From NCBI GenBank assembly GCA_017307505.1, contig JAFKEE010000040.1, forward strand, positions 1 to 64,000: a stretch of 64,000 bases of DNA, written 5' to 3'. This document shows positions 1 to 64,000 of this stretch, piece after piece. The notes under the pieces are model-generated. The model did not search any database, was not told the origin of the DNA, and was given only the letters and a program-made list of their open reading frames with translations. The DNA is from Acidobacteriota bacterium (GTDB lineage Bacteria > Acidobacteriota > Terriglobia > Bryobacterales > Bryobacteraceae). A program made the translations under genes and the position numbers. Positions within the stretch are counted from its first letter, which is position 1; each line of letters opens with the position of its first letter.

Positions 1-128
1 GAGCCGGTGAGGCCCATGGCCAGCATGTAGAGGCCGAAGCCCAGGCCCACCCAGAGGTGGACCTGGAAGATGACCTTGCGCAGCGTGGACTGCCTGGGCT
101 TGTGCAACAACTGGCTGATCGCGCCCAT
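1..128 (-). CDS. PepSY-associated TM protein, N-terminal fragment
   Basis: Only the first 42 codons lie in the window; the gene continues beyond base 1. The start ATG is at 128-126, 2 bp after the stop of the TonB receptor upstream, so the two are probably co-transcribed. The fragment begins MGAISQLLHKPRQ and runs into LRKVIFQVHLWVGLGFGLYM, a basic stretch followed by the first membrane helix. This is the usual opening of PepSY_TM (PiuB/FoxB-like) inner-membrane proteins. Members of that family often sit beside siderophore receptors and are thought to act in reduction or release of ferric siderophores. The family call rests on this short piece and the neighbour. Confidence 0.6.
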   Translation of the reverse strand, partial: MGAISQLLHKPRQSTLRKVIFQVHLWVGLGFGLYMLAMGLTG

Positions 129-130
129 GA

Positions 131-2806
131 CTAGAAGATGAAGCGGACACCCACCTGCAGTTGCCGGGCGGGGTCGCTGTTGGCGAGTCCGGCGACGGGC
201 TGGAGGAAGCTCGCGATGGGGAGCGCCCCGTCGCCGTAGGTGGCATTGACCTTGAGGTAGTTGGAGCGGTTGAGCAGGTTGGTACCTTCGACGCGCAGTT
301 CCGCACGGACTCTTTCCGTGATGGGGATTCGCTTGAGGAGGGAGAGGTCGACGGTGTTCTGGTAGGGGGCGCGGTAGCTATTGCGGCCGAGCCCGACGGG
401 GCGGTCGAGGACGTTGCCGTCGCCATTGTTATCGACACCGGTGAGCGGGTTGACCGGAAGTCCGGAGGCGGCGATGAGGAAGGCGCTGAGCTGCAGGCCG
501 TAGGGCAACTCGTAGATGCCCTGAGCGGTGAAACGGTGGCGCTGGAAGTAGTCGTTGGGGCCACGCTCGTCGATGCCGCGGTTGCTCCAGTCGGAGGGTA
601 CGCCCGTGTTCGGTCCGCCGGTGAAGAAGACGTAGGTGATGGAGGAGCTGTAGAGGTAGTGGGCGTTCATCTGGAAACGGCGGGTGAAGCGCTTGGAGAG
701 TTGGGCGTCGAAGGCGGTATAGCGGCTGCTGCCGGTGTTTTCGAAGACGCCGACGGTGCGGACCGGGACGCCTTGGTAGGTGGTGTAGGGCCGGGTGGCA
801 TCGGCGGCGGCGGCGGTGCGGCGCTGTCCGGCGACGGTGCGCAGGAACTGGGAGGGGGCGTTGATGTCCAGCACACGCTGCTGCTTGCGGCTGAGCATGT
901 GGCTGACGTTCAAGGAGAGGGTCCAGTCGCGGCCGATGACCTGTTGGATGCCGAAGGAGAACTGGCCTGTGTAGGGGTTCAGGCGGTTTTCGGGGAAGAG
1001 GGCCAGGGCGCGGCGGTCACCGGAGCCGGTGGGCGGAGCGGTGAGGGAGTTCGGGAAAGAGGGGAAGCCGGCGACACCGTAGGGCAGAGTGTAGGTGGCC
1101 TGTTGGGACGCAGGGCCCTGCTGCAGGGCTCCACGAACGACCTGGAGGAACATCTGGTCGTAGTAGAGGCCGGCGCCGCCACGGACGACCGTGCGGCCGG
1201 AACCGAAAACGTCCCAGGCGAAGCCGAAGCGGGGCGCAACGTTGTTGAGATCGCCGGTGGTGGATTGGAAGTCGTATCGCAAGCCGAGGTTGAGAGTGAC
1301 GCGGGGGCGGATGCGCCAGTCGTCCTGGACGAAGCCGGAGGCGAGGGTGTCGCCATATCGGACGGGGGCGGCGCCGAAGGTCTGAGTGAACTGGACCGGC
1401 GTTTCGCCAGGACGAGGGGCCCCGGCGGCCATGCGGTAGCTACCGTACAGGCTGGTGGAGATGTCGCGGAACTTGTTGCGGATGAAGTCGCCGCCGAGGC
1501 GGAGCTGGTGGCTGCCGAGCTGCCAGCTGTAGAGGTCGTTGGCCTGCCAGGTGAGGACGCGGGAGTCGAAGTAGTCGGAAAGGCCTTCGGTGGAATAGGA
1601 GGGGCGGACGATCTGCGTCTGGGGATTCACCGCGTAGTAGGAGAGCGGGACGCTCTTGGAAGAGCCGACGCGGAGTTCGTTCACGCGGGTGGGCGACATG
1701 ATCCAGCGGTGGGTCGCCTGGAAGCCGTAGTTCTGGCCGGAGTCGCGGCGGGCGGCGCTGGGTTGGACGAAGCCGCCGACGGCGTCGTTGGAGTTGTCAC
1801 CGACAGAGCTATGGGCGTTCAGGCGGAGGTAGAGGGACTGGGAGTCGCTCCAGCGCTTATCCATATTGACCAGGCCGAACCACTGCTTCTGGTGGCCGGG
1901 GTAGAAGGTGGGTGCCGGCGATTGGATGAAGGCACCGCGAGTCTGCTGGTTGCCTTCCACGCTGGCGAAGATGTGGAAGGTGGGGGTGACGGGTCCGCCG
2001 GCGGCCGCGCCCCACATGTGACGTTCGTTGGGCAGACGGAAGGTGGAGACAGGCGGGGCGGCCTGAACGCCGCTGGGGCGCAGGAAGTAGAACGATTCGC
2101 CGTGCCAGGCGTCGCCGCCGGTGCGGGTGATGGCGGAGATGACGCCGGCGCTGGAGCGGCCGAACTCGGCGCTGTACTGGTTCACCAGGACTTTGTATTC
2201 GGCGACGGAGGCGATGGAGAGGACTTGTTGAGGCCCGTTGCCGAGAGCTGGCTCGTAGTTGGACAAACCATCCATCTGGTATTGCGTAAAGCGGAAGAGC
2301 TGGCCGTTGATGGTGAGGCGGGTGCCATAGATGCCGTCGGTGCCGAGGGAGCCGGTGTTGCGGACACGCGGGTCGAGCATGGCGAAACGGTTGATGTCAC
2401 GGATGGAGGAAGGCAGTTCAGAAAGAGTGCGGGTATCGATGGCTTTGGAGATCTCGGCGTTGGTATTGACGAGCGGGCTGGAGTCGAGAACGGTAACAGT
2501 CTGGCGGAGAGGGTCGATTTCGAGTTCGATGTCCAGGGGCTGGGTTGTGTCGGAGACCGCGGTGGAGATGGGCTGAAATCCGTCCGCGGAGACGAGCAAC
2601 CGGCAACTGGGTGTCACATTGGGGAGAGTGAAGGCCCCGCGCTCGTCGGTGGAGGCGGAAGCCCCGGAGCATTCAGCCATCACTTTGGCGGCGGAAACGC
2701 CCAATCCGCCGCGCAGGTGAACAACGCCGCGCACCTCTGCGGATTGGGCGGGCAGCAGAATTGGGAGAAGCAGAAGAGTGTAGACACACTTCGCCTGTAC
2801 GTTCAT
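131..2806 (-). CDS. TonB-dependent receptor with N-terminal carboxypeptidase-regulatory-like domain
   Basis: An 891-aa outer-membrane receptor. Residues 1-22 form a signal peptide (TLLLLPILLPAQSAE). Residues about 24-95 are a CarboxypepD_reg/CNA-B-like domain, recognisable from RGVVHLRGG and GAFTLPNVTP. A plug domain follows (SGLSNYEP-like segment, then AEYKVLVNQYSAEFGR) and then the beta-barrel. The chain ends in LQVGVRFIF, a typical C-terminal aromatic beta-strand. It is shorter than the roughly 1,140-aa Oar-like receptor elsewhere in this window, and nearer to ordinary siderophore-receptor size. The PepSY-TM gene 2 bp downstream suggests ferric-siderophore uptake, which is an inference. 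AAAGAGAG lies just upstream of the ATG. A promoter candidate lies about 95 bp upstream; no clear Fur box was seen. Confidence 0.85.
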   Translation of the reverse strand: MNVQAKCVYTLLLLPILLPAQSAEVRGVVHLRGGLGVSAAKVMAECSGASASTDERGAFTLPNVTPSCRLLVSADGFQPISTAVSDTTQPLDIELEIDPLRQTVTVLDSSPLVNTNAEISKAIDTRTLSELPSSIRDINRFAMLDPRVRNTGSLGTDGIYGTRLTINGQLFRFTQYQMDGLSNYEPALGNGPQQVLSIASVAEYKVLVNQYSAEFGRSSAGVISAITRTGGDAWHGESFYFLRPSGVQAAPPVSTFRLPNERHMWGAAAGGPVTPTFHIFASVEGNQQTRGAFIQSPAPTFYPGHQKQWFGLVNMDKRWSDSQSLYLRLNAHSSVGDNSNDAVGGFVQPSAARRDSGQNYGFQATHRWIMSPTRVNELRVGSSKSVPLSYYAVNPQTQIVRPSYSTEGLSDYFDSRVLTWQANDLYSWQLGSHQLRLGGDFIRNKFRDISTSLYGSYRMAAGAPRPGETPVQFTQTFGAAPVRYGDTLASGFVQDDWRIRPRVTLNLGLRYDFQSTTGDLNNVAPRFGFAWDVFGSGRTVVRGGAGLYYDQMFLQVVRGALQQGPASQQATYTLPYGVAGFPSFPNSLTAPPTGSGDRRALALFPENRLNPYTGQFSFGIQQVIGRDWTLSLNVSHMLSRKQQRVLDINAPSQFLRTVAGQRRTAAAADATRPYTTYQGVPVRTVGVFENTGSSRYTAFDAQLSKRFTRRFQMNAHYLYSSSITYVFFTGGPNTGVPSDWSNRGIDERGPNDYFQRHRFTAQGIYELPYGLQLSAFLIAASGLPVNPLTGVDNNGDGNVLDRPVGLGRNSYRAPYQNTVDLSLLKRIPITERVRAELRVEGTNLLNRSNYLKVNATYGDGALPIASFLQPVAGLANSDPARQLQVGVRFIF

Positions 2807-2900
2807 GACGGGCTCTCTTTCTTTCCAACGGCCTTCAGGCCGGGTGTCGCGGTTCCGAGCGGGACGAAAGCTCGTACTCGCAACTCACTTGCAAAGAATC

Positions 2901-2929
2901 AGTATAGACAATTCCGTATCAAATGAAAA
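2901..2929 (-). promoter_or_regulatory. sigma-70-like promoter candidate for the TonB receptor operon
   Basis: On the minus strand TTTTCA (-35, 2929-2924) and TATACT (-10, 2906-2901) are separated by 17 bp, in an AT-rich patch of otherwise GC-rich DNA. The leader to the receptor ATG would be about 88 nt. Confidence 0.4.
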
Positions 2930-3028
2930 CAGGCCTTTCTTCCGGCTACTCGCATCGGGACACCGCACTGTGAGTGATAGTGAGTTGCGGCACCTAACCC
3001 AGGGAGCGCAGGCGCCCGCGGGTTCACG

Positions 3029-3034
3029 TACAAT
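3029..3034 (+). promoter_or_regulatory. -10 element close to the dgoD-like start codon
   Basis: TACAAT ends only 9 bp before the ATG at 3044. If used, transcription would begin at or within a few bases of the start codon and give a leaderless or nearly leaderless mRNA. No convincing -35 box or Shine-Dalgarno sequence is present. Confidence 0.35.
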
Positions 3035-3043
3035 TTAGGACGC

Positions 3044-4225
3044 ATGATCATCGAACGCATTGATACGGCCCAGGTTGCTCCCAGGTGGGGGCTGCTGCGC
3101 GTGGTGACGCGGGATGGCGCTGAGGGATTCGGCGAGTACACGGTGGAGGGACAGATCGGCAGCGCCGAAGCGGCGGTGCAACAGTTTGCCGAAGAGTTTA
3201 CAGGACGAGAGGCCAGCGAGATCAAGCGCCTGGTGCGCGGGGCCTACGACCGGAACTTCTATCACGGCGGCGCTCATTATATGAGCGCGCTGGGCGGGAT
3301 CGAGATTGCGTTGTGGGACCTTGCCGGCAAGGCGGCCGGACAACCGATCCACAAACTGCTGGGCGGCAAGGTGCGCGACAGGGTGAAGGTGTACCGGTGG
3401 GCCGGCGGGAACAACAACGCCCCCGGCGCGGCGGCGGAAGAGGCAGCGAAGGTGGTGGCGGAGGGCGCGCGGGCGATCAAGATGAATGCCTGCCCGCCGC
3501 TGGCTGCGATCGATACGTATGGCGGGATCCGGGCGGCGGTGGCCCGGGCGGCGGCCGTGCGGGACGCGGTGGGGCCGGAGGTGGAGATCGCCTTCGACTT
3601 CCATGGACGCTGCAACGTTCCGATGGCGCGGAAGCTGGCCAAGGAACTGGAATTCGCTAAACCGCTTTTTTATGAAGAGCCGGTACGACCCGATTACAAC
3701 CGGTGGCTGCCGGAGATTGCCGGGATTACGCATGTGCCGATCGCGACAGGCGAGCGGATGTGCACGGTGGCCGAGTTCAGCGATGTGGTGGCGGCTCGCG
3801 GGGCGCATATCCTGCAACCGGATATCGTGCATATCGGTGGGATCTCGAATACGGCCGAGGTGGGCGCGCTGGCGGAGGCGAATGGGATCGCACTGGCTCC
3901 GCACTGCCCGCTGTCGCCCATCGCGTTCATGGCCTGCCTGCACGTGGTAGTGCAGTGCCGGGCTGGGTGGATTCTGGAGTGGTCGAAGGGGATCCACTAC
4001 AACGCCAGCGGGGCGACGGGCGACGTGGATCCGTGGCTGAGGTATCTGGACGAGAGCGACTGGCCGATGTTCGAGGTGGATGCCGACGGACACCTGACGG
4101 TGCCGGAGGGTCCGGGGTTGGGGATCCGCGTGAACTGGGCCGAGGTGGAAAAGGCGGCCAAGACGAAGGTCGCGTGGCGCGATGAACTGATGTATCTGCC
4201 GGACGGCACGGTTTCGAACTGGTAG
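3044..4225 (+). CDS. dgoD: D-galactonate dehydratase-like enzyme (mandelate racemase/enolase superfamily)
   Basis: A 393-aa enolase-superfamily protein, close to the usual 382 aa of DgoD. It would dehydrate D-galactonate to 2-keto-3-deoxygalactonate in the cytosol (De Ley-Doudoroff-type galactose catabolism). The residues expected of this subgroup are visible: FDFHGR with D185 and H187, YEEP with E211, TGERM with E237, and APHCPL with H287. These correspond to the three Mg2+ ligands and the two catalytic histidines. The C-terminal tail ending in GTVSNW also resembles DgoD. The next gene is a Gfo/Idh/MocA oxidoreductase on the same strand. Substrate specificity in this superfamily is easily mis-assigned, so the family is certain and the substrate only likely. 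Confidence 0.75.
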   Translation: MIIERIDTAQVAPRWGLLRVVTRDGAEGFGEYTVEGQIGSAEAAVQQFAEEFTGREASEIKRLVRGAYDRNFYHGGAHYMSALGGIEIALWDLAGKAAGQPIHKLLGGKVRDRVKVYRWAGGNNNAPGAAAEEAAKVVAEGARAIKMNACPPLAAIDTYGGIRAAVARAAAVRDAVGPEVEIAFDFHGRCNVPMARKLAKELEFAKPLFYEEPVRPDYNRWLPEIAGITHVPIATGERMCTVAEFSDVVAARGAHILQPDIVHIGGISNTAEVGALAEANGIALAPHCPLSPIAFMACLHVVVQCRAGWILEWSKGIHYNASGATGDVDPWLRYLDESDWPMFEVDADGHLTVPEGPGLGIRVNWAEVEKAAKTKVAWRDELMYLPDGTVSNW

Positions 4226-4241
4226 ACCTTCTCGAGAAGCA

Positions 4242-4267
4242 GGGCCGCGGACTGCGCGCCGCGGCCC
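4242..4267 (+). terminator. GC-rich hairpin after the dgoD-like gene
   Basis: GGGCCGCGG (4242-4250) pairs perfectly with CCGCGGCCC (4259-4267) around an 8-nt loop, 17 nt after the stop codon. No T-run follows, so it is at best a weak intrinsic terminator or a processing/stability hairpin. Confidence 0.35.
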
Positions 4268-4324
4268 GATGCTTGATACCCATTGCTTGACACCAGGAGG
4301 CCCAACGGATAGGTTTTGGACCAT

Positions 4325-5542
4325 ATGAACCGCCGTGTCTTTCTCGCAACAGCCTTGTCTTCTTCCCGGATATTCGGGGCGAATGATCGTTTACGAATCG
4401 GGTTTATCGGACTCGGCGGGCGTGCGCAGTGGCTGCTGAAGAACGAGAAGTTCCCGGGGGCGGAGATTGTCGCGATGGCGGATTGCTTCCTGCCGCAGTG
4501 CGACAAGGCGGCTTCGCTGCAGCCTGAGTACGCCCAGGTCACGAGATATCAGGATTACCGGAAGCTTCTGGAGAAAGAGAAGCTGGACGCGGTCTTTATT
4601 GAGACCACAACGCACGCACGGGCCTTGATTGCGCTGCAGGCAATGCAACTGGGCCTGGATGTTTACGCCGAGAAGCCGCTGACGTTAACGGTGGAAGAGG
4701 GGCAACTACTGGTGAAGGCGGTGGAGAGGTACAAACGGGTGCTGCAGACGGGGACGCAGCAGCGGTCGATTCCAATCAATGCCTGGGCCAGCAAGTTCAT
4801 CCGGGAAGGCGGGTTGGGCAAGGTGAGGGAGGTGATCGCCTGCAATTTTGAGCCGCCCAAGACGTGGACGGCGCGGCCAGGCCAGCCGGCGCCCGCTGGG
4901 CTGGACTGGGATCTGTGGTGCAACCAGACTGAGCTACGGCCGTTCCATGAAGAGCTGCGCGGGCGCTGGGCCTGGTATTGGGATTACGACGGGGGCGGGC
5001 AGAGCTGGGGCGTGAGCGGATGGGGCACGCATGCGCTGGACCAGGTGCAGTGCGCGCTGGGTACGGATTCGACAGGTCCGGTGGAGATCTGGCTGGAGGG
5101 GGAGGGCGAGCGTCCGGCGGTGATGATGAAGTACGCGTCGGGCACTGTGCTGAGGATGAACGGAAAGCCGCGGCCCGATCATTCGGACCTGGGGGCGATT
5201 TTCGTGGGCGAGAAGGGGACGCTGGAGATCAAGCGAGGGACGCTGGTGGCGGATGCGGGGTTGTTGAAGGATGCGCCGCCGGAGACGGTGGAAGGGCCAG
5301 GCGAGAACAGCTTCCACATCGCCAACTTCTTCGATTGCATCCGGACGCGGAAGCAGCCGAATGCGTGGGTCGAGGCGGGGCACCGGTCGACCAGCGTGTG
5401 TCACCTCACGAACATGTGCCGGGAGTTGGGGCGCAAGTTGAGGTGGGATCCGGCGGCTGAGCGGTTCATCGACGATGCCGAAGCTTCGCGGAAGCTGGCG
5501 CGGCCGCGGCGGAAGGGTTACGAACTGCCGAAGATCGTGTAG
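4325..5542 (+). CDS. Gfo/Idh/MocA-family oxidoreductase, exported type
   Basis: A 405-aa NAD(P)-dependent oxidoreductase. An N-terminal segment beginning MNRRVFLATALSSSRIFGA looks like a Tat/Sec export signal, as in many acidobacterial and planctomycete members. The Rossmann motif IGFIGLGGRAQW lies near residue 22, and the family EKP signature (AEKPLTLTVEEG) near residue 115. A C-terminal GFO_IDH_MocA substrate domain follows. The frame is open upstream to a TTG at 4316, but the ATG at 4325 gives the clean signal peptide and is preferred. It probably acts on a sugar, inositol or sugar acid; the exact substrate cannot be read. It follows the dgoD-like gene by 99 bp. Confidence 0.8.
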   Translation: MNRRVFLATALSSSRIFGANDRLRIGFIGLGGRAQWLLKNEKFPGAEIVAMADCFLPQCDKAASLQPEYAQVTRYQDYRKLLEKEKLDAVFIETTTHARALIALQAMQLGLDVYAEKPLTLTVEEGQLLVKAVERYKRVLQTGTQQRSIPINAWASKFIREGGLGKVREVIACNFEPPKTWTARPGQPAPAGLDWDLWCNQTELRPFHEELRGRWAWYWDYDGGGQSWGVSGWGTHALDQVQCALGTDSTGPVEIWLEGEGERPAVMMKYASGTVLRMNGKPRPDHSDLGAIFVGEKGTLEIKRGTLVADAGLLKDAPPETVEGPGENSFHIANFFDCIRTRKQPNAWVEAGHRSTSVCHLTNMCRELGRKLRWDPAAERFIDDAEASRKLARPRRKGYELPKIV

Positions 5543-5577
5543 TCCCAGGGAGGCTCCTGCCGGCGCGGCGGGCGCGC

Positions 5578-5583
5578 TACACT
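5578..5583 (+). promoter_or_regulatory. -10 element adjacent to the start codon at 5592
   Basis: TACACT ends 8 bp before the ATG, again implying a leaderless or nearly leaderless transcript. No Shine-Dalgarno sequence or recognisable -35 hexamer is seen. Confidence 0.3.
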
Positions 5584-5591
5584 AGCACACT

Positions 5592-7010
5592 ATGCGTATT
5601 GCGGGACCGAAGGTATTAGCCCGCCGTCACGAGGAGTTGCTGTTCCAGAGGGCCTATCCGGCCACGGAAGAAGAGGCGCTTTCGGCCGACCGGCAGTTGT
5701 CGCAGATCGCGGGGCGGGTGGAGACTCTGCGAGCGAGCGGCCGGGATCTGACCGCGCTGGAGGAGTATGACCTCTGCGGTATTGCCGGGTCCGGGATCAC
5801 GGCGGCCTTCAGTTATGGCGTGGCGCGGCATCTGCTGAGAGCGCATGGCGACGCGGTGGATATCGAGTGGGATGCCTATGAGTGCTGGGATCCGCTGGGG
5901 CGACTGCTCCCGCAACTGCTGCCACTCTCGGCTGAGGATGCTCTGGTGGAAGCGCACGTTCCGTACCGCGATTGGGTGCATGCGGCGGCAGGTACGCGGT
6001 CTGACCTGGCGTGGCTGATGGATGCAATCGAAACGCGCTGGCGGGGGTCGCGACAAAGGGCGGAGAGGTATGACGGGCTGCAGCTGCCGCTGCGGTGGAA
6101 CTTTGGAGTGTCCACGGCCACGCGGACGCTGATGCGGCTGCCGGGCAAGGAGCTCTTCCTGCACACTGAGCCGTACCTCACGCGGAAGGATGTATCGCTG
6201 GATGCCATCCAGAAGCTGCCGGCGCTGCCGGTGCGGAAACTACCGCGGGCACTGGGCGCGGCGATGCTGGCGCTGGCGCGGGATACATCGGCCGTGCGGT
6301 ACCGGGAGTTGCATGGATTCACCTGGGGCGATCCACGGCATGTGTACCAGATCGACGGCGGGCGAGGGCTGAAGTTCTATTTCTCGAGTGTGCTGCCGGC
6401 GCACCGGCTGCCGCTGCGAGCGTGCCATTCAATGTCGTTGTGGAAGAACGGTGTGCCGGTCGGCTACTTCGAAGGGCTGTCGCTGTTTGAGCGCATGGAG
6501 GCAGGGTTCAACCTTTATTACACGTTCCGGGCGGGCGAGACGGCGTACCTGTATACGAAGGTGCTGCAGGCGTGCCGCCAGATGCTGGGCGTGACAACGT
6601 TTGTGCTGGACCCGTACCAGGTGGGGCATGAGAATCCGGAGGGCCTGGAGTCGGGGGCGTTCTGGTTCTATCGGAAGCTCGGGTACCGGTCGACAGATCC
6701 GGCGATTCGTGCGCTGACGGAGAAGGAAGAGGCGCGGATCAGGAAGGACGCGCAGTATCGGACTCCGATGGAAACGTTGAGCAAACTGGTGGCGGCTCCG
6801 ATGGTGTATGAACTGCCGGGCCATGAGACCGGGGACTGGGATCAGTTCCAGTTGAGAAGGCTGGGGTTGCGGACGGCGGATGGCTCGGTGCCCAAGCTGC
6901 CCCGAGCGCTGGCGAAGGCGAAGGCGGCACCCGAGGAGATCCGGTATCTCGAGTTGATGCGGAAGGACTCGCGATTCCGGCAGCAGATTCTCGATCTCGG
7001 CCGGCCGTGA
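5592..7010 (+). CDS. conserved protein of unknown function, possible GNAT-like C-terminal half
   Basis: A 472-aa soluble protein without signal peptide or membrane segment. I do not recognise a named family. The N-terminal third is helical (LARRHEELLFQRAYPATEEE onward). Residues about 255-375 contain a strand-rich region with FYFSSVLPAHRLPLRACHSM, WKNGVPVGYFEGLSLFERM and then HENPEGLESGAFWFYRKLGY. The last segment resembles the C-terminal part of GNAT acetyltransferases, where a residue-rich YRKLGF-type motif ends the fold. A GNAT-like function is therefore possible but unproven. The gene is convergent with the FG-GAP gene; their stop codons are 5 bp apart. It appears monocistronic. Confidence 0.7.
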   Translation: MRIAGPKVLARRHEELLFQRAYPATEEEALSADRQLSQIAGRVETLRASGRDLTALEEYDLCGIAGSGITAAFSYGVARHLLRAHGDAVDIEWDAYECWDPLGRLLPQLLPLSAEDALVEAHVPYRDWVHAAAGTRSDLAWLMDAIETRWRGSRQRAERYDGLQLPLRWNFGVSTATRTLMRLPGKELFLHTEPYLTRKDVSLDAIQKLPALPVRKLPRALGAAMLALARDTSAVRYRELHGFTWGDPRHVYQIDGGRGLKFYFSSVLPAHRLPLRACHSMSLWKNGVPVGYFEGLSLFERMEAGFNLYYTFRAGETAYLYTKVLQACRQMLGVTTFVLDPYQVGHENPEGLESGAFWFYRKLGYRSTDPAIRALTEKEEARIRKDAQYRTPMETLSKLVAAPMVYELPGHETGDWDQFQLRRLGLRTADGSVPKLPRALAKAKAAPEEIRYLELMRKDSRFRQQILDLGRP

Positions 7011-7015
7011 GCGGG

Positions 7016-8239
7016 TTAGCGTTTCCTGAGGCCTGTGCCGTTGTTCAACCAGAGGTCGAGGCGTGGGGCCTGCCAGGTGTACGGCTTGTTGAGAATGTCG
7101 AGGTCGCCGTCGTTGTCGAAGTCGCCGAGTTTGCCTTCGTGCCAGCCGTCGCCGGTTTTGAAGACGGTGACTTCGAAGCCACCTTTACCGTCGCCGTAGA
7201 GAATCCAGGCGCGGGCTTCGGGGTTGTCTGCCTCAATGGGTTGATTGCTCCACTTGGCCATTTCGGCGGCGAAGATGTCGAGCTTGCCGTCGCCGTTGAT
7301 GTCGCCGATGTCGAGGGTGTGGCCGTGGACCATGTCGCGCGGTAGAAGAGTGCGGCTACTCCAGGAGTCTGTCCGGGCGGGATTGCCGCGGCACTCGTAG
7401 ATCTTGAGAGGCCCGCTGCCGTCACCGGGCGCAATGACGACCTGCGGAATTCGGCCGCGCATGAACCTGCCGGCGCGGATGCGTCCTCCGATGTTGCCGA
7501 TGCGGATGGGTTGAAACTTCCCTGCCCCCTGGTATTTGAACCAGTAGTTGCCGGCCAGGATGTCCGGGTGGCCGTCGCCATCGATGTCGGCGGCGTCGAC
7601 CCCCTCGGCATAGGCGGCAGCGCTGGCTTCGCCTTCGCCGGCCTGGCCGGAGTAGACGGTCTCCAGGGTCCAGGGGCCGCTTTCACGGGGGTTATTGGGG
7701 ATTTCGGCGAGGAAGAGGGTCTTTGCTTTCTGATTCCAGAAGATGAGCTGGGCGCGGCCGGTGCCCTTGATATCGGCGAAGACCTGGTCGTGGTGCTGAT
7801 TGGCTCCGCTGTCCTTGATGAGGTGGCGTTTCCAGGAGACGGCTGGGTCGAAGCCGGGCGCAGGGTTCTCCCACCACCACACCTGACGGCCCTGATAGTC
7901 GGCTCCGAAGACAAGGTCGAGATCACCGTCGCCATCGATGTCGTAGGCCGCCCCGCCGGCTTCGACGGGAAGAAAGCCGCTTTCGAGGACATAGCGGGTC
8001 CAGCCTTGTGGGGTGTGGCGGAACCAGGTGAGGGCCGGGGCGGTCTTGCGGCAACTGATGACAAAGTCGGTGCCCGCCTTGGGATCGATGCGGACGGCCA
8101 ACGCTCCGGTTTGCTCTGTGGAGGGGCCAGGAACAGGTAACTCGCCCAGGCGACTGGAGAGGCGCTGCCACTGGATGGTGGGTGCGGAGGCCCAGACGGC
8201 GGCGGAGAGAAGAAGCGCGAGGCGGAGAGGGTGAGTCAT
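7016..8239 (-). CDS. secreted FG-GAP/VCBS repeat protein (integrin-alpha-like beta-propeller)
   Basis: A 407-aa protein with a signal peptide (PLRLALLLSAAVWASA, residues 4-19). Calcium-binding loops of the DxDxDG type recur: DIDGDGDLD (about residue 100), DIDGDGHPD (about 220), DINGDGKLD (about 325) and DFDNDGDLD (about 380). These are typical of an extracellular seven-bladed propeller. Such proteins are abundant in Acidobacteriota and Planctomycetota; the ligand is unknown. It lies 52 bp downstream of ccoI on the same strand, but a promoter candidate in that gap and the unrelated function suggest it is not part of the oxidase operon. Confidence 0.8.
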   Translation of the reverse strand: MTHPLRLALLLSAAVWASAPTIQWQRLSSRLGELPVPGPSTEQTGALAVRIDPKAGTDFVISCRKTAPALTWFRHTPQGWTRYVLESGFLPVEAGGAAYDIDGDGDLDLVFGADYQGRQVWWWENPAPGFDPAVSWKRHLIKDSGANQHHDQVFADIKGTGRAQLIFWNQKAKTLFLAEIPNNPRESGPWTLETVYSGQAGEGEASAAAYAEGVDAADIDGDGHPDILAGNYWFKYQGAGKFQPIRIGNIGGRIRAGRFMRGRIPQVVIAPGDGSGPLKIYECRGNPARTDSWSSRTLLPRDMVHGHTLDIGDINGDGKLDIFAAEMAKWSNQPIEADNPEARAWILYGDGKGGFEVTVFKTGDGWHEGKLGDFDNDGDLDILNKPYTWQAPRLDLWLNNGTGLRKR

Positions 8240-8254
8240 GGCACTCGTGTCCTG

Positions 8255-8284
8255 ATGCTATGACGGGCCGGACCAGCTTGGCAA
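8255..8284 (-). promoter_or_regulatory. promoter candidate for the FG-GAP gene
   Basis: Minus strand TTGCCA (8284-8279), 18-bp spacer, TAGCAT (8260-8255), ending 15 bp before the ATG. The match is moderate. If real, it separates this gene from the oxidase operon. Confidence 0.3.
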
Positions 8285-8291
8285 GGCTCGA

Positions 8292-10682
8292 TCAGTCGTG
8301 TGCGATCAGGTTGCGCAGGCGGAACGAATTGCCGATGACACAGAGGCTGGAAAGGACCATGGCGCCGGCGGCCAGGATCGGATTGAGTACTCCGGTGATG
8401 GCAAGAGTGATGCCGGCGGCGTTGTAGAAGAACGCCCAGAACAGGTTCTGCCGGACCACGCGAAGGGTGGCGCGGGCGATCTCGAAGACGACGGAGAGAT
8501 GAGCCAGGGAGTTGGACATGAGGACGACGGGGGCGGCCTGCATGGCGAGATCGGCTCCCGATCCCAGGGCGATGCCAAGATCGGCCGCGGCAAGAGCAGG
8601 AGCATCATTGACGCCGTCGCCGACCATGGCTACTTTGCGGCCTTCCGCCTTCAGTTCGTCGATGAACGCCTTCTTGCCATCCGGGAGGACGGCTCCGCGG
8701 AAGCTGTCCGCTCCGATGGCACCGGCAACCCACTGGGTAGTCTCCACGGCGTCACCGGAAAGGAGCAGAGTGGCGATGTTGTGCTGTTTCAGGCCCAGAA
8801 GAGTAGTGCGGGCATCGTCGCGGATGCGGTCTCCGAAGGCAATGGCGCCGGTGACCTGGTTGTCTTCAGAGACAAAGGCCACCGTGGCGCCAGTGGATTC
8901 CCACTGTTGAGCAAACTGGTTCATCGCGCCGGGCACGCATTGATCCGGGATCAGGGTGCGATTACCGATGGCGAGATTGCGGCCGTCGACACAGCCGCTG
9001 ATGCCCCGCCCCTTCTGGATGGCGACCGCGGTGGCCGCGGGCAGGGTGCAGGAGCCGGCGCGGCGGACCACGGCTCGGGCCAAGGGGTGTTCCGAGAGTG
9101 CTTCGAGGGCGGCCAACGGGGCGAACGGCAGATGGGCAGGCAGGCATTCGAGGACGTTGAAGTCGCCCTCGGTGACCGTGCCGGTTTTGTCCAGGACGAG
9201 GACATCGATGTGGCCGATCTGCTCGAGGACGGCGGCGTCGCGGATGAGGATGCCGCGGCGGGAGGCGGCTCCGACGGCGGCGGTGATGGCGAGTGGTGTG
9301 GCGATGCCGAGGGCACAGGGGCAGGCGATGACGAGGACCGCGATGGCGCGCATCAGGGCATCGGAGGCGGCGGCACCGGCCATCAGCCAGCCCCCCAATG
9401 TCATCAGGGCGATGGCGATGGTGGCGGGTACGAAGATGCGCGAGACCTTATCGACGGTGCGCTCGATGGGCGCCCGGCTGGCCATCGCCTGTTCGACCGA
9501 GCGGATGATGTGATGAAGGGTACTATCCCCGGCAGTGCGAAGGGCGCGAACCCGGAGTACGCTGCCGCCGTTGAGACTGCCGGCGATGACGCCGGCGCCG
9601 GGTGTCTTGGGACGGGGCGCCGATTCGCCGGTGAGGATCGATTCGTCGACATCGGATTCGCCCTCGACGACAGAGCCGTCAGCGGGGATTCTTTCACCGG
9701 CTTTCACCAGGAAGAGGGAGCCGGGCTGCAGCGCGTCGATGGAGACGAAGGATTCCCGGCCGTCGTTGAGGATGCGCGCCTTGCTGGGCATCATGCGGTA
9801 GAGAGCGGTGATGGACTGGGTGGTGCGTTCCTTGGCTCCGCGTTCGAGGAGCTTGCCGAGCAGGACCAGGGTGATGATGGCGCAGGCGGTGTCGAAGTAA
9901 AAGTGGCGGCCTCCAACGGCTGCCTGGGCGCAGCTGTAGCCGAAGGCAGCCAGGATTCCGAGAGCGAGGAGGGCTTCCATGCGCAGAGTGAACGCCTTCA
10001 GGCCGAGGAAGGCGACGCGGAGGATGGGCCAGGCGGAATAAAAGACGGCAGGCAGGGTGAGCCCGGCCAAGGCCAGGGGCACGATGCGGCGGGCGGTGTC
10101 GGAAATGTTCTCCCAGTAGCTGGCATAGATGACCAGGCTGAGGAGCATGACATTCATCCAGAGGAAGGCGGCGATGCCGATGCGGAGGAGGAGGTCGCGC
10201 TTCTCACCGCGGTCGCGATCGGATTCGCCGGAGTACTCCGAGGCTTTGTAACCGAGGGCCTGGACACGGCTGGCAATGCGGCCGGGCGGGAGGTATTGGG
10301 GACAGTAGCGGACCTTCAGAAGGTCGGAGGCAAAGAGGACGCTGGCAGAGACGATGCCCTGTTCGGAGGCAAGGGCGTGTTCGATGAGCCAACCGCACGA
10401 GGAGCACCAGAGCCCGGAGAGATGGTAAGTGGACTCGCGGGTTTCGGCTCCTTCCGGAATCTCGACACGCGCGGCCCGGCTGTTTGAGATGAGGCCGAGC
10501 CGGAGGCTTTCCCGATAGACCTCACTGTTGCGGAAGTCCTCGCCGCGGGCGATGACGCCGCTCTCGGAAAGGATGGTGTAAACGTTGAGGCAGCCCTGGC
10601 AGCAGAAGGCCCGTTCGGCCTCCCCTGCCTGCAGGCGGAGCGGCTGCGGGCCGGCCGGAAGGCCGCAGAGATCGCAATTCAT
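8292..10682 (-). CDS. ccoI: CcoI/FixI-type copper P1B-ATPase
   Basis: A 796-aa heavy-metal-transporting ATPase that would export Cu for cbb3 oxidase assembly. The N-terminus has a zinc-ribbon-like metal site (CDLCG at 3-7, CCQGC at 27-31), typical of CcoI/FixI. An HMA domain with CSSC (about 93-96) follows. The membrane copper site CPCALGIATP and the phosphorylation motif DKTGT are intact, as is GDGVNDAPAL in the hinge. About eight membrane segments can be counted. Its ATG overlaps the stop of the upstream 58-aa gene (TGATG), indicating translational coupling. It is the last gene of the respiratory operon. Confidence 0.93.
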   Translation of the reverse strand: MNCDLCGLPAGPQPLRLQAGEAERAFCCQGCLNVYTILSESGVIARGEDFRNSEVYRESLRLGLISNSRAARVEIPEGAETRESTYHLSGLWCSSCGWLIEHALASEQGIVSASVLFASDLLKVRYCPQYLPPGRIASRVQALGYKASEYSGESDRDRGEKRDLLLRIGIAAFLWMNVMLLSLVIYASYWENISDTARRIVPLALAGLTLPAVFYSAWPILRVAFLGLKAFTLRMEALLALGILAAFGYSCAQAAVGGRHFYFDTACAIITLVLLGKLLERGAKERTTQSITALYRMMPSKARILNDGRESFVSIDALQPGSLFLVKAGERIPADGSVVEGESDVDESILTGESAPRPKTPGAGVIAGSLNGGSVLRVRALRTAGDSTLHHIIRSVEQAMASRAPIERTVDKVSRIFVPATIAIALMTLGGWLMAGAAASDALMRAIAVLVIACPCALGIATPLAITAAVGAASRRGILIRDAAVLEQIGHIDVLVLDKTGTVTEGDFNVLECLPAHLPFAPLAALEALSEHPLARAVVRRAGSCTLPAATAVAIQKGRGISGCVDGRNLAIGNRTLIPDQCVPGAMNQFAQQWESTGATVAFVSEDNQVTGAIAFGDRIRDDARTTLLGLKQHNIATLLLSGDAVETTQWVAGAIGADSFRGAVLPDGKKAFIDELKAEGRKVAMVGDGVNDAPALAAADLGIALGSGADLAMQAAPVVLMSNSLAHLSVVFEIARATLRVVRQNLFWAFFYNAAGITLAITGVLNPILAAGAMVLSSLCVIGNSFRLRNLIAHD

Positions 10683-10858
10683 CAGCGAGCCGAGCCGTGG
10701 CCGCCGGAGCGGTAGTTGCCGTGGTCGTCCAGGATCACAGGATCGGCTTCGCGGGCAATGAGGTAGGTCGCGATGAGGATCCCCACAAAGAGGACCATGA
10801 TGGCGCCCAGGAATTTAGGCAGGAAGGGCCATCCGGAGTGAGGCGGTTTCGGAGTCAT
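10682..10858 (-). CDS. 58-aa membrane protein in the CcoH position
   Basis: A 58-codon frame too short for most automatic calls. It begins MTPKPPHSGWPFLPK, continues into one hydrophobic helix (FLGAIMVLFVGILIATYLIA, residues 16-35) and ends in a polar tail SGGHGSAR. The start overlaps the ccoG stop by ATGA, and the stop overlaps the ccoI start by TGATG, so it is translationally coupled on both sides. CcoH/FixH normally lies exactly here in ccoGHIS, but is about 150 aa with a periplasmic domain. This gene is either a drastically reduced CcoH or an unrelated small subunit. The tight coupling makes it real; the function is inferred from position. Confidence 0.75.
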   Translation of the reverse strand: MTPKPPHSGWPFLPKFLGAIMVLFVGILIATYLIAREADPVILDDHGNYRSGGHGSAR

Positions 10859-12189
10859 TGCGATTTTTTCTCCTGCGGCATGAGGAAAGTCTCTTCGAAG
10901 ACTTCCGGGTCTTTCTCGCCGGTGGAGGCGAGGATGCGGAAGCGGTTCACTTCGCCCGCGCCGGTGAACGGGCGAGCGGAGACCTCGAACTGGCGGTCTA
11001 TGGTTTCACCCGGTTTGAGCGGGACCGGGCTAGGTTGGAGCGTGAGGGAGCCGGAGGGGAGGCCGTCCAGCCAGAAGGCTATGCTGGCGTCGTTTGAACC
11101 GCGGTTGGCCAGTTTCACACGGAAGGTGTTGTAAACCGTACCGTCGTCGCCGACGCGATACATGGTGGTGCGGACCGGCTGGAGCTGCACGAGGATGGTG
11201 CGGCGCATGGAGAGGGCCACGTAGAGTCCGGAGAGGTAGAAGAGGGTGACGAGGAGGACGACGACGCGTTTGGAATCGCGGATGCCGAGCTTGCGATACC
11301 AGGCGGTCTCATCCTCGACGACTTTGCCGGATTCGCCCCAGGTGTAGTGGATGAGGCCTTCCTTGCCGAGTTTGCCCAGGATGTCCGCGCAGGAGTCGAT
11401 GCATTCGCCGCAGTGGACACACTCGATCTGGTAGGGCGATTTGCGGATGTCGATGCCCATCAGGCAGTCGCGGACGCACTTCCTGCACTCGATGCATTCG
11501 TGGTTTTCGTCGCGATAGGTGACGAGGAGAGTATTGCTATCGCCGAGCATGCCCTGGAGGTAGCCATAGGGGCAGACGGTGGTGCAGAAACGCTGCCGGA
11601 GGAGAGTGAAGTCGAGGAAGGTGATGAGCGTGACGACCGCACCGGAGATGCCCCCGGCGGTGTGCATGTCGAGGCTGGCGAGGCGGCGGATGAGGTCAGC
11701 GGGCGGGACAAAGTAGGAGATGAAGATGAACGACAGAAAGACGCTGGCCGCGCCGACCGCGGCGTAGAAAAGGCCGCGGGCCAGGAGGTTGCGGCGGGGC
11801 GCGGGCCACTTGACGAGGTACTTTGTGACCTTGCGCTTGAGCCAGGCTTCAGTCTCCAGGCTGGCTTCGCTGAAGATCATCTGCGGGCACATGTAGCCGC
11901 AGTAGATGCGGCCGTAGACCACAGACGAAACTACGATGACGAACATCAGGAACATCAGCGCGAAGAAGATGATGCCGAATTCGCTGATGAGGAGTTCGTA
12001 GCCGGCGAAGTAGAAGCGCTGACGGGGAATGTCGAAGCGCATCAGGTTGAAGAACGGCAGCAGGACAAAGATGAGGAAGCAGGTGAGGTGGACGAGTTTG
12101 CGGACCCGGTGGTAGTGGGGCCGCGGAGGCGGGTTGACGGTGTGGCCGCAGGACTTCGGCGGCCGGCTGGAGGTTTCAGGAGTGGCCAT
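10855..12189 (-). CDS. ccoG: cbb3 oxidase accessory protein CcoG (RdxA/FixG)
   Basis: A 444-aa membrane ferredoxin-like protein involved in Cu(II) reduction during cbb3 oxidase assembly. It has N-terminal membrane helices (LVHLTCFLIFVLLPFFNLM; FGIIFFALMFLMFVIVVSSV) and the motif YCGYMCPQ. Two 4Fe-4S sites are present, CIECRKCVRDC and CVHCGECIDSC. A C-terminal membrane helix (VVVLLVTLFYLSGLYVAL) and an immunoglobulin-like FixG_C domain follow. The length matches the family. It overlaps the preceding SafE-like gene by 14 bp and the following small gene by 4 bp. Confidence 0.93.
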   Translation of the reverse strand: MATPETSSRPPKSCGHTVNPPPRPHYHRVRKLVHLTCFLIFVLLPFFNLMRFDIPRQRFYFAGYELLISEFGIIFFALMFLMFVIVVSSVVYGRIYCGYMCPQMIFSEASLETEAWLKRKVTKYLVKWPAPRRNLLARGLFYAAVGAASVFLSFIFISYFVPPADLIRRLASLDMHTAGGISGAVVTLITFLDFTLLRQRFCTTVCPYGYLQGMLGDSNTLLVTYRDENHECIECRKCVRDCLMGIDIRKSPYQIECVHCGECIDSCADILGKLGKEGLIHYTWGESGKVVEDETAWYRKLGIRDSKRVVVLLVTLFYLSGLYVALSMRRTILVQLQPVRTTMYRVGDDGTVYNTFRVKLANRGSNDASIAFWLDGLPSGSLTLQPSPVPLKPGETIDRQFEVSARPFTGAGEVNRFRILASTGEKDPEVFEETFLMPQEKKSQ

Positions 12190-12871
12190 GGCAGTTGCCC
12201 ATCGACATTGCAGGACCGGGCATCAGCCCGCGCCAGAGCAGGAAGACGCCCATGATGACCATGCTGACGGCGGGGAGGAGGAGGTTCCAGCGGCCCAGGC
12301 GTGCTCCGATGCTGGTGGAGAAGAGGCCGATGGCGAGCAGGCAGACGGCGGTGCCGAGGCCGAAGGCGGCCATGGACAGGGCGCCGTGGAGAGCGGATCC
12401 GGTGGCGGCCGCCTGCAGGACGGCGGCATAGAGCAGGCCGCAGGGCAGGAAGCCCATGATGACTCCCAGGGCCAAGCGGGCGAGAGGGCGCGGGGAGCGG
12501 AAGAGCGGGCCGAGGAGGCGGTTGAAGTAACGGCTGAGGCCGAAGCGTTCGATGCGGACGAGGCCGGACCTGGGAATGAGGGGGGACATGAGAATGCCAG
12601 CCAGGATCATGAGGGCGCCGGCGACGAGGGCGGTGGTGCGTTCGAAGCCGGCCAGGCGGCCGAGAAGGCCCACGGCATTGCCGGCGGCTCCGGCGAGGGA
12701 GCCGAGCAGTCCGTAGGTGACGATGCGGCCGGCGTTGTACAGCAGATGAGACGCCGGCCGTCCTCCCCCGGAAAGTGAGTAGGACAGGACGATGGGGCCG
12801 CACATCTGCGAGCAATGGAGGCTCGAGACGATTCCGAAACCGAGGGGCACGGCCAGGTCGAGAGGGTTCAT
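12176..12871 (-). CDS. TauE/SafE-like (cytochrome biogenesis/UreH-type) membrane protein
   Basis: A 231-aa polytopic protein starting MNPLDLAVPLGFGIVSSLHC. The early motif SLHCSQMCGP (family consensus HCxxMCG) and the later MGFLPCGLLYAA are the paired cysteine motifs of the sulfite exporter TauE/SafE or heavy-metal-transporter family. That family regularly accompanies cbb3 assembly genes and is thought to handle copper. Six or so membrane segments are visible. The C-terminus, MSMGNCHGHS, is Cys/His-rich and could bind metal. The start overlaps the stop of the flavin oxidoreductase gene by ATGA, which fixes the start even though the frame is open further upstream. Confidence 0.85.
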   Translation of the reverse strand: MNPLDLAVPLGFGIVSSLHCSQMCGPIVLSYSLSGGGRPASHLLYNAGRIVTYGLLGSLAGAAGNAVGLLGRLAGFERTTALVAGALMILAGILMSPLIPRSGLVRIERFGLSRYFNRLLGPLFRSPRPLARLALGVIMGFLPCGLLYAAVLQAAATGSALHGALSMAAFGLGTAVCLLAIGLFSTSIGARLGRWNLLLPAVSMVIMGVFLLWRGLMPGPAMSMGNCHGHS

Positions 12872-14802
12872 CTTGCGTACAGAATCTTCGTGTTCTGTGT
12901 GGGTATCGAAACACATTCGCGGTAGAAATCGAAGTGCTTCATGGTGATGGCATGCGTCGGGCAGCGACTGGCGCACATGGCGCAGCGGATGCACGTGGTT
13001 TCGTCCTTCATCATCACGCCGCCCAAGGCATCGAGATCCTCGGCCGGCAGGTCTTTCACCTGATCGGTCGGGACCAGGAGGGCATCGGCGGCCATCTCCA
13101 GGTAGTTGGGATCGGAGATGAGCTGGCTGAGGCCAACGAGCCGGATGAGGTTTTCCGGGCAGACGTCGACGCAACCGTTGCAGGCGACGCAGATGGAGGT
13201 GTCGAAGATGGTGTTGACGTTGCAGCGCAGGCAGCGGGCCGCCTGATGGCGCGCCTCGGACTCGGGGTAGACCTCCTCCACGATCTCCATCGAGGAGGCG
13301 CGCCTGCTGCTTTCGAGCGCAGGTGGATTCGCGCGCTCGAAGCGTTGCCAGCCTTCCGCCATGGCGTAGTTGGCCGGCTTCCAATTCTTCCGTAGAGCAA
13401 TGTCGGTTCGGGTGCCGCGGAGGAAGTCGTGCATGGACCGGGCGGCGATCTGTGCCGAGGCGATGGCGTCGATGAAGAGACGCGGGCCGTGGGCGATATC
13501 GCCGCAGGCGAAGACATCGGGCGCCGTGGTCTGGTAGGTTTCGCGGTTCACTTTGATGAGCCCGCGATCGCTCTCGACGCCGTCTTCCGGCGCCAGGAAG
13601 GAGAGGTCGGAGGTCTGCCCGATCGCGAAAAGGACTGTATCGGCTTCGATGTCTTCGAGCCTGGATTCGTCGAATGTCGGGCTGAAGCGGCCTTCGCTGT
13701 TGAAGACGGAGGTGCAGGTGACAACACGGAGTCCGGTGACGCGGCCGTTCTCGCTGAGGATTTCGCGGGGGCCGCGGCTATTGTGAAGGCGGATGCCTTC
13801 CTCGGCGCCTTCCTCAACTTCGATCTCGTCGGCGGGCATTTCCGCGCGGGACTCGAGGCAGACGACGTGAACCTCCTTGTCGCCGCTCATGCGCAGGGCG
13901 GAGCGGGCGACATCGTAGGCGACCTGTTCGCCGCGTTCCATCTCGGCGAGGGCTTCGCCCTTCTGCATGGATTCGAAAGGACGGACGGCAGAGCGAGCGA
14001 CGTCGTAAGCAACATTGCCGCCGCCGATGACGACGATGCGTTTGCCGAGAGGCAGCGGGGTACCGGCGTTGAAGGCGCGGAGGAAATCCATGCCGTCGTA
14101 GACGCCTTCGGTCTCTCCGCCGGGCAGTTGCAGGCGGCGGCCCTTGGGGAGGCCTATGCCCAGGAAGATGGCCTTGAAACCGTCGTTGCGGAGGCTCTGG
14201 ATGGTGAAGTCGCGGCCGAGCCGCATGTTGCATTTGAGGTCGACACCGAGGGAAAGGATGGCCTGGATCTCGTGGCGGACCAACTCGCGGGGCAGGCGGA
14301 AGATGGGAACGCCGACGGTGAGCATGCCGCCGGGTTCGGAGTCGGCTTCGAAGACGGTGACTTTGTAGCCGATCTGGGCGAGGTCGTGGGCGACGGTGAG
14401 GCCGGAGACGCCGGCGCCGACGACGGCGATGCGTTCGTAGTCGCCGCGATTGGGCGGCAGCATGGCCTTGTTGCACGCGTCGCGGTGCATTGCATAGTCG
14501 CCTGTTTCCGGACCGAACTGCGTGGTAACGAAGCGCTTGAGAGCGCGGATGGAGACGGGTGCGTCGAGATCGCCGCGCCGGCAGTTGGCTTCGCAGGGCG
14601 CGCCACAGACCCGTCCGCAGATGGAAGCGAACGGATTGGTGGCGCGCGCAATGCGGTAGCCGTCTTCGTAGCGACCCTCGGCGATGGCGTTGACGTAGCC
14701 GCACGCGTCGGTGTGCACGGGGCAGGCATGGCGGCATTTCACCATTTCCACCCAGTAGTCAGTCGGGTCGGGGACCCGAATCTGGTAGAAGCCGTTGTTC
14801 AT
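12868..14802 (-). CDS. GltD-like FAD/NAD(P) oxidoreductase with N- and C-terminal Fe-S domains
   Basis: A 644-aa soluble flavoprotein. Residues about 18-95 form a Fer4_20-type cysteine domain (CRHAC, then CGRVCGAPCEANC). A dinucleotide-binding pair follows (VVGAGVSGLTVAHDL near 127; VIGGGNVAYDVARSA near 256). The C-terminus carries two 4Fe-4S sets (CVACNGCVDVCP; CIRCAMCASRCP). This is the architecture of glutamate-synthase small subunit and related NAD(P)H:ferredoxin-type enzymes, but no glutamate synthase is nearby. It lies inside the cbb3 operon and overlaps the SafE gene by 4 bp. It may feed reductant to the chain or to Cu/haem maturation; that is an inference. A 30-codon stretch at 13891-13980 repeats the VAYDVARSA motif (see findings). 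Confidence 0.85.
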   Translation of the reverse strand: MNNGFYQIRVPDPTDYWVEMVKCRHACPVHTDACGYVNAIAEGRYEDGYRIARATNPFASICGRVCGAPCEANCRRGDLDAPVSIRALKRFVTTQFGPETGDYAMHRDACNKAMLPPNRGDYERIAVVGAGVSGLTVAHDLAQIGYKVTVFEADSEPGGMLTVGVPIFRLPRELVRHEIQAILSLGVDLKCNMRLGRDFTIQSLRNDGFKAIFLGIGLPKGRRLQLPGGETEGVYDGMDFLRAFNAGTPLPLGKRIVVIGGGNVAYDVARSAVRPFESMQKGEALAEMERGEQVAYDVARSALRMSGDKEVHVVCLESRAEMPADEIEVEEGAEEGIRLHNSRGPREILSENGRVTGLRVVTCTSVFNSEGRFSPTFDESRLEDIEADTVLFAIGQTSDLSFLAPEDGVESDRGLIKVNRETYQTTAPDVFACGDIAHGPRLFIDAIASAQIAARSMHDFLRGTRTDIALRKNWKPANYAMAEGWQRFERANPPALESSRRASSMEIVEEVYPESEARHQAARCLRCNVNTIFDTSICVACNGCVDVCPENLIRLVGLSQLISDPNYLEMAADALLVPTDQVKDLPAEDLDALGGVMMKDETTCIRCAMCASRCPTHAITMKHFDFYRECVSIPTQNTKILYAR

Positions 14803-14808
14803 ACCAAC

Positions 14809-15111
14809 TTACTCGTGGTGATCGGACTTGCGAATGGCGAAGAGCACGACGGTGACGACAAAGACCAGCGCCAGCGCGGCTACAAAGTACATCAGACCGT
14901 CGGCGGAGGTGGTGGCCTGGTTCATCTTCTGGACAAGCGGGCCGCGGTCTTCGTGGTTCACCTCACCATTCATAAAGAAGATGAAGTAAGAGACGCAGCC
15001 GAGTCCGATGATGGGGAATGCGATTTTGAGAAAGCCGGGCACTTCCGTGCCCTTGCGTTCTGTGATCCAGCCGCCCGCGTACTCCTTGATCTCGTTGTTC
15101 TTGTCACTCAT
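14809..15111 (-). CDS. small two-helix membrane protein of the oxidase operon
   Basis: A 100-aa protein with two membrane helices (FLKIAFPIIGLGCVSYFIFF at about 27-46; GLMYFVAALALVFVVTVVLF at about 72-91), a soluble N-terminus and a charged end KSDHHE. There is no haem motif. Its place among ccoO, a CcoS/Q-like gene and the flavoprotein, with a 4-bp ATGA overlap upstream, suggests an oxidase subunit. It might play the structural part of the membrane anchor of CcoP, which is missing here. I do not recognise a named family. Confidence 0.75.
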   Translation of the reverse strand: MSDKNNEIKEYAGGWITERKGTEVPGFLKIAFPIIGLGCVSYFIFFMNGEVNHEDRGPLVQKMNQATTSADGLMYFVAALALVFVVTVVLFAIRKSDHHE

Positions 15112-15284
15112 TTGCGAACCTCCGGCTGTTCCTCATCGTGAAGCATTCTGTACTTGGGTTCCTCAGTGTTGCCGCTGAGGTAGCCGTGCTTGAGCGACTT
15201 CAGGAAGAAGTAGAGTGCACCGCCGGCCAGCAGAGCAAAGAGGAAATAAGAGAAGTAGATGCTGGGATAGACGTAGTCCTGCAT
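15108..15284 (-). CDS. 58-aa CcoS/CcoQ-like membrane protein
   Basis: Short gene read directly from the sequence. It starts MQDYVYPSIYFSYFLFALLA with one membrane helix (residues 9-28). It then has FLKSLKHGYLSGNTEEPKYR, resembling the CcoS signature in which a short helix is followed by a GQFDDLE-x-P-x-RIL-type segment. CcoS is needed for copper/haem maturation of cbb3 oxidase, while CcoQ is a similar-sized subunit. The position directly after ccoO fits CcoQ, but the tail fits CcoS better. AGGGG precedes the ATG by 6 bp, and the stop overlaps the next gene by ATGA. Confidence 0.75.
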   Translation of the reverse strand: MQDYVYPSIYFSYFLFALLAGGALYFFLKSLKHGYLSGNTEEPKYRMLHDEEQPEVRK

Positions 15285-15293
15285 TGGTGGCCC

Positions 15294-15863
<570 letters not shown>

Positions 15864-15882
15864 ATTCGTTGCTCCTTGCGGA

Positions 15883-17289
15883 CTAAGCGGCCGCGGGCCG
15901 GTCCTTCGCCCCGAGGATGGTTGCCATGATGTTGTAGCCGAAGCTGACGATGCCGAGGAACATGAGGATGCCGGAGAAGAACCGGACGATCCACACGGGC
16001 TTCAGCGCGATGACGGTATCGATGAAGGGGATGGAGGGGTTGTTCCACTGCCAGCCCTGCCAGAAGCCGCCGAGCCAGAGGGTCACGAAGAAGCCCAGGC
16101 CGCCGAACATCAGGAACCAGAAGCTCCAGTTGGCGAGCGCTTCAGAGAAGATGGTGGTCTTAAAGACCCTGGGGATCATGTGATAGCAGCCGGCGATGGC
16201 GAAGAAGCTGAAAGCGCCCAGGACGGCCATGTGGGCGTGGCCGGGAATCCAGTCGGTTTTGGAGACGATGGCGTTCACGGTACGGAGGCTGTGCATGGGT
16301 CCCTGGAAGCAGGTGAGCAGGTAGAAGACAACGCCGGACATGAGGAACTTGAGGGGGACGTTGTCCTTGAGCTGATGCCACTGGCCCTTCATGGTGGCGA
16401 AGAAGTTGTAGACCACGGCCCAGACCGGGATGAGGAGCATCACGGAGAAGGCGATGGAGATGGTCTGCAGCCACTGGGAGATGGGGCCGTGGAGCATGTG
16501 GTGGGCGCCGGTCCAGACATAGACGAAGGCCAGCGACCAGAAGCCGATCATGGAGAGCTTGTGGCTGTAGAGCGGCGTATTGGAGGACTTCGGAATGAAG
16601 TAATACGCGATGGCCAGGCCGACCGGGGTAAAGATCAGACCCACGGCGTTGTGGACGTACATCCAGTTGAGGTTGGCCTGATTGGTGCCGGTGGCAAAGA
16701 GGACGGCGAAGTTGCCCGTGAGATAGACGAAGGCCGTCCAGAGGATGGTGCCCATGATGTACCAGATGGAAACGTACATCTGGTCGTACTTGCGGGAGGC
16801 AACGGTCATGAAGATATTCACGCCGAACATGATCCAGGCCACGACGACGGCGATGTCGAGAGGCAGGGGTAGTTCCGCGTACTCCAGACCCTGGTTCCAG
16901 CCCATGAGGAGAGATACCACCGCGCCCAGGATGATGGCATTCCACAGGATGGCGGTGGCGATGCCGAGTTTCTCGCTCCACAGTTTGACGGCACAGAGCC
17001 GGGGCACCATGAAGAACGAGAGGCCCATGTCGGCGGCGAGCAGCCAGCCGAACAGCATGCCGTTGACGTGCAGCGGGCGGAGGCGCCCGTAGGTCAGGTA
17101 TTGCACGGTTCCCAACAGGCTGGGCCAGACAAACTTGGCTGCGATGGTAACGGCGATGATCCCGACGATGAAGAAGTAGGCGATGGAACTGATCAGGAAC
17201 CACTTCGCCGTTGTGTCGTCGTGCACCAGGGCAGGCTCGGAGGCCGCCGAGGAGCGCGCTTCGACGCTCTTGTTGATTTCCTCAGGCAT
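15883..17289 (-). CDS. ccoN: cbb3-type cytochrome c oxidase catalytic subunit I
   Basis: A 468-aa haem-copper oxidase subunit with about 12 membrane helices. Histidine ligands can be picked out: RPLHVNGMLFGW (low-spin haem), WMYVHNAVGL and TGAHHMLHG (CuB), and PGHAHMAVLG near the high-spin haem. These are the C-family (cbb3) forms. It reduces O2 to water with high affinity and pumps protons. AGGAG lies 5 bp before the ATG. It follows the heptahaem cytochrome gene by 16 bp and precedes ccoO by 19 bp. Confidence 0.95.
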   Translation of the reverse strand: MPEEINKSVEARSSAASEPALVHDDTTAKWFLISSIAYFFIVGIIAVTIAAKFVWPSLLGTVQYLTYGRLRPLHVNGMLFGWLLAADMGLSFFMVPRLCAVKLWSEKLGIATAILWNAIILGAVVSLLMGWNQGLEYAELPLPLDIAVVVAWIMFGVNIFMTVASRKYDQMYVSIWYIMGTILWTAFVYLTGNFAVLFATGTNQANLNWMYVHNAVGLIFTPVGLAIAYYFIPKSSNTPLYSHKLSMIGFWSLAFVYVWTGAHHMLHGPISQWLQTISIAFSVMLLIPVWAVVYNFFATMKGQWHQLKDNVPLKFLMSGVVFYLLTCFQGPMHSLRTVNAIVSKTDWIPGHAHMAVLGAFSFFAIAGCYHMIPRVFKTTIFSEALANWSFWFLMFGGLGFFVTLWLGGFWQGWQWNNPSIPFIDTVIALKPVWIVRFFSGILMFLGIVSFGYNIMATILGAKDRPAAA

Positions 17290-17305
17290 TGATACTCCTC
17301 ATGAA

Positions 17306-19099
17306 CTACTTGCGGGCGGCACTCCGGGCGTTGATGCCGCGGATGAAGTTGACGAGGTCGCCAACTTCGTTCTGGGACAGACCGTAGTCGATCCACGACG
17401 GCATGGCAGAGCCTTGCACGCCGTAGAGAATGGATTCGAACAACCGTCGGTCCGAGACGCTGTCGACAAAGGCCGTGTTGCGCAGATTGCGGGGGCGCGG
17501 CAGGATGTCGAGAGAGTTCGGGCCTTTGCCGTCGGCCTTGCGGCCGTGGCAGCCGGAGCAGCGCCGGACGAAGGTGTCCTCGCCGCGCGCCATGGATTCT
17601 GCGCTGGCGGCGACGGGGTTCTTCTCCGGCACCTTGCGGGCGGTGATTTCCTTGCGCGGCTCTTTGGTGTAGGTCGTAAAGACGTACTGGAGAACGCCTT
17701 GAATCTGGTTGTCGTTGAGTACCTGACCCCAGGACGGCATAGAGGTGCCGGCCACGCCGTTCTTGATGGAGTTCTGGAGACGCTCGACGGGCTTGCTGTT
17801 GATGAAGCCGGCCTTGGTGAGGTCTCGTGGATAGGGGTCGAGGTAAATGGCGATGGGGCCATGACCGTCGCCCTTTTCACCGTGGCAGCGCTGGCAGAGT
17901 TCCTTGAAGGTATCGGCCGGCGTGGGCATCGGCGGAGGAGTCTTCAGGCTGGCCAGATAGGTACTCATGGCCTGGAAGTCGGCTGCCGGGAAGCGGAAGG
18001 TCGGCATGATGGAATCCGGGATCTTCGACGGCGGGTTCTTGAAGTGCTCGAGGATCCAGGACTCATTCTTCATGAGGCCTTCGAAGCTGAGGTCCGGGGC
18101 GATGCCGCCGTCCCGAGAGCCGAGCTTGTGGCAGGCGGTGCAGGCGTGGTCGGTGACCAGTTTTTCGCCCGAAGAGATGAGGGCGGCGCCTTGCAACGCG
18201 ACGGGCTCGGCTGCGCCTTCCGGCGGCCGTTTGGCGTTGAGTGAGGCGCGATAGCGCTGGAGTGAGGTCTCAGAGAAGTTGACGCCGCGGCGGCTCTTGA
18301 GGAAGATGACCAGCGCCTTGACGTCCTGCTCGCTGAGATGGAACTGAGGCATGAACGAGGTGGCGAGGTTGGCACGCGGTTCGACGATGGATTCCCAGAG
18401 GTAGTCGATCTTGAACTTCTTGCCGACTTCCGAGAGATCCGGGCCGAGAGTGCCTTCGGACAGCCCTTCGATGCGGTGGCAGCCGTAGCAGTTGTTGGCG
18501 AAGAAGAGCTTGCGTCCCCGGTCGACCAGGGCGGTGCCGGCGAAATTCTCTTCGGTGTGGCACTGGGCGCAATTGGACTGCATGTAGTCCTTGCCCTTCA
18601 GCTTGGTGGAGAAGTCCTTGCGCCAGTTGGCCTGGACGATGTAGCCGGCCAGAGGATCGGGCCAGTATTCGTCTTCGCCGTGGCTGTAGTGCTCCTGCAG
18701 GCCGCGGCCCTGGCCGTCGTGGCAGACGGTGCAGCCGAAGTCGGCGAACTTGTGGCGGCGTTCCCATTTGCCATTGACCTGGACGTCACCCATGCCGGCG
18801 GTGTAGGGGTGAGTGCGGAGCGGCTGGGCATGATCCTTAAAGCGGGGATCATCCATGGCCAGGTGGCAGGTGATGCAGCGATCGACGCGGTTCTCGCCAA
18901 ACTTGGTGACGAGAGACTGTTCGATGCGGGGTGAACGCGCGGTGAGGGCGGCCTTTTCGGCGTCGGTCTTGGAAAGGGCGCGCGCCTGATCGAAGTATGC
19001 GGTCTGGTAGTTCTCCCACTTGTGGAAGAACTGCTGGTAGAAGACGAGCCCGTGGACGATGAGCACCACGAAACTGGCGATAGCAAGTGCGAGTCTCAT
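17306..19099 (-). CDS. membrane-anchored heptahaem cytochrome c
   Basis: A 597-aa protein with an N-terminal anchor ([19 protein letters not shown], residues 3-21) and seven CxxCH motifs: CITCH (75), CTVCH (123), CAQCH (177), CYGCH (204), CTACH (320), CQRCH (402) and CSGCH (514). Two C-terminal modules are tandemly related: both have CHG, a GP-x-x-DLxPxPR-like segment and a GxxMPSW methionine loop ([16 protein letters not shown]). It lies between cytochrome b and ccoN. It therefore probably replaces both cytochrome c1 and CcoP as the electron wire from the bc-type complex to the oxidase. That role is inferred from order and from the absence of other c-type genes. GAGG precedes the ATG by 7 bp. 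Confidence 0.88.
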
Positions 19100-19108
19100 G
19101 ATTTCACC

Positions 19109-20380
19109 TCATTTCCAGGGGGAGACGAACTCCCAGTTGGGCCCACGGAAGAAGGTCCCGATGATGACGAACACCACGTTGACGATCAGGAAGGTCATGA
19201 ATATCGTGTTGGCCAGCAGGCGCTCACGGGCGAACCATTTGCCGACACCGGCGGTGCGGCGGTCGAGGTAGGGCGTCGCCAACAGGAGCAGGACGAAGAT
19301 GGTGGGGATGCCGACGCCGCCCCAGAAGGCGGAGTAGCTCACCATCTCCTGCAGGCCCAGGAAGTACCAGGGGGCCTTGGCCGGATTCGGCGGGTGCATG
19401 ACGTTCACGGGCTCTTCCAGAGGCGCGTTGAACATCATGGAGAGCGTCAGGATCGCGGCGAGGGTGAGGATGAAAACGAACAGCTCGGCGATGAGCAGGT
19501 TGGGCCAGGCGAAGACCGAGTTGTCGGGGGTATTGCCGATCTTGGTGAAGGGTCCACGGACGAAGCCCTGGAGGCCGTAGGTCTTGTTCTTCTTGAGTTC
19601 GACGGCCTTGACGCTGACGGCGACGGGAGTGGCGGTCTCTTCGGGGCGGGACAGGCCGCCGTCCTTACGGATGCGCCAGAAGTGGATGGCGACCAGGAGG
19701 GTGACGATAACGGGGAGTACGGCGACGTGGAGGACGTAGAAACGGAGGAGCGCTTCCTGACCAACAGTGGCGTCGCCCAGCATGAGGAACTGGATGTCCT
19801 TGCCGACAACCGGGGCGTAAGCCGCAATGGAGGTGCCGACCGTGATCGCCCAGAAGGCGAGCTGATCCCAGGGGAGCAGGTAGCCGGTGAAGCTGGAGAA
19901 GAGGGTGAGCAGGAAGAGGATGACGCCGATGACCCAGTTGAACTCGCGGGGCTTCTTATAGGAGCCCGTGAAGAAGACGCGGCACATGTGGAGGACGACG
20001 ACGCCGACCATGCCATGAGCGGACCAGCGGTGCATGTTGCGCAGGAAGATGCCGAAGGCGACGGTCCCACGCAGGTCGAGCATACGGTCGTAGGCCTGTG
20101 TCGTGGAGGGCACGTAGTAGAACATCAGCAGGACGCCCGTGACCACCAGGATCAGAAACAGGAAGAAGGACATGAGGCCCAGACCCATGGTGTAGATGGG
20201 GCGGAGCGTGTTCTTGTTCACCTTCACCGGGTGGATGTGAAGGAAGAAGTTGGTGAAGCTGGTGGAGGAGCGCTGCAGATCATCCGAGGGAAGCGGATTG
20301 CGGAAGAGAGAGTGCCAGACGTTGGCCGGCAGCTCGCGCATGTTCGTCCACAGCGAGGGTGGTTTTACAGCCTGGCTCAT
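19109..20380 (-). CDS. cytochrome b of a bc-type quinol-oxidising complex
   Basis: A 423-aa cytochrome b with the b6 and subunit-IV parts fused. Haem ligands are visible in [12 protein letters not shown] with LHMCRVF, and in [20 protein letters not shown]. The cd-loop reads [14 protein letters not shown]. The Qo-site PEWYF motif is changed to [11 protein letters not shown]. About eight helices are present. It oxidises quinol with the Rieske protein encoded just upstream, whose stop overlaps this start by ATGA. It is followed 9 bp later by the heptahaem cytochrome. Confidence 0.9.
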
Positions 20381-20877
20381 ACGTTCAGATAGCTCCCGGG
20401 CTCGACCTCGGTGTCCTTGTCGATCTCAAGCTCGCCGTTGGGAGCGAGGCTCACCTTGTACCAGGGGAGGGCCTTGGGGGCGGGACCACCGGTGACGTTG
20501 CCATCCTGGTCGTAGCGCGACCCGTGACAAGGGCAGGCGAAGCCCGTGTCGGCGACGCTGACGATGCAGCCGAGGTGGGTGCAGGTGGTGGAGATGGCGG
20601 CGATTTTGTCGCCTTCGCGGACCACGCACACACGGCGGGTGTCGAGCGCCATGCGGGTGCCGGAGGGGAACTCTTCCGGCTTGCCGATGTTGAACCGTTG
20701 GGGCTGCCCGTAGGTGGCGCGCGGTTTGATGAATACGAGATTCGAAAAAGCGCTCAGGATTGCCGAGCCAAACAGTCCAAAACCACTGAACCAGGCAAGC
20801 ATGCGGCGCCGGTTCATGCCCGGTTCGCCGGCCGCATCCTTGTTATGAGCGAATTTGGGATTTCCCGCCATCTTCAT
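20377..20877 (-). CDS. Rieske 2Fe-2S protein
   Basis: A 166-aa Rieske subunit with cluster motifs CTHLGC and CPCHGS. The N-terminal anchor follows a twin-arginine-like segment ([20 protein letters not shown]), as expected for Tat-exported Rieske proteins. The C-terminus VEPGSYLNV is typical. The start is uncertain: ATG 20877 and ATG 20871 lie behind AAGGAG (4 and 10 bp), while ATG 20817 would begin right at the Tat motif. The first two overlap the upstream CcoS-like gene by 29-35 bp. It transfers electrons from quinol to the c-type cytochrome. Confidence 0.9.
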
Positions 20878-21046
20878 CCGACTCCTTGGGTTGATCTACC
20901 AGTTCTTGAATGTCCGACCAGAAGACCTGATACTTGGCGTCTTCTAGGTCACGAAAATAGTCGCGCTTCACGGCAAAGACAAAGACACACGCAGCGCCGA
21001 GGCCCATGAAGAGGCTGGCGGCGAGGGCGATCCAGGTCAGCTCCAT
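20843..21046 (-). CDS. ccoS: CcoS-like small membrane protein
   Basis: A 67-aa protein with one helix ([20 protein letters not shown], residues 7-26), then [19 protein letters not shown]. The last part closely matches the CcoS signature G-x-F-D-D-L-E-x-P-A-x-x-I-L. CcoS is required to insert redox cofactors into CcoN. The frame stays open upstream, but the ATG at 21046 inside the end of the Rrf2 gene (10-bp overlap) gives the canonical short protein. This is the second CcoS-like product of the operon (the other is at 15108-15284). Confidence 0.75.
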
Positions 21047-21480
21047 TCGGGCACTCCACAAATGGGGCCGGTGGCCGGGGACCGGGCAGCGAGAGCTGCG
21101 ATAGTGTGAGCACGGAGGACGGAGGTCAGCGCGTCCTGCGCCTCCTGCCAGACCAGGTGTACGCTGCACCAGCCGCTGCGGCCGCAGAAGCCATCCGGTC
21201 CGATGCAGATGTTGAGTTGAAGAGGGCCTTCGAGGGCCTCGACAACATCGAGAAGGGTAATGGCCTCGGCCGGCCTGGCGAGGGTATAGCCTCCGGACAC
21301 GCCGCGATGGGAGAGGGTGAGGCCGGCCCGTGTGAGGGCCTGGAGAACCTTGCTGAGGAAGGCTTCGGGGGCATCGCCGAAGTTCGCGAACTCAGAGAGA
21401 GTGACGCGGCCGCCAGAGGGAACGGAGGCCAGGTGGAGCATCACCCGGACTGCGTAATCGGCTGCGCGCGTCAACTGCAT
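21037..21480 (-). CDS. Rrf2-family transcriptional regulator, probable Fe-S sensor
   Basis: A 147-aa winged-helix regulator starting MQLTRAADYAVRVMLHLA. The recognition-helix region includes GVSGGYTLARP. Three cysteines with the spacing C-x6-C-x5-C (CIGPDGFCGRSGWC) match the cluster-binding cysteines of IscR/NsrR-type Rrf2 proteins, so it may sense O2, NO or iron-sulfur status. It is the first gene of the respiratory operon and very probably regulates it. The frame is open to 21525, but the ATG at 21480 has AAGG 7 bp upstream and lies downstream of the promoter, whereas the longer start would lie within the -35 box. Confidence 0.85.
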   Translation of the reverse strand: MQLTRAADYAVRVMLHLASVPSGGRVTLSEFANFGDAPEAFLSKVLQALTRAGLTLSHRGVSGGYTLARPAEAITLLDVVEALEGPLQLNICIGPDGFCGRSGWCSVHLVWQEAQDALTSVLRAHTIAALAARSPATGPICGVPEWS

Positions 21481-21496
21481 TCGAGAACCTTGATAA

Positions 21497-21525
21497 ATTA
21501 GAGTCTCTTTCTCCGGTTTTGTCAA
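21497..21525 (-). promoter_or_regulatory. strong promoter of the bc-cbb3 operon
   Basis: Minus strand TTGACA (21525-21520), 17-bp spacer, TCTAAT (21502-21497): a perfect -35 and 5/6 -10. Transcription would start near 21490, giving a leader of only about 10-14 nt. The region just upstream (21530-21580) is AT-rich, contains TATATT and AGTC repeats, and could hold the Rrf2 operator. Confidence 0.65.
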
Positions 21526-21710
21526 TACGGTTTTTGAGATCTTGTTGACTTAAATATAGACTGGAATATACAGATAGATTTGAGTCGGCGAAGAGGGGTT
21601 TGTGACCTCCCAAAACTGACACTTTAGTTCAGTATGTTGAGGGCACTGTTTGTTATAGATAGGCTGTTTCAAAGCGTGGAAAGAACGGGTGCTTGGGCGC
21701 CGATGTGGCC

Positions 21711-22091
21711 TTAGGATCGGGCGGTGTCGGCCCGGTAGATGCAGCCGATGCCTACCGCGTAGGCCAGGAGGTCGAGAAAGCTGAACTGGGTGCCCAGCAG
21801 ACGGGCCGCAATCCGTACTATGGCGTGTTCATTGGCTAACAAATGGGCGGGGATGCGGGTGAGCTGGAAGAGCTCGATGACGGTCATGGCGGCCATGGCG
21901 CAAATCGCGGTGGTGGCGGGCTTCCAGAAAGGCCGGAGGAGGACGTAGAACATCGCCGCGTAGAGGGCATCGCCGAGGTACTTGTCGATCAGGACGAAGC
22001 CGGTCTGATGGAGGCGCGAGAGGATTCCGGCCGCGATGATGGCGAGAAGGGTGAGGACCCAGGCGATTCGCGGTGACGGTCGAAGGGACAT
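21711..22091 (-). CDS. DUF2809 integral membrane protein
   Basis: A 126-aa polytopic protein with about four helices. The segment LIDKYLGDALYAAMFYVLLR (about 34-53) is followed by VIELFQL and, near the C-terminus, LGTQFSFLDLLAYAVGIG. These are conserved in the DUF2809 family, whose function is unknown. Several small acidobacterial genes of this type are monocistronic, and this one seems so. It is upstream of the Rrf2 gene on the same strand but separated by 185 bp with an independent promoter. Confidence 0.75.
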   Translation of the reverse strand: MSLRPSPRIAWVLTLLAIIAAGILSRLHQTGFVLIDKYLGDALYAAMFYVLLRPFWKPATTAICAMAAMTVIELFQLTRIPAHLLANEHAIVRIAARLLGTQFSFLDLLAYAVGIGCIYRADTARS

Positions 22092-22177
22092 GCGGTTAGT
22101 TTAGCGGGCCGGTGCGGAGGTGTCGGGTGGGTCTTGAACAGAGAAGGGTCCGTCCGCGATATCGTGTTTGGTTAGCC

Positions 22178-23479
22178 ATGCTTCGATTTGCGCTCCTCTC
22201 CCTCCTCGCCCTTTCGCTGGCCGCCCAGGACAGGGTCGGCACGATTCAGGTTCGGGTCGCCACTGACCATACGGACTGGCGTTATGAACCCGGGAAGCCG
22301 GTGAAGTTCCAGATCACGGCCGTGCAGGACGGTCACGCCCTGAGCGGCGTGAAGGTGACCTACCGGATCGGCCCCGAGATGATGCCGCCTAAGATCGACC
22401 AGACGGCGACCATTACGGGTGAGAGCCTGACTGTCGATGGCGGGACGATGAACGAACCCGGCTTCCTGCGCTGTATCGCGACGGTGGAGAAGAACGGGAA
22501 GACGTACCGGGGACTGGCCACGGCCGCGTTCCAGCCGGAGCAGATCAAACCGACTCAGCAGGATCCGGCAGACTTCGATGAGTTCTGGGCCGCAGGTAAG
22601 GCGGCGCTGGCCAAGCTGCCGATCGATGCCAGAATCACACCGCTGCCCGAGTACGGCAATTCACAGGCCGACTGCTACCAGGTGAACCTGCAGAATGTGG
22701 GCATGGGGAATGCGCCCTCGCGGTTCTTCGGAGTGCTGTGCGAGCCGAAGGCTCCGGGCAAGTATCCGGCGCTGCTGAGTGTGCCGGGTGCTGGTGTCCG
22801 GCCGTATCGCGGCATGGCGGAGATGGCGGCTCGTGGGGTGATCACGCTGCAGGTTGGCATCCACGGGATTCCGGTGACGATGGACCAGACGGTGTACGAC
22901 TCACTGGGCGCCGGCGCGCTGGCGAACTACAACACGTTCGGGCTCGACAACCGGGACCGGTATTATTTCCGGCGGGTGTACCTCGGCTGCGTCCGGGCCA
23001 ACGACTATCTGACCAGCCTGCCGAAATGGGACGGCGAGCACCTGGTGGTGACCGGCGGCAGCCAGGGCGGGGCGCTTTCGATTGTGACGACCGCGCTGGA
23101 TCCCAGGGTCAAGGGTCTGGCGGCCTACTACCCAGCGCTTTCGGATGTCACGGGGTATCTGCAGAACCGGGCCGGCGGCTGGCCGCATATGTTCCGGGCG
23201 ACGGAAGGTCCGATGGCTCACCGGTCACAGGACAAGATCGAGACGTCTCGGTACTACGACGTGGTGAATTTCGCGCGGCGGGTGAAGGTGCCCGGTTTGT
23301 ACTCGTGGGGCTTCAACGATGAGACGTGCCCGCCGACATCGATGTACTCGGCGTATAACGTGATTCCCGGCCAGAAGAAGCTGATGCTGGCGCTGGAGAC
23401 GGGGCACAACAACATTCCGGAGCAGGTGGCCGAGGTGCAGGCCTGGCTGCTGGCATTTATGCAGGTGGCGGGGCGGTAA
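22178..23479 (+). CDS. secreted acetyl xylan esterase-like hydrolase (AXE1 fold)
   Basis: A 433-aa protein with signal peptide (LRFALLSLLALSLAAQ, residues 2-17). An immunoglobulin-like N-terminal domain (about 20-120) is followed by an alpha/beta-hydrolase of the acetyl xylan esterase/cephalosporin deacetylase family. That domain has the nucleophile elbow GGSQGG, preceded by the long region with VPGAGVRPYRGMAE. The catalytic His is in LETGHNNIPE and the acid in WGFNDETCPP. It probably removes acetyl groups from plant or microbial polysaccharide in the periplasm or outside. The ATG at 22178 is chosen because the signal peptide starts there, although the frame is open to 22112. Confidence 0.82.
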   Translation: MLRFALLSLLALSLAAQDRVGTIQVRVATDHTDWRYEPGKPVKFQITAVQDGHALSGVKVTYRIGPEMMPPKIDQTATITGESLTVDGGTMNEPGFLRCIATVEKNGKTYRGLATAAFQPEQIKPTQQDPADFDEFWAAGKAALAKLPIDARITPLPEYGNSQADCYQVNLQNVGMGNAPSRFFGVLCEPKAPGKYPALLSVPGAGVRPYRGMAEMAARGVITLQVGIHGIPVTMDQTVYDSLGAGALANYNTFGLDNRDRYYFRRVYLGCVRANDYLTSLPKWDGEHLVVTGGSQGGALSIVTTALDPRVKGLAAYYPALSDVTGYLQNRAGGWPHMFRATEGPMAHRSQDKIETSRYYDVVNFARRVKVPGLYSWGFNDETCPPTSMYSAYNVIPGQKKLMLALETGHNNIPEQVAEVQAWLLAFMQVAGR

Positions 23480-23528
23480 GGATCAACCCGCAACCCCAAC
23501 CGGCGTTCACCGACATCAATGAATAACT

Positions 23529-24035
23529 CTACTGAGCTGACTTCCTCTCTCGCCAGATATCCCAGGTGAGCGGGCCGGCATCGTCGTCCGAGATTGGATG
23601 GCCGGCAAGTTTGAGGGCCAGTTTGATCTGGCCGTGGTGGTAGGACTCGTGGAAGATCAATAGCTGGAGCAGCAGGATTGGGTGGTCGTAGTTCAAGTCG
23701 AGAGCTCGGCCGGACTCTACTCTGCCCCGCACCGCGTCGCGAACCCGTTGGGCGCTTGCCGTGAGCATCTGCGCAATGCGACCGGGGTCGGGCTCATGGA
23801 TCCATTCCTCCTCCGGCACGGGGCCGGCGCACTCGGGCGCCTCTTCCAAGAGAGAGACCATCCGTTCGTGGTGGAGGTGGGTCAACAGCTCGGCGACGGT
23901 GTGGCTGGTTGGGGTGGGCCTGGCTTCCAAGCCTCCAGGAGGAACAGCCCGGACGAGATTCACCAGGATGGTATTATTGCGGTCCCAGGAATCCAGGATG
24001 GCTTCTAGTAGGTTTTGCTCTGGAGCTTCCGGCAT
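23529..24035 (-). CDS. DinB/YfiT-like putative metalloenzyme
   Basis: A four-helix-bundle protein of about 168 aa with the spaced histidines of the DinB superfamily: AELLTHLHHERMV near residue 50 and FHESYHHGQIKLAL near residue 130 (family HxxYHxGQ). Such proteins bind a divalent metal and may act as thiol-dependent transferases; many have no known substrate. The ATG at 24035 has GGAGGG 4-5 bp upstream. The alternative ATG at 24047 would add four residues (MEGE) and has a poorer site. No operon partner. Confidence 0.75.
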   Translation of the reverse strand: MPEAPEQNLLEAILDSWDRNNTILVNLVRAVPPGGLEARPTPTSHTVAELLTHLHHERMVSLLEEAPECAGPVPEEEWIHEPDPGRIAQMLTASAQRVRDAVRGRVESGRALDLNYDHPILLLQLLIFHESYHHGQIKLALKLAGHPISDDDAGPLTWDIWRERKSAQ

Positions 24036-24136
24036 TTCACCCTCCATTTTCCTCTAAATCGACCGGGGTTTCTGCGGCACTGCCTGGCGTCGCCAGAGTG
24101 GAGAAGCGAGGCCGACAGGGTTCCGGGCGTTCGACC

Positions 24137-24142
24137 TATAAT
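24137..24142 (+). promoter_or_regulatory. perfect -10 hexamer near the CBM9-like gene start
   Basis: TATAAT ends 13 bp before the ATG at 24156. CCGACA lies 19 bp further upstream as a weak -35. Little or no leader would be transcribed, so the gene is a leaderless-mRNA candidate. Confidence 0.4.
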
Positions 24143-24155
24143 TCGAGAGCAACCC

Positions 24156-24965
24156 ATGTACCCTTTTGAACCTGCGCGCTACACGTGCTACCGTGCCAAC
24201 GGTCCATTGACGATCGACGGAAAACTGAATGAGGAGTCGTGGCTGGCGGCTCCGAAGTCGACGCCCTTCGTGGATATCGTCACCGGAGAGGCGGCCTGGT
24301 TCGATACCCGGACGGCGCTGCTATGGGACGACGAGAATCTCTATTTCGGCTTCTGGGCCGAAGAGAACGATGTTTGGGGCACGCTCACTGAGCGGGATTC
24401 CAAGATCTATGAGGAGAATGACCTCGAGCTGTTTATTGCCGCGCAGGACGCCTACTACGAGTTTGAGATCAATGCGCTGAACACGGTGTATGAAGTGTTC
24501 TGGGTGTGGAAGGATATCTTCCTGCCGGGGTCGCAGTATTTCGGGCGGCCGGAGTTCGATCCTGCCACGCAGCGAACGATGGTCCTGGATGGAGTAGGCG
24601 GACACGTCCACCCGCGCGGAGAACGTTGGGGCTTCCTGGATTGGGACTATCCGGGCCTGCGGACCGCCGTGCATGTGGACGGCGTGGTGAACCGGCGCGA
24701 TAAGACGGACCGGGGTTGGACCGCGGAACTGGCCTTCCCGTGGAAAGGACTGGAACTGCTGCGGGACGGGCGTTCGCTGCCTCCGAAGGACGGGGATGTC
24801 TGGCGGATTGATTGCAGCCGGTTTGAGAAGATCGGCCGGAACGGGGAGACTCTGGATCCGTGTGCCGGGTGGACCTGGAACCGTCATGGGCACTACGACT
24901 CACACATTCCGGAGGTGTTTCCTTACGTTACGTTCTCGACGGAAGTGGTGGGCAAAGGGCGTTAA
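24156..24965 (+). CDS. CBM9-like carbohydrate-binding protein
   Basis: A 269-aa beta-sandwich protein of the CBM9-like (family 9 carbohydrate-binding) type. The hallmark opening is GPLTIDGKLNEESWLAAP (about 17-34), followed by LLWDDENLYFGFWAEE and DLELFIAAQ. The C-terminal strands (RIDCSRFEK, WTWNRHGHYDSHIPEVFPYV) are typical. No signal peptide is seen with this start. The frame is open to 24015, but the extra residues have low-complexity shadow character and the TATAAT element lies between. It is likely to bind sugars or act in their turnover; no catalytic domain is attached. Confidence 0.75.
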   Translation: MYPFEPARYTCYRANGPLTIDGKLNEESWLAAPKSTPFVDIVTGEAAWFDTRTALLWDDENLYFGFWAEENDVWGTLTERDSKIYEENDLELFIAAQDAYYEFEINALNTVYEVFWVWKDIFLPGSQYFGRPEFDPATQRTMVLDGVGGHVHPRGERWGFLDWDYPGLRTAVHVDGVVNRRDKTDRGWTAELAFPWKGLELLRDGRSLPPKDGDVWRIDCSRFEKIGRNGETLDPCAGWTWNRHGHYDSHIPEVFPYVTFSTEVVGKGR

Positions 24966-25115
24966 CCTGGCTTCGTAATCCACCGCGCAACGGATCCACA
25001 GGCTGTATATGATCTAGGTGGCTGAACGAAGCGACGGGCCGGTCCAGGCGACGCTGAAGTCGATTCGCGCGGAACGCCGGCGGCGCGGATGCTTCCTCCA
25101 GATCGGAGCAGAACC

Positions 25116-26738
25116 ATGAAATTGTTGAGCAGTCTTTGTTTCTGTGCTGTGGCGAACCTCGTAGCAGCGCAGGGAGCGCCCGCCGGTCCGCAAATCAAAA
25201 CGGCCAACGGCATTGTGGAAGGGATCACCGCGAAGTCTGGGATCCGGATGTTCCGCGGGATTCCGTTTGCCGCGCCTCCGGTGGGCGAGTTGCGCTGGAA
25301 GGCCCCGCAGCCGGCGAAGAACTGGCAGGGTGTCCGGCCGGCCGTGGAATTCGCCCCAAGCTGCATGCAGCGGCCCATCTTCGGGGACATGGAGTTTCGC
25401 GGCAAAGGGACGAGTGAAGACTGCCTGTATCTGAACGTGTGGACGCCGGCCAAAAGCGCGGCTGAGAAGCTGCCGGTGCTGGTGTACTTCTTTGGCGGCG
25501 GGCTGATGGCGGGTGACGGCTCAGAGTACCGCTATGACGGCGAGAGCATGGCGACGAAGGGGATTGTCTCCGTCACCATCAACTACCGGCTGACGGTGTT
25601 CGGGTTCCTGGCGCACCCGGAGTTGACCGCGGAGGCTCCGTACCACTCGTCGGGCAACTACGGTTTCCTGGACCAGAACGCTGCTCTGAAATGGGTGCAG
25701 GAGAATATCGCGGCTTTTGGCGGAGATCCGAAACGGGTGACGATCGCGGGCCAGTCGGCTGGTTCCCGTTCCGTAAGCGTGCAGATGCTTTCGCCTCTGT
25801 CGAAGGGCCTGTTCTCTGGCGCGATTCTGGAAAGCGGCAGCATGGTGGGCGCGGTGAAGCCGCCGTCCCTGGCCGATGCCGAGAAGCGAGGGCTGGAGTT
25901 CATGGCAGCCGCCGGCGCCCAGTCCTTGAAGGATCTGCGCGCGATCCCGGCGGAAAAGGTGCTGGCGATGACCGCGCAGCCGGCATGGACGAGGTTTGAG
26001 GCTATCGCGGATGGCTACCAGGTGGCGACGAAGGACCTGATCGAGTGCGCGGACAAAGGCGAACTGGCCCGGGTGCCGCTGCTGTTGGGGTGGGTGACGG
26101 AAGACCGGAACGCGCAGTCATTGCTGGGTGAGAATCCGGCGACTCCGGAGGGCTACGCAGCGGCGGTGCGCAAACTGTTTGGCGCGGATGCCGACCGGGT
26201 GTTGGCTCTCTATCCGGCTGGGCAGACGAAGGATCAAGTTCTGGATGCGGCCCAGACCCTGGCGACGGACCGGGGCATGGGCTACAACATGTGGCGGCTG
26301 GCGGAGGGTCACCGGCAGTCAAGCGGGAAACCGGTGTTCCGTTTCCTTTATGGGCGGCCCAGGCCGAGGTTCCTGGGGCGGCCTGACCAGTTGCCTGGTA
26401 CGGCCGGAGGGATCATCACCAACGCAGCAGCAGCTTCCTCCGTACCGAAATGGCGTGGCGCGGTGCACTCCGCCGAGATCGAGTACGCATTAGGCAATTT
26501 GGCTACAAACAAGCATTACGCCTGGGAACCGGCCGACTACAAGCTGTCTGAGGTGATGGAAGGCTACTTTGCAAACTTCATCAAGACAGGCGATCCCAAT
26601 GGAGCCGGGCTGCCGAAATGGCCGGCTTACGCGCCGGGTTCAGGCTTCCAGATTATGAGCCTGAATGCGGAATCCAGTGCGATGCCGGAGACGCGGCAGC
26701 GGTACGTGCTGCTAGACGAGATTCTGCACGGGAAATAG
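25116..26738 (+). CDS. secreted type-B carboxylesterase
   Basis: A 540-aa alpha/beta-hydrolase of the carboxylesterase type-B (para-nitrobenzyl esterase) family. It has a signal peptide (residues 1-19, ending VAAQG). The family opening FRGIPFAAPPVGELRW lies at about 46-61, EDCLYLNVW at 101-109 and the oxyanion-hole region FFGGGLMAGDG at 125-135. The nucleophile is S214 in GQSAGS, where the more common form is GESAG. The catalytic His is in GAVHSAEIEYALGN near 455. The ATG at 25116 follows GGAGCAGAACC; an in-frame upstream TTG/ATG extension lacks a signal peptide. It probably hydrolyses carboxylic esters in the periplasm. Confidence 0.88.
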   Translation: MKLLSSLCFCAVANLVAAQGAPAGPQIKTANGIVEGITAKSGIRMFRGIPFAAPPVGELRWKAPQPAKNWQGVRPAVEFAPSCMQRPIFGDMEFRGKGTSEDCLYLNVWTPAKSAAEKLPVLVYFFGGGLMAGDGSEYRYDGESMATKGIVSVTINYRLTVFGFLAHPELTAEAPYHSSGNYGFLDQNAALKWVQENIAAFGGDPKRVTIAGQSAGSRSVSVQMLSPLSKGLFSGAILESGSMVGAVKPPSLADAEKRGLEFMAAAGAQSLKDLRAIPAEKVLAMTAQPAWTRFEAIADGYQVATKDLIECADKGELARVPLLLGWVTEDRNAQSLLGENPATPEGYAAAVRKLFGADADRVLALYPAGQTKDQVLDAAQTLATDRGMGYNMWRLAEGHRQSSGKPVFRFLYGRPRPRFLGRPDQLPGTAGGIITNAAAASSVPKWRGAVHSAEIEYALGNLATNKHYAWEPADYKLSEVMEGYFANFIKTGDPNGAGLPKWPAYAPGSGFQIMSLNAESSAMPETRQRYVLLDEILHGK

Positions 26739-26821
26739 ACCCGACAACCGGCAGAGATCCACAGACCGGACGGCGGTCTCACCGGAAAGGCACTTCGTGG
26801 AAAGGGGCGCGGCCAGGATGT

Positions 26822-28351
26822 TCACGCCCCTGCGATTTCCACCCAATGGATGGTGGCGGCTGTGCGGGCCTGGACGTCGAGGACGACACGGCCGGCGGCG
26901 CCTTCCGGCATTTCCCAGGTGACGAAGCCGCGCTGCGGTCCGGGTTTGATGCCCGACTCCGCCGTGGATGGGGTACATTCCTGGCCGTTGGCCCGGACTG
27001 TGGCGAGCGGACCGTTCTCGACCTCCATCCTGACCTTGGCGCGCCGCAGCCGGGGTCCGCAGTGGAGACGGAACGAGGTCCACTGGCCGGCGGAAAGGGT
27101 TTGGGGCAACTGAGCCGCCGCGGGTTCGCCGGGTGCCAGGGTGTCGGAGTAGGTGATGACGTGGCGGCGCGGTTTGCCAGCCAGTGTGTCGAGGCGCCCG
27201 CACTCGCGCAGCAGGGCGGGATAGTTCTCCGCGTCCGGCATCTGTGTCTGAGAATCCATGTAGTTGAAGAGGTAGACGCGGTCGGCTCCGCGCTGCAACA
27301 GCGAGGCGGCGGCACCACGAACCGTTTCGATGGAGTTCATGGGAATCGGACGATAAGCATGGTAGGGCCGGAGGAGAAGTTCCAGCCCTGCGGCCAGGAT
27401 CACCTTGTCACCAGCCAGACGGCGCCAGAGTTCCACCGGCATGTCCGTCTCGATGCTCGCCCAGAACGGAGTGAAGACGAGAAGATCGATCAAACCCTCG
27501 CGAGCCCAGAGTGCGCCATCCATGCCGAGATCGATGGCGGTCTGGGGCCTGGAGGGTACCCGTGCGCCGATGGCGATCCGGTGGCCTCTGCGCTTCCCCC
27601 ATGTGTCCGCCAGACGCCTGGTGTTGCGCATGAATTCGGTGAGGAGCTTTCCGCCGGCTGCTTCCTGGCCTGGGCGGAAGTGGAAGCCGAAGCGCATCCA
27701 GTCCAGTTCCAGGCCGTCGATGTCGTAGCGCTCGAGGTACTCTTCCACGAGACGGAAGTGGTAAGCCCGAACCTCGTCGTGAGCGAAGTCAAACGCACGG
27801 TCGCGCCAGTCGACCGACCGCCAGGGTAGACGCCGGAACTGTGGATTCTGCCGCCAGAAGGTACTGTGCATGTAGCTCTCGGGATCATCTACATTGTGCA
27901 GGTCGTTCATGCGCATGGAGACCCACGGTGAGAGCCGTAGCTTGCGGGCACGCTCGATCCATACGGCGTAAGGATCGATGCCCTGCTGTGCCAGAGACCA
28001 TGCAGTGTGTACCCATTTGCGCGCGTTCACGCGGGCCTCGCCGGTGGTGGAACGGAACAGCGGCTGATCGTCAGAGCCCTGCGGATCGTAGCCCTTCCAG
28101 ATGGGATCCCAGACCTTGCTGGCAAAGCTGGTGCGCTGGGAATTGGCGCTGAGGACCAGTTCTCGGACCTGAGTTCCGGCGTACTGGTCGACAAAAGACG
28201 CCACTGACTCGCGCGTGTGGACTTGTCCGGCACGAGTGAAGAACCAATGGCTGTTGTCCTCATTCAGGCACAGGGCGGTGCCCGACGCCGGTGCGGCTGC
28301 CTGGGCGCCGGCCACCGATGCCGCTGATTGCACAAACTGTCGCCGATTCAT
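26822..28351 (-). CDS. GHL10-like secreted glycoside-hydrolase-family protein
   Basis: A 509-aa protein with a Tat-like signal (MNRRQFVQSAASVAGAQAAA). A TIM-barrel-like domain (about 35-390) contains YDIDGLELDWMRFGFHFRPG, with acidic residues at the barrel rim as in the family-10 glycosylhydrolase-like (GHL) group. A C-terminal beta-domain of about 100 aa (FRLHCGPRLRRAKVRMEVE) follows. The same group includes many uncharacterised polysaccharide enzymes of Acidobacteriota and Planctomycetota. The start is 2 bp from the stop of the upstream propeller regulator gene, so the two are co-transcribed. The substrate is unknown. Confidence 0.7.
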   Translation of the reverse strand: MNRRQFVQSAASVAGAQAAAPASGTALCLNEDNSHWFFTRAGQVHTRESVASFVDQYAGTQVRELVLSANSQRTSFASKVWDPIWKGYDPQGSDDQPLFRSTTGEARVNARKWVHTAWSLAQQGIDPYAVWIERARKLRLSPWVSMRMNDLHNVDDPESYMHSTFWRQNPQFRRLPWRSVDWRDRAFDFAHDEVRAYHFRLVEEYLERYDIDGLELDWMRFGFHFRPGQEAAGGKLLTEFMRNTRRLADTWGKRRGHRIAIGARVPSRPQTAIDLGMDGALWAREGLIDLLVFTPFWASIETDMPVELWRRLAGDKVILAAGLELLLRPYHAYRPIPMNSIETVRGAAASLLQRGADRVYLFNYMDSQTQMPDAENYPALLRECGRLDTLAGKPRRHVITYSDTLAPGEPAAAQLPQTLSAGQWTSFRLHCGPRLRRAKVRMEVENGPLATVRANGQECTPSTAESGIKPGPQRGFVTWEMPEGAAGRVVLDVQARTAATIHWVEIAGA

Positions 28352-28353
28352 AC

Positions 28354-30606
28354 CTAGCGAAATTGTTCAACCAGGAAGAGGTCGCTGGCAACCGGGTCGG
28401 CCAGGGAGACGAAGATCGAGCTACCGTCGGGCGCCACGGCAAGGCCGGCATCGCCCACCAAGGGACGGTTGGGCAGAGTGGCGAGCTGGATTTCCCGACG
28501 GGTTGCCAGATCGTAGGAGCGCAGCGAGTAAGGCGGCTGGACGGCGGCGAAATAGATGGTGTCGTTGTGCAGGCGCCAATTGCCCCACATGCCGGCATCG
28601 AGCCCCTGGAAGACGGGTTCTTCCGTTCCGCCGTCCACGGGCATGCGCCAGATGGCCCGGCCGCCCCGATCTTTCGTGTAGTAGAGCCAGCGACGGTCGG
28701 CGGACTCCCAGGCTCCAAAGCCACCTCCATGGGTTACCTGGACAGAGAAGCCTCCGTTGACGGGGCGCTTCCAGACCTGCCACACACCCTTGGTGTTCGC
28801 CGAGTAATAGATGGTGCGGCCATCACGAGACCAGCTGGGGACTACCTCGTCGTAATTTTCGCTGGTGAAGCGGCGCAGTTTGCCGTTGTCCACATTCAGT
28901 ATGAAAATGTCTGAGTTGTCGCCGGTGCGGGAGTCCAGCGCGAGAAAGTGGCCGTCCGGGGACCAGCGCGGACAGCCGGTGAGGGTCCGGCCAAACTGCG
29001 TGAGGCGGCGTGGGTTGGCGCCGTGAATGCCGGCGACCCAGATCTCGTCGGTACCTGTGCGGTTGCTGCGGAACGCGATGCGGCGGCCATCGGGGGAAAT
29101 GTCGGGGCTCACATCGGTGAGAGTGGAGGAGAGCACAAGTTCGGGGCCGCCCGCCGGCAAGGGCATGCGCCAGACGCGGATGGTCTGGCGTGGGCTGGCG
29201 AAGACAAGCCGGTTTCCGACACGGGCCACGCGCGGATGGCGGGCGGTGACGGTGCCGTCGGTCAAGCGCCGGGGCTCGCCACCGGACGCGGAGATGCGCC
29301 AGAGGCTGCGCTGTCGGGCGAAGATGAGGGCATTGCCGTCCGGTGTCCAGGTGTGGCCAAAGATTGGATTGGCGCCGGTGGTCAGCCGGTTGATGCGCCC
29401 GGAAGAGAGGTCGAGCAGGCTGAGCTGGTCGACACCATGGCTGAGGGATTCGCGGAAGGCGATGGTGCGGCCGTCGGGTGAGAAAGCGGGTTCGTAGTGA
29501 CCAAGGATCTGTTCCGGACTGGTGGTGATGCGGGTGATTGTCCCATTCGCGGTGGAGATGAGGACCAAGTCCCGGCGGTCGGTAGCCGCAATGAACTTCC
29601 CGTCCGGGGACCAGTCAATGAGGACGGAGGGGCCTATCGGGCTCGGCGCGGATTCGATGATGGCACGGCGTGTGATGTCCCGGGTGGCGAGATCCATGAC
29701 AAAGACGCCAAGGTGGTCTGCGCTGGTGGGACGGAGAAACGCGATCTCGCGGCCGCCGGGCGACCAGACCGGGCTTGAGACTTCGCCCTCGGCTTCTTTA
29801 CTGAGCAGCACAGGCGAGAAGGATCCAACATTCTGGACGTAAATGTTCCGGCGGCCATTCTCTGAACCGTTCCACAAGAACGCTACCTTGGAGCCATCTG
29901 GGGAGAAGGCCGGCTGCATTTCGGCGCCCGGCAGGCTGGTGAAATTACGCACTTCGAGCGGGACCGGTCCGGGGCGTGAGACCGCGATTTTCCAGACCAA
30001 ACCGGCCAGAATCGCCGCAACGAGCAGGGCCAGCCCGATCAGGCGGAAAAACGAGGGGCGGCGTCCCGAGGCTGGACGGGAGAGAGGCAGGACCGGAGAG
30101 GGTGGAGCCGCCAGGACCGGTGGGGCCTGAGGCGCTACTCCAGTTTCCCGATGGGGGTCGGGATCATTCCGGTGTTTCAGAGCCTGAATCCCTATTTTTA
30201 GGTCAGCATCTGCAAAGATGGCGGGCTTGCGCGTACTCCGGATGGCTTCGATGGATGTTACATAGCCGCCTTTGGGGAGGTTAATGCGAATTGGATCGTC
30301 CTTACCCTCCTTCGCGTAGTAGGCGGCGAGCTTCTGCCGGAGGCGGCGGGCTTCAATCCGGACAATTGGATCCGATTTCGGGTCGTAGGTCGCAGGGCGG
30401 TCGAACACCGCGCCGCCGATCACGCTCTCCTTGAGTTGCCCAAGGTCTTGAGCGAGAGAATGTTCGACGGCATAGGCCAGGAAACGGCGCATTCGCTCGG
30501 ACTTAGCGAAGCCGTCGCTGGCCAAGATTCTGTGAAGTTCCTCGAGGGCGGCGTTTCTGACGTTGAAACTATCGTCCGGAGGGGCCTCGGGACGAGTAAC
30601 TTGCAT
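28354..30606 (-). CDS. membrane-bound regulator: N-terminal DNA-binding-like domain, TM helix, TolB/PD40 beta-propeller
   Basis: A 750-aa protein. Residues about 15-110 (ILASDGFAKSERMRRFLAYA, then DPIVRIEARRLRQKLAAYY and INLPKGGYV) form a domain common in Acidobacteriota in front of WD40/TPR sensors. It resembles a winged-helix DNA-binding region of CadC-type one-component regulators. A Pro-rich linker and one membrane helix (LIGLALLVAAILAGLVWKI, near 190) follow. Several PD40/TolB repeats of the form SPDGxxIAF (PAFSPDGSKVAFL, DWSPDGKFIAA, WSPDGHFLALD) make up the C-terminal propeller. It may sense a periplasmic ligand and regulate nearby genes; that is an inference. It is 2 bp upstream of the GHL gene and divergent from the large TonB receptor. 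Confidence 0.78.
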   Translation of the reverse strand: MQVTRPEAPPDDSFNVRNAALEELHRILASDGFAKSERMRRFLAYAVEHSLAQDLGQLKESVIGGAVFDRPATYDPKSDPIVRIEARRLRQKLAAYYAKEGKDDPIRINLPKGGYVTSIEAIRSTRKPAIFADADLKIGIQALKHRNDPDPHRETGVAPQAPPVLAAPPSPVLPLSRPASGRRPSFFRLIGLALLVAAILAGLVWKIAVSRPGPVPLEVRNFTSLPGAEMQPAFSPDGSKVAFLWNGSENGRRNIYVQNVGSFSPVLLSKEAEGEVSSPVWSPGGREIAFLRPTSADHLGVFVMDLATRDITRRAIIESAPSPIGPSVLIDWSPDGKFIAATDRRDLVLISTANGTITRITTSPEQILGHYEPAFSPDGRTIAFRESLSHGVDQLSLLDLSSGRINRLTTGANPIFGHTWTPDGNALIFARQRSLWRISASGGEPRRLTDGTVTARHPRVARVGNRLVFASPRQTIRVWRMPLPAGGPELVLSSTLTDVSPDISPDGRRIAFRSNRTGTDEIWVAGIHGANPRRLTQFGRTLTGCPRWSPDGHFLALDSRTGDNSDIFILNVDNGKLRRFTSENYDEVVPSWSRDGRTIYYSANTKGVWQVWKRPVNGGFSVQVTHGGGFGAWESADRRWLYYTKDRGGRAIWRMPVDGGTEEPVFQGLDAGMWGNWRLHNDTIYFAAVQPPYSLRSYDLATRREIQLATLPNRPLVGDAGLAVAPDGSSIFVSLADPVASDLFLVEQFR

Positions 30607-30777
30607 TTTCTTACCCCGTCATTACTGCGGGATTACTCCCTGTTTAACTTTTGTACTTTCTACAATTTTAACAGTTTGCACGGGGGTCGCGCTTGGAGTG
30701 GTGGCGCCGTGTCCGGCACCGCGTTTCACCGCTGACGCGATCAGTTTGCACAACTCCAATCTCAAATGGAGATCTTC

Positions 30778-33700
30778 ATGTCAAATCCTTGTAAAGGGCA
30801 GTTGCGGCGAGCCTGGTTGCTCGTCGCCGCGTTAGTACTGTCCTCAGCAATCTTACTCGGACAATCGGATAACGCCAGCGTCTCAGGGTTCGTCAGAGAC
30901 TCGACAGGCGCTTCCATTCCCGCGGTCCGGGTCGTCCTTACCAATGCAGCAACGGGCGTGGAACGCGAAACCAAGACCGGTGAGAACGGGTACTATATTT
31001 TTACCCCGGTGCCGTCGGGCGTCTACACGGTTTCGGCTGAAGCCACTGGTTTCAAGAAGACCAACAAAACAAAGAACAAGATCGACTCCAACATGGCGGC
31101 GGGTATTGACCTGACGCTGGAAGTTGGCGATCTCACTCAGTCTGTGGAAGTTACGGCCTCGGCCACCCGAATCCAGACCGACACGGCAGCTTTGGGCCGC
31201 GTGGTGGACCGGGCGCAGTTTGAATCCATTCAGGTGACGGGCCGCAACCCGATGTACCTGGCGTTGTTGAAGCCTGGTGTGACCGGCCAGTCGGTGACCG
31301 GCGGCGGATTCGGCATGGCGAACATCGCCAACATCAACGGGACTCGTTCCTCTGACAGCACGGTGACGACGGACGGCGCGGTGGGTCTGCGTACCCGCGG
31401 CGCGGACGGTACGGCGATCGGCGCAGCCGACATGGACGCGGTTGCGGAAATCCAGATCCTTACGTCAGCTTTCCCGGCTGAGTACGGCCGTTCGATTGGC
31501 GGCCAGGTGCGCATTATCACCCGCAGCGGCGGCCAGCAGTTTCATGGTTCGCTTTACGAGTACTTCCGGAATTCGGCGCTGAATGCGAACTCCTGGGACC
31601 GCAACCGGAACTCGAACCCGAGCATCAGCGGTGGTCCTTCCCCATTCCGTTACAACCAGTTCGGCTACAACGTGAACGGACCGGTCTATCTTCCGGGCAA
31701 GTGGAACACGGACAAGAGCAAGCTCTTCTTCTTGTTCAGCCAGGAATATGTCCGCCAGCGCAACACGGCCAGCACAACACAGACCGTGGCGACAGCGGCC
31801 ATGCGGCAGGGTGATTTCAGCGCACTGCTGAACCCGGCCAACACGTTCTATACGGGTGTGCGGACGATCAACGATCCGACGACGAACAGCCCGTTTGCCG
31901 GCAATATCATTCCGAAGTCGCGTTTGAGCGCGAATGGCGTGGGCATTTTGAGCGCCTCCCAGCTGCCGACGCCTGGCTTCCTGAGCGGCAGCAATAACTA
32001 CTACTCGGCCACCGGCGCACCCACCAACCAGCGGAAAGAGACCTACTCTTTCGACTACAATCCTTCGAGCAGCCACCAACTGCGGTTCCGCAGCATGGTC
32101 TACAGCTACTGGGATTACTCTCCGTTCGACGGCAGCGGCCACACGCCGCGTATCTTTGACCGCCCGAACAAGAGCTTCTCCTTGAACTACATCTGGACCG
32201 TAGGGCCGACGATGGTGAACGAAATGCTCGCCACCACCAGCGTCGACCAGGTGTTCATCGGGATTGACACGAGCACGGGCGTATTCGACCGGACGAAGTA
32301 CGGCATCAACTACCCCTATATTTTCCCTGACCGGAAGGAGATCACGAACAAGATCCCGACGGCGGCGATTGCCGGCTTCACGGGCATCAACGGCGGACCG
32401 TACCCGGCCAAATCGGCGGGCCCGATCTACATGTTGTCCGACAACTTCACGATCATCAAGGGCACGCACACGATCAAGTTCGGCGGCCTGTATGAGCGTG
32501 CCGGCCAGAACGACTTTGACCAGATCAACGTCACCGGCGTTCCCGGCGGCACGAACAACCAGAACGGCCGGTTCGAGTTCAATGACGGCTCGTTCACGGG
32601 TCTCGCGGTTGCCAATGCGGCCATGGGCCTGTTCAACAACTACGCGGAGCTGGGCGCACGTCCTTACACTCCGTATCGCTCGCACATGTTCGAATGGTTC
32701 GCCCAGGACTCCTGGAAGGTGACGGACAAGCTGCGCCTCGAGATCGGGTTGCGGCACAGCATCATCCAGCCCTACTACAGCCAGTGGCGGAATATGGCAG
32801 TCTTCGATCCAGCCTCCTACGACGTCTCGAAGGCGGTGGTGCAGGATCCGAAGAACGGCGCCATCCTCAGCGGCAACTATCTGAACGGCATGATCATCCC
32901 TGGCGACGGCTGGCCGGATTCGGCCAAGGGCCGTGTGCCGATCGCGACCAGCGGCGAGTACAATTCGCTGTTCAAGGGCAACAAGGAATACTCAAAGATC
33001 CACTATGCGGACTTCCAGCCCCGCCTGGGTATCGCCTACACGGTGACCCCGAAGATGGTGGTTCGCGCCGGCGGTGGCCGTTTCTATACCCGCACCGGCG
33101 TCAGCGACTCAGTGTTCCTCGGCGCCAATCCGCCGTTCCAGCCGAACGCCTCTGTGGCAAACGGCAGTGTTGACAATCCGGGTGCGGCCGCGGCGAATGC
33201 GCGTCTGCCCCTGTTCGTAACCACACAGGATCCGATCTTCCGTATGCCGAGCGCCTGGAGCTGGAATACGGCGATCGAACGGGAACTGCCCTGGGCGACT
33301 ACGTTGGAAGTTTCCTATGTCGGCCGCCGCGGCCTCCACCTGCAGCGTGAGCGCAACATCAATCAGCTGCTGCCCGGCACCCTGCAGAACAGCACGGCTT
33401 ACGTCGATACGCTGCGGCCTTACAAGGGCTATGCAACGATCCGCGTGACCAACAACGAGGCATCCTCCACCTACAATGCCCTACAGGTCAGCGTGAACCG
33501 CCGGTTCAGCAAGGGCCTGAGCTATGGCTTGGCTTACACCTACGGCAAGTCGACCGACGACGCCTCGGGCAGCCGCACGATTCTGCCGAACGCCTACGAC
33601 GCACACACCTTCTGGGGTCCGTCGGACTTCGACGTCCGCCAGATGCTGGTGGTCAACTTCATCTACGAACTGCCGGTATTCCGCAACAACAACCTGAGCG

Positions 33701-34200
33701 GCAAGCTCCTGGGCGGCTGGCAGCTTTCGAGCGTGAATCAGTTCCAGACCGGTACTCCGTTCACGGTGTCCACGAGCCAGGATGTTGCTGGCGTCGGCAC
33801 CGGCAGCGGCAACCAGATCTGGGACATCAAGGGCGATGCGAAGCTGGACAGCGGCGATCAGAAGTTCGCCTACTGGACCGGTGCGAACGCCTACTGGTTC
33901 CGGACGACCGCAGCCGATGGATCAGCGCTGTTCCAGCGCGCCGCGGCGGGCACGTTCACGACCCAGAACAACCGCAACAAGTACAACCGGCCGGGCTCGC
34001 AGAGCTGGAACGTGGCGCTGTTCAAAGCGTTCAGCATCACGGAACAGCAGCGCGTACAGTTCCGCGCCGAGATGTACAACTTCCCGAATCACCCCAACTG
34101 GGATTCCCCGGTGACGGACCCGACGAACTCGGCGTTCGGCAAGGTGACGACGAAGAGCAGCAACCGGACGATGCAGCTGAGCCTGCGTTATTCGTTCTAG
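30778..34200 (+). CDS. Oar-like TonB-dependent receptor with carboxypeptidase-regulatory domain
   Basis: An outer-membrane protein of about 1,140 aa. A signal peptide (LLVAALVLSSAILLGQS) precedes a CarboxypepD_reg domain (SGFVRDSTGASIPAVRVVLT, then GVYTVSAEATGFK), a plug (about 130-240) and a long barrel ending MQLSLRYSF. This large class, resembling OmpA-related Oar of Myxococcus, is expanded in Solibacterales and presumed to import oligosaccharides or peptides. The ATG at 30778 is preferred over 30766 because GGAG at 30768-30771 is then a properly spaced Shine-Dalgarno (6 bp). It is divergent from the propeller regulator, which may control it. A strong terminator follows. Confidence 0.9.
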   Translation: MSNPCKGQLRRAWLLVAALVLSSAILLGQSDNASVSGFVRDSTGASIPAVRVVLTNAATGVERETKTGENGYYIFTPVPSGVYTVSAEATGFKKTNKTKNKIDSNMAAGIDLTLEVGDLTQSVEVTASATRIQTDTAALGRVVDRAQFESIQVTGRNPMYLALLKPGVTGQSVTGGGFGMANIANINGTRSSDSTVTTDGAVGLRTRGADGTAIGAADMDAVAEIQILTSAFPAEYGRSIGGQVRIITRSGGQQFHGSLYEYFRNSALNANSWDRNRNSNPSISGGPSPFRYNQFGYNVNGPVYLPGKWNTDKSKLFFLFSQEYVRQRNTASTTQTVATAAMRQGDFSALLNPANTFYTGVRTINDPTTNSPFAGNIIPKSRLSANGVGILSASQLPTPGFLSGSNNYYSATGAPTNQRKETYSFDYNPSSSHQLRFRSMVYSYWDYSPFDGSGHTPRIFDRPNKSFSLNYIWTVGPTMVNEMLATTSVDQVFIGIDTSTGVFDRTKYGINYPYIFPDRKEITNKIPTAAIAGFTGINGGPYPAKSAGPIYMLSDNFTIIKGTHTIKFGGLYERAGQNDFDQINVTGVPGGTNNQNGRFEFNDGSFTGLAVANAAMGLFNNYAELGARPYTPYRSHMFEWFAQDSWKVTDKLRLEIGLRHSIIQPYYSQWRNMAVFDPASYDVSKAVVQDPKNGAILSGNYLNGMIIPGDGWPDSAKGRVPIATSGEYNSLFKGNKEYSKIHYADFQPRLGIAYTVTPKMVVRAGGGRFYTRTGVSDSVFLGANPPFQPNASVANGSVDNPGAAAANARLPLFVTTQDPIFRMPSAWSWNTAIERELPWATTLEVSYVGRRGLHLQRERNINQLLPGTLQNSTAYVDTLRPYKGYATIRVTNNEASSTYNALQVSVNRRFSKGLSYGLAYTYGKSTDDASGSRTILPNAYDAHTFWGPSDFDVRQMLVVNFIYELPVFRNNNLSGKLLGGWQLSSVNQFQTGTPFTVSTSQDVAGVGTGSGNQIWDIKGDAKLDSGDQKFAYWTGANAYWFRTTAADGSALFQRAAAGTFTTQNNRNKYNRPGSQSWNVALFKAFSITEQQRVQFRAEMYNFPNHPNWDSPVTDPTNSAFGKVTTKSSNRTMQLSLRYSF

Positions 34201-34210
34201 TTTGACCCAG

Positions 34211-34230
34211 CTCGTCCAAACGCGGACGAG
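34211..34230 (+). repeat. short hairpin after the TonB receptor
   Basis: CTCGTCC (34211-34217) pairs with GGACGAG (34224-34230) around a 6-nt loop, immediately before the main terminator. It may aid 3' end stability. Confidence 0.45.
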
Positions 34231-34237
34231 TGCAACC

Positions 34238-34276
34238 GGCTGGCTCCTGCCTTTGGGTGGGAGCCAGCCTTTTTTT
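34238..34276 (+). terminator. Rho-independent terminator of the TonB receptor gene
   Basis: A perfect 10-bp stem, GGCTGGCTCC (34238-34247) with GGAGCCAGCC (34260-34269), is followed by seven T (34270-34276). It lies 38 nt after the stop codon. Confidence 0.92.
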
Positions 34277-34436
34277 GTTCCTGGGTGGAGGAGAACGCCG
34301 GAGGCGGCGCGATGACCACGCGGGCTGGTTGAATGCTGAGGAGGTGCTACGACCGGCGCGGAAGTTGTATTTTGATCAGTACGGGCCGGCCGCGTTGAGA
34401 ACCGACGAGGCCGGCCATCTTATTCCCGGGGGACTT

Positions 34437-37145
34437 ATGAAAGCCGTTGCTCTGCTACTGACCGCGGGCCTGGCGTGGGGGCAGGCGCCGTATGAGACCG
34501 AGATCCGCCCGTCTGAGGTCCAGCACGAGATTCCGGTGAACCGTGGATCGGCCGCTCTCTGGCAGAGCCTGAAGAAGCTGCACACTCGCGCGAGCCTGAT
34601 GATGATCACGGCGCACCCCGATGACGAGGATGGCGGGATGCTGGCGTACGAGTCGCGGGGCGAAGGAGCGCGGGTGTCTCTGCTGACGCTGAATCGCGGT
34701 GAGGGTGGGGCGAACGTGATGTCGCCGGATTTCTTCGATGCGCTGGGGTTGGTGCGCACGATGGAACTGTTGCAGGCGGGGCGGTATTACGGAGTGGATC
34801 AGTTCTGGACACGGCTGGTCGATTACGGATTCTCGAAAACCAAAGCGGAGAGCATCGGCAAGTGGACGCACGAACGGGTGCTGTTCGATGTGGTGAAAGT
34901 GGTGCGAGAGGTGCGTCCGCTGGTGATTACTTCTGTCTTCGTGGGCGGCCCGAGTGACGGGCACGGCAACCATGAGACGGCCGGAGCCATGGCGCAGGAG
35001 GTGTTCCGGGCGGCGGGCGATCCGAATGTCTTCCCGGAACAGATTCAAGCGGGGCTGAGGCCGTGGTCGCCGGTGAAGGACTATGCGCGCGTGCCATTCC
35101 GGCGGCAGGGCGCCAATGACCTGGCGGTGAACGTGCAAGTGCCGGAAGGGACCTACGATCCGGTATTGGGTTATTCCTACGTGCAGGTGGCCCGGGAGGG
35201 GCTTGGCCTGCAGAAGTCTCAGAATGGCGGGGGCACGATGCCGAAGGCCGGGGCCGTGAGCAGTGCGTATCACCGGTTCGGCTCGACGATCGACGCCAGG
35301 GAAACGGAGGCCGGATTCTTCGAAGGCATTGATGTGAGCCTGGCGGGGATCGCATCCCTGGCGAAGGGCGGAGACCTGGCGTTCCTGAAAGCGGGGCTGA
35401 GAGAAATGAATGCCTCGGTGGAGGAGGCGAAGGCGAAGTTCTCGGCAGTGAAACCGGAGGCGGTTGCGCGGCCCCTGGCGGCGGGACTGAAGACGACCAT
35501 GGCACTGATCGAGGCCGTGGAGAAGAGCGGACTCGACGCGGATTCGAAGTACAACGTGCTGCACGAACTTCGGATCAAGCAGGTGCAATTCAACAACGCG
35601 CTGGCGCAGGCCCTGGGGCTGTCGGTGTATGGAACCGTGGCGCCGGAGAAAGAGCCGGATCCGATGTACGCAATGTTCATGGGGGATCCTGACACTATGC
35701 GGGTCGCGATTCCGGGGCAGACGTTCAGCGTGAACGTACGCGTGGTGAACCCCAGTACGGTACCAGTGGCGCTGGAGCGGGTGAGCGTGGAGGCGAACGG
35801 GCAGAAGCAGAACTGGGCCATATCGAAGGTGGCGGGCGGGCAACCCGGCCCGATCGCGGGCAATGTGGCCAAGGATTCGAAATTCCTCGTGCAGGTACCT
35901 GGCGACGCGGCGTACACGCGCGCCTATTTCTCGCGGCCTGATCTGGAGCAGCCGTTTTATCACATCGATGACCCGCGCTGGACGAACCGCTCGTTGGCGC
36001 CCTATCCGCTGGCAGCGTGGGCGGAGCTGCGGTATGAAGGCGCACCGATTCGGATTGGGCAGGTGGTTCAGACGGTGAAGCGGGAGAACGGCTTCGGACC
36101 CGTGTTCGAACCGCTCGCCGTTGGTCCGGCCGTGGGTGTTGCGATTGAACCGCGCGCGGGAATAGTGCCGCTGGGGGCAAAGACGTTTCCCGTGAAGGTG
36201 ACGGTGCATAGCAATGTGAAGGGCCCGGCGAAGGGCACGGTGCGGCTGGAACTGCCGGCAGGATGGAAATCGGAACCGGCGATTGGTGCGTTTGAAACGG
36301 CGGCTGAAGGGCAGGATCAGTCGTTGGCATTCGAAGTGACTCCGGGTGCATTGAGCGCCATGGAGTATCAGATCCAGGCGACGGCTGAGTACGAGGGCAA
36401 GCGGTATCAGGAGGGATACCAGCTGACGGGCTATGCGGGTTTGCGGCCCTACTTCCTGTACCGGGCGGCAACTTACAGGACCAGTGGGGTAGATGTAAGA
36501 ACCGCGCCGGAGCTGAAGGTCGCCTACGTCATGGGCAGCGGAGATGAGGTCCCGGCGTCGCTGGAGCACCTGGGTGTAAAGGTGACATCACTGCCGGCGG
36601 CGGAGGTCGTGTCGGGCGATCTCAACAGGTTCGATGTGATTCTGCTGGGGGTTCGCGCGTATGCGGCGCGTCCGGAGCTGCGGGTGTCGAACAACCGTCT
36701 GCTCGAGTATGTGAAACAGGGCGGAGTGCTGATCGTTCAGTACAACACGCCGGAGTTCGACCACAACTTCGGGCCGTATCCGTACGAGATGGGGCGAAAC
36801 CCGGAGGAGGTGACGGACGAAGCATCGAAGGTTCAGATCCTGAGGCCAGACCATCCGCTGTTCACCTGGCCGAACAGAATCACTGAGAAGGATTTCGAAG
36901 GCTGGGTGGAAGAGCGCGGGTCAAAGTGGATGAAGTCCTGGGACTCCAACTACGAAGCGCTCCTGGAGACCCACGATGCCGGTCAACCGCCGCAGAAGGG
37001 CGGACTACTGTATGCAAAATATGGCAAGGGCGTATACATCTACAACGCGTACGCGTTCTACCGGCAACTGCCGGAAGGGGTGGATGGGGCTTACCGGATC
37101 TTCGCAAACATGCTGAGCCTGGCTAAGAATCCTAAGATCCGTTGA
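34437..37145 (+). CDS. secreted PIG-L/LmbE-family deacetylase with large C-terminal region
   Basis: A 902-aa protein with signal peptide (residues 1-16). The zinc motif AHPDDE (59-64) and the second motif GHGNHETAG (about 180) define a PIG-L N-acetylglucosaminyl deacetylase domain (about 50-300). The remaining 600 residues hold immunoglobulin-like NEW3-type domains (VAIPGQTFSVNVRVVNPSTV; VTVHSNVKGPAKGTV). A C-terminal glutamine-amidotransferase-like/ThuA-type region (FDVILLGVRAYAARPEL, GGVLIVQYNTPEFD) follows. It probably removes acetyl groups from amino-sugar glycans outside the cytosol. The ATG at 34437 follows GGGGGA; the longer open frame upstream lacks a signal. It lies 160 bp after the terminator of the TonB receptor and may share its substrate. 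Confidence 0.82.
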   Translation: MKAVALLLTAGLAWGQAPYETEIRPSEVQHEIPVNRGSAALWQSLKKLHTRASLMMITAHPDDEDGGMLAYESRGEGARVSLLTLNRGEGGANVMSPDFFDALGLVRTMELLQAGRYYGVDQFWTRLVDYGFSKTKAESIGKWTHERVLFDVVKVVREVRPLVITSVFVGGPSDGHGNHETAGAMAQEVFRAAGDPNVFPEQIQAGLRPWSPVKDYARVPFRRQGANDLAVNVQVPEGTYDPVLGYSYVQVAREGLGLQKSQNGGGTMPKAGAVSSAYHRFGSTIDARETEAGFFEGIDVSLAGIASLAKGGDLAFLKAGLREMNASVEEAKAKFSAVKPEAVARPLAAGLKTTMALIEAVEKSGLDADSKYNVLHELRIKQVQFNNALAQALGLSVYGTVAPEKEPDPMYAMFMGDPDTMRVAIPGQTFSVNVRVVNPSTVPVALERVSVEANGQKQNWAISKVAGGQPGPIAGNVAKDSKFLVQVPGDAAYTRAYFSRPDLEQPFYHIDDPRWTNRSLAPYPLAAWAELRYEGAPIRIGQVVQTVKRENGFGPVFEPLAVGPAVGVAIEPRAGIVPLGAKTFPVKVTVHSNVKGPAKGTVRLELPAGWKSEPAIGAFETAAEGQDQSLAFEVTPGALSAMEYQIQATAEYEGKRYQEGYQLTGYAGLRPYFLYRAATYRTSGVDVRTAPELKVAYVMGSGDEVPASLEHLGVKVTSLPAAEVVSGDLNRFDVILLGVRAYAARPELRVSNNRLLEYVKQGGVLIVQYNTPEFDHNFGPYPYEMGRNPEEVTDEASKVQILRPDHPLFTWPNRITEKDFEGWVEERGSKWMKSWDSNYEALLETHDAGQPPQKGGLLYAKYGKGVYIYNAYAFYRQLPEGVDGAYRIFANMLSLAKNPKIR

Positions 37146-37157
37146 ATCGGCGAGAGG

Positions 37158-37181
37158 GCGGGAACCGCTGGATGTTCCCGC
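37158..37181. terminator. hairpin between convergent genes
   Basis: GCGGGAAC (37158-37165) pairs with GTTCCCGC (37174-37181), 8-nt loop, between the converging PIG-L and M81 genes. There is no T-run on either strand. It could act weakly for both. Confidence 0.3.
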
Positions 37182-37239
37182 ACCCCGGCCGGTTAGCAAC
37201 GGAAGGCAGATGCCTTCCTCGAGGCAGAAGAGCGCACTG

Positions 37240-38763
37240 TCAGGACTTATTGCGCGCGGAGCCGTAGACCTTCGGCGTGAAGGTCAGGTTGTCGACGAAG
37301 GGGTAACTTGGCCGGCGGTAACGGTTCGCCGGCAAGTGGACGATGTCCTGATTGATTGCGCCATCGGAGAGCGCCATCAGGCTGGGATTCGCGATGGGCG
37401 CCAGTTCCGGAGACAGATAGCCCGATTTCACGACAATGATCTTGAAGCTTTTAGGCTCCAGTCCAAAACGGGTGAAATCCTTGATGTCGTGGTAGGGGCG
37501 ACGGTAGGACGAGAGTACGAGCGTAATGCCCTGGATCTCGACAACCGCTTCGCGGCGGGCCGGCTTCGCATCGGCCAGCAGGTGCTTGACGATTGCTTCC
37601 ACCTTGACCGGTTTGCTGGCCTTGGGGTCGAGGGTTGCGCCGATGGAGAGAGGGATGCGCGCACCGACGCCGGCCTTGTAGCAGGCCTCCGTGGCGGGCT
37701 TGTCCGTGATGCCGGCGAAGACGACGTGCTGCGCCTTGTGGCGGAGGAGTGATTCGAGGACGGTAGCCTGATCGCCGTTGCCACCACCGGTGGGGTTGTC
37801 GCCGGAGTCGGCCAGGATGGCGGGCTGGGTTTTCGCAGCCATTGCGCGCTGGACGCATTCGTCCACCGAGCAGGTTTCGGTGCCGAACTGGAACTGCTTG
37901 CGGGCATCCCAATACTGCTGAGCCAGGTTGGTGGCGACTTTGCGCTGATTGGCGGGATTCGTGCCGGTCACCACGACAGAGGCCGTGGAACGGGGTTCGT
38001 CGGCCCAGACGTAGCCGACCAGCATGCTGACGTCGAGGATGCCGGATTCGCGGTTGAGCGCGGGCAATTGCGCCCAGAGGCGCTTGCCGGGCTCCCACTC
38101 CGTGCTGCTGCGTTCGCCAGGCATGAGAACAGGGACTGGCGCCCACATGAGGGTCGGGCGGATCTTCTCGCGCAGGCAGTGCATGAGCATGTCGGTGGCG
38201 CGAAGCATGGTCTCTTCGCGATCGATGTGCGGGGCGGTGCGGAATGCCGACATCATGTCGATGGTGTCGATGATGGGCTGACTGATGTTGCCATGGAGGT
38301 CGTAGCTGGCTGAGATGAGGCAGTCGGGCCCGACAACTTTGCGGGTGGCCTGATACCAGTCGGCCTCCGCGTCCTGCATGCCTTCGACGAACATGGCGCC
38401 GTGCATGGGCAGGTATAGGCCGTGGAGTGGCATGAGCGCTTCGAGGCGCTTCAAAAACTCGGCCTTGATGGTGTCATAGGTTTTGCGCTCGACAGGTCCG
38501 CCAGGAACCGCCGAGGCAACCAGGGTGGGCATGAAGGTGACCGGGTATCGTTTCAGGAACTTGAACCGGGCGCTGTCCGTGAGTTCCTCGCCGCGGAGGA
38601 TGGTGAACTCGTCAATGCGGGTCAGGAGCCGGCTGTAGGTGCTGCACTCGATGGCAATGCCGCCGTAAGCGATGCGGAGATCGCGACCCGGTGTTTGGGC
38701 CGGCGTGGCGGCAGCGGTGAAGGCGGCGAGAGATGCGCCTTTGAGGAAGGAGCGGCGGTACAT
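37240..38763 (-). CDS. M81-family (MlrC-like) metallopeptidase, Tat-exported
   Basis: A 507-aa protein starting MYRRSFLKGASLAAFTAAA, a twin-arginine signal. Family signatures include ISASYDLHGNIS (about 150), HIDREETMLRA (about 180) and DSGDNPTGGGNGDQA (about 325), the metal-binding and Gly-rich motifs of the M81/MlrC family. MlrC of Sphingomonas degrades linearised microcystin, but most members have other, unknown peptide or amide substrates. The length fits the family. It is convergent with the PIG-L gene and sits upstream of no obvious partner. Confidence 0.82.
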   Translation of the reverse strand: MYRRSFLKGASLAAFTAAATPAQTPGRDLRIAYGGIAIECSTYSRLLTRIDEFTILRGEELTDSARFKFLKRYPVTFMPTLVASAVPGGPVERKTYDTIKAEFLKRLEALMPLHGLYLPMHGAMFVEGMQDAEADWYQATRKVVGPDCLISASYDLHGNISQPIIDTIDMMSAFRTAPHIDREETMLRATDMLMHCLREKIRPTLMWAPVPVLMPGERSSTEWEPGKRLWAQLPALNRESGILDVSMLVGYVWADEPRSTASVVVTGTNPANQRKVATNLAQQYWDARKQFQFGTETCSVDECVQRAMAAKTQPAILADSGDNPTGGGNGDQATVLESLLRHKAQHVVFAGITDKPATEACYKAGVGARIPLSIGATLDPKASKPVKVEAIVKHLLADAKPARREAVVEIQGITLVLSSYRRPYHDIKDFTRFGLEPKSFKIIVVKSGYLSPELAPIANPSLMALSDGAINQDIVHLPANRYRRPSYPFVDNLTFTPKVYGSARNKS

Positions 38764-38833
38764 AATTCCAGGATCGTCGATTTGAAGACCTCAGCAGAAG
38801 AGTGCCGTTCAACCGGACGTGGCGCCACCGGTA

Positions 38834-39787
38834 TCAACGAAGCGGAGGGATGGAAGCAAGTGCATTCAGATCCAGCGTCTTCCATCCCAGTCTTGATTGA
38901 AGCCACCGGGCACGGTCGAGCCTGGCGGCGGAATCCAGGGCGTGCCCGGCGTCATAGAACTCGATCCTCTTCGGACCACTAAAGTATTCGAGGCTCTTTC
39001 TGACGGTGCTTTCCGGGAGATCCGTATCGCTGCGTCCGTTCTGCAGAAAGACGGCAGAGGGAGCAGCATGGCGGACAAAGGGGAGCGAGTCGTCCCACGG
39101 GAACTGACGGAGGTAGGTCTGAATCGCAGTCTCGCCCACCTTGCCGCGCCAGGCCTTCAATTCGGCATTCTGATCGTCGTAGATGAACTCTCGCAGGGAG
39201 TAGGTGTTGGCCATCAGGACAAAAGACTGAATGCGTTTTTCGACTCCGGCGAGCTTGGCTCCGACTCCGGCGCTGAAGCTGTGCCCGACGTAGGCGACTC
39301 GCGTGGCGTCTGCATCCTTGCGGGCGAGGAGGATGTCGAGCGCCCTCCTCCATTCTCTGGCCATTTGGAGGGCTGCCTTGGGCTCCTGGCCATGAGTGAA
39401 GTCGGGATCCTCGGTGACGCCTTCTCGCACCAGTGGCGTATCAAGTAGCAGACACAGAGCGCCGGCCCGGGCGTAGACTATGGCCTCTTCGAGGAACTCG
39501 GTGTGATTGCGCATCGGGGATCCGGCCATCATCCAATGGCCGAACAGGATGACGGGGAAGCGGCCGGGGCGATCGGGCATGACCAGGACACCCGGTACCC
39601 GGCCGGAGACGGGACTCGCAAAGGAACTGGCGAATACCCGGACGCCTTGCCTTTCTGAGACCGGCCGCAGGTCCATGCCGTGCCCCTGGATCGGGTCGTT
39701 CTGGAACTTGCGGCTCAATTCGTCGAAGGCAGGCATTTGGCCACGAACTGTCCACATACATAGGAGAAATGCCAGAATGCCTTTCAT
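38834..39787 (-). CDS. secreted alpha/beta-hydrolase (dienelactone-hydrolase-like)
   Basis: A 317-aa hydrolase with signal peptide (MKGILAFLLCMWTVRGQ). The nucleophile elbow is GHSFSAGVG (about residue 170), the acid is probably in QNGRSDTDLPE, and the His in YDAGHALDSA near 290. The sequence VILFGHWMMAGSP supplies the oxyanion strand. The ATG at 39787 is chosen for the signal peptide; the frame runs open to 39913 with no other support. The substrate is unknown, probably an ester. It is divergent from the VOC gene. Confidence 0.78.
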   Translation of the reverse strand: MKGILAFLLCMWTVRGQMPAFDELSRKFQNDPIQGHGMDLRPVSERQGVRVFASSFASPVSGRVPGVLVMPDRPGRFPVILFGHWMMAGSPMRNHTEFLEEAIVYARAGALCLLLDTPLVREGVTEDPDFTHGQEPKAALQMAREWRRALDILLARKDADATRVAYVGHSFSAGVGAKLAGVEKRIQSFVLMANTYSLREFIYDDQNAELKAWRGKVGETAIQTYLRQFPWDDSLPFVRHAAPSAVFLQNGRSDTDLPESTVRKSLEYFSGPKRIEFYDAGHALDSAARLDRARWLQSRLGWKTLDLNALASIPPLR

Positions 39788-39863
39788 TGGGGACCATTTT
39801 CGCTCAGGCACCGGGCGCGGGTAAATTGATCCGGAGCAGCGGCTGGCGGTAGCCTCACAAGAT

Positions 39864-40229
39864 ATGGAACGCGCGGTGCCCATTCTGCCGGCCGACGATC
39901 TGGCCACAGCCAAGGCATTCTATGTCGATGGACTCGGCTTTCAGGTCACATTCGAAGCCTCGGAGGATGGGCATACGGGATTGCTGGGCCTGGCCCGCGG
40001 GAGCATTGAGCTCACGATCGACTGTCCGATGGACGGGCACGGGCGGAATGCCTGAGCGTCTCTGTATGTCGACGACGCTGACCTGTACTATCGCGAATGG
40101 AGTGCCCGGGTCGCCGTGACGCGGGCGCCGAGAAACGAAGACTGGGGTGCGCGGACGTTCGATCTGCAGGACCCGTCGGGCAACACGATATTTGTCATGG
40201 GGCCGGTGCGAGAAATTGCAACAGACTGA
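39864..40229 (+). pseudogene. VOC/glyoxalase-family protein interrupted by in-frame TGA
   Basis: Codons 1-63 encode a normal first VOC half (PILPADDLATAKAFYVDGLG, then IELTIDCP and DGHGRNA). Codon 64 (40053-40055) is TGA. Without any frame change, codons 65-121 continue with the second half: ASLYVDDADLYYREWSARVA, then FDLQDPSGNTIFVMGP, and end at TGA 40227-40229. The family's usual length is about 120 aa, so the complete protein is present apart from one stop. The simplest reading is a recent nonsense mutation (for example from CGA, TGG or TGC). Selenocysteine insertion or readthrough is conceivable but unsupported. Confidence 0.8.
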
Positions 40230-40353
40230 GCTTAGGCCTGCATCTATGCGGTAAGCAAGAGAGCGGACTCAGTCCCGCGGGCAGGATCAGGCGGAGTTCA
40301 TTGGGAATTCCGCTGCCGAGGCGCGTACGCCGGGTCATTGGCAGGAGTCTGTG

Positions 40354-40998
40354 TTAGTGCTGGCTTGCCCACTCCATTACTTTCTCGGCGCGCTGACGAA
40401 TCTCCGCCTCCACCTCCGCGGCGGTGCGGATGTGCTTGCCCTTCCGCCACTCGCGAATCAGGTTGAGGAGCCTCTGCGTTTCCGGGTCGACCTTTCCTTG
40501 TGTCGGTCCGCCTTCCTCAGCCGGGACCGCCGCGGCAAAGGAGCGGCCCACTCCGGCTGCCTGATCCAGGAGATTGCGGGCTGCTTTCCTGATAATCGCG
40601 ATTTGATTCTCAGTTGGGTTTGAGAGCTGCATCGCAAGGTCGACCACCATCATCGACTCAGCTACCTCAGAGGAAGGAAGCATGAATCGCTTGGCAGCCC
40701 TCATGAAGGCGTCATTCCACCTGCCTGCTCGCCGGTACGCCTCGACGAAGAGCATGGAACGTTCTCTGTCAAAATCGCTCTCCGGGAAAGCGGCCTCCCA
40801 GTTCGTCAACGCCTGAATCTGATCTTCCGGCCTGGCCTGTTCCGATGCGCGGCGGCCCAGTTCGTATTCCCGCGCATTGATCCAGCGCCTTGGTTCAGTG
40901 AGTGGCTGCTCGCTGCTCCAGGCTTCTGTTGCCGGCAGGGAGCCGCACAGGATCGGGAGGAGCGTGGCGAAAATGATCGAACGGAATAAGAAATGCAT
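40354..40998 (-). CDS. exported helical protein of unknown function
   Basis: A 214-aa protein with signal peptide (FLFRSIIFATLLPILCGSLP, residues 3-22). The rest is helical with TPR-like spacing (WEAAFPESDFDRERSMLFVE, then AYRRAGRWNDAFMRAAKRFM), as in many acidobacterial tetratricopeptide-like periplasmic proteins. The C-terminal 60 residues are charged and probably helical. No enzymatic motif is seen. No operon partner. Confidence 0.65.
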   Translation of the reverse strand: MHFLFRSIIFATLLPILCGSLPATEAWSSEQPLTEPRRWINAREYELGRRASEQARPEDQIQALTNWEAAFPESDFDRERSMLFVEAYRRAGRWNDAFMRAAKRFMLPSSEVAESMMVVDLAMQLSNPTENQIAIIRKAARNLLDQAAGVGRSFAAAVPAEEGGPTQGKVDPETQRLLNLIREWRKGKHIRTAAEVEAEIRQRAEKVMEWASQH

Positions 40999-41178
40999 CG
41001 TGCCTTTTCCACGATTCTGGATTTGAAATGCTGTAAAAGCAAGGGGCGGACCGTGCTTTTGAGGTACGGCAATTGGATAACATCCTCACATGTGTTCAGT
41101 CCGCTGCGATCGAGACCTGAAGGATTTCATTGCTTGTGCACCTGGTCTTGCGATTGCACCTCACGGGCCGGCCCCACT

Positions 41179-42168
41179 TCACGTGGCCGGCTGATCCATC
41201 AGGATGATCACATGGCCCCGCTTGTGCCCGGCCTCCACGTAGTGGTGGGCTTCAGCGATCCTCTCCAACGGGTAGCGCCGGTCAATGACGGTACGCAGTT
41301 GCCCGGCGTCAATGAGTCCTTTAAGGAACAACTGGTCCTCGCGATTGCCGGCGGCCACGCCACCGAAGACCTTGGCTACGCCGGTTGCGTTGGTCCAGGC
41401 ACTGCGCAGGATGCCGGCGAGAAGGGCCAGGATGCGCCCGGAACCGCCAACCGTTACGTAGTATCCGCCGCGTTTCAGTGCCCTCAGGCTGCGCGAGAAA
41501 CCGCTGTAACCGGCGGCGTCGAAGACCATGTCATAAACCGGGCCCGCGCTGGAGAAGTCCTGTCTGGCGTAGTCGAGGACTTCGGCCGCTCCGAGAGAGC
41601 GAACCAGTTCCAGGTTTGACGCGCTGCAGACACCGGTGACCCGAGCTCCGAAGTACTTGGCCAACTGAACGGCGAAGACGCCAACACTGCCGGAGGCCCC
41701 ATAGATAAGCACGTTCTGGCCGGCCTGGATGTTCGCTTTCCTGAGGAAGTGGAGCGCAGTGAAGCCTCCGAAAAGGACCGCGGCTGCTTCCTCCAACGGC
41801 ATATTGGCAGGCTTCGGGGCAAGCACGCCATCCTCCGGCAGGCAGATGTACTCAGCATGGGCGCCGAACTGGAACCCGGGGGTGCCGAAGACTTCGGCAC
41901 CAGCAGAGACGGCGGTGACTGCACTCCCTACGGACTCCACGATTCCAGAGAACTCGATCCCGAGGATCCTGGCTTTTGCCGGGCGGAGGAGACCGTTCAT
42001 CAGGCGGATGAGGGACGGCTCGGCTTTTCTCATGCGCCAATCGGCGGCACAGACGGTGGCCGCATGAATACGAACCAGGACCTCGTTGTCTTTGGGAACA
42101 GGCTTCGGCACTTCGGTGACCCGGACAACTTCGGGCGGGCCGTGCCTCGTGTAGACGGCGGCTTTCAT
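41179..42168 (-). CDS. zinc-independent quinone oxidoreductase-like MDR dehydrogenase
   Basis: A 329-aa medium-chain dehydrogenase/reductase. The N-terminal GroES-like domain runs from MKAAVYTRHGPPEVVRV to about 125. The cofactor fold shows VLIYGASGSVGVFAVQLAKY (about 145). The structural-zinc cysteine cluster of alcohol dehydrogenases is absent, so it belongs with NADPH:quinone reductases or reticulon-4-interacting-protein-like enzymes. A perfect AGGAGG lies 5 bp before the ATG at 42168; the open frame further upstream has no such site. It is divergent from the PhnB-like gene. Confidence 0.85.
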   Translation of the reverse strand: MKAAVYTRHGPPEVVRVTEVPKPVPKDNEVLVRIHAATVCAADWRMRKAEPSLIRLMNGLLRPAKARILGIEFSGIVESVGSAVTAVSAGAEVFGTPGFQFGAHAEYICLPEDGVLAPKPANMPLEEAAAVLFGGFTALHFLRKANIQAGQNVLIYGASGSVGVFAVQLAKYFGARVTGVCSASNLELVRSLGAAEVLDYARQDFSSAGPVYDMVFDAAGYSGFSRSLRALKRGGYYVTVGGSGRILALLAGILRSAWTNATGVAKVFGGVAAGNREDQLFLKGLIDAGQLRTVIDRRYPLERIAEAHHYVEAGHKRGHVIILMDQPAT

Positions 42169-42341
42169 CGTTCCTCCTACTCCGCATCCGTCTGATGATT
42201 CCATACGCACGGTTCGAGTGCACCGGCACGGAGGTACCGAGGGGCTCCCCACCCCGGGAACGAATCAGGGATGATGAAGGGCGGCGCGCCAGGGAGCGGG
42301 CATCCTGGCTCCGACGAAATCATGAAGGGGATCAATGAGCG

Positions 42342-42755
42342 ATGAAGCTGCACACGTATCTGAATTATGGCGGGAATTGCCGGCAGGCCTTCCGCTTCTA
42401 TGAAGAGCACCTTGGCGGTCACATCACCATGATGTTGACCCATGGGCAACAACCGAATCCGGACAGTACTCCAGCGGAGTGGAAAGACTCCATCATGTAC
42501 GCCCGCATGGAAATCGGAGAGACGGAACTGATGGGCTCTGACGTTCCGTCTGATCGCTTTCAGCCCATGCGCAGCGTCTATCTTTCCCTGACTGTCGACA
42601 GCACGGAGGAGGCGGAACGCATCTATGCGTTGCTGTCCGAGGGCGGCCAGATCTTCATGCCGATGGAGGAGACCTTCTTCGCCTTCCGGTTTGCGATGCT
42701 GCGCGACAGATTTGGCACGTCGTGGATGATCCTGCATGAGAGGCCGAGGCCATAA
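42342..42755 (+). CDS. PhnB-like VOC-family protein
   Basis: A 137-aa protein of the PhnB/YjdN (glyoxalase-fold, 3-demethylubiquinone methyltransferase-like) family. Conserved features are LNYGGNCRQAFRFYEEHLGG at the start, the middle Met/Glu-rich strand (YARMEIGETELMGSD), and the ending FAFRFAMLRDRFGTSWMI. Family members may bind metal, but functions are mostly unassigned. It is monocistronic as far as can be seen. Confidence 0.82.
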   Translation: MKLHTYLNYGGNCRQAFRFYEEHLGGHITMMLTHGQQPNPDSTPAEWKDSIMYARMEIGETELMGSDVPSDRFQPMRSVYLSLTVDSTEEAERIYALLSEGGQIFMPMEETFFAFRFAMLRDRFGTSWMILHERPRP

Positions 42756-43121
42756 GCAAAAACCTCCGGCGATGCGGAAGGCCGCTCCTGCCGCATAGGG
42801 TGCAGACTCCGGATCGCAGGAGATTGCTTCACCTCGTTCAAGACAGACTGCGCGATGCGGTCGGGAGGAGGTCGTGAAACGCTGACTGCGTCCTGACCTC
42901 CGGCCACGCACAGCGTTCGACCCGGGCGCGGATTCCACGCGCCATCCTGATCGCACCGAGCGCTTTGTCTCCGGCGGCGAGATCCGTCATGGCCGCGAGA
43001 ATCCAGGCGAACCATGATGAGGGAAAGGGTGGGAAGGGAGACTCGGAATTTACGCGCGGTGCCGATGAGGTTCGAGCTGCCATTCACTCGAATCCGGATA
43101 GAGAGGAATCAGGCGGGTTCC
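42756..43121. other. 366-bp intergenic stretch without a supportable gene
   Basis: Open frames on both strands here are short, arginine- and serine-rich and lack ribosome binding sites. I see no tRNA, clear hairpin terminator or repeat. It may hold decayed coding sequence or the control region downstream of the MscS gene. Confidence 0.5.
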
Positions 43122-45020
43122 CTACCCTGCTACGGATTCGATCTTGAATTTGGCACCTTCGCCGCCGGCCAGGTCGGGCTGCGCTTCCAACAGGCGGATA
43201 GCCTCCCTGGTAATGCGATCGTCGATCTCGGCCACACGGCGGAGCTCAACCGGATAACGGATGGTGATTTCGAAGCCCGCATCGGTGAAGCGGATGCGGC
43301 TTTCCGGACGCGGCGCTTCCGTGTTGACGAGCAGGGAAGACTGGAAGTTGCTGTGCTGGCGCTCGACAATCTCGCGGTACTCGGCCCAAATCGCCTCAAC
43401 AGCGCCTAGAAGACGACGCTCCAATTCAGCGTATTCGGCCCTCCCTGTGAATCTGACAATCACTGCACGCCAGATGTAGTCGATGCCAGGCAGTTGCTTA
43501 AACATCGCCGAAGGCTGAAAGAACACTGCGTTCGGAAACACGACGATGCGTCCGGTGGGCTGCAAGGCAGGGCCGGCCCCCCCAAGTTCCAGGAGGTAGA
43601 GACGGAACAGGCCCACATCGGCCACCTCGCCGGTTACGCCGGACACCGTAACGCGGTCGCCCACACGCACCCCCCAACGCCCCACCAGAAAGAAGTAGGC
43701 GACTACAGAGAGAATGACGCTCTGCATGGCTACCGCAATGCCGGCGGCAGAGAACCCGGCGAAGGTGGCCAGCGATCCGAACTCCGTGACGAAACTGAGG
43801 ACGACCAGGAGCCCGACGGCGCAGCCGACGACGATCCTCCGCAACACCAGGAATTGCCTGCGGCGGCGCAGATCGTGCACGTAACGGACCGTGGCGCGTC
43901 GCGCGAGCTCCGACACTGCGAAGATCAACAACAATGCGATGCCCAACATGCCGATGCGCAACAGGAGATAGCGCAGCGCGGAGTTGTAGCGTTCGTTCAG
44001 GACGCGGCGCCACTCCAGGATTCGGCTGCGGCTGGAGTTGATCTGAGCAGACTGTTCGCTGAGTGGACTGGAAGAGGCGGAGAGTTGCTTGAAGCGCGCC
44101 AGCATCGCATCAATCTGCTTCCGCTGAGCATTCAGTGCCTCGATGTTTGAGGATTCAGGCAGTTGCGCCACGGCGTCACCGCGCCGGATCACATCCCGCA
44201 AGGCGTTACGCAGCGGCACGCGCAGCTTCTCGGCCGTCTGCCGGAGGGCATCGGTTTCCTGAGCCAGGCGGTCGAGCTGGTTCATCCGCTGGGAAACCGA
44301 AAAGACCTCCGCGGTGAGGCCTACGATCCCGGAAGATTCGGGATGAAACTCTGGCGCGGCGGTCGACCGAGCGGGGACGGGCGGCTCAACCGCGGCCTTG
44401 TGAGTTGGCGCCGCATCAGGAATCGCTCGCTCAAGAGCGGCAATCTTGGCGGCGAGGCCGTTCTCGTCAGGCGAACTGAGAAACCCGATGAGGGTCCGCA
44501 GGGCGTCGCGCCGCGCTTTGGCGAAGTTGAACTCGCTGGTCACTTCATCGCGTTGCGCTTGCAGGCGGGCACGCACTGCGCCGCCGGCGGTCTGCAACTG
44601 GAGGTTCAGACGATCGAGTTCCAATTGAGCCTGTTCTACCCTTTGCGCCGCGGCGGCAGCGGACTGAGCCAGGGTGCGGCTCCGAGAAGCGTCCGGTTGT
44701 GGGTTCTCCGATGTGGTCGCGGGGGGGATGGCGGCTTGGGCGCGTGCAAACTCAAAGGCCAGCCGGACAGTCTCGAGGGAGCTCTGGCGCAAGGCGCCGG
44801 CCAGAATTGTCTGCGTGGAATCGGCTGGGGTCTGGACCACGGCGCCTACGTTCCGGTACCAGGTGGATGCCTGGCCGAGGTATTGCAGGATGTCCTCATC
44901 GGGGAGAGGCCGCTGGGCACGCAGCCCGGGATCAGTGGCGGGAAGCAGGAGGAGAAGCCCCAGCACGGCCCAGTGAAAGGCGCGGCGCGGTGCCGCGGTG
45001 GCAAACGTTGGGCACCACAT
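43122..45020 (-). CDS. MscS-family mechanosensitive channel with periplasmic coiled-coil domain
   Basis: A 632-aa protein with signal peptide (AVLGLLLLLPATDPGLRAQ). A periplasmic region of about 300 aa has coiled-coil heptads (AAQRVEQAQLELDRLNLQLQ), resembling large MscK/YbdG-type channels. Three membrane helices follow from about residue 355. The pore helix reads TFAGFSAAGIAVAMQSVILS, and the MscS beta-domain VGDRVTVSGVTGEVADVGLF. The C-terminal domain is the usual alpha/beta end. It would open under membrane tension to release solutes. No operon partner. Confidence 0.85.
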   Translation of the reverse strand: MWCPTFATAAPRRAFHWAVLGLLLLLPATDPGLRAQRPLPDEDILQYLGQASTWYRNVGAVVQTPADSTQTILAGALRQSSLETVRLAFEFARAQAAIPPATTSENPQPDASRSRTLAQSAAAAAQRVEQAQLELDRLNLQLQTAGGAVRARLQAQRDEVTSEFNFAKARRDALRTLIGFLSSPDENGLAAKIAALERAIPDAAPTHKAAVEPPVPARSTAAPEFHPESSGIVGLTAEVFSVSQRMNQLDRLAQETDALRQTAEKLRVPLRNALRDVIRRGDAVAQLPESSNIEALNAQRKQIDAMLARFKQLSASSSPLSEQSAQINSSRSRILEWRRVLNERYNSALRYLLLRIGMLGIALLLIFAVSELARRATVRYVHDLRRRRQFLVLRRIVVGCAVGLLVVLSFVTEFGSLATFAGFSAAGIAVAMQSVILSVVAYFFLVGRWGVRVGDRVTVSGVTGEVADVGLFRLYLLELGGAGPALQPTGRIVVFPNAVFFQPSAMFKQLPGIDYIWRAVIVRFTGRAEYAELERRLLGAVEAIWAEYREIVERQHSNFQSSLLVNTEAPRPESRIRFTDAGFEITIRYPVELRRVAEIDDRITREAIRLLEAQPDLAGGEGAKFKIESVAG

Positions 45021-45156
45021 CTGACCCCAAGTTTAGCGCACGAGGTGTGGGTGGAGCCGGTGCCGGATTTTCGCCTTCTCTCTGTTTAGCCGGACCTTCG
45101 GATTGACTGAAATCACATGCCGCCTCTGGTACAAGTGGAAGCAGGGGGCGTACACC

Positions 45157-46125
45157 ATGAAATGGTTGATGAATCCGGATGCATTGAGAGGTAGGATTGC
45201 CGTGGTCGCAGGCGCGACACGGGGCGCGGGACGCGGCATTGCGGCTGCTTTGGGCGAAGCCGGCGCCACCGTCATCTGCACCGGCAGAAGCAAACGTGGC
45301 AGCCGGTCTGAGTATGATCGACCGGAGACCATCGAAGAGACCGCCGAACTCGTGACGGAACTGGGCGGCATGGGCGTACCGGTGGCCATGGATCATCTGG
45401 ATCCGGCGCAGGTGGAGAGCCTCGCCGCGCGGATTCGAAGCGAATACGGGCACATTGATGTTCTGGTGAATGACATCTGGGGCGGCGAGTTGCTGAAGGG
45501 CGGGCCCGCAGATTGGAATACGCCCATCTGGGAGCATGACCTGGCGAAGGGCCTGAGGATCCTGCACCTCGCGGTGGATACGCATCTGATCACCTCTCAC
45601 TTCCTGCTGCCGCTCCTGATTCAAAGACCTGGCGGCCTGCTGGTGGAAGTAACAGACGGCACCAACGAATACAACGCCTCGCACTATCGAATCTCGGCGT
45701 ACTACGATCTGGCCAAAGTGGCGGTCAACCGGCTGGCTTACTCGCAAGGCCACGAACTGGCGCCGCATGGCGGGACCGCGGTGGCGATTACCCCGGGCTG
45801 GATGCGTTCTGAGATCATGCTGGAGCATTTCGGAGTCAGTGAGGAGAACTGGCGGGATTCTTTAAAAGAGGGAGAAGCGCGGAGGGGACCGGGGGCTCCT
45901 CCGGACTTCGCGCTCTCGGAATCGCCGCGGTTTGTCGGGCGCGCCGTCGTTGCCCTGGCCAGCGATCCGGATCGAGCGCGATGGAACCAGCGATCTGTGA
46001 GCTCCGGCGAACTGGGCGCCGAGTATGGCTTCCTGGATGTGGACGGATCGCGTCCTGACGTCTGGCGCTTCTTCGCGGAGATCCGCGAAGCCGGCCTGGA
46101 GGGCCGTTATGAAGATTACCGGTGA
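45157..46125 (+). CDS. short-chain dehydrogenase/reductase
   Basis: A 322-aa SDR. The cofactor motif is AVVAGATRGAGRGIAAALGE (about 14-33), and the following R-rich turn (TGRSKRGSRSEYDRP) suggests NADP(H). The catalytic YxxxK is in AYYDLAKVAVNR near residue 190, with the serine probably in the HYRISAYY stretch. It is longer than the classic 250 aa because of a C-terminal extension with GFLDVDGSRPDVW. The substrate is unknown. The ATG at 45157 follows GCAGGGGG; it converges with recJ 33 bp away. Confidence 0.83.
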   Translation: MKWLMNPDALRGRIAVVAGATRGAGRGIAAALGEAGATVICTGRSKRGSRSEYDRPETIEETAELVTELGGMGVPVAMDHLDPAQVESLAARIRSEYGHIDVLVNDIWGGELLKGGPADWNTPIWEHDLAKGLRILHLAVDTHLITSHFLLPLLIQRPGGLLVEVTDGTNEYNASHYRISAYYDLAKVAVNRLAYSQGHELAPHGGTAVAITPGWMRSEIMLEHFGVSEENWRDSLKEGEARRGPGAPPDFALSESPRFVGRAVVALASDPDRARWNQRSVSSGELGAEYGFLDVDGSRPDVWRFFAEIREAGLEGRYEDYR

Positions 46126-46158
46126 GCGGGCCGCAAGGGCGGCAGATCGATGGCCAGG

Positions 46159-47904
46159 CTAATCCGCCGGCCGGATGTCGCGGATGGTGGCGCTCCAGGG
46201 GCTGTAGCCGCGCTTGGCGCTGAAGGCATCCGCCTCCACTGTGAGAGCCACATCCACCCGGGAACCCGGCTGAAGTTCGCCGATGCGGGCAGCGAAACGC
46301 CAGGCCTTTGCGAACAGCGACCGGTTTCCCTGGAAGATGCGGATGCGGAGATGGTCGCGATCTTTGCCGAAGACTTCGGGCATCTGGCGGATCTCGACGT
46401 TGCGGACCAGGAAAAGCGGGGCACGATTGCCCAGGCCGAAGGGGGCGAGATGCAGGATCTCGTCGACGGCCGTATCGTTCAATTCATCGATGGTGGCTTC
46501 GGCGTCAAGCAGCCGTTCCGGCGCGAGATCTTCGTCACTGAGAGTTTCGCGGGCGAAGGCATTGAAGCGCTGTTTCAGCTCCTCCACGCGCGCTTCCTCC
46601 AAGGTGACGCCCACGGCCTGGCGGTGTCCTCCAAAGCGGATGAAGACTTCGGCCATGCCATTCAGAGCGTCCAGTAAATGGAAGCCGGGGATGGAGCGGC
46701 CGGAGCCCTGCGCCAGTCCTGTATTCTCATCCCGGCCCAGCACGATGGCTGGGCGGTGGAAAAGCTCGACGACGCGATTGGCGACGATCCCCACAACCCC
46801 GCGATGCCAGTCGGGCGAGTAGAAGACGAGGCCGGCGCGGTCGGGGCCGGGCCCAGCTTCTCCACACTCCTCGAGAATCGCTTTGACGATCGCTTCCCCA
46901 GTGCGCTGGCGTTCAAGATTGAGCCCATCCAGGCGCGTGGCGATGGCGCGGGCGCGCTCCTCATCACTGGTGAGGAACATCTCCACTACTTCGCGCGCAT
47001 TGTCCATGCGGCCGGCGGCATTGATGCGGGGCGAGACGCGGAAGCCAACATCGGTGGCCGTCATGACGGAACCGGGCTCCACCCCACTCGCCTCCAGCAA
47101 CGCGCGCAGCCCCGGATTGCGGGTCTTCGAAAGCCCATCGAGACCGCGTTTGACGATGACGCGGTTTTCGCCGGTGAGCGGAACCACATCGGCGACCGTC
47201 GCAATGGCCACCATGACGAGGAATGAATCCGAGTAGCGGACGATACGATCGGGCGGCCAGTTCAGGCTTTCCATCAGCGCCTGAATCAGCTTGAGCGTGA
47301 CACCCGCGCCGCAGAGGTTCTTATTGGGATAGAGGCAGTCGGGCCGGTTTGGATTCAGGATAGCGGCCGCGGGTGGCAGCTCTTCCTCAGGCAGATGGTG
47401 ATCGGTAATGACGACATCGACGCCAGCGGCGACAGCGGCCTTGACGGCTTCGATCGCGCGGATGCCAGTGTCGACGCTGATAATGAGGTTGACTCCATCG
47501 CGGGCCGCCTGCTCGACGACCGGGACCTGCATGCCGTAGCCGTCCTTCAGACGATCGGGCACATGGTATTCGGGCGCATGCCCCATGAACTCGAGCATCT
47601 TGCTGAGGATCACGACACTCGATACGCCATCGACATCGTAGTCGCCGTAGACCAGGATCTTTTCCTTACGATCGACAGCGCGTCGGATGCGATCGACGGC
47701 CTGCTGCATGCCCGCCATCAAAAACGGATCCGTCAGATCAGTGAGCCTGGGATGCAGGAAGTGCTCGACATCCTGCTGCGTGCGGAAGCCGCGGGACCAC
47801 AGGACACGGGCCGCCGGCAATTGGAGCCCACACCGGGCGGCCAGCGCCGTTACTTCCTTCTCTGATGTGTCGGCGAGTGACCAGCGCGCCTGTGTTTGCA
47901 TCAT
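46159..47904 (-). CDS. recJ: single-stranded-DNA-specific exonuclease RecJ
   Basis: A 581-aa RecJ, a 5'-3' ssDNA exonuclease of recombination and mismatch/base-excision repair. DHH motifs are intact: VYGDYDVDGVSSV (about 92), ISVDTGI (about 145), and ITDHHLPEEELPPA (about 170). The DHHA1 motif GGHRQAVGVTLEE lies near 425, and the OB-fold domain forms the C-terminus. The length matches the family core. The start ATG at 47904 lies 3 bp past the stop of the upstream gene; a TTG overlapping that stop (47910) is an alternative. It is co-transcribed with the 162-aa gene. Confidence 0.92.
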   Translation of the reverse strand: MMQTQARWSLADTSEKEVTALAARCGLQLPAARVLWSRGFRTQQDVEHFLHPRLTDLTDPFLMAGMQQAVDRIRRAVDRKEKILVYGDYDVDGVSSVVILSKMLEFMGHAPEYHVPDRLKDGYGMQVPVVEQAARDGVNLIISVDTGIRAIEAVKAAVAAGVDVVITDHHLPEEELPPAAAILNPNRPDCLYPNKNLCGAGVTLKLIQALMESLNWPPDRIVRYSDSFLVMVAIATVADVVPLTGENRVIVKRGLDGLSKTRNPGLRALLEASGVEPGSVMTATDVGFRVSPRINAAGRMDNAREVVEMFLTSDEERARAIATRLDGLNLERQRTGEAIVKAILEECGEAGPGPDRAGLVFYSPDWHRGVVGIVANRVVELFHRPAIVLGRDENTGLAQGSGRSIPGFHLLDALNGMAEVFIRFGGHRQAVGVTLEEARVEELKQRFNAFARETLSDEDLAPERLLDAEATIDELNDTAVDEILHLAPFGLGNRAPLFLVRNVEIRQMPEVFGKDRDHLRIRIFQGNRSLFAKAWRFAARIGELQPGSRVDVALTVEADAFSAKRGYSPWSATIRDIRPAD

Positions 47905-47906
47905 TC

Positions 47907-48395
47907 TCAATTGTTCGAGTAAAAGCCGCCGTAGCCTCCGGCTTCCTCGGGTCCATCCGGGCCGGCATCCTCGAGCTGGTCAAGGATGTCGTGCCATTCT
48001 TCATACCACTCCGTCTGGAGCTCGAACAGGTAAATGCGCCCTTCGAAATCGAAGCTCAGCTCAATCGCACAGATGAAGCCTTCGTAGATGGAGAGTTCGC
48101 GAATGCGGCGTTCGAGCTCACGCTTGTCGTCGCGCGGCATCTCGGACTCTTCCAGCAGTTCGAGCGCTTCTTCCCGGTGATGAGAGCGGAATTCACGGGT
48201 GTGGAAATGAACGAGGCGAACACCCAATTGCAGCGCACATTCGAGAAACCGGTGGTAGTCGGGCAGCCGGCCTGTGTCCCAGTAGACAAAGCGCCCCTCG
48301 TCGGTGGCGCGGCTCATGGAACGGTATACGACAAAGTGTTCGGTCTCGAGATAGTGCTGGATCTCTTCGGTCAACGAATCGAGGTTTGGTCTCAC
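47907..48395 (-). CDS. conserved acidic protein of unknown function, upstream of recJ
   Basis: A 162-aa cytosolic protein, mixed alpha/beta at first (HFVVYRSMSRATDEGRFVYW) and then acidic and helical (EALELLEESEMPRDDKRELE, WYEEWHDILDQLED), ending in a Gly/Tyr-rich tail. I do not recognise a family. The next gene, recJ, begins within 3 bp and the aldehyde dehydrogenase gene ends 20 bp before this start. A role linked to either is open. Confidence 0.7.
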   Translation of the reverse strand: MRPNLDSLTEEIQHYLETEHFVVYRSMSRATDEGRFVYWDTGRLPDYHRFLECALQLGVRLVHFHTREFRSHHREEALELLEESEMPRDDKRELERRIRELSIYEGFICAIELSFDFEGRIYLFELQTEWYEEWHDILDQLEDAGPDGPEEAGGYGGFYSNN

Positions 48396-48415
48396 AGATG
48401 GGTTCTCCAGCGCGG

Positions 48416-50272
48416 TTAGCGCTCGGCCCTCACCAGGATCTCATCGGGCCCGGCCAGGTCTTTGGCCGATGGGGTGACGATCGTCTTGGGGCCGATGAAT
48501 ATCTTCTTCTTCTTCGCGATTGCTTCGCGAACGTCCGCTTCACAAACGAAGGGAACGATTTCAATCTTGGGCGTGGGGATCTGGGCCGGAGCCGGAGGAA
48601 CCGCGGGTGCGGCCGGGGCGGTCTCGGCGGGCTTGATGCTGCACCCACAGGAGGGCGCGGGGGCGGGCGCTACTGCGGCTGAAGCCTGCGATTGTTTTGC
48701 AGCCAGAAAACGATCGACGACGCCGGCAACGGCGCCGTGCAGCGGCGGTTTTGGAGCGGGAGGAGCCACCTGGGTTTGCGCGGGCAGAGCTGCCGCAACT
48801 GCAGCGGAAAGCGTCGCTCCGCTGATGTTCACGCCCTTCTGGGCAAGGTAACGCTCCACAGCCGCCACCAGTGCGGCCTTATCAATGTTGAGGCCAGAGG
48901 ATTCCTCCGGCGCGGGCTCGGGATCGCGGACGGCCCATGCGATGCGCTTGATGTTGATGAGATGCTGGGGTCCGACGTTATCGCTGGTGATGTTGCCGGC
49001 GATGGCTCCGCAGCCAAGCGTCATGGAAGGTTGCACATTCGTCGTGATGCCGACGGAGCCCTGCGGCGAAGCCGTATTCACAAGCACACGGAAAGCGGGC
49101 ATGCGCAGGCCGAAGCGGCGGACCTTGGCTTCGTCGCCGGCATGGATCACGCAGGTGTGTCCGAGTCCACCAAACTTGAGAATGGCTTCACAGGCATCCA
49201 GCCCGGCTTCGAAGGAATCGACAAAAAGCAGAGCAAGGACGGGCGAGAGCTTTTCAGCAGAGAGCGGATGATCACGTCCTACGCCTTGGATCTCAGCCAC
49301 CAGGATACTGGCATCGGCCGGGACGCTGATGCCTGCCAGTTGGGCGATGGTCTGAGGAGACTTGCCTACGCAGTCGGCCCGCACAGTGGTGCCGCTGCTG
49401 AAGAGGGTACGCTCCACGGCGGCGCGTTCCTGATCATTCAGGATGTATGCTTTTCGCGCTTTGAACTCGGCGAGCATCCGATCCCGCAACCCGCGTTCGG
49501 CCACGACAGTCTGCTCGCTGGAGCACACCGTGCCGAAGTCAAAACTCTTTCCACTGACGATGCGGGCGACAGCCTGGGCGAGGTTGGCAGAGGTATCCAG
49601 GAGGACAGGCACATTGCCGGGTCCGACACCGAAGGCAGGCTTGCCGGAAGAATACGCGGCGCGCACCATGCCAGCTCCACCCGTGGCGAGGATGACACCG
49701 GTCCTGGCATGCTTCATCAGGGCCTGTGTGCCTTCCAGTGTGGAATTAGTGGCGCATTGAATAATGTCCGGTGGAGCGCCGGCTTCGGCTGCGGCTTCGG
49801 CCAGCAGGGCGGCGGCGGCGCAGGTGCACTCCTTCGCACGAGGGTGCGGACTGAGCACGATGGCGTTGCCGGCTTTGAGGGCAATGATCGTTTTGAAGAA
49901 AACGGTGGAGGTGGGATTCGTGGTGGGGCAGATCGCGGCGACGACACCCTGGGGGACACCCACTTCGGTGATCTTCTGTTCAGGAATCTCCCTCAGTACG
50001 CCAACGGTCTTCATGCCGCGAATCGCGCGTAACAGAGTGTCGGAGCACAGCATGTTCTTCGCATACTTGTCCTCGACATTGCCCATGCCCGTCTCGCGTA
50101 CTGCGAGTTCGGCCAGACGGCGGGCGTGTGCGCGCCCTTTGGCGGCCACGGCTTCCACTACAGCGTCGATCTGTTCCTGAGTGAAGTTCCTATAGGTCTG
50201 CCAGGCGGCGTAAGCCTTATCAACTTTTTCCCGGACCTCCTGGACCGAGACCAGGTCCGCATCATGCAGCAT
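48416..50272 (-). CDS. BMC-associated CoA-acylating aldehyde dehydrogenase with multi-part C-terminal extension
   Basis: A 618-aa protein. Residues 1-450 are a PduP/EutE-type aldehyde dehydrogenase that would convert an aldehyde plus CoA and NAD+ to acyl-CoA. The nucleophile is C250 in [10 protein letters not shown], with GVGPGNVP upstream. The extension holds an amphipathic helix ([20 protein letters not shown], 461-480), a second one ([16 protein letters not shown], 511-526), a Pro/Ala linker with CGC, and a 45-residue end ([20 protein letters not shown]) like the TPSA(R/K)DL segment of EutT/EutQ-type proteins. The helices look like encapsulation peptides. GGGGG precedes the ATG at 50272; a GTG at 50287 is possible. 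It lies 79 bp downstream of the BMC-H shell gene. Confidence 0.85.
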
Positions 50273-50351
50273 GCCATCCCCCCACACAACCAGTCATCCG
50301 TGCAGGAACACGCAGCTGAGCGGTTCCTGTCTATATAAGGAGGCGGCCGGC

Positions 50352-50642
50352 CTATCCGACCTTATCGTTCTTCTTCGGGACGGGCAGGATTTTCTCAGTC
50401 TCCTCGTGGGGGTTGGGAATGACGTGAACAGCGATGAGTTCGCCCACGCGGCGGGCGGCAGCGGCTCCGGCATCGGTGGCAGCCTTGACAGCGCCGACGT
50501 CGCCGCGCACGGTGACGCAAACATAAGCAGCGCCGACATATTCCTTGCCGGTGAGCTTGACGTTGGCGGTCTTTACCATCGCGTCGGCGGCTTCGATCGC
50601 GCCGATCAAACCTTTCGTTTCAATCATTCCAAGGGCTTCCAT
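50352..50642 (-). CDS. BMC-H bacterial microcompartment shell protein
   Basis: A 96-aa single-domain hexameric shell protein. It shows the classic opening [20 protein letters not shown], the strand [20 protein letters not shown], and the ending [20 protein letters not shown]. The central pore turn, usually K-I-G-S-G, here reads EYVGAAY, so the pore lining may differ in charge and size. GGGAGG lies 4 bp before the ATG. The open frame upstream adds no recognisable sequence. It is followed by the aldehyde dehydrogenase; no other shell proteins, pentamer genes, phosphotransacylase or signature lyase lie in this window. Confidence 0.93.
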
Positions 50643-50819
50643 TGAACCTCCCGACGAGCACGGCTGAGTGAACGTTCCAGAAACTCCCACGGTATCACAA
50701 CCGGGGTGTGCGCGATACCGGTCGAGAGGCGGCGAAAGAGGACTGCTGGTACCCTCAAATGCGGCCTGCCACAACGCGTGAAAAATTGCAAGACCAATAA
50801 AATCAATAACATAGAGTGC

Positions 50820-50847
50820 TGGACGAGCAGGCTCCCTATGGTATAAT
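50820..50847 (+). promoter_or_regulatory. extended -10 promoter of the leader RNA/lysozyme-like gene
   Basis: TGGACG (50820-50825), 16-bp spacer, consensus TATAAT (50842-50847) preceded by TGG, forming an extended -10. The expected transcription start is about 50854, leaving a leader of about 298 nt before the ATG at 51152. Confidence 0.65.
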
Positions 50848-50864
50848 GGTCCTCATGTTTAGGA

Positions 50865-51098
50865 CACAAGGGAGCCGGAATCGGCACACCACTCCGCGGT
50901 AGCCCGTGAAGCTGCAACGCGCGGCGTCCTACCTCGATTCGAAGGACCCCGCCTGTTGCCTTCGGCCCGCGTGAGTCGTCCAGAACGCTCCGGACCAATC
51001 GGCCGGAGCAGACCCCCGGCGGAACAGCCGGAGCAATGACCTGGCCCGGAGGCCAGAGACAATTCGCCGGATTTGCGACCCGGCTCAACTTTATTGTG
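50865..51098 (+). ncRNA. structured 5' leader RNA, riboswitch-like, family not identified
   Basis: No protein is encoded here, yet paired elements are dense. A long-range closing stem joins CACAA (50865-50869) to TTGTG (51094-51098) and GAGCCGG (50872-50878) to CCGGCTC (51080-51086). Inside lie CCGCG/CGCGG with GTAGC/GCTGC (50894-50924), GTCCT/AGGAC (50926-50947), GCTCCGG/CCGGAGC (50987-51009), CCGGC/GCCGG (51016-51031) and CTGGCC-CGGA-GGCCAG (51041-51056). A further hairpin (51112-51132) abuts the Shine-Dalgarno at 51134-51139. The downstream gene is cell-wall-related, as is common for c-di-AMP (ydaO) riboswitches, but I cannot find that family's conserved core. Confidence 0.5.
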
Positions 51099-51151
51099 AA
51101 CGTAAGTCGTTCGGAACTGGTGACCAGAACCGGAAGGAGAGTTTGTTTTTG

Positions 51152-51646
51152 ATGACAAAGGCGCTATCTAGAGGCTTGGTGGTGATTGCGGGTCTTTTGG
51201 CCGGTCAGACGGCCGCGGATCCCGACCCCCGTCCAGCCGATATGGCCGTCAGCAAAACCGACCCACGTCTGACCCGAGTCAAGCAGTTCTTCCAGCAACG
51301 GGATTGCCCAGCCCAGGTGTATGCCGCTGATTTCATTACAGCCGCAGACCAGCACGACCTGGACTGGCGGCTGCTGCCGAGTTTATCCTTCATCGAATCG
51401 GGCGGCGGCAAAGTGGCGTACAACAACAACATGTTCGGCTGGGACAACTGCAAGTTGAAGTTCAGATCGACGAGGGAAGGGATCTACCGGGTGGCCTCCA
51501 AACTCGGCAAATCCCGGATGTACAGAAAGAAAAATGTGGATCAGGTTCTGAAACTGTACAATCCGCGGCGGGAATACACAATTGCGGTGAAAGCAGTGAT
51601 GAGCCAACTGGGCCCTGCCGAGTTGGCCTCGAACGGGGCCTTTTGA
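51152..51646 (+). CDS. small exported lysozyme/glucosaminidase-like protein
   Basis: A 164-aa protein with signal peptide (RGLVVIAGLLAGQTAA). The mature part resembles a lysozyme-like/transglycosylase fold: LLPSLSFIESGGGKVAYNNN with the potential catalytic Glu (FIESGG), then NMFGWDNCKLKF and LYNPRREYTIAVKAVM. It would act on peptidoglycan. AAGGAG (51134-51139) lies 12 bp before this ATG; a TTG at 51143 is an alternative. It is preceded by the structured leader and followed by a terminator hairpin. Confidence 0.78.
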   Translation: MTKALSRGLVVIAGLLAGQTAADPDPRPADMAVSKTDPRLTRVKQFFQQRDCPAQVYAADFITAADQHDLDWRLLPSLSFIESGGGKVAYNNNMFGWDNCKLKFRSTREGIYRVASKLGKSRMYRKKNVDQVLKLYNPRREYTIAVKAVMSQLGPAELASNGAF

Positions 51647-51651
51647 CGCAA

Positions 51652-51673
51652 AACGGGCCCTGCGGGGCCCGTT
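51652..51673 (+). terminator. hairpin terminator after the lysozyme-like gene
   Basis: AACGGGCCC (51652-51660) pairs perfectly with GGGCCCGTT (51665-51673) around a TGCG tetraloop, 5 nt after the stop. The following sequence (CTGC) lacks a T-run, so termination may depend on the stem strength. Confidence 0.6.
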
Positions 51674-51740
51674 CTGCAATCCATCATGAGTTATCGTGTC
51701 TGCTCGTTCTTAGGAAGGCCTCTCGGACGCGTGCGGACTG

Positions 51741-51887
51741 TTATTCCAACAGCCGGACGCCCATATAAAGGCCTCCGAACAACAACACGGAGACGACTCC
51801 GACCAACAACCATTTGAGATATCTCTCTCTTGGCGTGGTTTCCAAATCTGCATCGTGTTTCATCTGCTCGTCGAGGGACTCGAACAT
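51741..51887 (-). CDS. 48-aa single-helix membrane protein
   Basis: Found by direct translation. It starts MFESLDEQMKHDADLETTPR, with an acidic N-terminus, then ERYLKW and one membrane helix (LLVGVVSVLLFGGLYMGVRL), ending LE-stop. GGGAGG lies 8 bp upstream of the ATG. Small acidic-N-terminus/one-helix proteins of this kind are common in Acidobacteriota; no function is known. A promoter candidate lies about 60 bp upstream. Confidence 0.72.
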   Translation of the reverse strand: MFESLDEQMKHDADLETTPRERYLKWLLVGVVSVLLFGGLYMGVRLLE

Positions 51888-51946
51888 GGAAGCGACCTCC
51901 CGTCTACGGACTAAGGTACAAACCGTATCTGATGCCGAGCAGCCTC

Positions 51947-51977
51947 ATTCTAACGCCGAAACACTTCATTTCGTCAA
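51947..51977 (-). promoter_or_regulatory. promoter candidate for the 48-aa protein gene
   Basis: Minus strand TTGACG (51977-51972) and TAGAAT (51952-51947) with a 19-bp spacer, slightly long. It lies in a distinctly AT-rich stretch (51940-52020). Confidence 0.4.
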
Positions 51978-52082
51978 ACAAATATTACTCTTGTTTTCAA
52001 TCACTTACTAGATTTGAAAGAAGCGGCGTCCCGGACTTCGGCCTCTGAATTGCCTTTTGTACGCCGGCGCGCAGCTTTGAGG

Positions 52083-52138
52083 GTCCTTGCAACAGGCGTT
52101 TGTGGAAGTTGTCCACACCCTAAACAAGAGGCAAGGAC
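52083..52138. repeat. 56-nt nested inverted repeat between genes
   Basis: GTCCTTGC (52083-52090) pairs with GCAAGGAC (52131-52138). Nested inside, TGTGGA (52101-52106) pairs with TCCACA (52112-52117). It lies 33 bp downstream of the NtrC-type gene stop on the minus strand. It could be a processed 3' end, a terminator without T-run, or a small RNA. The rest of 51888-52171 holds no gene. Confidence 0.45.
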
Positions 52139-52171
52139 AGGGCAGATCCGCAGTCTGGCACGGAGCAACCG

Positions 52172-53488
52172 TTAGGCCAGCCCCATGCGCTCCAGTTTGC
52201 GGTAAAGTGTCTTCCGCTCAATCCCCAGGATTCTGGCGGCCCGGCTCTTGTTTCCGCCCGTGGCGGCGAGAACCTTGCGAATCTGTTCCATCTCCGTATC
52301 AGCCAGCGATTCGCCTGCCTGCTCCTTGGGGCTTGAGGTGCGAATGGCATCGTCGACGGCATCTTCCGTGATGCGGCCGCCGGGCGAGAGAATGACGAGG
52401 CGCTCCATCATGTGCTGCAACTGGCGAATATTGCCAGGCCAGGTGTAATCGGCCAGCGCCTTCATGCCACTTTCTGTAATCTTTGTCTCCAACGCATAGC
52501 GTTCGTTGTACCGCTTGAGGAACGCGCCCACCAGCAGCGGTACGTCTCCGTGCCGCTCACGCAGTGGCGGCACCCCGATCCGCACAACGTCGAGGCGGTA
52601 CCAGAGGTCCTCCCGGAATTTCCCGTCTTCCACCATCTTGCGCAGGTTGCGATTGGTCGCGGCGAGGATGCGCACATCCACTTTGCGCGGCCGGGACGAG
52701 CCGAGGGGCCGGATCTCTTTCTCCTGCAAAAATCGGAGCAATTTCAACTGAAAGTTGAGATCAATTTCGCCAATTTCATCAAGGAATACGGTGCCGCCGT
52801 TGGCTGCCTCGAAGACGCCGGTGCGGTCCCGGTCAGCGCCCGTATAGGCGCCTTTCATGGCTCCGAAGAGTTCGCTTTCCACCAGGGACGGCGCCAGCGA
52901 GGCACAGTCGACCGGCAGGAAAGGCATGGCCGAACGCCTTGAATTCGCATGCAAAAGATGGGCAATCAGTTCCTTGCCCGTGCCGGTCTCGCCCTCGATG
53001 AGCACCAGCGCGTCGGTCGGCGCCACCCTGGAGATGGTCTTGTAGATCTCGATGAGCTTGGCGGAACTGCCGATCATCTCGGTCGCCAGCGGCTCTTCCG
53101 GATCGATGTCCTCGTCCTCTTCCTCGTCGGCCGCGCCCTCGGCGCGTTTCACGATCGAGAGCAGGTCGTCCAGCTCAAAGGGCTTTGCGAGGTAATCGAA
53201 GGCTCCGCCCCGCGTCGCGGCCATCACGGTCTCCATGCTGCCGCGCGCCGACATGAGAATAACGGCACAACTGTCGTTGGCCAGCCGCGCCGCGCGCAGA
53301 ATGTCGATGCCCGTTCGTTCATCGATATAGATATCGGAGATGACGATCGGATAACTCGCGTGGTTCAGGCGCAGCAAGGCTTCTCGCGTGGAAGAAACTG
53401 CTTCCACGACGTAGCCTTCCAATTCGAGAAATGTGGAGATAGTCGATCGAACCGAGGGATCGTCTTCCACCAACAGCACCGGGGGCAT
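52172..53488 (-). CDS. sigma-54-dependent NtrC-type response regulator
   Basis: A 438-aa regulator. The receiver domain (1-120) has acidic residues VEDD (8-10) and phospho-acceptor D52 (VISDIYID). The AAA+ domain (about 140-370) has Walker A EGETGTGKELIA, a GAYTGA version of the sigma-54-contact GAFTGA loop, and Walker B GGTVFLDEIGE. The C-terminal Fis-type helix-turn-helix is at 410-435 (GGNKSRAARILGIERKTLYR). An acidic run (EEEDEDIDPEE) joins receiver and AAA+. It is co-transcribed with the CHASE2 histidine kinase upstream (8-bp gap), its probable partner. Target genes are unknown. Confidence 0.93.
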   Translation of the reverse strand: MPPVLLVEDDPSVRSTISTFLELEGYVVEAVSSTREALLRLNHASYPIVISDIYIDERTGIDILRAARLANDSCAVILMSARGSMETVMAATRGGAFDYLAKPFELDDLLSIVKRAEGAADEEEDEDIDPEEPLATEMIGSSAKLIEIYKTISRVAPTDALVLIEGETGTGKELIAHLLHANSRRSAMPFLPVDCASLAPSLVESELFGAMKGAYTGADRDRTGVFEAANGGTVFLDEIGEIDLNFQLKLLRFLQEKEIRPLGSSRPRKVDVRILAATNRNLRKMVEDGKFREDLWYRLDVVRIGVPPLRERHGDVPLLVGAFLKRYNERYALETKITESGMKALADYTWPGNIRQLQHMMERLVILSPGGRITEDAVDDAIRTSSPKEQAGESLADTEMEQIRKVLAATGGNKSRAARILGIERKTLYRKLERMGLA

Positions 53489-53496
53489 ACCAACTC

Positions 53497-55332
53497 TCAG
53501 TGTAGCGTGGCCGGCAGCACAACCGTAAACGTCGAACCCGCTCCAGGGGCGCTCTCCACTTCAACATGCCCGCCATGGAGCACGACGATCTGCTGCACAA
53601 TAGACAGCCCGATCCCGGTTCCAATTTCGCCGGACTGTTCCGCCTTGCGAGTACGGTAGAACTTGCGGAAGAGGTTTTTGACCTCGCCCGCATCCATGCC
53701 CATTCCATGGTCGCGGACCGAAATTGTGACACCTGCCTGCGTCTGGATTGCCGAAACAAGAACGTCCGTTTCCGGCGCGGAGTATTTCACGGCATTTGTT
53801 ATGAGATTGTAGATCGCATACTCAAGCAGTTCCCGGTCGGCATTGACGACAAGTTCGTCGGGGACTTCCGAAGTGATACGAATCGACTTTCGCTCGGCGA
53901 GAGGCAAGGCCCGCTGATAACAGGTATCCACCACTTCCTGTAACGCAAAGGTCGCCCGGCGCAACTCGAGTTGTCCTGCCTCGAGTTTTTCCACATCCAG
54001 GAATGTCGTGATCATTTTCGCCAGCCGTTTGGACTCGCTGTTGATCATCTGCCCCAATTCCTTGCGTTTGGGCTCGGGCAGGTTGTAGCGGGTCATCAGC
54101 TCGCTGGAGCCCTGAATCGCGGTCAGCGGAGTGCGCATCTCGTGGGCGACGAAGTGAAACGCCTGCTGGTAGCGCGCAGTGGTGGCCTCGCTCACCGTCA
54201 GGCGCCGCCGGACATAGAAGTACTGGAAACCGGCGCAGCCCAGGACACCCAGCCAGGAAGCCGCTACCGGAGCGAAAGCGTCCAGGATGAGATTCTGCGT
54301 GAAAAACACGTAAGGCGCCAGGTGAGCCACCAGCAGGAGGCTGGCTGCGGAGAGCAGGGCGGGCCACCCGCGCAGAAAAGTGAACACCACAGCTGCCAGG
54401 GCCACAATCAGTCCGGCCAGCAAGAGCGGGACCAGAGGCCCCAATTCATACAGCAGGTCGCCGGCGGCCATGGTCTCAAACGCCTGCAAGTGGATCTCGA
54501 CGCCGGGCATCGGCAAGCCGCCCGAGAGTGGGGTGAACAGGCGGTCTTTCACCGCGGACTGGGCGGTGACGCCCAGAAAGACAACCCTGCCGCGCAGGCG
54601 TTCGAGGCCGCGGCCGGCAATCACTTCATCCAGCGAGATCCTCTGAATTGCTGCCGCGTCACGGTAGCGAACCCACAGCGGACGGCCCGCGTCCCAGCGG
54701 GATTGAATCGCCAAACCGCCGACGGTGACGTCCGTTGGCGAGCTCTCGATGACTCCGGCATGCCGGAAAAGCCGCAGAGCCTCCAGGGACAAGGCCCAGC
54801 GCCGCACCCGCCCACAGACACGCTCAAGCGTGACGCGGCGGTTGATCTCATCGTTGGGCCCGGCCAGAGCGTGCACATGCCCCAGGGCCGCCCCCGGACG
54901 GAAGCGCTCTACCGGATCCTGCCAGCCGGAGCAACCGCCGGCGTCCGGCTCCATCTCGCAGCCCAGCACCAGGCCTTGGGTCTTGGCAAAGGCCACTTGC
55001 AGGGCCGCGTCTTCCGCTTCGTTGCCGGGATCCGTCAGGGTCAGATCGACGGCGACGACGCGTGGTGGAGCCTGTGCCATCTGTTCGAGTGCCTGGGTCA
55101 GCGCCCTCCGCATTCCGCCGATGCCGCCATGACGCTGCATGGTGCGTTCATCCAGCGCCAGCAGCACAGCGCCGGCATCCTGGCGGACCGTCGGCCGCAC
55201 GCGGAAGATGAAGTCATAGACGTTGTTATCAAACTGCGCCGCCAGAGCGGTCCAGGAGACCAGCAGCGACACCACGGCGGCTGCCGCGGCCAGCAGGGCA
55301 TACGCCAGCCCAGGCGCCATGCGGCGGATCAT
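53497..55332 (-). CDS. CHASE2-domain sensor histidine kinase
   Basis: A 611-aa kinase. An N-terminal helix (8-31) is followed by an extracytoplasmic CHASE2 domain (about 35-290; LLALDERTM, VVAVDLTLTDPG, VVFLGVTAQS). Three helices follow (300-370). The dimerisation domain carries the phospho-acceptor H397 in FHFVAHEMRTPL. The ATP-binding domain has NLITNAVKYS, RDHGMGMDAGEV and GTGIGLSIVQQI (N, G1, G2 boxes). CHASE2 sensors respond to unknown extracellular cues. It is the first gene of the pair with the NtrC-type regulator. Confidence 0.92.
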   Translation of the reverse strand: MIRRMAPGLAYALLAAAAAVVSLLVSWTALAAQFDNNVYDFIFRVRPTVRQDAGAVLLALDERTMQRHGGIGGMRRALTQALEQMAQAPPRVVAVDLTLTDPGNEAEDAALQVAFAKTQGLVLGCEMEPDAGGCSGWQDPVERFRPGAALGHVHALAGPNDEINRRVTLERVCGRVRRWALSLEALRLFRHAGVIESSPTDVTVGGLAIQSRWDAGRPLWVRYRDAAAIQRISLDEVIAGRGLERLRGRVVFLGVTAQSAVKDRLFTPLSGGLPMPGVEIHLQAFETMAAGDLLYELGPLVPLLLAGLIVALAAVVFTFLRGWPALLSAASLLLVAHLAPYVFFTQNLILDAFAPVAASWLGVLGCAGFQYFYVRRRLTVSEATTARYQQAFHFVAHEMRTPLTAIQGSSELMTRYNLPEPKRKELGQMINSESKRLAKMITTFLDVEKLEAGQLELRRATFALQEVVDTCYQRALPLAERKSIRITSEVPDELVVNADRELLEYAIYNLITNAVKYSAPETDVLVSAIQTQAGVTISVRDHGMGMDAGEVKNLFRKFYRTRKAEQSGEIGTGIGLSIVQQIVVLHGGHVEVESAPGAGSTFTVVLPATLH

Positions 55333-55394
55333 GCGGCGGCTCCTGCCGCTTGGGGCTGCACGCTGGGACGGCTGGACCGCATGGGGAAGAACTG

Positions 55395-56228
55395 TCAGTC
55401 GCGGCGCAGCGACTTCAGCTTGCGCTCCTGAATAACCTGGGGCGAAAGTGTCCGGTCAAACCCCAAAAGGGTGTCTTCCCAGGACCCGTAGGCGGAGTTG
55501 GGCAGAATGATCCATCGTTCGCCCCACCATGCCTCGTAAGGTTTTGCCTTGGCGGCCCGCTCAGCCACGGTCAGGCGGGCCGGAATAAAATCGTTGAGGT
55601 CGTCGCCGCAGAGGAGAATGATGCGGTAGTACTTCGCGATGAGCGCGCGGCGTACGCCTTTGTCGGAAGTCCACTCAGGCTTTTCACCAGCTGTGAGCAC
55701 CGTGTCGCCAATGTCGCCGAGCGCGGCGTTCTTCAGGGGGAAGCCCTCCGCCTCGAGGTTGGCGCGCGAGTTCGCCTCCTCTTTCGGGCCGCGATTCGTG
55801 ACATAGAAGACGGTAACACCCTTCGCGGCGGCATCCCGCAGAAACTCCGCCGCCCCGGGAATGGCCTTGGCTTTGCGCTCCGAGGTCCACTTCATCCACA
55901 TGTCCATGGAGTACCGGCCGGTGCCTTCCAGCAGGAAGCGCGCCTGTCCTGGAGAGTTGTCGAGTACCGTCTCATCGATATCGACGATGATCGCTGGCGG
56001 CAGTTTGCGGAAGTTACCGGTCTGTTCGATAGCCGCGGTCCATTTCCTGTCTTTCAGGGCCTTCGGCAGCGCAAGGCGGGCGGAGTGCCAGGCCTGCAGG
56101 GCATTCCCTTGGAACTCGACCGAAGATTGGGTCCAGGCAACGCTGTTCAGGGCGTCCATGGTCTGAGCGCTAACCGGGACAAGGCAGGCCAGCGCGCCAA
56201 GGGTGAATAAGCGGACGTTCAAAGACAT
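55395..56228 (-). CDS. secreted HAD-family class B-like acid phosphatase (e(P4)/OmpP4 type)
   Basis: A 277-aa periplasmic phosphatase with signal peptide (LFTLGALACLVPVSAQ). The HAD motif I is VDIDETVLDNS (about 80), motif II is FYVTNRGPKEEANSR (about 140), and the acidic GDDLNDF motif lies near 205. This matches the 5'-nucleotidase/lipoprotein e(P4) family, although no lipobox cysteine follows the signal, so it is probably soluble. It would release phosphate from nucleotides or other monoesters. It follows the kinase by 62 bp and precedes gap. Confidence 0.85.
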   Translation of the reverse strand: MSLNVRLFTLGALACLVPVSAQTMDALNSVAWTQSSVEFQGNALQAWHSARLALPKALKDRKWTAAIEQTGNFRKLPPAIIVDIDETVLDNSPGQARFLLEGTGRYSMDMWMKWTSERKAKAIPGAAEFLRDAAAKGVTVFYVTNRGPKEEANSRANLEAEGFPLKNAALGDIGDTVLTAGEKPEWTSDKGVRRALIAKYYRIILLCGDDLNDFIPARLTVAERAAKAKPYEAWWGERWIILPNSAYGSWEDTLLGFDRTLSPQVIQERKLKSLRRD

Positions 56229-56296
56229 GGTGATTGTGGAACCAAACGATGATTATGCGACTCGCGCCGGCCTGCGCGCCAGCGGCGCCGGACAAC

Positions 56297-56340
56297 GAAA
56301 AGGAAAACGCCCCGGAGCGGCTGCTGCCGTCCGGGGCGTT
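56297..56340 (-). terminator. Rho-independent terminator of gap
   Basis: The inverted repeat AACGCCCCGGA (56306-56316) and TCCGGGGCGTT (56330-56340) forms an 11-bp stem with a 13-nt loop. On the minus strand it is followed by TTTTCCTTTT (56306-56297), about 20 nt after the gap stop. Confidence 0.85.
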
Positions 56341-56361
56341 TCGAGATCGAACGAATGCGGC

Positions 56362-57369
<1,008 letters not shown>

Positions 57370-57414
57370 TTAAGGAGTAACCTCTCTCTTAGTAGGAATG
57401 AAACGCTCAACCCC

Positions 57415-57420
57415 AGCATA
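57415..57420 (-). promoter_or_regulatory. extended -10 promoter candidate for gap
   Basis: Minus-strand TATGCT preceded by TGG. The -35 region is poor. The predicted leader is about 38-45 nt. Confidence 0.35.
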
Positions 57421-57608
57421 CCAGAACGGGACGTTTCAGTTCGATTTCCGGCCCGATTGATATGCCAGAGGGACCCGTTGGGGCTGGCCGGCCGGTCCAA
57501 CCGGGCGAGGCGAACACGGATGGAAAACACGGCGGCCGGCTCCGGCGCCAGACAATCAATCGATGGCCTGAGATGCCGTGCCGGCCGCACCACGTTGCAA
57601 CTGCGGGA

Positions 57609-58007
57609 CTAGTCCTCGGGGACAGCGAGAACATCACCGGGGTGGATGACGGACTTGTCATCCTTCAATTTGCCCGGGTTCGCGGCAATGATCTTCGGGT
57701 ACAGCGCCCCGTTGCCGTAGTGGTTTTGCGCGATACGCCAGAGGGAATCTCCGGCAACCACGGTGTAGGTTCTGATGGGTTCCGGCAGACTGGCATCGAT
57801 GGTGATCTCGCACTGCAGATCGCCATAGATAGGATCCACCGCTTTGATCTGGTTCCAGACTTTGTTCCGAATCTTCTCCGATGGCGCGGCGCCCGTCATC
57901 ACGAGCTTGTCGTTGGCGACGTGCAGGTGATCCAGACGGACGTTGCTCTTTGCAATGAGTTCGAGTACTGATTGATACTTCTTCTTGAAATCATCCAGTG
58001 TAGGCAT
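57609..58007 (-). CDS. BON-LysM protein resembling Kbp/YgaU
   Basis: A 132-aa protein starting MPTLDDFKKKYQSVLELIAK. The N-terminal two-thirds contain a BON-like domain (LDHLHVANDKLVMTGAAP, then CEITIDAS). The C-terminus is a LysM domain (YTVVAGDSLWRIAQNHYGNG, PGDVLAVPED). This order and length match E. coli Kbp (YgaU), a cytoplasmic K+-binding protein that lacks a signal peptide, and no signal is seen here either. AGGAGG lies 5 bp before the ATG, which fixes the start; the longer open frame reaches across tRNA-Pro on the other strand. It is probably monocistronic. Confidence 0.82.
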   Translation of the reverse strand: MPTLDDFKKKYQSVLELIAKSNVRLDHLHVANDKLVMTGAAPSEKIRNKVWNQIKAVDPIYGDLQCEITIDASLPEPIRTYTVVAGDSLWRIAQNHYGNGALYPKIIAANPGKLKDDKSVIHPGDVLAVPED

Positions 58008-58065
58008 GCAGCCCTCCTGATCAGGAATGAGGCCATGGTAGCAGGAGGATGTGGGGCAGGAAAGG

Positions 58066-58094
58066 TTGCGGTAGAGCGGGCGACAGACTACAAT
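58066..58094 (+). promoter_or_regulatory. promoter candidate for tRNA-Pro
   Basis: TTGCGG (58066-58071), 17-bp spacer, TACAAT (58089-58094), 48 bp before the mature tRNA. Confidence 0.5.
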
Positions 58095-58142
58095 CAAAGA
58101 GTTGAGAGTGCCTCCCGAGCGCCTCATTCCGCAGTAGATCGT

Positions 58143-58219
58143 CGGGGCGTGGCTCAGCCTGGTAGAGCGCCTGGTTCGGGACCAGGAGGCCGGTGGTTCG
58201 AATCCACTCGCCCCGACCA
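58143..58219 (+). tRNA. tRNA-Pro (anticodon CGG), CCA encoded
   Basis: A complete cloverleaf of 77 nt. Acceptor CGGGGCG (58143-58149) pairs with CGCCCCG (58209-58215). The D-arm region has GGCTCAGCCTGGTAGAGC. The anticodon stem CCTGG/CCAGG encloses TTCGGGA with anticodon CGG. The T-loop is GGTTCGAATCC, and the ACCA end is encoded. It reads the codon CCG. Confidence 0.97.
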
Positions 58220-58534
58220 ATTTCTTCAAAAAAGCATCACCGTTCCTACCTGGCGTAGACTCATTCTCCCGCCGCCAACTTGAAGTAGCCCTAAGATTAG
58301 GCAAGCGATGATTGCTTTTGGGGCGAGCTAGCAGCAGAACATCGTACTCAACGCCATCGCCCCTATCGGAGCTTTTCGTTGGTCGTCCTAATACGCGATT
58401 TCGAGATTCATTCTGGTTGGGTTCGCGGAAAACAGATACGACGGCAGGCGCCAGTGACGTTGGGTCATTGTCCGCCTACGCAGTTACCAGCGGTCGACCA
58501 CACTTGTTGAGCGAGATCGGCTAGCCTGAGGTCG
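58220..58534 (+). other. 315-bp spacer after tRNA-Pro, no supported gene
   Basis: Less GC-rich than the rest of the window. A 70-codon frame (58312-58524) is open but serine/arginine-rich, with no clear ribosome binding site and no recognisable domain. It may be spacer or the edge of transferred DNA together with the next gene. Confidence 0.45.
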
Positions 58535-59158
58535 ATGACTCGTACCCCACGAAGCCCGCTTCCGTTGCAGATCATATGCGGAAGCATCATAAGTCTCGGA
58601 ATTGGGCTGGCCTGGTTGATGTCAGGGGATCCTTTGTGGGAACGTCAATCGGCAAACGGTCCGTACTATGAACTGGAGTGGCGAACCATAGCTTCGTTGC
58701 TGCTCTTAGTTTGTGCCGGCCAGTGGCTCTCGAATAACTTTTTCCGCTGGATCAGCCAATCGACCCGATCATGGCAATTCGTCCGAGCTCATCAGTTGAC
58801 TACCGGCTTGACAGTGATTTTCGTGACGGCATTGATGGGGTGGGGCTGGATAAACACAGCCCGCTACAGAGGGCAGATTGTCGCCAGAGTCGATCTCGCC
58901 AACGGTCACGCACGTCAGTTGGGGTTTGGCCTACCTGTACCTTGGCAGCCGGACTACGTTCGGCTACTTCAGGAACGATACGGGATTGAGTTTCGAGCTG
59001 TAGCCGGGTGTGTCGTGTCAAAGCCCTTGATTGACTACGTCGAGGGCTATAACGAGGTGAGCATGGCCGCTGCGATTCAGAGATGCGGCCGCGACGTGTT
59101 TGCGGAATGCAACAACGACGCGCACAAACTCAGTGCGATTCACCGGGCCACTGAGTAA
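58535..59158 (+). CDS. orphan membrane protein of unknown function
   Basis: A 207-aa protein with three hydrophobic segments (ICGSIISLGIGLAWLM, 14-29; IASLLLLVCAGQWL, about 52-65; LTTGLTVIFVTALMGWGW, about 88-105), then a soluble C-terminal 100 residues with four cysteines. I recognise no family. Its base composition and codon use look less GC-rich than the neighbours, and it lies just downstream of a tRNA gene, so horizontal acquisition is possible. No integrase or direct repeat of the tRNA end is present in the window. Confidence 0.6.
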   Translation: MTRTPRSPLPLQIICGSIISLGIGLAWLMSGDPLWERQSANGPYYELEWRTIASLLLLVCAGQWLSNNFFRWISQSTRSWQFVRAHQLTTGLTVIFVTALMGWGWINTARYRGQIVARVDLANGHARQLGFGLPVPWQPDYVRLLQERYGIEFRAVAGCVVSKPLIDYVEGYNEVSMAAAIQRCGRDVFAECNNDAHKLSAIHRATE

Positions 59159-59287
59159 CGTTCAAAAGCGCAGTCAGACCGGCCTGTTTCAATTGCGGAT
59201 CCTGACTGTTGCACACCTGCACAACGTGAAGCTGCCCGGTTGGTTCGCGAGGACGCCCAGTTCCTCTCTTGTTGAGTGAAACCCAGC

Positions 59288-60427
59288 CTACGGCTTCGCC
59301 GGCGCCACAGCAGGCCTCTCCGGAATCGGCGGTTGCGTCACAAACACAGCCACATCGTGCGCCGCTTTCGTCTCGACACCCGGCTTCTGCAGGAACCCGA
59401 GATCGCGAAACCATTCGATGAAGCAGTATTGCCAGGTGCCAAACGGAGTGTGATTGCGATCCGTCAATCCGCCCGTCATCCGCGTCCCATCCGGCAAGGG
59501 ATCACCCGGATGCCGCCCGTTGCCATAAAGGTGCATCTCGATGTTTGGCACCCCCAGGGTCAGCATCGCGTTGTAGTACTCCATCGCCCAGATCGCATGG
59601 ACGCGGTCACCCGAGCCTCCGCACACCAGAAAGGCCGGCGGAACATTGCGCGGGATCGCCGGGGCTACCCGGTTCCTGGCAAACGGCGAGGGCCCGGGAT
59701 AGATAATCCCATCGAAATCCGGCCGCGAGGAGACGCCCGCAAACGGGTCGGCCGGCGCGCTGTTGGCTTTGTCGAACTCCTCGAATCGTACAGCCGCGGC
59801 GGCTGTCAGTTCCGCCCCCGCCGAGAAACCCATGACCCCGATCCGGTTCGGATCCAGATTCCACGCCTTCGCATACGCTCGCACCACCCGGATGGCTTGC
59901 AGCGTATCGTACACAGCATCGGTCTGCGGATTGTAGCCGTCGCGGCGCAGGCGATTGCGCAGGATGATCGTATTGATGCCGTAGTTGTAAAAGAACGGCA
60001 CGAAGTCAGCGGACTCACTACCAACATTCAGGGTATTGTGCCCACCCCCGGCGACCACGATGACCGCGGCGCCCGTATTGATGCTGCGATCCACCGTATG
60101 CACTTCAATCGAAGGATTGTGAATGTTGACGATGCTATTGATGCGCCCAGGCACGGTCTGGCTCAAGTTGTATTGCTCGGCCTCCCGCAACCGGTCCGCT
60201 TTGAGAAACGGAGAACCCGCGGGATAGAGCGGCACCACAATCCCGCCCTGCAGGATAGGCTGCGGAGCATAGGGAGCATCAGTCACAGGGCCTGGCTTAG
60301 GCACGCCAATCGGAGCCGGCAGCGGAGGCAGCGCGGGTCGCTCCGCCGTTTGCGCGGATAGGGCGCCCACAACGAGGGCAAGCAGGGTGAGGAGGGGGGC
60401 AGCACGGCCGGGACGGCAAACAAGCAT
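59288..60427 (-). CDS. secreted alpha/beta-hydrolase (acetyl-esterase/BD-FAE type)
   Basis: A 379-aa hydrolase. A signal peptide (LLTLLALVVGALSAQTA) is followed by a Pro-rich stretch (residues about 30-60). The esterase core has AAVIVVAGGGHNTLN (oxyanion HGGG-like), the nucleophile elbow IGVMGFSAGAELTAAA, the acid in VCGGSGDRVHA, and the His in LYGNGRHPGDP. This resembles bifunctional acetyl/feruloyl esterases that remove acetyl groups from xylan. It is probably exported to the periplasm. Convergent with the orphan gene; no operon. Confidence 0.82.
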   Translation of the reverse strand: MLVCRPGRAAPLLTLLALVVGALSAQTAERPALPPLPAPIGVPKPGPVTDAPYAPQPILQGGIVVPLYPAGSPFLKADRLREAEQYNLSQTVPGRINSIVNIHNPSIEVHTVDRSINTGAAVIVVAGGGHNTLNVGSESADFVPFFYNYGINTIILRNRLRRDGYNPQTDAVYDTLQAIRVVRAYAKAWNLDPNRIGVMGFSAGAELTAAAAVRFEEFDKANSAPADPFAGVSSRPDFDGIIYPGPSPFARNRVAPAIPRNVPPAFLVCGGSGDRVHAIWAMEYYNAMLTLGVPNIEMHLYGNGRHPGDPLPDGTRMTGGLTDRNHTPFGTWQYCFIEWFRDLGFLQKPGVETKAAHDVAVFVTQPPIPERPAVAPAKP

Positions 60428-60527
60428 GGCGTAAGCTCTCTTCGCGATGAGATTGCGGGTAACGAACCCAGGCTCCCATCATACTTTCGGTGACGGATCC
60501 CTGAGATGTCAGCGGATCCCGCCGGCC

Positions 60528-61784
60528 TCATTGGTTGACTGGGAACTCCGGAACAATCAGCGGCTTCTGTTTTGCGCCCGTGATCTCCAGCGCGCCATTC
60601 ACCACGCCGCAGGTCACGTGATCTCCCGCCTCGTTGCGGATCAGGACGGAACCGATTCTGCCCATCGTGGAACCCACTCCGCGTCTCATCCTGCTGGTCG
60701 CGATGATGCGCTTCTGGGCACGTCCTTGCTCGCTCTGGCTGTAAGCCAACGTCAGACCGTCGCTGAACATGTTGGGTTGAGGAGGCAACTCGATCCGTAG
60801 CATGGTCGCGGCGCGGCCGTCCGGTAAACGCACCGCCCAGCGCCGCACTCCGGGCAGCCTGCCAGGCTTGCCATAGCCCACCTGAACGGGCCCCTCGTCC
60901 AAGGGAATCCCGAACTGCCAGACCACGTCATCCTTCGATCCATCCATTCGAGCGCCCATCCAGAGTTCCACGTGATCGGCGGTTACCCAGGAAGCGGCAG
61001 GCGCCTTGTTCCTCCCTGGATCAATGACCTGAATCAACAGGACCCCCTGCCTTGCCTGCAGAACCTTTATCTCGAGCGGGTCGCGAGTATCGGGCTTCCC
61101 CCAGGTCACAAAACCCCGCTTGCCACTGGAATCCAACGTCAGCGCGCATGAGCCGAGCGGTGTCCTCCTTTGCTCCAGTTCTAAGGAGTCGATGTCCACG
61201 CGGGGCGGCAACAGATACCGGAACATGCCGGGATCGGCTTCGCAAACGCTGGCGAAATCCGCTCCGGCATCAACATGCCACGCCTCAGCCCGCAAAGTGA
61301 CGTAATCCCATCTCTCCAACGTGGTCTCGCCACTCCCAAAGAACGAGCAGTCCTCCATCGAGAGAGGCCGCCACGGCGACAACTGATAAGCGGAGGAAAA
61401 GTAGTATCCAGCCTGCACCCCACCGTTCCGGTCGATCTCGATGCGGTTCGGCTTCACGGTAACGTCGACCTGTGCTTGATCGTTCGTCTGACAGAGGGTT
61501 ACGACCGTCTCCGACGAGACCACCCGCCCGCCGCGCGACTTCTGCAGTACATAGTCGCGGCCCGGTAGGCAGCGAAGGTCATTCGGAGCGCCTTCCGGAT
61601 AGACCACCTCCACCACGGTCAGCGAATTCCCTGCCCCGTCTACTCCGGCCGGGTATCGCCGCGCTTTACGCTGAGCCATGAGTTCCAGGCAAAGGCACAG
61701 CAGAACTACCATGCGCAGGCTGCCGGCAAAACGGCAGATTCGGTGGATCCACTTCAATGATCTGTACTCGCGAATCGGGATCAT
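60528..61784 (-). CDS. exported protein of unknown function
   Basis: A protein of about 418 aa with a hydrophobic signal-like region (GSLRMVVLLCLCLELMAQ). The mature part is beta-rich and contains SGKRGFVTWGKPD, similar in style to the C-terminal beta-domain of the GHL10-like protein in this window. No catalytic motif is recognised. Start sites are uncertain: ATG at 61784 (used here) or 61712, and neither has a clear ribosome binding site. It follows the ADOP permease by 74 bp on the same strand and could be co-transcribed with it. Confidence 0.6.
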   Translation of the reverse strand: MIPIREYRSLKWIHRICRFAGSLRMVVLLCLCLELMAQRKARRYPAGVDGAGNSLTVVEVVYPEGAPNDLRCLPGRDYVLQKSRGGRVVSSETVVTLCQTNDQAQVDVTVKPNRIEIDRNGGVQAGYYFSSAYQLSPWRPLSMEDCSFFGSGETTLERWDYVTLRAEAWHVDAGADFASVCEADPGMFRYLLPPRVDIDSLELEQRRTPLGSCALTLDSSGKRGFVTWGKPDTRDPLEIKVLQARQGVLLIQVIDPGRNKAPAASWVTADHVELWMGARMDGSKDDVVWQFGIPLDEGPVQVGYGKPGRLPGVRRWAVRLPDGRAATMLRIELPPQPNMFSDGLTLAYSQSEQGRAQKRIIATSRMRRGVGSTMGRIGSVLIRNEAGDHVTCGVVNGALEITGAKQKPLIVPEFPVNQ

Positions 61785-61858
61785 GGGCAGGCCGAGGCTT
61801 CGACCATTCCAGCATCGCGGCCGATGCCATCGCAACGCCCCTCAACCTGTGCAGGAGT

Positions 61859-64000
61859 TCAACTCTCTCGCAGCGCGGTCATCGGATGGATTCTCGAAGC
61901 CCGGCGCGCCGGCAGATAGCCCGCCAGCAGCGCGACACAGCACAGCATCAGAATGACGCCCACAAAGGTCGGTGGGTCCGATGGTTCGGTTCCGTACAAC
62001 AGCGTGGCGATGGAGCGCGCAAGCAGAAACGAACCCACGGCGCCCAGCACGGCTCCAGCCACCGCCAGACGGAGCGCGGTGCCGATCACCTGCGCCTGCA
62101 CCTGGCCACCGCTGGCGCCCAGGGCCATGCGAATGCCGATCTCCTGCGTTTGCCTGGTCACGGAATAGGAGATCACACCATAAATGCCCAGCGAGGCCAG
62201 CACCAGACCCAGCACAGCAAAGCAGGTCACCAGCATGACGAAGAACCGCCGGGGCGAAGATGCCCGGTCCACAATCTCCTGCAACGGCCGTAATTCCGTC
62301 GCGGGCTGGCCCGGGTTCAACGATTTCAACTTGCTGAGGATGGCGGGCGCCAGGGTCGAAAGAGGCTGGCTGGTGCGGATCACCAGTTCAGCGCCTTCGG
62401 GTTCAGACTGAGTCACCGGCAAATACATCTCCGGATCCACCGCGTCTTCCAGGCTGTTCACTCGCACATCGGCGACGACACCAATTACCTTTGCATCACG
62501 CCCGTTGATCTGGGCCGGTCTGCTCATCGGATCTTCGCCACCCCAGTAAAGGCGGCTCGCCGCTTCATTGATGATGACCACGGATTCGTTCTTCGGCCCG
62601 TCACTCCATGTGAAATCGCGCCCGGTGCGGAGCCGCACGCCCATCACCCCGAGGTAGCCCGGCGTCACAATGCGCACGATGGCGCCTCGTACTACGCCTT
62701 TGGCGTACTCCTTGCCTTTCGCCGTCAGTCCCCAGGTGCGGTTTCGCCCCAACGGCAGCATGTCGGCCACACCAGCGGATTCGATGCCCGGAATCTCACG
62801 GATATTGCGCAGAATCTCCTGCAGAACCGGCCCGCGGCGCTCCACATTGTCGACGTCCTGGTAGTCGATCTTGATCGCCGCCGCGCGGCTCGGTACAAAT
62901 CCCAGGTCGATGTCCAGCACTTTGAGAAAGCTCCGCAACAGCAACCCCGAACCGATCAGCAGCACGCAGGCCAGGGCCATCTCGGAAACAACCATGGTGG
63001 CTCGCATCCGCTCATGCCGGCGGCCGGTTGTCATCCCCTGCCCGCTGCTCCGCAGTGCCTCCTGCACGTTGCCCGAGTAGAGACGAAGTCCGGGCACCAG
63101 CCCGAACACCAGGGCGGCAGTAACCGCGATGCCAAGAGTCCAGCCAACCGCGGCCCAATCGAGCGCCACACTGCTGAGGAGAGGCAGCACGATGGAGTTC
63201 TGCCGGGAGAAATAAGAGATGAGCCCGTAGGCCAGCCCCAAACCCAGCACAGCGCCCGCACCGGCCAGCACCAGGCTCTCCGTCAGCAATTGCCGGCAGA
63301 GCCGCGCTCGCCCCGCGCCCAGGGCCGTGCGTACCGCGAATTCCTTGCTGCGCGCCGCCGCCCGTGCCATCTGCAGGTTGGAAAGATTCACACAAACGAT
63401 GAGCATGATGAGCCCAACCGCGCACCACAACATCACTAGTGACCGTTTCAGTTTGCCGCTGACATGTTCCTTCAGGCTGGTCACACTGGAGGCGTAGTCG
63501 CTCCACCAGTCCTTATGGGCCTGGAAGATCTGCGGGAACAGGACATCGGCTTCCGCCTGCGCCTGCGCGATTGAAACACCCGGCTTCAAACGGCCAACCA
63601 CCGAGAGCGTGTTGCCCCAGTTACGGATGTTGTCCATCACGGCCGGCATGAACACGTCCATGCGTTGGCCTGGTGCGAACACAGCTCCGAAATCAAAGCT
63701 GGCCGGGAGGATTCCCACCACCGTGTAGGCCTGCTTGCTGAATGTAATGGTTTGACCTACCAGGGCGGGGTCCGCGCCAAATTGATTGCGCCACATCGAT
63801 TCGCTCAATAAAACGGCACGCCGGCCGCCCTTCACACACTCTTCATGCAGGAAGTGGCGGCCGATCATGGGGTTGACCCCAAGCGTCGGGAAGAAGTTCT
63901 CCGCCACCAGTACCGCCACAATCGGACGCGGCTCACCACGGCCCGTCATCGTGTATTCACTGCTGCCGTAAAACGGATTGAATCCCGTCAGGCTTTGGAA
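61859..64000 (-). CDS. ADOP-family (MacB/FtsX-type) ABC transporter permease, 5' part outside the window
   Basis: The frame is open through the window's end, so the N-terminus is missing; 714 codons are visible. Two FtsX domains are evident: one with LVMLWCAVGLIMLIVCVNLS plus ARSKEFAVRTALGAGRARL, and the C-terminal one with VTRQTQEIGIRMALGASGGQ. MacB periplasmic core domains lie between (VGRLKPGVSIAQAQAEAD; RTGRDFTWSDG). It ends LPARRASRIHPMTALRES, the usual finish. ADOP permeases are strongly expanded in Solibacteres and lack an attached ATPase. The exported substrate is unknown. Confidence 0.88.
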   Translation of the reverse strand, partial: FQSLTGFNPFYGSSEYTMTGRGEPRPIVAVLVAENFFPTLGVNPMIGRHFLHEECVKGGRRAVLLSESMWRNQFGADPALVGQTITFSKQAYTVVGILPASFDFGAVFAPGQRMDVFMPAVMDNIRNWGNTLSVVGRLKPGVSIAQAQAEADVLFPQIFQAHKDWWSDYASSVTSLKEHVSGKLKRSLVMLWCAVGLIMLIVCVNLSNLQMARAAARSKEFAVRTALGAGRARLCRQLLTESLVLAGAGAVLGLGLAYGLISYFSRQNSIVLPLLSSVALDWAAVGWTLGIAVTAALVFGLVPGLRLYSGNVQEALRSSGQGMTTGRRHERMRATMVVSEMALACVLLIGSGLLLRSFLKVLDIDLGFVPSRAAAIKIDYQDVDNVERRGPVLQEILRNIREIPGIESAGVADMLPLGRNRTWGLTAKGKEYAKGVVRGAIVRIVTPGYLGVMGVRLRTGRDFTWSDGPKNESVVIINEAASRLYWGGEDPMSRPAQINGRDAKVIGVVADVRVNSLEDAVDPEMYLPVTQSEPEGAELVIRTSQPLSTLAPAILSKLKSLNPGQPATELRPLQEIVDRASSPRRFFVMLVTCFAVLGLVLASLGIYGVISYSVTRQTQEIGIRMALGASGGQVQAQVIGTALRLAVAGAVLGAVGSFLLARSIATLLYGTEPSDPPTFVGVILMLCCVALLAGYLPARRASRIHPMTALRES

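Follow-up and report, generated by a model that had tools for sequence, protein, structure and literature searches.

What does a 5' leader of about 297 nt do in front of a gene for a putative cell wall hydrolase? The question is raised by a locus in a 64,000-nt stretch of DNA (here called the window) from an acidobacterial genome of 9.39 Mb, where a preliminary description based on the letters alone had taken the leader for a large riboswitch. The elements on which the argument turns, all on the forward strand, are as follows.

50820..50847, +, promoter: -35-like TGGACG (50820-50825), a 16-nt spacer, and the extended -10 element TGGTATAAT (50839-50847)
50855..50902, +, predicted leaderless upstream ORF (uORF): ATG 7 nt past TATAAT, reading MFRTQGSRNRHTTPR-stop (TAG), 15 codons
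50855..51151, +, 5' leader of ~297 nt, from the predicted transcript start to the enzyme start codon (ATG 51152)
50865..51098, +, long-range stem of the preliminary description (50865-50869 with 51094-51098; 50872-50878 with 51080-51086), present here and not conserved
50921..50952, +, local hairpin formed by GCGGCGTCC...GGACCCCGC, including a C/C mismatch, from the RNAalifold structure; comparable arms recognized by eye in the majority of loci L004 to L012
51110..51135, +, last hairpin, overlapping the first two Shine-Dalgarno bases; CTGGTGACCAG / CTGGTGGCTAG / CTGGTGACTAG still pair
51134..51139, +, Shine-Dalgarno sequence AAGGAG, 12 nt ahead of ATG 51152 and kept in both leader-sharing relatives
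51152..51646, +, GH73-like peptidoglycan hydrolase of 164 amino acids, assigned from fold and Pfam, with a signal-peptide-like start by eye

The gene behind the leader had been described as lysozyme-like, and its predicted structure agrees. The AlphaFold model (mean pLDDT, 83) was matched best by Foldseek to the glucosaminidase domain of a C. difficile endolysin (8yxk_A; probability, 1.00; E value, 6.7e-3), with no match at an E value of ≤0.001. The Pfam Glucosaminidase family matched 22 of 24 orthologs at an E value of ≤10 (best, 5e-5); the window protein itself scored 15.8 bits against PF01832, below the curated cutoff of 30.2. Residue E82 is invariant in the 24 aligned proteins. The model thus points to a GH73/lysozyme-like fold, with E82 as the candidate catalytic glutamate. 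The enzyme was found in 33 of 61 relatives, all of one family. Within that family, 173 of 200 genomes have it; in the class it was present in 28 of 151 genomes, all 28 of which belong to the same family.

The neighboring genes lie on the reverse strand. Divergent from the leader are genes for a bacterial microcompartment shell protein (PF00936; 50352-50645) and an aldehyde dehydrogenase-family protein (48416-50287), and by eye the apparent start of the same shell gene is also upstream in L008 and L017. Convergent with the hydrolase gene is one for a 48-amino-acid membrane-type protein (MFESLDEQMKHD...VRLLE; 51741-51887) that has no Pfam match; similar proteins were seen by eye beside the hydrolase in L005, L007, L013, L014, L016, L018, L020, L021, and L027. 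Beyond it are genes for a sigma-54 response regulator (52172-53488) and a CHASE2 histidine kinase (53497-55332), the end of the response regulator gene also lying near the hydrolase in L007 and L021 by eye.

The near-consensus extended -10 promoter and the long leader proposed for this locus were both borne out. TATAAT (50842-50847), with TG in front, is part of a promoter that matches the consensus at 10 of 12 positions and is the only sigma-70-like promoter in 50660-51160, where shuffled sequences average 0.2. The hairpin said to stand just ahead of the Shine-Dalgarno site is there as well (51110-51135), and the leader folds with an energy of -122.7 kcal/mol versus -106.1 ± 5.4 kcal/mol in shuffles (z = -3.09; 1 of 200 shuffles folded as well). 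The idea of a structured 5' leader, so far undescribed and possibly acting on hydrolase translation, is supported.

The stable fold and the hairpin at the Shine-Dalgarno site, together with the cell wall gene downstream, also speak for a large ligand-binding riboswitch (for c-di-AMP or another ligand) as the controlling element, and it is here that the preliminary description loses its footing. At the gathering score, Rfam matched only tRNA in the whole window and no family on the leader; at an E value of ≤10, the leader gave four chance-level matches, and ydaO (RF00379), which had been put forward as the first family to check, was not among them. By DNA similarity the leader is recognizable in 3 of 61 genomes, the window's own genome counted, and the leaders of the two relatives are 86% and 81% identical to it. 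The long-range closing stem is present in the window and is not kept in these relatives: its outer part, CACAA/TTGTG, has become CGCTA/CCGAA and CGCAA/CAGAA and is broken in both, and its inner part, GAGCCGG/CCGGCTC, is short of the last pair in one relative (GAGCCGT/CCGGCTC) and of two pairs in the second (GAGCCGA/CCGGCAC). The RNAalifold fold of the three leader-sharing sequences does not choose this stem. It contains 94 predicted pairs, of which 2 are changed on both sides, far too few in three sequences for showing a conserved fold. The pairs of the hairpin at 50921-50952 are mostly invariant and hence weak covariation evidence, and the outer pairs of the last hairpin (51110-51135) are partly broken among the three sequences. 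Further, the leaders of other orthologs vary in length and sequence, whereas the promoter and the 5' AUG recur. Since no Rfam family, no wider recurrence of the leader DNA, and no conserved closing stem stand behind the riboswitch reading, it is not supported, nor is c-di-AMP as the ligand, and we consider a riboswitch highly improbable; a riboswitch or other known RNA was dropped as a candidate with Rfam empty-handed at both thresholds.

It is at the extreme 5' end that the leader has something in common with its counterparts. The preliminary description had called the leader noncoding, and for its first 48 nt this does not hold: an ORF can be read from ATG to TAG at 50855-50902, and throughout the family an ATG is met repeatedly in the corresponding position. 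The transcript is predicted to begin with the A of ATG 50855, give or take a base or two, so that the RNA would open with a leaderless ORF; the hydrolase gene (ATG 51152) follows downstream on the same mRNA as a separate, Shine-Dalgarno-led gene.

The pattern was first suggested by 30 loci, and the loci added later extend that set and overlap it in species and records. The pooled 189 loci were reduced to 113 nonredundant ones at 80% identity over the 130 nt upstream, a cut by which alone kinship is handled in the counts, and the -10 element was picked by its match to the consensus, not by the presence of an ATG. An extended -10 element was found upstream of 101 of the 113 orthologs, and at 77 of these 101 sites an ATG begins 5 to 9 nt past it (6, 26, 19, 25, and 1 cases at offsets of 5, 6, 7, 8, and 9 nt, respectively); the remaining 35 offsets within 0 to 39 nt hold 21 ATGs altogether. 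With a background of 0.6% per offset, the binomial P value for 77 of 101 is ~7e-81, shared ancestry ignored. The 36 orthologs without the signature comprise 12 without an extended -10 element and 24 with the element and no ATG at 5 to 9 nt. The spacing leads us to predict that the upstream AUG lies at the transcript start at these sites. A loose Shine-Dalgarno-like motif (4 to 8 nt) is present in 56 of 58 short-uORF leaders. What recurs in the family, as read from the DNA, is a promoter, then a predicted 5'-terminal start codon, and then an early stop.

In the frame of this ATG, no more than five sense codons precede the stop in 58 of 77 cases, compared with 5 and 14 of 77 in the other two frames (Fisher P value of ~1e-21 against these two frames pooled); 4 of the 19 cases without such a stop have the form of a leaderless enzyme gene. 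Most uORFs in the relatives have about 1 to 6 codons, and the commonest form has 4: 37 of the 77 are exactly M-x-x-x-stop (e.g., MSVP, MDAP, and MTPW), 21 of these 37 end in Pro-stop (CCG in 10, CCT in 7, and CCC in 4), and five uORFs are AUG-stop (examples are L016, L019, L023, and L061). Longer forms occur in the genus to which the window belongs, where the uORF has 15 codons in the window and its two nearest relatives and 46 codons in L012 of the same genus; several other relatives in the genus stop after five (MRRTQ and MSMTH). The peptide sequence varies between clades, and the position and shortness of the ORF recur. In codons 2 to 4 of the 37 four-codon mini-ORFs, single-base codon differences number 151, 64, and 329 at positions 1, 2, and 3, versus 130, 113, and 149 in the adjoining next 9 nt of the same sequences, the counts coming from sequence pairs that are not independent; the synonymous share in codons 2 to 4 is 0.18, versus 0.05 to 0.08 in control frames and stretches. 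By these measures the 5' ORF looks like a short coding frame, and we predict that it is translated.

L089/L267 (one record) and L268 have a TTG followed immediately by a stop where the 5' AUG sits elsewhere, as though a start-stop had been retained there in a version that has a weaker start codon. Two other roles for the leader were rejected. Against transcription attenuation, the scan of 50660-51160 gave no terminator-like site, and an inspection of the short mini-ORFs by eye found no repeated amino acid codon of the kind sought in an attenuator leader peptide. A protein-coding leader was set aside because the frame of the enzyme is broken upstream by stops in L004 and L006.

An ATG at a fixed distance from the -10 element might also be a by-product of transcription, reflecting a preferred initial sequence or a promoter requirement, and be no start codon at all. 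The fixed distance itself is what such a reading explains; the genomic distribution is what it does not. In the window's own genome, TGNTATAAT occurs 11 times and is followed by an ATG 6 to 8 nt on at the hydrolase site only, none of the other 10 sites having an ATG at 5 to 9 nt; in 23 genomes of the family, an ATG at 6 to 8 nt follows 32 of 230 TGNTATAAT sites, of which 14 belong to the hydrolase gene and most others to long ORFs. We fetched 20 other TGNTATAATN{6,8}ATG sites (18 within the family and two in a second family of the same order; a few are homologous pairs). ORFs of 76 codons or more begin at 16 of these sites and ORFs of 22 to 41 codons at four, and none opens a mini-ORF of ≤10 codons. 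Such spacing therefore normally marks leaderless genes in these bacteria. (A published prediction for three Acidobacteria genomes averages 13.3% leaderless genes [PMC3160421].) Whether consensus extended -10 promoters are followed by mini-ORFs as a general habit was considered as well, and no such habit was seen in the genomes surveyed. The strict form TATAATN{6,8}ATGN9TAA occurs nine times in 8 of 101 family genomes, six times before the hydrolase gene, and a short look at the other three sites found no convincing gene behind the mini-ORF. Judged on consensus promoters, the 5' mini-ORF thus appears nearly specific to the hydrolase gene. The early in-frame stop and the codon-position bias, moreover, have no transcriptional reason, and we find a pure by-product of transcription scarcely credible.

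The leaderless form of the enzyme gene raises another alternative, namely, that the gene was ancestrally leaderless, the 5' AUG being a leftover start and the stop having arisen when a leader was inserted. Our enzyme tree (FastTree; 122 rows including near-copies, many long branches, and a midpoint root that is not established) comprises 72 rows whose mini-ORF has at most nine codons, 15 with a longer uORF, 6 with a leaderless gene, 3 with TTG-stop (two distinct), 16 with an extended -10 element and nothing counted behind it, and 10 without an extended -10 element; thinned at 80% identity over the 130 nt upstream, it has 89 rows (51 mini-ORF, 10 longer, 6 leaderless, 2 TTG-stop, 12 none, and 8 without an extended -10 element). 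The six leaderless rows, all from genus g62, have the same promoter spacing, with the AUG in frame with the enzyme. They form one small group next to L031, whose ten-codon uORF, MRFGYSRCPS, resembles the N termini of the leaderless proteins (MRLGYGRL... and MHVGYSCL...). This resemblance suggests that the mini-ORF and the gene were merged into one reading frame in the g62 group or were split, and by either route the leaderless form makes the 5' AUG look like a usable start codon. The six rows and their neighbor are also what the idea of a leftover start has in its favor. However, the leaderless rows are confined to that one small group, mini-ORFs occur on both sides of the midpoint root (on a FastTree tree whose root is not established), and one would not expect a neutral remnant to retain a short frame with a third-position bias. 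A remnant of this kind is, in our view, very unlikely.

The reading that we favor, and consider probable, is that of a leaderless tiny ORF placed ahead of a Shine-Dalgarno-led hydrolase gene, with a 70S ribosome at the 5' end predicted to modulate the hydrolase. The transcript would start at, or 1 to 2 bases from, the A of ATG 50855; a 70S ribosome would initiate directly on the 5'-terminal AUG, make a peptide of usually 1 to 6 residues (15 in the window genome), and terminate; and it is the ribosome being present at the 5' end, and not the peptide as a product, that would modulate the hydrolase. Where the bases around and after the stop are predicted to pair with the hydrolase Shine-Dalgarno sequence, the initiating or terminating ribosome would open the site, and in other lineages the mini-ORF may serve as a ribosome landing pad or as 5'-end protection. 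The promoter-to-AUG spacing, the early stop, the codon-position bias, and the near restriction to the hydrolase gene are properties of the DNA itself; the actual transcript start, the translation, and the way and direction in which the hydrolase is affected are inferred. For the window genome, the mechanism is suggested by analogy: the pairing and hairpin tests described below took short-uORF leaders, and the window leader, with a 15-codon uORF, was too long and was left out.

In partition functions computed for 56 short-uORF leaders, the mean probability of pairing between the post-stop segment and the Shine-Dalgarno sequence was 0.176, versus 0.068 when that segment alone was shuffled, and it exceeded 0.4 in 12 of the 56 leaders, compared with 3.8 expected (0 of 5,000 draws as high), a signal driven by a minority of leaders. 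Pairing was strongest in L020, L086, and L155 (MW-stop, MR-stop, and ML-stop; 0.91 to 0.95), in which post-stop CCUCU lies opposite AGAGG and a ribosome on the mini-ORF would break the pairing. A simple duplex test of the post-stop segment against the Shine-Dalgarno sequence was not above chance (4 of 56 leaders at a P value of ≤0.05; mean P value, 0.40).

A more specific version, which we hold to be possible and rather doubtful, is that of a dedicated leaderless start-stop switch, in which a 70S ribosome initiates and slowly terminates on a 5' ORF of 1 to 6 codons and thereby gates the hydrolase. A hairpin that begins about 8 to 15 nt after the stop, in one group of leaders that was tested and in a second judged by eye, would stand roughly where toeprint practice places the front of a terminating ribosome, and in other leaders the bases after the stop would mask the Shine-Dalgarno site of the hydrolase. 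A consensus of 22 MxxP-type leaders (MAFFT and RNAalifold) had zero predicted pairs. Stems were also scored leader by leader in 24 leaders grouped by peptide, not by tree (21 Pro-stop leaders plus MSVS, MSVS, and MTSS), and the best stem starts 8 to 15 nt after the mini-ORF stop in 15 of the 24, versus 24% in shuffles. Stems beating shuffles at the 0.05 level were found in 10 of the 24 grouped leaders, in 7 of 34 other leaders, and in 7 of 54 cases when a window farther downstream served as the control. The difference shrinks when folding energy is the measure (9 of 24, 10 of 34, and 11 of 54, respectively). Given the counts in the other leaders and the control window and this weaker energy contrast, a post-stop hairpin is at best confined to the 24-leader group. 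By eye only, a similar hairpin lies about 8 to 11 nt after the stop in MW-stop, MR-stop, ML-stop, and UUG-stop leaders. As for slow termination, PMC7246954 cites the work of others in which termination in E. coli can be stalled by a proline next to the stop codon and release is inefficient in vitro, and in its own assay a C-terminal proline changed no expression; slow termination at the Pro-stop mini-ORFs is for that reason proposed here conditionally.

The 5' AUG may be a mere landing or protection site, to which decoding, the peptide, and structural switching are irrelevant: a 70S ribosome sitting there would protect the RNA against decay or pass ribosomes to the downstream site. We deem this explanation unlikely. 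That the peptide differs between clades while the place and shortness of the ORF recur would fit such a role, and effects of this kind appear in published reporter tests on E. coli ptrB (PMC4965119) and the axe-txe two-codon minigene (PMC8708949). However, a binding site alone needs no early stop, and the codon-position bias and the Pro-stop in 21 of 37 four-codon mini-ORFs suggest that decoding and termination matter.

Several known systems resemble the proposed arrangement of leaderless mini-ORF and hydrolase gene in part. Leaderless short ORFs of mycobacteria reportedly act as cysteine-responsive attenuators (Canestrari et al. 2020), and they would share with the present case a leaderless uORF at the 5' end that controls downstream genes. 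They are said to be polycysteine ORFs read by codon content, whereas the mini-ORFs described here show no repeated amino acid codon by eye and some have no inner codon at all.

The closest known counterparts are E. coli mRNAs with a 5'-uAUG or 5'-terminal uORF (Beck, Fleming, and Janssen 2016; PMC4965119), in which a 5'-terminal AUG likewise stands on an mRNA that also carries a Shine-Dalgarno-led gene. In that report, 70S ribosomes bind the 5' AUG; in ptrB the downstream gene requires this AUG, and part of the effect returns with a start-stop version; mutation of the 5' AUG can lower (ptrB), raise, or leave unchanged the expression of the downstream gene. The E. coli set differs in comprising thirteen unrelated genes with uORFs of 5 to 26 residues in 12 table rows, and the word "conserved" does not appear in the text, whereas here one orthologous gene bears the feature family-wide, the frames being strongly skewed toward very short ones and, in a group, ending in Pro-stop. 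In the axe-txe two-codon minigene, a minimal leader ORF likewise raises downstream translation in cis, but this is a toxin-antitoxin operon, and the minigene is not described as 5'-terminal or leaderless in the abstract (PMC8708949). The AUGUAA of plant NIP5;1 shares an AUG-stop in a 5' UTR that stalls ribosomes with a regulatory outcome and differs in being eukaryotic and boron dependent (PMC11915504). Among the literature matches listed, in which subscription papers are mostly uncovered, only these four systems bore on a conserved leaderless mini-ORF. What appears to be new is the predicted leaderless mini-ORF that recurs across a family at the 5' end of a Shine-Dalgarno-led hydrolase mRNA.

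Leaderless starts in these bacteria extend beyond the hydrolase. L235, L237 to L242, L245 to L247, and L249 to L254 have an extended -10 element with an ATG 6 to 8 nt on that opens a long ORF, apparently leaderless, and by eye the genes are antitoxin-, ArsR-, XRE-, and ThiC-like; the set from L235 to L254 is handy for the study of leaderless translation in the family and order. In L236 and L244, similar genes, which we take to be PhoH-like, follow uORFs that have 22 and 37 codons and are predicted to be leaderless, and this layout is possibly that of a second gene with a leaderless uORF.

In E. coli, the 5'-terminal AUGs of leadered mRNAs have been studied gene by gene, and their effects were varied or absent. 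A mini-ORF that recurs on one gene with a codon-position bias would be evolutionary evidence for selection on 5' ORFs, and the family offers dozens of natural variants for testing control by a ribosome at the 5' end, including AUG-stop, UUG-stop, four-codon Pro-stop, and fused leaderless gene forms. If a dedicated start-stop switch is indeed at work, a wall-cutting enzyme would be gated by the state of a 70S ribosome without a ligand or a peptide signal. These features suggest a link of ribosome state with peptidoglycan cutting in Acidobacteriota.
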